Assembly (NCBI GenBank): GCA_030655015.1
Contig: JAURWJ010000030.1
Location: 1 to 32,879 of the forward strand
Reading direction: 5' to 3'
DNA length: 32,879 nucleotides
From: Methylotenera sp.
Lineage (GTDB): Bacteria > Pseudomonadota > Gammaproteobacteria > Burkholderiales > Methylophilaceae
In this document: positions 1 through 32,879 of the stretch, in pieces
Numbering within the stretch: the first letter of the stretch is position 1
How the letters are laid out: the number at the start of each line of letters is the position of its first letter
Notes under the pieces: model-generated
The model's input: the letters and a program-made list of their open reading frames with translations, nothing else
Database searches by the model: none
Told to the model about the DNA's origin: nothing
Translations under genes and position numbers: made by a program

Positions 1-432
1 CGCGGTCATGCGATAGAAAACCACAGCCAGCAGCACAGGCACTATTTCTCGCTGTTGGGTATGGGCGGGTTTATGCGCGAGATTCAGGCCGCACAGGACA
101 CGCTATTTAGTATCACTGGCGTACACCCCAAATTTTTCCGCGCGCCGGCTGGTTTGCGCAATCCATTTCTACAACCAGTGTTGAACCGTTTAGGCTTGTG
201 CCTCGTTAGCTGGACAGTACGCGGCTTTGATACTCAGGTGAAAGATGCGGAAAAAGTAAAAAACAAACTGTTATCAGGGCTACGCCCCGGCGCCATTTTA
301 TTGCTGCACGATGGCAACGCTGCACGTACCAATGAGAGTATCCCGGTTATTCTGGCGGTCTTACCTTCTTTGCTGGATGCTACAGAGACGGCGGGTTTGC
401 ATTTTGTTACGCTACAGGAAGCCACTTTATGA
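1..432 (+). CDS. Polysaccharide deacetylase (NodB-fold), 5' end missing
   Basis: The reading frame is open from the first base of the window, so the gene begins upstream; only about 143 C-terminal residues are visible. They carry the usual NodB/carbohydrate esterase 4 signatures in order: a metal-binding HSxxH within ENHSQQH (bases about 19-39), the RAPAG motif that forms a side of the active-site groove, and LLLHDG near the C-terminus. The catalytic Asp motif would lie upstream and cannot be checked. Such enzymes remove acetyl or formyl groups from sugars or related amides. The gene ends just before a run of ketosynthase and ketoreductase genes on the same strand, so it probably belongs to that aryl-polyene-like operon; the substrate is unknown. 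The family call is firm, the role in the pathway is inferred. Confidence 0.85.
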   Translation, partial: RGHAIENHSQQHRHYFSLLGMGGFMREIQAAQDTLFSITGVHPKFFRAPAGLRNPFLQPVLNRLGLCLVSWTVRGFDTQVKDAEKVKNKLLSGLRPGAILLLHDGNAARTNESIPVILAVLPSLLDATETAGLHFVTLQEATL

Positions 433-509
433 ATACGATTTACAATATAATTTCACACGCAGCTATACTTTATGCTGCTCACCTTTATGACCAAGCACAG
501 AAAGCCTAG
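429..509 (+). CDS. Possible 26-residue leader peptide before the ketosynthase gene
   Basis: An ATG overlaps the deacetylase stop (ATGA at 429-432) and opens a 26-codon frame ending in TAG at 507-509. It is in the same frame as the ketosynthase that starts nine bases further on at a TTG. The ATGA overlap is the same coupling device used by the other genes of this operon. The peptide (begins MNTIYNIISHAAILYAAH) has no recognised family. It could be a translational coupler that feeds ribosomes onto the weak TTG start, or simply chance. Low confidence that the peptide itself matters. Confidence 0.25.
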   Translation: MNTIYNIISHAAILYAAHLYDQAQKA

Positions 510-518
510 CGTTTTTCC

Positions 519-1745
519 TTGAAACCTTTATTACTCTCACACTTCACTGCTACTAGTTGCATCGGGCATGGCCTGAAGCAGACATTGGACGCCTTGCGTC
601 ACGGCAGGCAGGCGCTCAAGCCCTGTGACTTTGAAACGGTAAACCTGCCCACCTTTATTGGTGAGGTTGAAGGCGTGGATGAGGTGAACATGGCGGCCGG
701 CATGGCTGACTATAATTGTCGCAATAATCGTCTGGCGCAACTGGGGCTGGAGCAGGATGGCTTTGCCGATGCCGTCAATACTGCGGCAGACAAGTACGGG
801 CGTGATCGCATTGGTGTCTTCATGGGTACCAGCACCTCGGGAATTCTGGAAACGGAGCTGGCTTTCCGTGAGCGTGACCCGCTGACTGGCGCATTGCCTG
901 CAGGGTTAATCTATAGCAAGACACAAAACACTTACTCGGTAGCAGATTTTACGCGCCAATATTTCGCGCTCAGCGGTCCCGCCGTAGCCGTGTCGTCAGC
1001 ATGCTCCTCCAGCGCCAAGGTATTCAGTACGGCACGCCGCATGATAGAAGCCGGGTTGATAGACGCAGCCGTCGTAGGCGGGGTAGATACGCTATGTCTG
1101 ACTACGCTGTACGGCTTCACCTCGCTGGGCCTGCTTTCTATGCAAGCCTGCCGCCCTTATGATAAAGAACGTGATGGCATCTCCATTGGGGAGGCCGCTG
1201 CTTTTGCCTTGCTGGAACGCCCATCAGAAAATATTGATGCAAAGTCCGTGCTATTACTGGGTATAGGTGAATCCAGCGATGCCTATCACATGTCGTCACC
1301 CCACCCAGAGGGGCTGGGTGCGCGCATGGCTATGCAGCAGGCGCTACAGAGCGCTGGCTTGAGGCCGACCGATATTGATTACATTAACCTGCACGGCACA
1401 GCCACGCCAAGCAATGACGTAGCCGAAGCCAAAGGTGTTTCAGCCGTGTTTGGCCATGACACGCCATGTAGCTCGACCAAGGGCGCCACAGGGCATACTT
1501 TGGGTGCTGCTGGCGCGGTTGAGGCGGTCATTTGCGCCCTTGCCCTGCAACATGGACTTATTCCCGGCGGCCTTAACACGCGCGAGGCAGATTCGGTGCT
1601 GAAACTGAATTATCAATTGCAAAATCGCGACCAAGTGCTAACGCGCGTCATGAGTAACTCTTTTGGTTTTGGTGGCACCAATTGCAGTTTGATTTTTGGC
1701 TTGGCTCAAGGTGGCCTAGAACAATCAGGAGCGCCGTCGTCATGA
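519..1745 (+). CDS. Beta-ketoacyl-ACP synthase (FabF/FabB-like), aryl polyene type
   Basis: A 408-residue thiolase-fold condensing enzyme. The Cys-His-His triad is intact: Cys162 in the SSACSSSAK nucleophile elbow, His292 in NLHGTATPSND and His326 in KGATGHTLGAAG, plus the C-terminal NSFGFGGTN loop. It would extend an ACP-bound acyl chain with malonyl-ACP in the cytoplasm. The start is unusual: TTG at 519 is the only start that keeps the conserved N-terminus, because an in-frame TAG lies at 507-509, and the upstream Shine-Dalgarno is weak. The stop overlaps the next start as ATGA (1742-1745). Its partners (half-length ketosynthase-like protein, hotdog dehydratase, ketoreductase) match aryl polyene/xanthomonadin clusters better than primary fatty acid synthesis. 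Which of the two Ape-type ketosynthases it corresponds to cannot be settled by eye. Confidence 0.93.
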   Translation: MKPLLLSHFTATSCIGHGLKQTLDALRHGRQALKPCDFETVNLPTFIGEVEGVDEVNMAAGMADYNCRNNRLAQLGLEQDGFADAVNTAADKYGRDRIGVFMGTSTSGILETELAFRERDPLTGALPAGLIYSKTQNTYSVADFTRQYFALSGPAVAVSSACSSSAKVFSTARRMIEAGLIDAAVVGGVDTLCLTTLYGFTSLGLLSMQACRPYDKERDGISIGEAAAFALLERPSENIDAKSVLLLGIGESSDAYHMSSPHPEGLGARMAMQQALQSAGLRPTDIDYINLHGTATPSNDVAEAKGVSAVFGHDTPCSSTKGATGHTLGAAGAVEAVICALALQHGLIPGGLNTREADSVLKLNYQLQNRDQVLTRVMSNSFGFGGTNCSLIFGLAQGGLEQSGAPSS

Positions 1746-2542
1746 CAACGCAATTGACTGCTTACATTGAAGGCATCGGCCTGCTAGGTCCAGGCATCTC
1801 TGACTGGGCCAGCGCGCGTGCGGTACTGACCGCCGAGCAGCCTTACTTTTCTTCAAAAACTGTAATACCTGCGCCGGAGTTATTACCAGCGGCAGAGCGC
1901 AGGCGTGCCAGTGATATCGTCAAGTTGACGTTGGCAACCTCGCTGGAGGCGATTGCGGCCGCTGGCTTGGAGGCGGCAAGTTTGCCCAGCGTATTTTCGT
2001 TTTCCAATGGCGATGGACTTAACTGCCACACCATCTGTGAAATGCTGGCATCAGATGACCGGCAAATCTCCCCCACGCGTTTTCATAACTCCGTGCATAA
2101 CGCCGCCGCTGGTTACTGGAGCATTGCCACCGGAGCCATGGCGACCTCGTCGGTACTATGCGCCTTTGACGCCAGCTTTGGTGCGGGGTTGCTGGATGCA
2201 CTGACGCAGGTGGTGGTTGATGGGACGCGTTGTATTTTAATGGCAAGTGATACGCCGTACCCCGAACCGATGTTCAGCAACCGATCTATTCCTGATAATT
2301 TTGGTATCGCACTGGTGTTTGCACCGCAAGCTAGCCCAAAAACCATCGCCCAGATCAAGGTCAGCATCACCCATGATGAGGCCTGTAAATTTAACGATGC
2401 CGCGCTGGAAACTTTGCGCATGGCGATTCCCGCCGCGCGCGGCCTGCCCTTGCTGCAAGCTATTGCTCAGCAGAAAAACCGCCGCGTAGTGCTGGATTAT
2501 CTTGATAACATACGTTTGGCCATCGAGGTCAGCCCATGCTAG
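1742..2542 (+). CDS. Ketosynthase-like chain-length-factor protein
   Basis: A 266-residue protein, about two thirds of a full ketosynthase, resembling the short beta-ketoacyl-synthase-like family (PF13723) found in aryl polyene clusters. It keeps the N-terminal thiolase layer (EGIGLLGPGI; a conserved SPTRFHNSVHNAAAGYWSI stretch) but has no ACSSS nucleophile elbow and no His pair, so it is probably a non-catalytic partner of the preceding ketosynthase, shaping chain length as a KS-CLF pair. The frame is open from 1682, but the ATG at 1742 is chosen because it forms an ATGA overlap with the upstream stop and fits the family N-terminus. The 3' end overlaps the next gene by 7 bases. Confidence 0.85.
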   Translation: MTTQLTAYIEGIGLLGPGISDWASARAVLTAEQPYFSSKTVIPAPELLPAAERRRASDIVKLTLATSLEAIAAAGLEAASLPSVFSFSNGDGLNCHTICEMLASDDRQISPTRFHNSVHNAAAGYWSIATGAMATSSVLCAFDASFGAGLLDALTQVVVDGTRCILMASDTPYPEPMFSNRSIPDNFGIALVFAPQASPKTIAQIKVSITHDEACKFNDAALETLRMAIPAARGLPLLQAIAQQKNRRVVLDYLDNIRLAIEVSPC

Positions 2543-3039
2543 ATAAGGCGTTGCACAATATCAGGTTAGGCCATCCTCATCTAAACCATGCTTGGATTGC
2601 AGCCCATATTCCGCATCAGGGCAACATGTGCCTGCTGGACAAGGTAGAAACTTGGAATCAGGAAAAAATTGTATGCAGCGCCAGCAGTCATCATGCTGTT
2701 GATAATCCTTTGCGCGCTCACGACCAGCTCGGCATCGCCTCCGGCATCGAATATGCGGCACAGGCCATGGCGGTCCATGGTGCCTTGCTGGCACCCGCCG
2801 ACAGCGAGCGGCCACGCGTGGGCTATCTGGTCAGCGTACGCGGGGTGATGATGACGGCGACGCGGCTGGATGACATTCAGGCAGATTTGTTGATAACCGC
2901 CAGTTGTATCATGAGTAGCGAAAACAATATTCTGTATCAGTTTCGCATTAACGCAGACGACAAACTGCTGCTGGAAGGGCGCGCCGCTGTGGTATTGAAT
3001 GCGGATGCCTTGGCAGTTAACTTAGGAAATAACGCATGA
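2536..3039 (+). CDS. Hotdog-fold 3-hydroxyacyl-ACP dehydratase (ApeP-like)
   Basis: A 167-residue single hotdog-domain protein. The motif IPHQGNMCLLD near residue 27 corresponds to the catalytic-His region of FabA/FabZ (PHR/PHxxP-type), and GIASGIEYAAQAMAVHG near residues 67-83 is the central helix carrying the acidic catalytic residue and the AQ motif. It should remove water from 3-hydroxyacyl-ACP to leave the trans double bonds that build a polyene. It starts inside the end of the preceding gene (7-base overlap) and its stop overlaps the ketoreductase start as ATGA, so the four genes are translationally coupled. A thioesterase role is the main alternative for this fold, but the context favours a dehydratase. 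Confidence 0.82.
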   Translation: MLDKALHNIRLGHPHLNHAWIAAHIPHQGNMCLLDKVETWNQEKIVCSASSHHAVDNPLRAHDQLGIASGIEYAAQAMAVHGALLAPADSERPRVGYLVSVRGVMMTATRLDDIQADLLITASCIMSSENNILYQFRINADDKLLLEGRAAVVLNADALAVNLGNNA

Positions 3040-3755
3040 AAAGAGCTTTAGTCACAGGCGGTAGCGGCGGCATAGGTGCCGCCATTAGTCGCCGCCTTGC
3101 CGCCGACGGCTGTCATGTTTATATTCATGCTAATCAAGGCATCGCAGTCGCGCAACAACTGGCAGCGGAAATTTGTGCCGCAGGCGGCAGTGCAGAGGCG
3201 TTGCAATTTGATGTCACCGATAGCGCCGTTGTGAGCGCTATACTTGGCCCGCTGGTGGAAGATGAGCCTATCCAGATTCTAGTCAACAATGCCGGCATCC
3301 ATGATGATGCGGTATTCCCCGGCATGCGCCCTGAGCAGTGGCACCGGGTAATCGACGTATCTGTGAATGGATTTTTCAATGTGACGCAGCCGCTGATGAT
3401 GCCGATGATACGTAGCCGCTGGGGACGCATCATCAACGTATCTTCTATCGCCGGCATCACCGGCAATCGCGGCCAGACCAACTACTCTGCAGCCAAGGGT
3501 GCGTTGAATGCCGCCACAAAATCGTTAGCGCAAGAAGTTGCCAGCAGGGGTATTACCGTTAACGCCGTAGCACCGGGGATTATTGATACCGCCATGAGTG
3601 AATCCTCGTTTGATGCTCAGGCTATCGCCAATATGGTACCCATGAAGCGCGCCGGCACACCGGCTGAAGTGGCGGACTTGGTTAGCTTTCTTGCTTCCAC
3701 TCAAGCGACTTATATCACGGGGCAGATTATTTCGATTAATGGCGGCATGATCTAG
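3036..3755 (+). CDS. 3-oxoacyl-ACP reductase (FabG-like SDR)
   Basis: A 239-residue classical short-chain dehydrogenase of normal FabG length. Visible motifs: nucleotide-binding TGGSGGIG at residues 7-14, NNAG at 84-87, catalytic Asn111, Ser137 in NVSSIAG, and Tyr150-x3-Lys154 in NYSAAKG; the C-terminus GQIISINGGMI is typical. It would use NADPH to reduce 3-ketoacyl-ACP to 3-hydroxyacyl-ACP. It is the last gene of the + strand operon, starting with an ATGA overlap at 3036. The housekeeping fabG normally sits next to fabD/acpP, which are absent here, so this is read as the pathway-specific (ApeQ-like) reductase. Confidence 0.92.
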   Translation: MKRALVTGGSGGIGAAISRRLAADGCHVYIHANQGIAVAQQLAAEICAAGGSAEALQFDVTDSAVVSAILGPLVEDEPIQILVNNAGIHDDAVFPGMRPEQWHRVIDVSVNGFFNVTQPLMMPMIRSRWGRIINVSSIAGITGNRGQTNYSAAKGALNAATKSLAQEVASRGITVNAVAPGIIDTAMSESSFDAQAIANMVPMKRAGTPAEVADLVSFLASTQATYITGQIISINGGMI

Positions 3756-3863
3756 CGCTGGGCGAACGTGCGAGTGCTTAATAACTATCAAATAGTTGTG
3801 GATTGTCAGGATGGGTAGTATGGCTTGTTATGACCCTAGTGCGTACGCGACCGTTCAACAGTT

Positions 3864-3891
3864 ACTAATCGGATGCACGCACCCGATTAGT
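3864..3891. terminator. Hairpin between convergent transcription units, possible terminator
   Basis: A perfect 9-bp stem, ACTAATCGG / CCGATTAGT, closes a 10-base loop midway between the end of the ketoreductase operon and the end of the opposing exported-protein gene. There is no clean U-tract on either strand (TATTAAGTA follows on +), so termination is only inferred from position. A weaker 6-bp hairpin (AACTAT/ATAGTT) lies at 3783-3797. Confidence 0.35.
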
Positions 3892-3980
3892 TATTAAGTA
3901 GCGCTGCTATAAAGTAATAAGGCATAAACCGAGAGCATTCCTGTTGTGACATCAGGTACGTTTGCAATGCTCAGCTTAAT

Positions 3981-4973
3981 TTATTGATAATTGCGATCCC
4001 GATCGCGCTCCTGCTCTTGCCCACGGTTCGGCTCACGTGCGGTATCTTGGCCTTGCTGCCGTTCGTCTCTAACCTGTGACCTTGGCTTCTGCTGCTCACG
4101 CTGAGTTGCCCCTGCCCCTGACTGTGGTTGCTGTCTAGAATCTCGAACTTCCGGGCGTCCTTGTTGTGGCGAGGCTGGGGTTGATCTCTGGATGTCCATG
4201 CCTCCCTTTTGCGGTGGCTGTGCGCGTGTGGCATCTGGGCTATCGTGCTGACGCGGTGCAGCCTGCGGCTGGGGCGCAGAGCGTTGCATATCCTGTTGCC
4301 TAGAACCTCTCTCGTCAGGTGCAACCCGCTTTTCCTGCTGGGAGTTTCTCTGCTGAGCGGGTACTCTTGGTGCCGTCCGCTCTTGATAGCGCTGTTGCAC
4401 TACTGGATCACGCGGCTGGTAACGGTAATTCTGTTGGTGCAACTCCTGTTGCCGCCCCACCTGTTGGGGATATCGATCTCCTGAATATTGCCGCTGGTAG
4501 CTAGGCCGCGGTGCTGGTGGCGGAGCAGAGCGACGATCCCATTTATCCCAGCCACGTCTATGTTGTTCCCAATCGCGTCCCCAATGATTCCCCCAGCGTG
4601 GCGGTGCGTCTGACTGCCAGCCGATAAAGTAGGCGGGCGGATGGCGATAGTAGCGCACAGGGATGCGCAGGATGAACACGGGGACAATCTCTGGAGCAAC
4701 AACCCACCAAGGCCCGTTGTACCATTCACTCGCATACCAATAATCATCTTGGTAAACCCAGTACAACCCGTCGTAAAAAAAGAAGTTCGCTTGCAGTCGT
4801 GGCGCATAGTAAACAGGGTAACCAGGTACAACAACGAGTTGCGGATATGCAGGCACGTTGATGCCTATGCTGACGTGCGGCAGTCCAATGCCGATGCTTA
4901 CCTGCATATCAGCAGAAGCGGCCGGGGACAGTAGCATTCCAATTAACATCAATATGTTGCGAATTTTCAGCAT
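3981..4973 (-). CDS. Exported protein with Tyr/Trp-rich core and Gln/Arg/Pro-rich disordered tail
   Basis: A 330-residue protein. The start at 4973 is chosen over an in-frame ATG at 5015 because it follows a strong GGAGG seven bases upstream and begins a clean signal peptide (MLKIRNILMLIGMLL, cleavage near PAASA). The mature N-terminal half, residues about 25-165, is aromatic (repeated YWVY, YWYASEWYNGPWWV) and carries SIGIGLPHVSIGI; it resembles a conserved periplasmic or outer-membrane-associated family seen in many proteobacteria whose function I do not know. From about residue 165 on the sequence is low complexity and very rich in Gln, Arg, Pro and Asp, predicted to be disordered. No lipobox Cys, no membrane segment after the signal. 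No obvious operon partner. Confidence 0.75.
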   Translation of the reverse strand: MLKIRNILMLIGMLLSPAASADMQVSIGIGLPHVSIGINVPAYPQLVVVPGYPVYYAPRLQANFFFYDGLYWVYQDDYWYASEWYNGPWWVVAPEIVPVFILRIPVRYYRHPPAYFIGWQSDAPPRWGNHWGRDWEQHRRGWDKWDRRSAPPPAPRPSYQRQYSGDRYPQQVGRQQELHQQNYRYQPRDPVVQQRYQERTAPRVPAQQRNSQQEKRVAPDERGSRQQDMQRSAPQPQAAPRQHDSPDATRAQPPQKGGMDIQRSTPASPQQGRPEVRDSRQQPQSGAGATQREQQKPRSQVRDERQQGQDTAREPNRGQEQERDRDRNYQ

Positions 4974-5415
4974 TTTATGACCTCCACTTCGGTAATCAAG
5001 CGTCATGGATATCAACGGAAAGCGACGCCAGATCTAACTAGCCACAGGATACCAAGACTTGTTCAGGAAGACCCGTTTGGTATTGCACCTAAAAACATAG
5101 GTGCAATACCAGTTAATCTCGCTTTTTAGACTCTAAGCTAAATATTTAATAATTGTCTGTACGTGCGCACACGTAGTGGGTGACAGAAAATTTACGCTAT
5201 GTCAGCTTTCTCTGGTCAACTTGAGTATTCCAGTCAAAAAGGCCCCCAAGAATTATTTCAAAAGAGCCACTAAACTACCAAACATCGGCAGAAAGATTTG
5301 CCCAATCTGTTGCGTCGACCAGTTGAATTTAAGGACATTAACCGCTATTCCCAATGCAGGTAAGCTCAGCTAAATCGATGCGTTCCTTATGTTTTAAGTT
5401 AGAATCACACCCACT
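4974..5415. other. 442-base intergenic region between two divergent genes
   Basis: It holds the ribosome binding site of the exported-protein gene (GGAGG, - strand, about 4981-4985), a perfect 13-bp hairpin at 5078-5111, and, just ahead of the beta-barrel gene, TAGAAT at about 5400 as a possible -10 box. A 65-codon frame at 5176-5373 was judged not to be a gene. Otherwise nothing recognised. Confidence 0.5.
5078..5111. repeat. Perfect 13-bp inverted repeat
   Basis: TGGTATTGCACCT at 5078-5090 is exactly reversed at 5099-5111 around an 8-base loop AAAAACAT. On the + strand a short T-run (CTTTTT, about 5121-5126) follows ten bases later, too far for a canonical terminator. No gene on the + strand ends just upstream, so it may be a REP-like or mobile-element remnant, or an RNA hairpin. 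Confidence 0.7.
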
Positions 5416-6309
5416 ATGAAAAACATTTCACAACGATGTCTAATAGCATTTGCATCTATTACTTATGTAGATTTGGCTTGTGCAATAGACCTCCAACCTG
5501 GCGAAATCCGCGCACCAAAAGCAGGGCTCAACATTGTGCAATTATCTTACCAAGTTAGCGAACGTGGCAATAAATATACGTATGGCGATAAGCAGGCTGG
5601 TGAGCCAGAAATTCATGCCGCGCAGTTTCAAGTACGTGTTGGACGGTCATTTGAAATAGCGGACTCCCCAGCACTGTTTTATGTGCAAACGCCGATGGGT
5701 TATACGCATCCCGATGGCGCACTGTCAAAAATACCGTCTGCGCGAGAAGGTGATTCAGGTGTCGGCGATACTAGTTTCTTACTGGCTATTTGGCCGTATG
5801 CTAATCGTGAAAAGAAAACTTACTTTGCTTTGGGTGCGTATCTCACATTGCCTACAGGCAGTTATAGCAATGATCGCCGCTTTGCTTTCCAGAATATGGG
5901 GCAGAATCGCTACAGTTCAGCATTGCAAACAGGCTATCAAGCACCAATTGTCGGCGCGCTAAGTTGGCAGGGGGCAATAGATGCAGTATGGTTTGGCGAC
6001 AATAATGACCGTGGGCCCACGCATGCAACGTATTCACAAAAAGTGCTATATACAGGCCAGACAGGTTTACGCTATGACTTCAACTCTAGTTATGCCGTGG
6101 GAGCGACTTATTTCTATACGACTGGTGGTGAAACAAGTCTCAATGGTGTCAATCAAGATGATGTGACTCGTTTACGGCGCTATCAGTTAACCGGCATAGC
6201 CAACTACGCTTTTGGGCGCATTACCTTGCAATATGGTGGGGACATCAAAACAGAAAACGGCTTTATTGAAGATAGCCGCTGGATTCTGCGCTACACCAAG
6301 CCGTTTTAA
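5416..6309 (+). CDS. Outer-membrane beta-barrel protein (MetA-pathway phenol degradation family)
   Basis: A 297-residue protein with an N-terminal signal peptide (about residues 1-23) and alternating polar/hydrophobic strands throughout, ending in Phe as outer-membrane barrels usually do (RWILRYTKPF). The pattern GDTSFLLAIWPYAN followed by ALGAYLTLPTGSY fits the Phenol_MetA_deg family (PF13557), found in many degradation operons as a presumed channel for hydrophobic compounds. No catabolic genes surround it here, so the substrate is unknown. No clear Shine-Dalgarno precedes the ATG. Its TAA stop overlaps the stop of the convergent kinase gene (shared bases TTAA, 6306-6309). Confidence 0.75.
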   Translation: MKNISQRCLIAFASITYVDLACAIDLQPGEIRAPKAGLNIVQLSYQVSERGNKYTYGDKQAGEPEIHAAQFQVRVGRSFEIADSPALFYVQTPMGYTHPDGALSKIPSAREGDSGVGDTSFLLAIWPYANREKKTYFALGAYLTLPTGSYSNDRRFAFQNMGQNRYSSALQTGYQAPIVGALSWQGAIDAVWFGDNNDRGPTHATYSQKVLYTGQTGLRYDFNSSYAVGATYFYTTGGETSLNGVNQDDVTRLRRYQLTGIANYAFGRITLQYGGDIKTENGFIEDSRWILRYTKPF

Positions 6310-8849
6310 TCTGTACTGTCGTCAGTAACTAGTTTAATCAGTGTTTTAAAATCAAGCGCCAAGCACGCATTCATGGCAACGTCACAGTAGTCACGGTATT
6401 CTGGATGCTCAGCTCTGAATTTATTTAGCCAATCGCCGATATCTGTTACAGCGCCATTATCGATCATAGCTTTGAGCGGTGAAAGCATTTCAAGTGGAGG
6501 CTTGATAAGAGTATTCTCAGCTTTAATGCAGCTTGATGAATGATCGGTTTGCCATTCGATAGCCAGCACTTCACTGATATCTGCAAGTAAGGCATCAATA
6601 TCGAACGGCTTGAGATGAATAAAGCTGAACTGGAACTGGTCGGGTAAATGCTCTGGCCGTTTTGGTGGCGCGGCGGATAGTAAGATGACGGGAACCTTTT
6701 TCACCCACCAATCCTGCAAAACGTTCCAGCCGTCGCCATGCGCCATAAACTGGTCGCTGACCACCAAGTCCACCTGATCGCCAAGGTATTGCTTAGCATC
6801 ATTGGCGGAGCTTGCAATAAGAACCTTGAATCCAAAATTGACCAGCAACAACCTTAAAAGATTTTGGTTGTTAAGGTCATCATCGACCAATAGCACGGTG
6901 TACGTTTTGGTCAGGCTACGGCCATTAAATTGCGCATGGCTTGCAACGTTACTTGCCAGCGCACATTGGATGCTAAAGCTGAATACGCTACCTTTGCCAA
7001 GCTTGCTGTCGATGTGGATTTGACTACCCATCAGTCCAAGAAGCTGCTGTACGATCGCAAGCCCCATTCCATTGCCATCAATGCCGCTGGATTTACCTAC
7101 TGCCCCGCGCACAAACGGCTGTAATATCGTCTCGAATTCATTTGGCGCAATGCCGGCTCCAGTGTCCTGAACAGAAAAGTTTAACTGGCAGTATGTGTTA
7201 TCAATCAGACTAGATTCGCAAAGTAAGGTAATTTGCCCATGGTCAGTATAACGATTCGCGTTTGATAGTAAATTATCCAGCACCTGACGCAGGCGACGCT
7301 CGTCGATGATGATAGCCACAGGCATTTCACCTTTTTTAATCATCTGAAAGCGATTGCTGCCATGCTGTACCATCATTGCTGTTGTTTGTTCAAGCATAGA
7401 TAAGAAGCTAAACCAGTTGATTGGCTCAGGCTCAAGTTGCAGTTGGCCGGCCTCGCCACGTGAATGCTCAAGAATCTCGTCAATCATGCTGAGTAAATGG
7501 CGACCGCTACGTTTAATTTCAGCAGCACTGTCCTTGGCCGTGGAGTTCTGGATGCCGCGCTCTTGTAGCTCTGCATAACCTAATATCGTGTTAAGCGGAC
7601 TGCGGAATTCATGGCTCATTTTTGCCATAAAACTTATCCTGGCAGCCACATCTGCACGTGATTGAATAAAGGCTTCGTGGAACTCTTCCGAGCGCTTGAG
7701 CGTGCCAGCCAGAATAAGCGGCGTAGTGAATAAAAAATACCAAGAGAAACCAAACGACTGAACAATTGAGTAAGAAAAAACACCGTACGCGACCAAGGCT
7801 CGATAAACCAGCATGAGCATCAGAATACAGAAACTCACCACTAGATAACTCGCTGAACGGTAGCCGCCACGCCAAGCCAAGACGAATAATCCGAGGCAAC
7901 TTGAAATCATGCCAATCACTGCCAGCGGCAGAGTTTGTATCGCCTCGCCGTAATTGAAAAAGCAGGCCCAAAGCGTGGAGAGTAAAATGCCTATTGTTGA
8001 AAGTATTAATAGGCGGTTCAACGTGCCCTGGTAGTTGTGAATTTCTAGAAAACTGCGAACGAACAAGGTAAAGAAAATCAGTGTTAGACCAATGAATATC
8101 GCTTGAATTTCTAAAGGGAATGGCAGGGTATCTGGCCACAAATAAGCTTGCAATACACCGGTGTAACCCATATCCTGAAAAATCTCAAAAAACAAGGTTG
8201 CACCGAAATACAGGTAAGTTCTATCCCTAAGCTTGTAGAACACCATCAGGGTGAACACGGTCGCTAACATTAATCCGCCCAAAGCCAGCACCTGAAAAAG
8301 TTCTTTGCCTTGCTGGTAACGAAGCTGTGCAATCGGCTCCCACAGCGTGGCCTCAAGGTGGATAGCGCTTTCGGAAACCACGCGGAGGTAATAGATTCCA
8401 CTTTCACCTGATGCCAAAGTGATTGGCAGCATCGGATGCGTTGAAGCAATCGGCCGCTTTGAAGTAGGCACGCTCATGCCTGTATCAGTACGGTGCCAGC
8501 TTCCATCGGCATTCGCTTGATACAGCGATAAAAGCTGCAAACGTGGGTGCCCAATCTGAAGCCAACGTTCAATCTCATGGGTGCTAGGGTTGGTGAGGGT
8601 AAAGCGCAGCCAAAAGGCATCCCGACTAATGCCTCTAGCTAAGGCTTTTTGAGAGGTGCTGCTGAACTGGCATTGACCTGAAACGATTTGCTCAATATTT
8701 ACGCTAGGCTTGCTTTGACACCACGCTATTTGTGGTGACAGGCTTAATGAGGATTCATGATTAACACTAATGGCTGATAATGCAGGCGGTGACCACAAAC
8801 CAAGTAGCAACACGCCGAAGCAAAACAAGCAATGGCAAGTTAAGCGCAT
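6306..8849 (-). CDS. Hybrid sensor histidine kinase with 7TMR-DISM sensor and C-terminal receiver
   Basis: An 847-residue inner-membrane protein. Signal peptide at 1-26; periplasmic 7TMR-DISMED2-like domain at about 30-170; seven membrane helices at about 183-385; HisKA with phospho-His413 in MSHEFRSPLN; HATPase with N-box DNLLSNANRYT (about 525-535), G1 box DTGAGIAP and G2 box GNGMGLAIV; receiver domain at about 650-765 with the DDD acidic pocket, phospho-Asp699 in VVSDQFM and Lys747. The last 75 residues form a helical tail ending in a conserved-looking LDFKTLIKLV stretch; there is no Hpt domain. 7TMR-DISM domains are thought to sense carbohydrates or other small molecules. The gene lies five bases downstream of the response regulator, so the two are co-transcribed and probably form one signalling pathway. 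Confidence 0.9.
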   Translation of the reverse strand: MRLTCHCLFCFGVLLLGLWSPPALSAISVNHESSLSLSPQIAWCQSKPSVNIEQIVSGQCQFSSTSQKALARGISRDAFWLRFTLTNPSTHEIERWLQIGHPRLQLLSLYQANADGSWHRTDTGMSVPTSKRPIASTHPMLPITLASGESGIYYLRVVSESAIHLEATLWEPIAQLRYQQGKELFQVLALGGLMLATVFTLMVFYKLRDRTYLYFGATLFFEIFQDMGYTGVLQAYLWPDTLPFPLEIQAIFIGLTLIFFTLFVRSFLEIHNYQGTLNRLLILSTIGILLSTLWACFFNYGEAIQTLPLAVIGMISSCLGLFVLAWRGGYRSASYLVVSFCILMLMLVYRALVAYGVFSYSIVQSFGFSWYFLFTTPLILAGTLKRSEEFHEAFIQSRADVAARISFMAKMSHEFRSPLNTILGYAELQERGIQNSTAKDSAAEIKRSGRHLLSMIDEILEHSRGEAGQLQLEPEPINWFSFLSMLEQTTAMMVQHGSNRFQMIKKGEMPVAIIIDERRLRQVLDNLLSNANRYTDHGQITLLCESSLIDNTYCQLNFSVQDTGAGIAPNEFETILQPFVRGAVGKSSGIDGNGMGLAIVQQLLGLMGSQIHIDSKLGKGSVFSFSIQCALASNVASHAQFNGRSLTKTYTVLLVDDDLNNQNLLRLLLVNFGFKVLIASSANDAKQYLGDQVDLVVSDQFMAHGDGWNVLQDWWVKKVPVILLSAAPPKRPEHLPDQFQFSFIHLKPFDIDALLADISEVLAIEWQTDHSSSCIKAENTLIKPPLEMLSPLKAMIDNGAVTDIGDWLNKFRAEHPEYRDYCDVAMNACLALDFKTLIKLVTDDSTD

Positions 8850-8854
8850 AGGTG

Positions 8855-9733
8855 TTAATCGAACACCACATCAATGGACAGCTCTTTGAGCTGCTGCTGT
8901 TTGCGTAGCTCACGTGGCGAGCAACCAAAACGCTCCTTAAAAGCCGTTGAAAAAGAAGCCGCACTACCATAACCCAAATGATCTGCGATGCTTAGCAGAC
9001 TCGTTTCGGTTTGCGTTACTAATTCACGCGCCAGCCTCAAACGCTCTTCACGAATCCAGCCAAATATCGGCATACCAAAACTCGCCTGAAAAGCCTGATT
9101 AAGGCGCTTTTCATTAGTGCCTAAAAGTTTAGCCAGTGCCTCTGGCGACGGGGGAATGCGTAAATGCTCCCGCAAATATTGCGTGCTCATGCGGGTCAGC
9201 GCGGCATCCTTATGGTTATCTTGGCTGTCTATTGGGGTCGCTAAATCACCGGATTTTTCAGCAATCTGAGCTTTCATCCGGCGAACCATATCCAGATGCA
9301 CCTCCACTTTGGCGATGACTTCTTCTTCGCTGAAAGGTTTGCCGATAAAATCCACTGCGCCAAGCGCAAGCCCTTCCAGCCGACTTTCAAGATCACTTTT
9401 TGCACTCAAGAAAATCACTGGAGTATAACGAGTGGCTTCCTGATTTTTTAGCATCCGGCACGTAGCATAACCATCCAATTTAGGCATGACAACATCAAGC
9501 AAAATCAGATCAGGACTCTGTAGTATGGCTTTTTCAACACCCTCTCGACCATTAAAAGCCACCGATATTCGCATATTGCGTGACGACATCATGGATATCA
9601 GCAACTGAAGATCAACTGTCGAATCATCAATGAGCAAAACCTTGGGGTTTTCTATCGGATATTCTCTAGCATTTAAATGTGAATTGAGTAGCATAACCGT
9701 AAGAATATCAATTAAGTTCCCACAAAAACACAT
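8855..9733 (-). CDS. Response regulator, receiver plus AraC-type DNA-binding domain
   Basis: A 292-residue protein. Receiver domain at about 30-145 with acidic pocket DD36-37, phospho-acceptor Asp80 in LILLDVVMPKLDG, Ser110 and Lys132 in GKPF. The C-terminal AraC/XylS double helix-turn-helix spans about 182-280 (YLREHLRIPPS; SIADHLGYGSAASFSTAFKERFG, ending SPRELRK). The linker is short. Start is uncertain: ATG at 9733 or ATG at 9694, which removes 13 residues and still leaves the whole receiver; neither has a strong Shine-Dalgarno. It is the first gene of a pair with the hybrid kinase and is transcribed away from the TpsA gene, with only 118 bases between the two starts; that shared region is the natural place for it to bind, which would make the adhesin operon a likely target (inference). 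Confidence 0.92.
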   Translation of the reverse strand: MCFCGNLIDILTVMLLNSHLNAREYPIENPKVLLIDDSTVDLQLLISMMSSRNMRISVAFNGREGVEKAILQSPDLILLDVVMPKLDGYATCRMLKNQEATRYTPVIFLSAKSDLESRLEGLALGAVDFIGKPFSEEEVIAKVEVHLDMVRRMKAQIAEKSGDLATPIDSQDNHKDAALTRMSTQYLREHLRIPPSPEALAKLLGTNEKRLNQAFQASFGMPIFGWIREERLRLARELVTQTETSLLSIADHLGYGSAASFSTAFKERFGCSPRELRKQQQLKELSIDVVFD

Positions 9734-9851
9734 ATTGAGAAATATATTCTGCCAATTGAAAGTTTCATCCTCTACAGATAAAGAGTCGCTTGTAATTTAG
9801 CTGGACAATAGAAAGAAATCGTAATTGGTACATTAAAAGTGAGCAACTGCC

Positions 9852-12800
9852 ATGAATAAAATCTTTCGTTCAATATGGAACCACGCACGCCAAAGCTTTG
9901 TTGTGGTGGGTGAAACGGCTAAATCGCATACCAAAGCCAAGTCTAGCCGCGCAGCCATCATATTGTCGGCAGGCTCATTTTTATTGGTGAGTGCAACAGC
10001 ATTCGCCTCCGACCTCCCTACGGGCGGAGAAGTTGTAGGTGGCTCAGGCAGCATTGCTACCAATGGCAACACCATGACGATCAACCAATCTACCACAAAA
10101 TTGGCCATAGACTGGCAAAGCTTCAGCATCGGTCAGGGCAATACGGTTAATTTTGTTCAGCCTTCCGCCAGCAGCGTGGCGCTGAATCGCGTGCTGGGGG
10201 CTGATGTTTCTGTCATTCAAGGCGCACTCAACGCTAATGGCCAAGTATTTTTAATCAACCCCAACGGCGTGCTGTTTACGCCTACAGCACAAATTAACGT
10301 CGGCGGCATCGTCGCCTCTACGCTCAACATGAGCACCGCTGATTTTATGGCGGGCAATTACAAGTTTGAAGGCACCAGCAGTAACGCCATCATCAACCAA
10401 GGCAACATCACCGCCGTGGGCGATGGTAATGGCGGAGGCACCATTGCCTTAATCGCCGCCAAAATCACCAACACGGGCAGTCTAACGGCCAATAAAGGCA
10501 ATGTGTTACTCGGTGCTGGCAGCAAAGTCACGCTTGATCTCGGCGGCCCAGTCAAGCTGCAAGTCACCCAAGGGCAGATTGACGCCTTAATTGAATCCGG
10601 CGGCGCGATTAAAGCCGATGGTGGCACGATATTGCTCACGGCAAAAGCCGCAGGTGATTTAGCGATTAGCGTCATCAACCATACCGGCATTATCGAAGCA
10701 CAAACATTAAGTACTGGAGAAAAAGGCCAGATCACCCTGCTGGGCGAGGGCGAGCTGATTACCGTTAACGGCAAGCTTGACGCCTCCGCCCCCAATGGCG
10801 GGGTGGGCGGGCGCATTGTGGCTACGGGAAAGCGGGTGCTGATTGATAATGCCGCGCATTTGACGGCCAGCGGCAAAAACGGCGGCGGTGAGGTGCTGGT
10901 GGGCGGCAGTTGGCAGAACAGCGACTCCAGCGTGTATCAGGCCACCGGCACCATCGTCGCCCCCAATGCGAAGCTGGAAGCCAGCGCGATTGACAACGGC
11001 AATGGCGGCACCGTGGTGGCATGGTCGGATATTCACAACCCAGATTCCGTTACCCGTGCTTATGGGTCGTTTGAAGCCAAAGGTGGAGTGAATGGTGGTG
11101 ATGGCGGGAGAATCGAGACATCTGGTTATTACCTCGATGTAAATCAGATTCAACCCACTACGGATGCGCCAAAAGGAAATAAGGGTTTATGGTTGCTAGA
11201 TCCTGTTGGTATTACGATTTCAAATGCAGCCAATAATTTTCCCGGTTCCGAATGGAATGGGACTACATCCTTTTATAATACAAGCAATGATACTGTTATT
11301 AATACAAGTGACTTAGTTAACTGGGTTCAAGCTAATAATTTATTTGTTCAGACCACAGGCTATTTAACCGTTGCCAGTCCTATAAGCTATTCTAGTTCAA
11401 ACTATTTAATATTAATGGCTGCCGGTTCATTATCAGTCAATGCCAATATTACAAACAGCTCTAACGGATATATACGTCTTATTACCACAGAAGGTTACAG
11501 CGGTTCAATTAGCGGCTCAGGTAACATTTCAACTGGTGGGATATTCAAGGTGCAAGGTAGTTTAGGCAATACCACAGGCAGCTTGAGCGGCACAATAACT
11601 GCCTCTGAGATAGAGCTGATGTCTATCCAGTACACGTTTCAAAATAATACGGTAACGTTAAGCAATAATCTCATCACTTTTGCCGGTACTAATCCTGTTG
11701 CAATTATAAACACCGCTTCACAACTTAGCACCAAGACATTTAGCGGTAGTGGCTTAGTAAGGCTAAACACAAATGCCACCATAGGAGGACTTAGCAGTAT
11801 CTGGAAACTTGATACGAGTTTTTACACTGCGACAATATCAGGTTCTGGTGGAAGTGGTGTTAGTTCTATTGAAGGTAGTGGCGCAGTTGTTCTAACCACT
11901 TCGCAAAACTTTAATTATTGGGGTAGTTACTCTGGTAGTGTTACCGTTAATAGCGGTGGTTCAACATCATTGTCGGCTGAGACCTATACTCAGTCAATCA
12001 CAGTTAACTCGGGCGGAACCCTCGGTACTTCAGGTGCAGTAAATCTAAACGGTAGTTTGACTTTAAATGGTGGGACGCTGAATATTAATTCAGGCTCAAC
12101 TTTAACACTCAATAGATCTTCAAACTTGGCTATAAATAGTGCTGTGAATGGACAGGGTAACTTAAATCTTAATGCTTCAAGCGGAAATCCAGTCTATACA
12201 TTCAATGGAGATGGTTCACTTCAAGGAACTGTTACCATTGGTTCTGGTGCTATCGCAACCTTGAATCATGCTAATGCTTTTGGTAGTACAGGAGCGGTTA
12301 CGGTTAACTCAGGCGGTACACTTAATATTGGTAATGGTGTCACAACCAATGCAGGTAAAAGCATTTACCTAAACGGTACGGGTGTGGGCGGATTGGGTGC
12401 ACTTCGTGTCGATAGTGGTCTTGGAACTTTTGGTGGAAACATCACATTAGGTAGTGACACAACTATCGGGGCATCTAGCACCGGGTTAACACTGGGTGGA
12501 ACGGTAAACGGTGCTTATGCCCTCACAGCAAATAGCTCAGGAACAGTGACTTTTAATGGTGTAGTCGGTGGTTCATCACCTTTGACCTCTATCACGACTA
12601 ATTCTGGTGGTACTACCGTCATCAACAACAACATCAGTACCACGGGTGCTCAAAACTACGGTGACTATGTTTCTATAACAGGGGCAAGAACGCTGATTGC
12701 CGATAATGGACAATTCAACTTCACCGGTAGTGCATCATCTAACAACAATAATCTGATATTGCAAGGTGGATGGACTAATTTCTCATTGAGTGGGAATGTT

Positions 12801-15605
12801 GCGACAGGAAGTGGCTGGCTTCATCTTAAAAATCCTGGCACAACAGGGACACTTTCAAGTTCAGGATACTTAAGTGGTAGTGGACTCTTGACCCAAAATT
12901 TCGCTACAGTCAACCTGACCGGTGCCAATAACTTCGCCACGATTGCAGCGAACAACATCGGCACGGCATTCAACTACGTCGATGCGGATGCGCTGACCAT
13001 TGGTACGGTCAACAGTGTTTCTGGTTTGGCCTTGGGTAACGCAAAGATCAATGTCGCAACAACCTCAGGCGATTTAACTGTCGCAAACAATGTCACGACG
13101 ACCGATGCGACAACCACGGCCATCACCCTCACCGCTGGCAGAAGCATGGCGGCGGGAAATAATGCAGGCGGGGATATCAAGTTCAGCGGCACGCCAACCA
13201 TCAGTGCCGGCGCTAACGGCATCGTTCGGCTGTTTTCAGGCAAAGTCGATAACGTTACCTTCCCGACAGACGGTGCTTACCAGATAAAATACGGCGCTAA
13301 TGAAAGCACGACATTCGCCCCGGCGCTGGAAGCTGGAAAGAAATACATTATCTATCGCGAAATTCCGTACAACTTTGGCACAGCCATCTTGAAAGTGGAT
13401 ACCGACGGCAACGTTGAATTGGTGTCATCAGGTGGAGCCTATGCCAACCAGACCTATGGAGATGTGCTGATTCTGAGCGCCACCATTTCGACGGGCGCAT
13501 CGGGCGAGTTGCTCAATGGCTCAAGTGAAGTGGTTTGGTATCTGGGCAACGATCCATTGCTCACCAATGCAAATGCAAATGCTAAGCTAAATTTGAGTGC
13601 TTGCGCTGGCTTGACCAGTTGCACCCTTGAATACACCCTGGATGCGAGCACTCTGAATGCCGGCACCTACAGCAACTTGAAATATGTTTTCAGCGTGTCG
13701 AATACAGGTGCAACCTACGATAGCCTGACGCTTGACCCAAAGGCCTTGACGCTGAATAACTTCACAGCGGTCAACAAGGTTTACGATGGAAATGTCACAG
13801 CAGGATTCAGCGCTGACATTGTTGGGCGAGTGGGTGACGATACGTTGAATTTGACGGCTACTTTCGCCGATAAGAATGTCGGAGCCAGCAAGACGGTCAC
13901 TGCGGCAATTTCCAATGGCAATTACACCCTTTCGCCGACCACAGCGTTAGCAGATATCAATCGCCTGAATTCTGTCGCCTGGACTGGTGGCACTACCGGC
14001 AACTGGTTTGACCCAGCCAACTGGGCAGCTGGTGCTGTGCCTGACGTGGCCAATGTGGCCAACGTGGTGATTCCTGATGGCGTGAACGTGAGCTTTGACA
14101 GTGCAGGCACAGTGGTTGCACCTGCACAAACCGGCGCCGTCAGTGTGGATAGCATTTCCATGCCGAATGGTGAAACTTCGGCCGCACTCAGCTTGGTCGG
14201 AGGCCAGTTGAATGTTGCCAGCAGCCTCAATCTTGGCAGCTTCATCCAGAGTGGCGGTGCACTCGTCAATAACGGCATCTTCGAGGTGGCTAGTTTTAGT
14301 CAGTCCGCTGGTACTTTTAATGGGTCAGGCTCACTGACCGTCAGCAATAGCTTTAGCCAAACCAGTGATGGGCTACTTTCTCCGCTTGGAGCTGTCAACA
14401 TCACGCAAGCCTCGGGCTCCTTGACCTGGATGAATATCAGCACTGGCGGAGACCTGACCTTATCCAGTCTTGCCAATGCAATTGCTTTCGGTGCTACCAC
14501 AGTGGGTGGGGACTTGTCAGCCAGTACTCATGCAGGAGTGACACAAACCCAAGCCATCTCTGTGACTGGTACCAGTACCTTTATTGCAGACGCTGAAGCC
14601 AACCAGGATGCGATTCTAAACCACACCAGTAACGATTTTGGCGGTGCTGTCTCGTTTAGTGGTTTGAATGCAGGAGGGTGGCGGAACATCAGCCTGGCCG
14701 ACGCCAACGGCATCGAACTGGGCAACGTCACTGCCACAGGCACGCTGGGCGTGAGCGCAGAAGACGACATCAGTCAAACCAGCAGCAGCGTTATCGCTAC
14801 CACTGGCGCAACAACCTTGACTTCAATCAACGGCAATATCGTGCTAGACGGGCTAAATAATACATTTACGGGTCCAGTGAGTGCGACAGGTGTCGATATC
14901 ACTCTTGTTGCTGTTAATGCACTTGATGTGACCTTAACTGCTACGGGCAATAGCATGCTAACAGCAGGTGGAGATCTTAAGATTAGTGGTGAAACCAATA
15001 ATTTGAGTACAATCACTACGAATGGCGGAAATACTACATTTGGCGCAACGACGATTGCTGGAAATCTAGATGTCATCAGTGCTGGCACAGTCACGCAAAC
15101 AGGTGCATTAGGTATTACTGGGACAGCTACATTAGAATCACCTTCTAAAATAGATCTGTCTAATCCAAGCAATACATTTGGCGGCACAATTAAGGCAGAT
15201 TCCCCTAACAGTACGTTGGCGGGTGCTGGCGCTCCTTCTGTTGGTCCGTTAGTTGGGGCAATTTCAGGTGCGCAACAAATTGCATTATTACCTAACTGGT
15301 CACCTTTATTGACGATCTTTACTTCTGACAGCTCTGATGTAAACTTGGCTAGTCTAGCCGCTACTCGGCCATCTATCAGTGTTACTGGCTTTAAAGTCGT
15401 TGAAGTGGATCTTGAAAATATTGACAGAAACGCTGATGGAACGGCTAGGAGTGATGAGGTTGACCGTGCTGTAGGTGCCTTAATCAGAACAGCGATGAAT
15501 GACAAAACAGTCGGATCACCAGTGTTTCTTGTGCTAGATAAAGGCATTAAAATGCCAGAAGACGACGATGATGATAATGTCCGCAGAAAAGTTAACAGTA
15601 AATAA
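9852..15605 (+). CDS. TpsA: large haemagglutinin-like exoprotein of a two-partner secretion system
   Basis: A 1917-residue secreted protein. Residues 1-30 are an extended signal peptide (ESPR, MNKIFRSIWNHARQSFVVV), then a hydrophobic core with cleavage near AFA52. The TPS secretion domain covers about 53-300, with the diagnostic NPNGVLF at 136-142. The rest is beta-helix-like: Gly/Ser/Thr/Asn repeats with recurring VNSGGT (about 690-840), a YDG-type module with VYDG around 1311, a WTGGTTGNWFDPANW turn near 1377, and 60-75-residue repeats between 1540 and 1790. Near the C-terminus lies an EF-hand-like loop (Asp1858-Glu1869) and an acidic DDDDD run; no Cys pair or membrane anchor. The protein should be exported by Sec and moved through TpsB to the surface as an adhesin. 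First gene of the tpsA-PPIase-tpsB set. GC content varies sharply along the gene. Confidence 0.93.
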   Translation: MNKIFRSIWNHARQSFVVVGETAKSHTKAKSSRAAIILSAGSFLLVSATAFASDLPTGGEVVGGSGSIATNGNTMTINQSTTKLAIDWQSFSIGQGNTVNFVQPSASSVALNRVLGADVSVIQGALNANGQVFLINPNGVLFTPTAQINVGGIVASTLNMSTADFMAGNYKFEGTSSNAIINQGNITAVGDGNGGGTIALIAAKITNTGSLTANKGNVLLGAGSKVTLDLGGPVKLQVTQGQIDALIESGGAIKADGGTILLTAKAAGDLAISVINHTGIIEAQTLSTGEKGQITLLGEGELITVNGKLDASAPNGGVGGRIVATGKRVLIDNAAHLTASGKNGGGEVLVGGSWQNSDSSVYQATGTIVAPNAKLEASAIDNGNGGTVVAWSDIHNPDSVTRAYGSFEAKGGVNGGDGGRIETSGYYLDVNQIQPTTDAPKGNKGLWLLDPVGITISNAANNFPGSEWNGTTSFYNTSNDTVINTSDLVNWVQANNLFVQTTGYLTVASPISYSSSNYLILMAAGSLSVNANITNSSNGYIRLITTEGYSGSISGSGNISTGGIFKVQGSLGNTTGSLSGTITASEIELMSIQYTFQNNTVTLSNNLITFAGTNPVAIINTASQLSTKTFSGSGLVRLNTNATIGGLSSIWKLDTSFYTATISGSGGSGVSSIEGSGAVVLTTSQNFNYWGSYSGSVTVNSGGSTSLSAETYTQSITVNSGGTLGTSGAVNLNGSLTLNGGTLNINSGSTLTLNRSSNLAINSAVNGQGNLNLNASSGNPVYTFNGDGSLQGTVTIGSGAIATLNHANAFGSTGAVTVNSGGTLNIGNGVTTNAGKSIYLNGTGVGGLGALRVDSGLGTFGGNITLGSDTTIGASSTGLTLGGTVNGAYALTANSSGTVTFNGVVGGSSPLTSITTNSGGTTVINNNISTTGAQNYGDYVSITGARTLIADNGQFNFTGSASSNNNNLILQGGWTNFSLSGNVATGSGWLHLKNPGTTGTLSSSGYLSGSGLLTQNFATVNLTGANNFATIAANNIGTAFNYVDADALTIGTVNSVSGLALGNAKINVATTSGDLTVANNVTTTDATTTAITLTAGRSMAAGNNAGGDIKFSGTPTISAGANGIVRLFSGKVDNVTFPTDGAYQIKYGANESTTFAPALEAGKKYIIYREIPYNFGTAILKVDTDGNVELVSSGGAYANQTYGDVLILSATISTGASGELLNGSSEVVWYLGNDPLLTNANANAKLNLSACAGLTSCTLEYTLDASTLNAGTYSNLKYVFSVSNTGATYDSLTLDPKALTLNNFTAVNKVYDGNVTAGFSADIVGRVGDDTLNLTATFADKNVGASKTVTAAISNGNYTLSPTTALADINRLNSVAWTGGTTGNWFDPANWAAGAVPDVANVANVVIPDGVNVSFDSAGTVVAPAQTGAVSVDSISMPNGETSAALSLVGGQLNVASSLNLGSFIQSGGALVNNGIFEVASFSQSAGTFNGSGSLTVSNSFSQTSDGLLSPLGAVNITQASGSLTWMNISTGGDLTLSSLANAIAFGATTVGGDLSASTHAGVTQTQAISVTGTSTFIADAEANQDAILNHTSNDFGGAVSFSGLNAGGWRNISLADANGIELGNVTATGTLGVSAEDDISQTSSSVIATTGATTLTSINGNIVLDGLNNTFTGPVSATGVDITLVAVNALDVTLTATGNSMLTAGGDLKISGETNNLSTITTNGGNTTFGATTIAGNLDVISAGTVTQTGALGITGTATLESPSKIDLSNPSNTFGGTIKADSPNSTLAGAGAPSVGPLVGAISGAQQIALLPNWSPLLTIFTSDSSDVNLASLAATRPSISVTGFKVVEVDLENIDRNADGTARSDEVDRAVGALIRTAMNDKTVGSPVFLVLDKGIKMPEDDDDDNVRRKVNSK

Positions 15606-15640
15606 CTCAGGTTAGCCAAGACAAGTTAACTTGTAAGCTT

Positions 15641-15701
15641 AACCCGGATGTTTCATAAATTGCTACGCGATGATCGCGCGAATTTATGAAACATCCGGGT
15701 T
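15641..15701. repeat. Perfect 21-bp inverted repeat after tpsA
   Basis: Bases 15641-15661 (start AACCCGGATGTTTCATA) are exactly reversed at 15681-15701 around a 19-base loop that itself contains CGCGAT-G-ATCGCG, so the whole element can fold into one long hairpin. It lies between tpsA and the PPIase gene with no U-tract behind it. A separate perfect 14-base palindrome, ACAAGTTAACTTGT, lies just before it at 15621-15634. It may be a REP/MITE-type repeat, an attenuator that lowers expression of the downstream genes, or a processing/stability site. Confidence 0.9.
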
Positions 15702-15748
15702 GAAGTAAGTTCAATAGAGGTTATTAAATAGGAGTAGTCATCAATCGT

Positions 15749-16561
15749 ATGAAACACAACACTTTAAACCAAGTAGCAGCCGTTTTATTATGCATGGTGA
15801 CTACCAATGTCCTCGCTGCGGAAGATGATGTTAAAACACAATTAGCTAAACCTTACGTTACGGTGAATGGTGTTGCTCAGCCTAGCGCTCGTGCTGAAAT
15901 CATGTTGCGCGAGCAATTAGGACGTGGTGTTTCAGATAGTAAGGAGTTGCGTGATGGTGTGCGTGACTTGCTAATCAACCAATCACTAATGGAACAAGAG
16001 GCACGTAAAGCTGGCCTTGATAAAGCCCCCTTGGTACAGGCACAAATCGACTTGGCGCAACAAAATATCTTAGCGCAAACCTGGCAACAAAAAGTGCTGA
16101 GTGAAGTCACTATTATGGATGATGAAATCAAAGCGGAATATGATAAGCAGATTGCCCGCTTAGGTGATAAAGAATATCTCATTCGTCATTTATTGGTTGC
16201 AGATGAGTCTATCGCTAAACTCCTTATTGAAAAGCTACAATCAGGTAGCAAAATGGCTGACCTTGCCAAAGACTACTCACGGGATGCTACCACCAAAGAC
16301 AAAGGTGGATTAACGGACTGGACGAGCATGGTGAACTTTTTACCGCCCATCGCAGATGTGTTGCCTAAGTTAACGAAAGGTAAATTTACGCAGCAAGCGG
16401 TTCAATCCAACCTGGGCTGGCACATCTTGCAATTAGAAGACACACGCCCATTCAAAGCGCCAGCGCTCGAAACACTCAAACCACAGCTTACGCAGATTAT
16501 TGCAAGACGTATGCTGGAAGCACGTCTTTTAAAACTCAAAAACGCGGCTAAGATACAATAG
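15749..16561 (+). CDS. Periplasmic parvulin-type peptidyl-prolyl isomerase (PpiC/SurA-like)
   Basis: A 270-residue protein with a signal peptide (cleavage near VLAA, residues 20-24), an N-terminal chaperone-like helical part (about 30-135; REQLGRGVSDSKELRDGVRD) and one parvulin domain at about 140-235 (YLIRHLLV, KDKGGLTDW, LGWHILQLEDTRPF), then a helical C-terminal tail. It should act in the periplasm on Xaa-Pro bonds and as a holdase. Its position between tpsA and tpsB recalls Par27 of Bordetella, a parvulin that binds filamentous haemagglutinin; helping TpsA cross the periplasm is therefore the likely job (inference from position and precedent). A Shine-Dalgarno-like AGGAG lies at 15730-15734, 14 bases before the ATG, which is long spacing. 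Confidence 0.9.
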   Translation: MKHNTLNQVAAVLLCMVTTNVLAAEDDVKTQLAKPYVTVNGVAQPSARAEIMLREQLGRGVSDSKELRDGVRDLLINQSLMEQEARKAGLDKAPLVQAQIDLAQQNILAQTWQQKVLSEVTIMDDEIKAEYDKQIARLGDKEYLIRHLLVADESIAKLLIEKLQSGSKMADLAKDYSRDATTKDKGGLTDWTSMVNFLPPIADVLPKLTKGKFTQQAVQSNLGWHILQLEDTRPFKAPALETLKPQLTQIIARRMLEARLLKLKNAAKIQ

Positions 16562-16590
16562 CGCACTTAACTGTTAGCACAATTGATTAT

Positions 16591-18264
16591 ATGACACACT
16601 TTAAACAACACCGATTATCTTTTGTACTCATGTCTGCGGGTTTGATTACGTCAAGTTTTGCCTTCGCAGCAAATCCTCCCGATGCGGGCCAAACATTGCA
16701 AGAGGTGGCACCAACACTAGAAGCACCGCGTGTTTCTCCTGAAATTAACATAGAAGCGCCGGCGCTGACGGAAGTTTTACCCGGCGGCGCCAGCGTTACA
16801 TTGCAATCGATTACCATTAAAGGCAATACACTTTTTAACGAAAGTGTATTGAAGGCGGTGCTTGGTGACGTGGTCGGTAAAACTTATGATATGGCTGGTC
16901 TTAAAAGTATCGCTAATCAAATCACTAGTTACTACCGCAATAACGGTTATCCATTTGCACATGCTTATATCCCTGCACAGCCAATCAATGAAGGTGCGCT
17001 ACGGATTGAAATCCTTGAAGGCCAGTATGGGCAAGTACAAGCCGTAGGAGATGACACGATCATCTCACAAGCTGGTAAGTTTCTGTCAGCACTGGTTTCT
17101 GGCAAAGTTATTCAAAGCAAGTCATTAGAACGTGCGGCATTGATCGTGGATGATCTACCCGGTATTCGTGCAGTACCCATTATTCGCCCTGGCCAAGAAG
17201 TAGGAACAGGCGATTTGGATGTGCAAATTGAACGAGATGGTCGCTTTGGTGGCGATGTTGGGCTAGATAACCATGGTAATAGATTTACTGGTCGAAGCCG
17301 CGCTAAAGTGAATCTTAATGCCGACAGCCCATTCATGATGGGAGATCGAATTACCATTAACAGCCTCTACTCTGAAGAAGATATGTGGCAAGGCTCACTG
17401 GGGTATAGTTTGCCGCTAGGCGGAAGTGGTCTGCGCGGTAATGCTAGGTATTCACATTCTTACTACGAGCTTGCTAAAGATTACGCTAACTTACAAGCGC
17501 ACGGTACCGCTAAGGTAACTAGCTTGGGCTTGAGCTATCCTCTTGTTCGTTCGCAAAAAGCAAATCTCACACTAGCCGCAACCTATCAGCACAAAAAACT
17601 GAACGATCAACAGGATGTGGCCAGTACCAGTAAAAATAAATTTAGCAATAGTCTTCCAGTTACTATGAGCTTCGATCTGCGTGACGGTTTAGCAGGGGGT
17701 GGTGTTACTTATGGCAATGTCAGTTGGACGCATGGCGTTCTTAATTTAGATAAGGAGCTGAACGCCATCGATCGACTCACCGCAAAAACAAACGGTGATT
17801 TTGATAAGCTCAACATCGATATTGCACGACAACAAGCATTACCCGCAAACTTCACGCTATATAGTCGGGTTTCAGCACAGTTGACCACAGACAACTTGGA
17901 CTCATCAGAAGACTTTGGTTTAGGCGGCGCGAATGGCGTGCGTGCCTACCCGAGCGGTGAAGGTTATGGTGATGAGGGTTGGTTGGCTCAGGTTGAACTA
18001 CGTTACAGCGCGACGTTAGCCAATGCAGTGACGCTAAGTCCTTACGCTTTTTATGACAGCGGCAGTGTTCGCATTAACCACAAGACTTGGGATAAAGCTG
18101 AGAACACACGTAGTGTTACTGGTACTGGGTTGGGTTTGCGTGCCTATTACAAAGATTTTAACGCAGATGCGAGCTTTGCTTGGCGCGCCTATGGCGGAGT
18201 CCCTCAATCTGATACGAAGCAATATCAACCGATAGTATGGGTGAATGCAGGGTACAAGTTTTAA
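16591..18264 (+). CDS. TpsB: two-partner secretion outer-membrane transporter (ShlB/FhaC/HecB family)
   Basis: A 557-residue Omp85-superfamily transporter of usual TpsB length. Signal peptide cut near FAFA (residue 26-27); a short Pro-rich linker that may act as plug helix; two POTRA domains at about 65-210 (first begins VTLQSITIKGNTLFNESVL, with YYRNNGYPFAHAYIPAQ); 16-strand barrel from about 215 to the C-terminal Phe (WVNAGYKF). The loop-6 motif appears as VRAYPSGEGYGDEGW, with Arg451 of the VRGY-type signature kept and Ala replacing the usual Gly. It recognises the TPS domain of TpsA and moves it across the outer membrane. It lies 29 bases after the PPIase gene, so one transcript is likely. 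Confidence 0.94.
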   Translation: MTHFKQHRLSFVLMSAGLITSSFAFAANPPDAGQTLQEVAPTLEAPRVSPEINIEAPALTEVLPGGASVTLQSITIKGNTLFNESVLKAVLGDVVGKTYDMAGLKSIANQITSYYRNNGYPFAHAYIPAQPINEGALRIEILEGQYGQVQAVGDDTIISQAGKFLSALVSGKVIQSKSLERAALIVDDLPGIRAVPIIRPGQEVGTGDLDVQIERDGRFGGDVGLDNHGNRFTGRSRAKVNLNADSPFMMGDRITINSLYSEEDMWQGSLGYSLPLGGSGLRGNARYSHSYYELAKDYANLQAHGTAKVTSLGLSYPLVRSQKANLTLAATYQHKKLNDQQDVASTSKNKFSNSLPVTMSFDLRDGLAGGGVTYGNVSWTHGVLNLDKELNAIDRLTAKTNGDFDKLNIDIARQQALPANFTLYSRVSAQLTTDNLDSSEDFGLGGANGVRAYPSGEGYGDEGWLAQVELRYSATLANAVTLSPYAFYDSGSVRINHKTWDKAENTRSVTGTGLGLRAYYKDFNADASFAWRAYGGVPQSDTKQYQPIVWVNAGYKF

Positions 18265-18574
18265 CACTACATTTTAGGGAACTTACGGATAGGGTCGACT
18301 GTTGTCGGTGTGTCTTTGTAACTGACAGGCAGCTTTGGGGCTTGGATTTAGCCGCCATACGCTATAAAGTGAGAATGCTTTTTTAGGTCAAAACCTACCT
18401 GATGAAAAACTTAATAAATTACCAACGTCCGTTTCATGTAATTTTCAGGCTGTTTTAGGTGGCTTTTTTTGCAACTGTAATAAGTGGCTCTTTTGGGTAA
18501 GAATACGCACCATTTAATGGTATTTTGAAAATGGTTCTAATTTCACAAAGATTTATATCAATCAGCAAGTTATC
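18265..18574. other. 310-base spacer between convergent tpsB and glycosyltransferase genes
   Basis: AT-rich, no open frame worth calling. A weak hairpin TAGGT-CAAA-ACCTA lies around 18385-18398 after a T6 run, and an uninterrupted T8 run (GGCTTTTTTTTGC) around 18461-18470 has no clear stem before it. No convincing terminator for either gene was found. Confidence 0.5.
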
Positions 18575-19345
18575 TTAACGGCTAAACACGCTTAACAAAC
18601 GCCGCATCAACAGCATAGGCAGACGTAGCACAAAGCCGCAAAACAGCCGTGTGTACATCCAGGTGAGCAGGGTGTTATCGCGCAGGTAACGAAAGTGCGA
18701 AACACCGCCTTCATCGATGCTGAAATAACGCACTGGTGCGGGCAGGTTTATCACTTTTACCCCACGCCAGCTCAATCTTATCGCAGCTTCTGGATCAAAA
18801 TCGAAATGACGCATCCAGGGCTGGTAGCGCATGACTTTTCTTAACGGGTCGATGGGGTAAACACGAAAACCAAACAGTGAGTCACCGATGCCTGCCCATA
18901 AGGTTTCCAAATTGGCCCACCAGTTGGATATTTTTCGTCCCTGCACACGCAGGTTTGGCGCGCTGGCATCAAAGATTGGCATGCCTAGCACCATGGCGTC
19001 TGGCTGCCTGATAGATTCGGTCATAAAGGCGGGTATCAGCTCCGGCGGATGCTGCCCGTCTGAATCCATGGTCAGTGCGTGTGTGTAGCCCTCTGCGGCG
19101 GCCAGGTTCAATCCATGCAATACCGCAGCGCCTTTGCCTTTGTTGCGTGGCAAATAGATTACGCGCAGACCTGAATCTTCTGCTGCCATGGCTTGTAAAG
19201 CTACTTCGGAGCCATCTGTACTACCATCAATCACCACCCATATCGGATTCCAGTACAAACGGGCTGCGCGTACGGTGTCATACACTTTAGGCCCCGGATT
19301 GTAGCTGGGGATGAGTACGATATGGCTGGTAGAGGCAGTGATCAT
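18575..19345 (-). CDS. Family 2 glycosyltransferase
   Basis: A 256-residue GT-A fold enzyme of the dolichol-phosphate-mannose-synthase-like GT2 group. VLIPSYNPG opens the nucleotide-binding fold, VIDGSTDGS and NKGKGAA follow, and the metal-binding DxD is MDSDGQHPP near residue 93-101. The last 40 residues (LLTWMYTRLFCGFVLRLPMLLMRRLL) are amphipathic to hydrophobic, suggesting membrane association. It is the last gene of the - strand operon with the chorismatase and acyltransferase; its ATG overlaps the acyltransferase stop (ATGA). In aryl polyene and xanthomonadin loci, GT2 enzymes occur beside acyltransferases and are thought to attach the polyene to a membrane carrier or lipid; the sugar donor cannot be read from sequence. 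Confidence 0.88.
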   Translation of the reverse strand: MITASTSHIVLIPSYNPGPKVYDTVRAARLYWNPIWVVIDGSTDGSEVALQAMAAEDSGLRVIYLPRNKGKGAAVLHGLNLAAAEGYTHALTMDSDGQHPPELIPAFMTESIRQPDAMVLGMPIFDASAPNLRVQGRKISNWWANLETLWAGIGDSLFGFRVYPIDPLRKVMRYQPWMRHFDFDPEAAIRLSWRGVKVINLPAPVRYFSIDEGGVSHFRYLRDNTLLTWMYTRLFCGFVLRLPMLLMRRLLSVFSR

Positions 19346-20199
19346 AACAAAGGCGTTCCGTGTGCGCTAAAACCGTGTAGGGCTTCATTTTGCGTAGTCA
19401 TTGGAAACAATAAGCCTTGAGTAGGGGCTGGCTGCGATGATGAAGGGTTTAGCGCTAGGGAAAAATAGTCTTCCAGTTCTGCCATGAAGCGGTGAGCATT
19501 TTCTGGCGGGTCGAAGCGCTTTCCCAATGTGATCTTGTAACGGACAGGCATGACAGGTTTGCGGAATAATGACCAGCCTTTACTTAGGTAAGGTGAATTG
19601 GTTTCAATCAATACGGTCTGTACTGGTACTTGCGCTTGCATGGAAATCAGGGCGATGCTGCCTTTGAGGGCGTTGATAGGCTGGTGCGTAGTGCGGGTAC
19701 CTTCAGGAAATAACAGCAGGTGGCTATTAGCTTTAAAGTCTTCACTCGCTTGCATTACCATCTGCCGTATTGGTTCATTGCGGATATAACGCGCCAGACG
19801 TGCGCCAGCCCCCAGAAAAATGTTGTTCATTAACGCTGACTTCATCACGCAGGCCACGTTAGGCAAACGCGAGATAATCATGACCGCATCCAGCAGGCAC
19901 GGGTGATTAGGCGCAATGATGAGCGATGTTTCGCCCCGTAATGTATCCAGCTCAGTTAAATCAAAACTGCAGCGGCGTGACATACTTAAACTGGCAAGAT
20001 AGGCGCGAAACAAAGCCATGATGACGTAGCGACCCCAGCGCATGGCGTAGTGCTTGGGTAATAATGGGAAAAGTGGGGCAGCTACTAGCGTCCAGCCTAG
20101 GGTGAGAAGACCCAGCCATAGCAATCCAAGGTATAACACAAGATAATCATATACCCCGAGTAATAATTCCCTGACAGATTGCAGCCTCATTCTGGTCAT
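19342..20199 (-). CDS. PlsC-like 1-acyl-glycerol-phosphate acyltransferase family protein
   Basis: A 285-residue membrane acyltransferase. A hydrophobic N-terminal stretch (about 10-45; YLVLYLGLLWLGLLTLGWTL) anchors it in the inner membrane. The catalytic HX4D motif is NHPCLLD near residues 98-104, and the glycerolipid-binding block is FPEGTRT near 165-171. Start and stop both overlap neighbours by ATGA (20196-20199 and 19342-19345), so it is translationally coupled with the chorismatase and the glycosyltransferase. Housekeeping plsC is possible, but the operon points to transfer of an aryl polyene acyl chain onto a lipid or sugar-lipid acceptor. No catalytic residue appears to be missing. 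Confidence 0.88.
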   Translation of the reverse strand: MTRMRLQSVRELLLGVYDYLVLYLGLLWLGLLTLGWTLVAAPLFPLLPKHYAMRWGRYVIMALFRAYLASLSMSRRCSFDLTELDTLRGETSLIIAPNHPCLLDAVMIISRLPNVACVMKSALMNNIFLGAGARLARYIRNEPIRQMVMQASEDFKANSHLLLFPEGTRTTHQPINALKGSIALISMQAQVPVQTVLIETNSPYLSKGWSLFRKPVMPVRYKITLGKRFDPPENAHRFMAELEDYFSLALNPSSSQPAPTQGLLFPMTTQNEALHGFSAHGTPLL

Positions 20200-21251
20200 A
20201 AACGTTCTGATAGGTGCCAGGCGGTTGCTTCAATTTCCAGCAGCAGCTCACGGCGGCATATATCAGCCTGCACAAAAACAGCTTTTATTGTACCGCCAAT
20301 GTGGCGTTGTATTTCATTGCGTACCAGTGATAAATCTGTTGCATGGCGGATATAGACCTTAAAAAAAATATGCTGCAAATCAAATGTCTGCTCACCAAGC
20401 GTACGATTAGCCTCGGCAATCACCGCATCCAGATTCGCCAGCGTTTCCTTGGTTTGCGCGACTACGTCTGATGCATGCAGCGACTGATGCCCAACAATGC
20501 TGGCCGTGCCTGATATGAATAAGAGGTCATCTTGTTCCGCACGCAATAAAGTCGCGCGGGAAAAATTTGGCGTGCGTGGACCATACGCTTCCGGATATTC
20601 GTATGCACTTACCTGACGTGGGTTTTCAATAGCGATTGGTGCTTTACGTCCAAGCAGAAAGGCGATGGTAAGTGGTCCGTCGGCTAGGCCCAACGCGCAG
20701 GCGGCCGGCAACTGGTCGCTAGCCTCGCGGCCACAGGCTAGAAAAGCATCCTTGCGACCCACATTAAACTGACGGTAGCGCTCCAGCTCATGGCTGATGC
20801 CGTTGATGTCAGCCATGTAATTCCAGAACCGATAAGCATGGGGGTAATCCAACGCATCCATTAGTGCAAATATCTGACGATAAGCAGATTCCGTAGTCTG
20901 TTGTAATGGTGCCGTAACTGCCCTAGCTTGTGGGAGCGCTGATTCTGGCAAGCTAAGGACGCCAAACAGAAATTCATCGCTATAACGATATTGAATTGCA
21001 CCGTGATGACCATGCCCTAACGGTTTGTCTGATGACAAAGCTGTATGACTCAACCATATCTCGCAGGCCACATCTGCGCCATCCAGAATAGGTGCATGTA
21101 TTTGAATCATCGGGATTTCAGTATTGCTGTCTGTTGAAGATTCAACAAAGCATACGGCGCCCAGAATACATTTTTGCTGTAGCTGCGACCGCTTAAAAAT
21201 ACCAGAAAATGGCATGTACGCGGGTTGTATATCTAATATCGGTAAGCTCAT
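20196..21251 (-). CDS. XanB2-type chorismatase (FkbO/Hyg5 family)
   Basis: A 351-residue protein of the chorismatase family, which has a YjgF/RidA-like trimer fold and splits chorismate to hydroxybenzoate (or dihydroxycyclohexadienoate) and pyruvate. Family signatures: RFWNYMADIN, RYRQFNVGRKDAF, NPRQVSAYEYPEAYGPRTP, LFISGTASIVGHQSLH and the C-terminal ICRRELLLEIEATA that holds the conserved active-site Glu. In Xanthomonas XanB2 makes 3- and 4-hydroxybenzoate, used for xanthomonadin starter units and ubiquinone. First gene of the - strand operon, so the likely role is to supply the aromatic head group to the ketosynthase set at 519-3755. Which product (3-HBA or 4-HBA) it makes cannot be told without structure-guided alignment. 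Confidence 0.87.
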   Translation of the reverse strand: MSLPILDIQPAYMPFSGIFKRSQLQQKCILGAVCFVESSTDSNTEIPMIQIHAPILDGADVACEIWLSHTALSSDKPLGHGHHGAIQYRYSDEFLFGVLSLPESALPQARAVTAPLQQTTESAYRQIFALMDALDYPHAYRFWNYMADINGISHELERYRQFNVGRKDAFLACGREASDQLPAACALGLADGPLTIAFLLGRKAPIAIENPRQVSAYEYPEAYGPRTPNFSRATLLRAEQDDLLFISGTASIVGHQSLHASDVVAQTKETLANLDAVIAEANRTLGEQTFDLQHIFFKVYIRHATDLSLVRNEIQRHIGGTIKAVFVQADICRRELLLEIEATAWHLSERL

Positions 21252-21336
21252 GCGCTAACTGTCATGCGAAAAAAACGATAGAGGATAACGCTAGATGGAT
21301 ATTCATGAGTAAGATTCTTTAGCTATCAACAGTAGA

Positions 21337-21342
21337 ATTATA
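21337..21342 (-). promoter_or_regulatory. Candidate -10 box for the chorismatase operon
   Basis: Read on the - strand, a perfect TATAAT lies about 85 bases ahead of the chorismatase ATG. No good TTGACA was found at the expected distance, so recognition may depend on an activator. The ATG itself has no strong Shine-Dalgarno. Confidence 0.35.
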
Positions 21343-21470
21343 TCGCATCGCTGTTGGCATGCATCTGAAATTGAACTAGCTTTCTCTTAAATGCGTATTC
21401 AGCCTTTATCCAAGTTGGCGCGTACCGCCCAACGCACTAAGCTTGATGTTTGCCAAGAGGCGGCTGCTAC

Positions 21471-22358
21471 CTATTTAGTCGGAAATGGTATTGCGTTGAC
21501 AGCCATCACGGCAGGATGATTGGCGCGCCTTTCTACTGAAATTGCGTAAAAACGTTCGACCACTTCATCGGTTTGGCCTATTTTAACCACATTATGTTGG
21601 CGTTGAACTTCGTCCGCGATGATGGTTGGCGCTGTAAAAATACCGACACCTGCTTGTCCAAATGCCCGCATCAGCGCGCTGTCATCAAATTCGCCAATGA
21701 CGTGTGGTTGAATCCGTTGCGCGTTGAGCCATTGCATGAGCCGTTTACGTACGGCGCTGTCTTCTCCTGGCACTAACATAGGTGCGTTGCCTAGATTTTG
21801 AGGAAAATTGTGACCATAGTTAAGCGCGAGTTTTTTGGTGGCAAAAAAACTGATGCCACATTCACTTAGCTGATTACTACGTCCTTTTATATCAATTTCG
21901 CTAGGCATGGGCCTATCGGCTAACACAAGATCAAGCCGATGAATAGCAAGCTCACCAAGCAGTGGTTCTAACTTACCTTCGCGACAAACGATTTTAATTG
22001 GTTCTTTGAGAGACATTGCCGGTGCAAGCAATTGGTAAGCGATAGATTTAGGGACCGCATCAGAAATGCCAACTTTAAATAATCGTCGCCGCTCATTGGC
22101 ACCAGCGCGTAGCATTTCTTCTAGCGCATTGCTTGCTTGAAATATATCTTCAGCGTAAGTGAGCGCTAACTGTCCCGCTTCGGTAAGCTCAATACCACGT
22201 CCAACACGCCTGAATAAAGCAACACCTAATGATGCCTCAAGAATGCCAATTTGTCCGCTGAGTGTTTGCGGCGTGAGATTGAGTTGTTTACTGGCGCGCA
22301 CCATGCTACCAGCGCGGGCAACCGCCCAAAAATAATGAAACTGTTTGTAATTGATCAT
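21471..22358 (-). CDS. nhaR: LysR-family transcriptional regulator, NhaR-like
   Basis: A 295-residue LysR regulator of normal length. The winged helix-turn-helix occupies residues 1-60 (NYKQFHYFWAVARAGSMVRA; LTPQTLSGQI; LFRRVGRGIELTEAG), and the wording matches the NhaR subgroup, known in Escherichia coli as the Na+-responsive activator of the nhaA antiporter and of biofilm genes. The C-terminal two thirds is the substrate-binding-like effector domain. No antiporter gene is nearby; the gene is divergent from htpX across 110 bases, so htpX or autoregulation are the local candidates. The 3' end approaches the chorismatase promoter region (219 bases away). Confidence 0.82.
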   Translation of the reverse strand: MINYKQFHYFWAVARAGSMVRASKQLNLTPQTLSGQIGILEASLGVALFRRVGRGIELTEAGQLALTYAEDIFQASNALEEMLRAGANERRRLFKVGISDAVPKSIAYQLLAPAMSLKEPIKIVCREGKLEPLLGELAIHRLDLVLADRPMPSEIDIKGRSNQLSECGISFFATKKLALNYGHNFPQNLGNAPMLVPGEDSAVRKRLMQWLNAQRIQPHVIGEFDDSALMRAFGQAGVGIFTAPTIIADEVQRQHNVVKIGQTDEVVERFYAISVERRANHPAVMAVNAIPFPTK

Positions 22359-22468
22359 AATGCTACAATAGCTCGTAAAAACCGAATAATCAATCAGTAA
22401 TAATCTGCTTTTATTGCGTGTTAAAACAAGCTAAAGTGAGCGCTGTTATCACAGTAAGGACATAAATT

Positions 22469-23347
22469 ATGAAACGTTTGATTTACTTTTTTGCGACTAA
22501 CATTGCCATTATGCTGGTGCTTTCGGTCACCATGCGCATACTAGGCGTAGAGCCATATTTGAATGAAAACGGACTTGATTTAGGCAACTTGCTGGCGTTT
22601 GCTGCAATTATGGGTTTTGGTGGTGCATTTATTTCATTGGCGATGTCCAAGTGGTCGGCTAAGCGTATGTCTGGCGCGGTGGTGATTGAAGAACCACGCA
22701 CAGCAACTGAAATTTGGCTAGTAAAAACGGTGCGCGCGCAGGCGGATATGGTGGGCATTAAAATGCCAGAAGTAGCGGTGTTTGACTCGCCAGAGGTGAA
22801 TGCGTTTGCTACGGGCATGACCAAAAATAGCTCGCTGGTGGCTGTTTCTACAGGCTTACTTAATAAAATGAGTAAAGATGAAGCCGAGGCCGTGCTAGCG
22901 CATGAAGTGTCACATATTTCCAATGGCGATATGGTTACGCTGACTTTGATTCAGGGCGTAGTGAACACTTTTGTCATGTTTTTATCGCGCGTCATCGGCT
23001 ACGCGGTGGATAAAATTATTTTCAAAACTGAAAAAGGCACGGGCCCAGCGTTTTTTATCACCATGATGATTGCTCAATTTGTTTTAGGAATATTGGCATC
23101 TATCATCGTGATGTGGTTTTCACGTCAACGAGAGTTCCGTGCTGATGCAGGTGCGGCTAAACTCTCTAGCGCAAAAAAAATGATTGCGGCATTAGAGCGT
23201 TTGCAAGCTCAGCATGAGCCTTCAGTATTGCCTGAACAAATGGCGGCTTCTGGTATTTCTGGTGGCGGTGGTAGCGGATTTAAAAAGTTATTTACCACGC
23301 ACCCCAGTTTAGATGAGCGCATTGCCGCACTCCGTGCACTACAATAA
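22469..23347 (+). CDS. htpX: Membrane zinc metalloprotease HtpX
   Basis: A 292-residue M48 protease of standard length. Two N-terminal membrane helices (about 4-24 and 35-55), then the zinc site HEVSH at residues 145-149 with catalytic Glu146, two further helices (about 158-178 and 190-213), and the third zinc ligand Glu222 in [12 protein letters not shown]. HtpX degrades damaged or misassembled inner-membrane proteins together with FtsH. The C-terminal [15 protein letters not shown] ending is typical. Start ATG is preceded by AAGGA nine bases upstream. It is usually induced by envelope or heat stress; no heat-shock promoter was identified here. Confidence 0.96.
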
Positions 23348-23364
23348 AATAACTCTTAACAACG

Positions 23365-23395
23365 TGATTAGATGCCCGATCATGGCGTCTAGTCA
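23365..23395. terminator. Stem-loop between htpX and the TerC-family gene
   Basis: A stem of 12 pairs, core GATTAGATGCC against GGCGTCTAGTC with two G-U wobbles on the + strand, closes a 7-base loop CGATCAT. No U-tract follows, so it is either a weak terminator or a hairpin in the leader of the downstream gene. Confidence 0.4.
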
Positions 23396-23440
23396 TACTG
23401 TTACCACTCCGCATTAACAATTAATAGATTTAGAGAACTC

Positions 23441-24409
23441 ATGGGCGAATTACAATCAATCGGTACTTGGTGGATGTGGGCTGGATTTGGCGTGTTTGTG
23501 TTAGCCATGTTAGCCGTAGATATGGTTTTACTAGGGCGTCACGGTGCGCAAAAAGTAAGTTCGCGTGAGGCGCTGATTTGGTCAGCGGTGTGGTTTGCCA
23601 TGGCAATGCTTTTTGGGGCTGTGTTGTGGGGGTGGCTTGATCACACCGCAGGGCGCGCGGTGGCTGATACCAAGGCAATGGAATATCTTACAGGTTACTT
23701 GCTAGAAAAAACCTTGGCGATGGATAACATTTTTGTCTTCGTCATGATTTTTAGCTATTTTGCAGTGCCGCTGGAATTTCAGAAGCGGATACTGGTGTAT
23801 GGCGTGCTGGGTGCGATTGTGTTGCGTGCTTTGATGATATTGCTTGGTGCCTGGCTGATTGCTCAATTTCATTGGGTACTTTATATCTTCGGCGCTTTTT
23901 TACTGATTACGGGCATTAAGATGTTTATTTTTGCCGACCAAGAACCGAATCTGGCTAAAAACCCGTTATTGAAATGGCTACGCAGTCATGTCCGTATTAC
24001 CGATGGGTATCATGGCGACAAATTCTGGATTGTTGAAAAAGGGGTGCGCTGGTTTACGCCGATGTTCCTGGTGTTAGTGCTGATTGAGTTCTCTGACGTG
24101 ATATTTGCCATGGACAGTATTCCCGCTATCTTTGCCGTAACTAGCGACCCGTTTATCGTATTTACCTCCAACATTTTTGCCATTCTCGGTTTACGTGCGC
24201 TGTACTTTTTACTCGCGGACATGGCCGATCGCTTCCATTTGCTCAAATATGGCTTGGCTGTGGTGCTGATATTTGTTGGGACAAAAATGCTGATTGTTGA
24301 GTGGGTTAAGATCCCCGTAGCAGTATCATTAGCTGTAGTGATTGCTGTGCTTGGCATTAGCATCTTGTTAAGTTTAAAAGCGACCGCAAAGCATGAGCCG
24401 AGATATTAG
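23441..24409 (+). CDS. TerC/Alx-family integral membrane protein
   Basis: A 322-residue polytopic protein with about eight or nine membrane helices. Family motifs: AVDMVLLGRHG in helix 1, LLEKTLAMDNIFVFVMIF, and LVLIEFSDVIFAMDSIPAIFAVTSDPFIVFTSN, whose acidic residues within the membrane are thought to bind metal. Alx of Escherichia coli is linked to manganese export and high pH; TerC to tellurite resistance and metalation of exported enzymes. The Alx length and the C-terminal helices fit the Alx branch. The 93-base upstream gap is too short and lacks the conserved core for a yybP-ykoY manganese riboswitch. Its stop overlaps the stop of the convergent sensor gene (TTAG, 24406-24409). Confidence 0.92.
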   Translation: MGELQSIGTWWMWAGFGVFVLAMLAVDMVLLGRHGAQKVSSREALIWSAVWFAMAMLFGAVLWGWLDHTAGRAVADTKAMEYLTGYLLEKTLAMDNIFVFVMIFSYFAVPLEFQKRILVYGVLGAIVLRALMILLGAWLIAQFHWVLYIFGAFLLITGIKMFIFADQEPNLAKNPLLKWLRSHVRITDGYHGDKFWIVEKGVRWFTPMFLVLVLIEFSDVIFAMDSIPAIFAVTSDPFIVFTSNIFAILGLRALYFLLADMADRFHLLKYGLAVVLIFVGTKMLIVEWVKIPVAVSLAVVIAVLGISILLSLKATAKHEPRY

Positions 24410-27400
24410 GCGATTGCTAGGCTCGCATTAAACTGCTCTATTGGCATTGGTTTGCCAAATAGATAGCCTTGATAACGTTTGCAATGATTATTTAGCAGTA
24501 ACCGTCGCTGCTCTTCTGTTTCTACGCCCTCGGCAATGACGTCTAGCTCTAGACTTTGTGACATGGCAATAATCGTGCGTACAATAGCTTGGTCGCTGAC
24601 GTCAGCCGCAATATCGCGCACAAATGATTGATCAATTTTGAGCTGATGCAATGGTAGGCGTTTGAGATATTGTAAAGAGGAATAACCTGTACCAAAATCA
24701 TCCAATGAGAATTGCACGCCGATGGCTTTTAACGCTTGCATGGTCAAGATCACTTCATCTATACGCTCCAGCAGCATACCTTCAGTGATTTCTAATTTAA
24801 GCTGCATCGGATTGATGCCATTTTTTAGCACCGCAGAATGGACTAATGCAACAAAATCAGTTTGGTGAAACTGCTTGGCACTTACATTGACTGATAGCTC
24901 CAGATGGCGTGTTTGAGGGTATTGTTGCCAGGCTTGAATTTGTTTGCAAGCAGTTTCTAGCACCCACTGCCCAATGGGTAGAATCAACCCGGTTTCTTCA
25001 GCCAAAGAAATAAACTGGGCTGGGGAAACTAAACCTAGTTCAGGATGCTGCCAGCGAATCAAGGCTTCAGCCCCGGTTGGTTGACCTAAATGATCGACTT
25101 GCACCTGATAATATAGTTGCAACTGTTGTAGCGCTAGCGCCTTATTTAGGGCACGTTCGAGTGAAACGCGCTCAGTAATGTTAGCCTGCATTTGCGGATT
25201 AAAAAAACGGATGGTATTGCGCCCGGCTTTTTTAGCCTGATACATAGAAATATCTGCTTGTTTCAGCAGTTCTTCAATATCCGTGTGGTGGTCGCTAAAT
25301 AAGGTGACGCCAATACTCGGTGTGCTGTGATACTCATGTGCTGCTAACAGATACGGTTCATTCAGCACTTGGATAATTTTATTGGCGATAGCTTCCGCCT
25401 GAGCCGCAGCGTCCAGGTCTTGTTCGTTTAAATTTTCCAGCATGACTACAAACTCATCGCCGCCTAAACGTGCAACCGTGTCGCCTTCGCGCACGCAGGT
25501 TGTTAAGCGTGCGGCAACTTGCTGCAGCAACAAATCGCCAATGTCATGGCCAAGTGAATCGTTTAGCATTTTAAAGTGATCTAGATCAAGAAACAGCAAC
25601 GCACCTTGTTTAGCGCTACGCGTACTTGAGGCCAGCGCATGGTTAAGCCGATCACTTAACAGGCGTCGAGTGGGCAGGCCTGTGAGGGGGTCAAAAAATG
25701 CCAGACTTTGAATTTCTTCAGCAGCAGCTTTGCTCATGGTAATGTCAGTGAGAGTAGCTACATAATTAGTAATAGTCCCGTTTTGATCTTTTACTGCCGT
25801 AATGGTGAGATGCTCTGGATAAACCTCGCCATTTTTGCGGCGGTTCCAAATTTCACCTTCCCAAAATCCGGCATCCTGAATTCTCCCCCACATGGCGGTG
25901 TAAAACTCAGCAGAATGGTGACCAGAGCTTAGCATGCGCGGAGTGTTACCAATCGCTTCGTCTGCGGAGTAGCCCGTAATTTCGCTAAAAGCGCGATTCA
26001 CGCGCAAGATTACCGAGTTTGCATTGGTGATCAACATGCCTTCTTGAGATTCAAACACGGTCGCTGCAATACGAAACTCATCCTCAGCCAATTTGCGTTC
26101 GGTGGCGTCAATAAAAATCCATAGCGACTCACCTCGGTCTGGATGAAGCATCGCCCCTCTTAGATCCAGCCAAATATGCCGACCATCTTTACGTACAAAT
26201 TCATGTTGAAGGCGTAATATTTCATCGCTTTCTATGTTGGCATAGGCGGCGCCAACCATTTGATAGTCTTCATCATTGGCATAAAACTGTCGCGATGAAG
26301 CACCAATGACTTCATCTTCGCTGTAGCCCATCATGTGTGCAAAAGCCGCGTTAGACCAAACCACCTTGCGATTTTTAACTGTAATCATACCAACCAGCTT
26401 GTTTTCTAAAATCGTGTGCTGCTCACTCAGTAGTTGTTCAATATGCTGTAAATATTGATGGCGTTCAGAAACATCTTGGGCAATGCCGCGCATAGCGATG
26501 GGTTTGCCTGCTTGGTCATATTCTGCCTGCCCTGCTGAGCGCATCCAGCGATAATTGCCGGCAGCAGTTAATATGCGATACTCCACATCATATTTTGCGC
26601 CGTGTTCAATATGTGCGTTAGTTGCATCAATCACATGTTGTCTGTCTTCAGGGTGAATCAGGGCGATAAAGTCATTCCAGGTTGGATTAGAAAGCGCAGG
26701 AAAACCAAGCATGGTGATGCAGTTTTCAGACCATGTTTGGGTGTGGTGAATCAAATCGGCTTCCCAAGTGCCCACGCCGCCGCCAATCTGGCTCAAGCGT
26801 AGATGCGCTTCACTGGTTTGCAACGCCTTCTGAGCCGCTTTGCGCTCAAGGTTACGCCGATAAATACTATATTGCGCAATGCCGACAAAAAGTAACAAAA
26901 TCGGCAACAGATATTTCAATAAGTCGCGCAGACCCACGGGTTTAGGCTCGTAAACACCAAACCATTTTTCATACAGTGAGTCGTAAGTACCATTAGCCTT
27001 TGTAATGGCTAAACCTTCATTGAGTTTGCTTAATAAATCGGCTTGCCCTTTATGAACTGCAAATGCAAATTTTTGTGAGAATCCCGCAGGCGTCGGCAAG
27101 GCTTCAATGTTGCTTAATCGCAATTTTTGTAGTGTTTGCACACCCGTCAGTTTGCTCAGTAACATGGCGTCATGTTTACCACTCGCCAATAAATTTAAGC
27201 CTTCAGCCGCGCTATTAACCAGTGTGAGTTGTTTGCCCCAACCTTTTGCTACCGCGTAATCGTGCGCCAAATCAGCCTGTAGTACGATAATAGATTTGCC
27301 AATAAGGTCATGCTCGGCCTGAATGTTTGATTCACCTTTACGCACAAAAATTGCGCCGTTCACTATGACATGTGAAACAGTAAAGTCGGCAAATTGGTGG

Positions 27401-27786
27401 CGCTCATCCGATTGTGCCAAGTTAATTAAAACATCAATTTTGCCATCTTTAAATTCTTGCAAAATTTGGTAAAAAGGCCGTACACGAATGGTGTAATTAA
27501 TCCCGGCTTCAGTGGCTACGGCTTTCCATAAATCAACGGTAAAGCCATCGGCACTGGCGTCGGTTGTGCCCGTCGCAAAAGGTGGAAAGTCTTGTTCGCT
27601 ACCGATAATAAGCGTGTTATTTTGAGGGGCGTTTAATGAGTTACTGAGCAGATTTTGAGGTGTTGTGGCATACGCTTGACTAAAACTAACCACACCCACA
27701 AACAGTGAGATAAAAAAACGGGCGGTAACACTTAGAAAGCTATTTGCAAAGTGCCGCCGTAACGATGTGGCGTGCGAGATAACCAT
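24406..27786 (-). CDS. Multidomain c-di-GMP sensor: periplasmic SBP_bac_3, three PAS, GGDEF, EAL
   Basis: A 1126-residue inner-membrane protein. Signal segment at about 20-41; periplasmic family 3 solute-binding domain at about 58-282 (amino-acid-binding type, LIIGSEQDFPPF); membrane helix at about 290-310; three PAS/PAC units at about 330-445, 460-575 and 585-695; GGDEF at 775-779 with the inhibitory I-site REGD five residues before it; EAL domain with Glu907 in GAEALIRW, DDFGTGYSS and AEGVET. Both catalytic halves look intact, so it could make or break cyclic-di-GMP; net direction is unknown. It probably couples an extracellular solute to motility or adhesion. The ATG has no clear Shine-Dalgarno. 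It is transcribed away from katG. Confidence 0.94.
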   Translation of the reverse strand: MVISHATSLRRHFANSFLSVTARFFISLFVGVVSFSQAYATTPQNLLSNSLNAPQNNTLIIGSEQDFPPFATGTTDASADGFTVDLWKAVATEAGINYTIRVRPFYQILQEFKDGKIDVLINLAQSDERHQFADFTVSHVIVNGAIFVRKGESNIQAEHDLIGKSIIVLQADLAHDYAVAKGWGKQLTLVNSAAEGLNLLASGKHDAMLLSKLTGVQTLQKLRLSNIEALPTPAGFSQKFAFAVHKGQADLLSKLNEGLAITKANGTYDSLYEKWFGVYEPKPVGLRDLLKYLLPILLLFVGIAQYSIYRRNLERKAAQKALQTSEAHLRLSQIGGGVGTWEADLIHHTQTWSENCITMLGFPALSNPTWNDFIALIHPEDRQHVIDATNAHIEHGAKYDVEYRILTAAGNYRWMRSAGQAEYDQAGKPIAMRGIAQDVSERHQYLQHIEQLLSEQHTILENKLVGMITVKNRKVVWSNAAFAHMMGYSEDEVIGASSRQFYANDEDYQMVGAAYANIESDEILRLQHEFVRKDGRHIWLDLRGAMLHPDRGESLWIFIDATERKLAEDEFRIAATVFESQEGMLITNANSVILRVNRAFSEITGYSADEAIGNTPRMLSSGHHSAEFYTAMWGRIQDAGFWEGEIWNRRKNGEVYPEHLTITAVKDQNGTITNYVATLTDITMSKAAAEEIQSLAFFDPLTGLPTRRLLSDRLNHALASSTRSAKQGALLFLDLDHFKMLNDSLGHDIGDLLLQQVAARLTTCVREGDTVARLGGDEFVVMLENLNEQDLDAAAQAEAIANKIIQVLNEPYLLAAHEYHSTPSIGVTLFSDHHTDIEELLKQADISMYQAKKAGRNTIRFFNPQMQANITERVSLERALNKALALQQLQLYYQVQVDHLGQPTGAEALIRWQHPELGLVSPAQFISLAEETGLILPIGQWVLETACKQIQAWQQYPQTRHLELSVNVSAKQFHQTDFVALVHSAVLKNGINPMQLKLEITEGMLLERIDEVILTMQALKAIGVQFSLDDFGTGYSSLQYLKRLPLHQLKIDQSFVRDIAADVSDQAIVRTIIAMSQSLELDVIAEGVETEEQRRLLLNNHCKRYQGYLFGKPMPIEQFNASLAIA

Positions 27787-27970
27787 GTTTTTTGGTACGT
27801 CATTTAGTTATCAAAGAATTTCGTAACACTTTGGTTACATATTACTACTAATTTCGATTACTGGCAGGAAATGTAATCAGCTTTTTTGGAAAGTTTTATT
27901 CAGTTGGATGATGTATTCATCTAAGACAACATTATAAATACAGCTTATTGATAACATTAAAAACATTAAC

Positions 27971-27998
27971 TTAACAAATATATCAATGCAATTATAAT
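27971..27998 (+). promoter_or_regulatory. Candidate sigma-70 promoter upstream of katG
   Basis: TTAACA (27971-27976, one mismatch to TTGACA) and a perfect TATAAT (27993-27998) are separated by 16 bases. Transcription would start near 28005 and give a leader of about 180 bases before the katG ATG. In such an AT-rich region a chance match is possible. Confidence 0.4.
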
Positions 27999-28108
27999 GA
28001 ACTACATATTCAATTTTAAAAAGGGTGGAAAAACTAAATCCTATAATTCTGAATTTAACTATTTTAATTGGCTGGTATTTTTCTACTTGTCACAGCGTTA
28101 ACCAAGTG

Positions 28109-28135
28109 TGATCGAGACCTATCAATATATGATCG
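28109..28135 (+). promoter_or_regulatory. TGATCG direct repeat 21 bp apart ahead of katG
   Basis: TGATCG occurs at 28109-28114 and again at 28130-28135, exactly 21 bp (two helical turns) apart, 48-74 bases before the katG ATG. The surrounding 28108-28144 has a partial likeness to the spaced half-sites of OxyR, the usual regulator of katG, but several consensus positions are missing. A regulator site is plausible, its owner is not established. Confidence 0.3.
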
Positions 28136-28167
28136 CTAAAATATATGCTAATCATTCAATAAAATGA

Positions 28168-30366
<2,199 letters not shown>

Positions 30367-30380
30367 TCACGCTTTGATTG

Positions 30381-30419
30381 AACGGGCGCTTTGTAAATCC
30401 AAAGCGCCCGTTTTTATTT
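30381..30419 (+). terminator. Intrinsic terminator of katG
   Basis: A perfect 13-bp GC-rich stem (AACGGGCGCTTTG against CAAAGCGCCCGTT) with a 6-base loop TAAATC is followed directly by TTTTTATTT, fifteen bases after the katG stop. A textbook rho-independent terminator on the + strand. Confidence 0.95.
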
Positions 30420-30500
30420 GTGTGTGATTCATGTTCAGATTTTAAAATAACAATTTTCATTGCGCAGTCGCTTGTTCACGGCTGAGCAGACTTTTTTATT

Positions 30501-30932
30501 TTAGCTACTTAATTGAATAAGTTGCAATGTCAGCTGATCCAGTTCGGCGGGCGGCAGGGCGCCGCTGACGCGCCCTAACTCCTTGCCCTGCCAGAAATAA
30601 ACCAAGGTAGGAATTGATCTAATATTATATTTTGCACCCAACATTTGCTCGGCTTCAGTATCCACTTTGGCATAAACAACTTTATCAGCAAATTTTGCTG
30701 CGCTTGCTCTAAATGTTGGCGCAAACATCTTGCATGGCCCGCACCACGGTGCCCAGAAATCAATCAGTACCGGCAATAGTTTTTGTGCCAGAAGCTCATC
30801 GATATTTGCCTGATTAAGTACCAGTGGCGCAGAGATCAACCCCTGATGACAGACACCGCATTTAGGCGCTGCGCCCAACTTATCAATAGGAAAGCGATTT
30901 TCTTTATTGCAGTGCGGGCATTTAATCTGCAT
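30501..30932 (-). CDS. trxC: Thioredoxin 2 (TrxC)
   Basis: A 143-residue protein with the N-terminal zinc-binding region that separates TrxC from TrxA: Cys5-x2-Cys8 and Cys25-x2-Cys28. The thioredoxin domain follows, with active site WCGPC (Cys64, Cys67) in FWAPWCGPCKMFAPTF and the cis-proline in RSIPTLVYF. It reduces protein disulfides in the cytoplasm with thioredoxin reductase and is OxyR-controlled in Escherichia coli. Its ATG overlaps the stop of the preceding small gene (TAATG), so translation is coupled. It faces katG end to end, forming a peroxide/thiol stress neighbourhood. Confidence 0.95.
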   Translation of the reverse strand: MQIKCPHCNKENRFPIDKLGAAPKCGVCHQGLISAPLVLNQANIDELLAQKLLPVLIDFWAPWCGPCKMFAPTFRASAAKFADKVVYAKVDTEAEQMLGAKYNIRSIPTLVYFWQGKELGRVSGALPPAELDQLTLQLIQLSS

Positions 30933-31060
30933 TACTTCTTAAGCTCCTCAGCTTCATTTTTTAAGAACATTCTATAGAAAAATACAAACATGCCTAACAT
31001 GAACACAATCACTGCGACTGTAAGTAAACCCGTATAAGTTCCAAATAACTCGTGCAACAT
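30932..31060 (-). CDS. Small membrane protein, DUF3149-like (42 residues)
   Basis: A short but convincing gene: ATG at 31060 is preceded by AAGGAG eight bases upstream on the - strand, and its TAA overlaps the trxC ATG (TAATG). The 42-residue product starts MLHELFGTYTG, has one hydrophobic segment (about residues 12-33, LLTVAVIVFMLGMFVFFY) and a charged, Lys/Glu-rich C-terminus (EAEELKK). This is the layout of the DUF3149 family of tiny betaproteobacterial inner-membrane proteins, whose function is unknown. Coupling to trxC is clear; any functional link to it is inference. Confidence 0.85.
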   Translation of the reverse strand: MLHELFGTYTGLLTVAVIVFMLGMFVFFYRMFLKNEAEELKK

Positions 31061-31171
31061 TTCGTTCTCCTTAGTTGTTAACATTCCAGAAATTGTTAGC
31101 ATTTCAAAGATTAAATCTAATACGATATTGAGTAAGATGTTTTGGTTGATGCCAAAATATCTTTCAACAGC

Positions 31172-31921
31172 TTAACCCATCTGATCCCGCCGCTTATACT
31201 TTACACCATTCTCTATATTTATATCGCAGCAATCAAGCATGATTGAGTCGGCAATCACCCAAAGCACATCCAGCTTGAACTGCAATATTTCAAGCGCCCT
31301 TTCCTGCATAGCGCGTGATTGGCTAAAGTAATCCAAGGTCACTGCCAAACCTTGCTCAACATCACGCCGCGCTTCTATTAGTCTTTTCTTGAAATAAGTC
31401 AGACCTTCTTCTTTTACCCATGGATACATTTCAGGCCAGGAACTAATCCTTTGCTGATGGATATGCGGTGCGAACAGCTCGGTTAAAGAAGAGCAAACAG
31501 CTTCTTGCCAAGGCCTTTGGCGTGCAAAATTGATATACGCATCTACGGCAAACTTAACGCCCGCGCTGACATGCTTCAGTGAAGTGATATCCTCTGCGCT
31601 CAACCCGACTGCTTCCCCAAGCTTAATCCAGGCCTCGATACCGCCCTGAGTATTATCAACACCATCATGGTCGGTAATTCGTAAGATCCAGCCGCGACGA
31701 ATCTCCCGATCTGGGCAATTAGACATAATTGCAGCATCTTTTTGCGGTATGCTGATTTGATAATAAAAGCGGTTAGCTACCCACGATTGCAGTTGCTCAC
31801 GGCTTAGCTTGCCCTCATACATCATGATGTTAAAAGGGTGATGGATGTGATATCCCTTGCCTTTTTCACGCAGCTTGCTTTCAAACTCTTCACGAGACCA
31901 CGGTTGGGTAGCTTCACTCAT
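31172..31921 (-). CDS. pqqC: Pyrroloquinoline-quinone synthase PqqC
   Basis: A 249-residue all-helical oxidase that performs the last step of PQQ synthesis (ring closure and eight-electron oxidation with oxygen). The ATG at 31921 is preferred over an in-frame TTG at 31933: it has GGATAAAAG in front and fits the family length (about 250). Residues that bind PQQ or oxygen in the Klebsiella enzyme seem all present with a shift of one or two: Tyr24/His25 ([10 protein letters not shown]), Arg51, Tyr53/Tyr54 ([16 protein letters not shown]), His85 (ITDHDG), Glu148, His155 and Arg158 ([13 protein letters not shown]), Tyr176, Arg180, Lys216. PQQ serves methanol and alcohol dehydrogenases. No pqqA, B, D or E lies in the window, which is unusual, as pqqC normally sits inside pqqABCDE. 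A sigma-54 promoter match precedes it. Confidence 0.95.
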
Positions 31922-31979
31922 TCTTTTATCCAATTCGTTTATACAATCAGCCCGCTAAAGGCTGCTTAACTTTTCATTT

Positions 31980-32036
31980 ACATAAGTACCTATCACTTAC
32001 ATAAGTACTTATCACTTACATAAGTACTTATGCAAT
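31980..32036. repeat. Three tandem 19-bp repeats carrying a palindromic 12-mer
   Basis: Units at 31980-31998, 31999-32017 and 32018-32036. The middle unit is ACATAAGTACTTATCACTT; the first has one change in its palindrome (ATAAGTACCTAT) and the third diverges after ATAAGTACTTAT. The 12-mer ATAAGTACTTAT is a perfect dyad, so the array looks like three operator sites head to tail, within the pqqC leader and overlapping the -12 element of the proposed promoter. Confidence 0.9.
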
Positions 32037-32046
32037 TTGCATACCA
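32031..32046 (-). promoter_or_regulatory. pqqC: Sigma-54 (-24/-12) promoter match facing pqqC
   Basis: On the - strand the sequence TGGTATGCAAATTGCA fits the RpoN consensus TGGYAYG-N4-TTGCW at every defined position, with the invariant GG (32045-32044) and GC (32033-32032) separated by ten bases. Transcription would start near 32020, leaving a leader of about 100 bases to the pqqC ATG. The adjacent upstream gene encodes a sigma-54 activator, which strengthens the call. The site sits in a locally palindromic stretch (TTTGCAT-ACC-ATGCAAA), so coincidence is not excluded. Confidence 0.7.
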
Positions 32047-32096
32047 TGCAAACTAGTGATTTCCTGTATATTTAAATTGGCCGATTTGGAAGTCGC

Positions 32097-32879
32097 TTAG
32101 TCCTGAAGTTTTCGATACAGGGTACGCTCGCTAATACCAAGCATTTTAGCCAGCATGCGACGGTCACCGTGGCAGTTTGCATCTGCCCATTGCAAGTATT
32201 GTCGCTCAGCGTCTTCTAATGGGATGATTGCCGGGGGGTAAACATGCGTTAGCTGATGTGGGGTATCATCCTCGGTAGTTAAATCTTCTGCCATGACCGT
32301 ATCACCGTCTGTCATTAAGCTGGCACGTTCCAGTATATTTCTAAGCTCACGAATATTCCCCGGATAATTGCAGCCTTGAAGCTTTGCAATCACGTCTGGA
32401 TGCAGCTTTAGCTTTCTTTTGGGACTGATGCGTGCCAGCAAGGTTGCCGCCAATAATGGAACATCTTCACGACGTTCTGCCAATGCAGGCACATGGATAG
32501 GAAATGTGCTGATTCGATAATATAAGTCCTTACGGAAGGTCTCTTGCTCCACCATTTTTTTGAGATCGCGATGCGTCGCTGCCACGAGTCTAAAATTAGC
32601 CCGCAACGGCTCTACACCACCGACTCGGCGATAAGTTCCGGTTTCAAGCAGGCGCAATAATTTCACTTGCAGGTTAAGGGGAATATCCCCGACTTCATCA
32701 AGAAACAACGTACCGCCACTAGCACTTTCTACAAGCCCCTGCTTGCGCTGCGTCGCCCCGGTAAATGCGCCTTTTTCATAACCAAACAGCTCACTTTCGA
32801 ATAACGACTCTGTCAGCCCAGAACAGTCCACAACTACGTAAGGCTTATTAGCTCGCTGGCTGGCATTATGTATCGCCTG
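32097..32879 (-). CDS. Sigma-54-dependent transcriptional activator (NtrC family), N-terminus missing
   Basis: The frame is open to the window edge, so only the last 260 residues are seen. They begin inside the AAA+ domain after Walker [36 protein letters not shown] with an intact GAFTGA loop that contacts sigma-54, Walker [12 protein letters not shown], the RRVGG and [11 protein letters not shown] sensor segments, and the R-finger stretch [10 protein letters not shown] linker then leads to a Fis-type helix-turn-helix ending [20 protein letters not shown]. The sensory domain lies outside, so its signal is unknown. It ends 51 bases before the -24 element of the pqqC promoter match and is on the same strand, making pqqC its most obvious target. 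Confidence 0.95.

Follow-up and report, generated by a model that had tools for sequence, protein, structure and literature searches.

A second pqqC gene in a Methylotenera genome, apparently of different descent from the copy in that genome's own pqqABCDE operon, seems on balance to head a sigma-54-dependent operon that would be opened by a neighbouring FisR-like activator in response to a sulfur or redox signal, boosting the synthesis of PQQ. The locus is a concrete candidate for the sigma-54 control of a PQQ gene. The window, a stretch of 32,879 nucleotides in which it lies, makes up contig C134; the host genome, G000, was assembled from a metagenome and comprises 156 contigs (2.34 Mb in total, 85% complete, 5.6% contamination). 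Its relatives place the host in Methylophilaceae, with Methylotenera as the probable genus, since genomes of the same genus group with loci named Methylotenera in the tree described below. The features of the locus are listed in Table 1. The activator gene and pqqC are on the same strand and are separated by 175 nt, while the stop codon of duf3149 and the start codon of trxC overlap by one base. Judging from the sequence, pqqC is probably the first gene of a co-transcribed operon, pqqC-duf3149-trxC.

Table 1. Features of the extra pqqC locus, in coordinates of the window
Feature	Position	Strand	Basis and remarks
FisR-like sigma-54 activator gene, 3' part	32097..32879	-	Pfam Sigma54_activat and HTH_8; 5' part past the contig end
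Predicted sigma-54 -24/-12 element, TGGTATGCAAATTGCA	32031..32046	-	0 mismatches; kept in G145 (L121) and G136 (L149); predicted start near 32020
Three 19-bp tandem copies with palindrome ATAAGTAC(T/C)TAT, presumed 5' leader	31969..32031	-	
Extra pqqC, 249 aa, intact PqqC	31172..31921	-	TIGR02111, active-site residues, dN/dS
Hairpin without T-run, directly 3' of the pqqC stop	31126..31169	-	z -3.4
duf3149, small protein, 42 aa	30932..31060	-	PF11346, 1.2e-12
trxC, thioredoxin 2 type	30501..30932	-	NF008229 TrxC, 138.2 bits against a cut-off of 125

Does the extra gene encode a genuine PqqC? An earlier note on this DNA had described an intact pqqC starting at ATG 31921, and this is borne out: the protein scores 323.8 bits against TIGR02111 (equivalog cut-off 240), and its best matches among solved structures are pyrroloquinoline-quinone synthases. 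It keeps Y24, H25, R51, Y54, Q55, K61, R81, H85, Y129, H155, R158, Y176, and R180, judged against what we take to be the active-site positions of Klebsiella PqqC, and K214 of the solved PqqC chain aligns with its K216. The gene is a genuine and complete member of the PqqC family, and its product is predicted to convert AHQQ to PQQ. The extra PqqC proteins of two relatives are 94% (G145) and 84% (G148) identical to the window copy. Between the window and G145 copies, dN/dS is 0.08-0.12, compared with about 0.015-0.017 among native operon copies, which are under tighter constraint; dS was not computable for pairs that include the extra copy of G148. These ratios suggest that the extra pqqC is under purifying selection, which is weaker than that acting on the native copy.

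The earlier note had taken this pqqC for the separated last step of the pathway. This does not hold, as the gene is a second copy; a complete pqqABCDE set is present on another contig of the host genome (C141, with PqqA recognized by motif), and the stand-alone reading was rejected. PqqC was found in 173 of the 187 Methylophilaceae genomes searched. Two strong copies are present in each of three genomes (G000, G145, and G148), and three more (G027, G071, and G182) have two matches each with weak best scores. We compared 135 pqqC loci, several of them from one and the same genome, which included 27 further top loci and 80 named loci among the matches listed; pqqB, pqqD, or pqqE was present in the fetched stretch at every locus but those of the three extra copies. 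Thus, the classical Methylophilaceae operons encode the same family of PqqC (about 70-85% identity) and have other pqq genes nearby in the loci compared, whereas the extra pqqC is without them.

Has the extra copy arisen by duplication of the native gene? We built a tree from 72 rows that had been hand-picked among these loci. The extra copies of the three genomes group together in it as a single clade (100/95), away from the copies in the native operons of those genomes. One-clade tests, for which both groups were named after the tree had been seen, gave p 0.071 for recent duplication of the native copy, which is above 0.05, and p 0.042 for descent with the main-type Methylotenera copies. Recent duplication is disfavoured by the tree, although a p of 0.071 gives no formal rejection, and the extra pqqC would appear to be of different descent from the pqqABCDE copy. 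A binning artefact was also considered and is unlikely, as both pqqC copies recur in G145 and in G148 (99% complete).

A full match to the sigma-54 consensus TGGYAYG-N4-TTGCW had been claimed upstream of pqqC. The match is real: TGGTATGCAAATTGCA contains GG-N10-GC within the consensus and is the sole exact match in the window. How much weight should the string carry? By shuffling, the mean number of chance matches per window is 0.13 (12 of 100 shuffles had at least one), and a Markov model gives 0.096; genome-wide, there are six exact matches as against two for a reversed control pattern. From these figures, the string alone is not shown to be above chance. Within the 175-nt gap and in the given orientation, only 0.00016-0.00021 matches are expected. 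The position of the element is more telling than the string itself, and conservation is a better test.

Behind the activator gene of two relatives, the element is found as TGGTATGCGAATTGCA (G145) and TGGCATGCTAATTGCA (G136). In an alignment of these two related genomes with the host, all nine fixed positions of the consensus are identical, compared with 29 of 43 (upstream) and 29 of 70 (downstream) ungapped columns in the flanks; the two variable columns within the 16 bases are positions that the consensus leaves free. The conservation of GG-N10-GC in relatives, which the earlier note had singled out as a check, therefore extends to G145 and G136 but not to G148, which has an extra pqqC and yet no -24/-12 element before it or before the gene that intervenes there. 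At the level of the order, an element with at most one mismatch is present at 22 of 30 activator loci, and rpoN was found in all four genomes searched (G000, G145, G148, and G136). The proposal that the adjacent activator controls pqqC through sigma-54 is thus well supported as a prediction.

Alternatively, pqqC might be reached by read-through transcription of the activator gene, or have an unrecognized housekeeping promoter, the -24/-12 match being due to chance. The short gap between two genes on the same strand would allow this, the six genome-wide matches are close to chance level, and G148 has the gene without the element. However, neither the position of the element nor its conservation in three genomes is readily explained in this way, and a crude scan of the minus strand of the gap detected no sigma-70-like site; we consider this explanation improbable.

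The 19-bp tandem repeats sit directly downstream of the element. They were considered as part of a wider operator, which was rejected because ATAAGTACYTAT has no other copies in the host genome. Tandem 19-bp copies were not found at the corresponding locus of G145 or G136.

Which genes does the predicted sigma-54 promoter serve? The order pqqC, duf3149, trxC is identical in G145, where a hairpin of different sequence (z -3.7, also without a T-run) occupies the same place behind pqqC. In G148, a CoA-disulfide-reductase/rhodanese-type gene lies between the activator and the extra pqqC, and trxC follows directly without duf3149. In G136, the activator, promoter, duf3149, and trxC are kept but pqqC has been lost; between the promoter and duf3149 there is a remnant (L149 5420-5620), of which about 40-55 nt can be aligned to the start region of pqqC. 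Since G136 retains the promoter together with duf3149 and trxC, the promoter is best read as that of the operon, with pqqC as an optional and dispensable first gene. The activator of G144 is accompanied by ccoG, and neither pqqC nor trxC is directly behind it.

These comparisons bear on the idea that the promoter serves duf3149-trxC in thiol repair, and that the extra pqqC was captured as a passenger, with little regulatory meaning. The state of G136 is what this idea would predict. In a synteny check, the pairing of activator and pqqC was seen solely in G000, G145, and G148; at the 30 order-level loci fetched, no pqqC lies within about 1.5 kb of the activator. Among 51 other activator-bearing genomes of the order, eight have pqqC: in four of these, an activator shares its contig, at about 46 kb in the nearest case, and in the other four the two are on different contigs. 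On the other hand, a mere passenger would hardly be expected to retain the active-site residues, to show a low dN/dS, and to stay beside trxC or duf3149-trxC in three genomes. We regard the passenger idea as rather unlikely.

The surroundings of the operon include katG (28183-30366) in the window. Ferritin/Dps-like and CCP/MauG-like genes are also nearby in G145 (L121 1504-6970), giving an oxidative-stress neighbourhood.

The activator was said to have an intact GAFTGA loop. This was confirmed, with the addition that the gene is cut by the contig end: the remaining fragment of 260 aa has the loop and the AAA+ and Fis-type HTH features, and is without Walker A and the sensor domain. The missing 5' part was not found elsewhere in the host genome. 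The fragment is 90% identical to a full-length homologue in G145, and the full-length activators of G145 and G148 comprise PAS, AAA+, and Fis-type HTH domains. The motif C-x10-C-x6-C is present in all nine full-length homologues aligned and at all 30 order-level loci, and it lies in the PAS domain, a part that the window fragment does not reach; it is absent from the five other activators of the host genome. Matches to the activator at E 1e-120 or better were found in 8 of 187 Methylophilaceae genomes and in at least 52 of 399 order-level genomes, the host included, the latter count being a lower bound with up to four candidates scored per genome.

What signal might such a protein sense? FisR of Cupriavidus pinatubonensis (Li et al. 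2017) reportedly has three cysteines and targets the pdo and sqr genes. The motif in the homologues has what we take to be the spacing of the Cupriavidus cysteines (11 and 7). The activator is likely to be FisR-like, with activation by sulfane sulfur or sulfide predicted. Of the nutritional or redox signal proposed in the earlier note, the redox part is plausible, and sulfane sulfur or sulfide-linked respiratory stress is the likely signal. As is reported of FisR in Cupriavidus and Acinetobacter baumannii, a sigma-54 activator with a regulatory domain, an AAA+ domain, and a DNA-binding domain stands beside redox or sulfur genes. In A. baumannii, sulfide induces FisR targets and CydAB, and FisR is responsive to sulfide even though it is without the Cupriavidus cysteines (PMC7315123), which the homologues of the window activator have. 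The cysteines therefore do not settle the signal.

The neighbours of the activator differ from those of described FisR proteins, whose targets are pdo and sqr. Here they are the pqqC-duf3149-trxC operon and, judging from relatives, ccoG; ccoG and trxC-operon genes are the neighbours in G145 and G136, and ccoG and the CoA-disulfide-reductase-type gene in G148. Among the neighbourhoods compared, SQR-like and PDO-like genes adjoin only the homologue of Cupriavidus metallidurans (55% identity; one locus), where the two genes, one persulfide-dioxygenase-like and the other SQR-like, score below their NCBIfam cut-offs. Other Methylophilaceae homologues (51-56%) are divergent to an SBP56/mtoX-type gene with SQR some 5-6 kb off (G060 and G074), or have an SBP56/mtoX-type gene about 7 kb away (G051). 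In 17 of the 30 order-level loci, the gene behind the element was read; nine were read as cydA (three of them checked with Pfam) and two as molybdopterin oxidoreductase (both checked). ccoG is present at 7 of the 30 loci, and annotated cyd genes adjoin the homologues of Pseudoalteromonas.

The cyd and ccoG neighbours raise the alternative that the activator senses low oxygen or the state of the respiratory chain instead of sulfane sulfur, and that pqqC is induced against a scarcity of O2. This sits less well with the SQR-like and PDO-like genes beside one homologue, with the mtoX-type and SQR genes around G060, G074, and G051, and with the cysteine spacing, and we would give it only a modest chance. 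Both this alternative and the passenger idea are compatible with the sigma-54 portion of the explanation favoured here; the likelihoods assigned to them are not mutually exclusive.

Where might the activator bind? In the four Methylotenera-type loci (G145, G148, G136, and G144), ccoG is divergent from the activator and carries a sigma-54-like element; the interval between the two genes contains two TGYCAN4TGRCA-like sites, one of them mismatched in G148 and one in G144; both patterns were drawn up after viewing the same stretches. The pair is likely to represent the binding sites of the activator. No conserved site of this kind was found near the pqqC promoter; the clear pair is located about 1.4 kb upstream in the relatives, and the contig of the host genome ends before this point. 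With one mismatch allowed, the pattern occurs four times in the window as against 5.9 expected, and is no commoner than chance. Sites with one or two mismatches inside the activator gene were considered as operators for pqqC and rejected, being not shared with G136. It may be conjectured that activation takes place across about 1.4 kb, or that weak sites within the activator gene are used.

The explanation we favour for the locus is that an additional pqqC was captured into a FisR-like, sulfane-sulfur- or redox-responsive sigma-54 operon. The operon pqqC-duf3149-trxC would be transcribed from the -24/-12 promoter, which lies some 100 nt ahead of pqqC and would be opened by the neighbouring activator upon reaction of its cysteines with sulfane sulfur or persulfide, or in some related redox state; the divergent ccoG would be switched on together with it. 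Under sulfide-rich, low-oxygen, or thiol-stress conditions, the extra PqqC could enhance the final, O2-dependent step of PQQ synthesis, and methanol oxidation would thereby be kept supplied with PQQ. In its most specific form, namely that a lineage of Methylotenera recruited a further PQQ synthase to a sigma-54 regulon of the FisR type, which senses sulfane sulfur, and boosts the last step on demand under sulfide or low-oxygen stress, the proposal is tentative and somewhat doubtful.

Is there a precedent for such an arrangement? A narrow literature search (pqqC with RpoN, and wider terms) returned no report of a sigma-54-controlled pqqC in the accessible parts of the sources. A paper on the Pseudomonas ped cluster lists the sigma-54-dependent regulator CbrB among the relevant proteins (PMC12997753). 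In Hyphomicrobium denitrificans, transcription of a second cluster, pqqA-E-D-puuD-serC-pyrD, falls upon the loss of sHdrR or SoxR, an effect for which the authors favour an indirect cause (PMC12423496). Both cases concern a methylotroph in which extra PQQ genes, present besides a complete pqqABCDE set, are tied (here by prediction) to regulators of the sulfane-sulfur type. By contrast, Hyphomicrobium has ArsR-type repressors and pqqA, D, and E, whereas the present locus has a sigma-54 activator and, of the pathway genes, just pqqC. If the proposal holds in its most specific form, PQQ supply would have been wired to reactive sulfur a second time, independently of Hyphomicrobium. The locus hints at a coupling of the supply of PQQ to sulfide or redox stress. 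With an extra pqqC under an activator of the reactive-sulfur type, methylotrophs would allow a direct test of whether sulfide stress, respiration, and methanol oxidation are linked.

The host genome also carries a second pqqA-pqqD-pqqE set on contig C154 (L010 6468-10583), followed by Urate_ox_N, aminotransferase V, and DHO_dh genes. This cluster resembles the Hyphomicrobium one, which has been described for a proposed O2-independent route to PQQ. The extra pqqC as a partner of the C154 set is unsupported: a single pqqE is present in G145 and in G148, and G110, which carries a second pqqE too, has one pqqC.

Elsewhere in the window, a row of genes at 18575-21251 encodes a glycosyltransferase (Pfam) and acyltransferase-like and chorismatase-like proteins, the last two below their NCBIfam cut-offs; the row may belong to a pathway for a pigment or an aryl lipid. 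At 9852-18264, a 1917-codon open reading frame precedes genes for a rotamase-type protein and a transporter of the ShlB/FhaC type, an arrangement like that of two-partner secretion.
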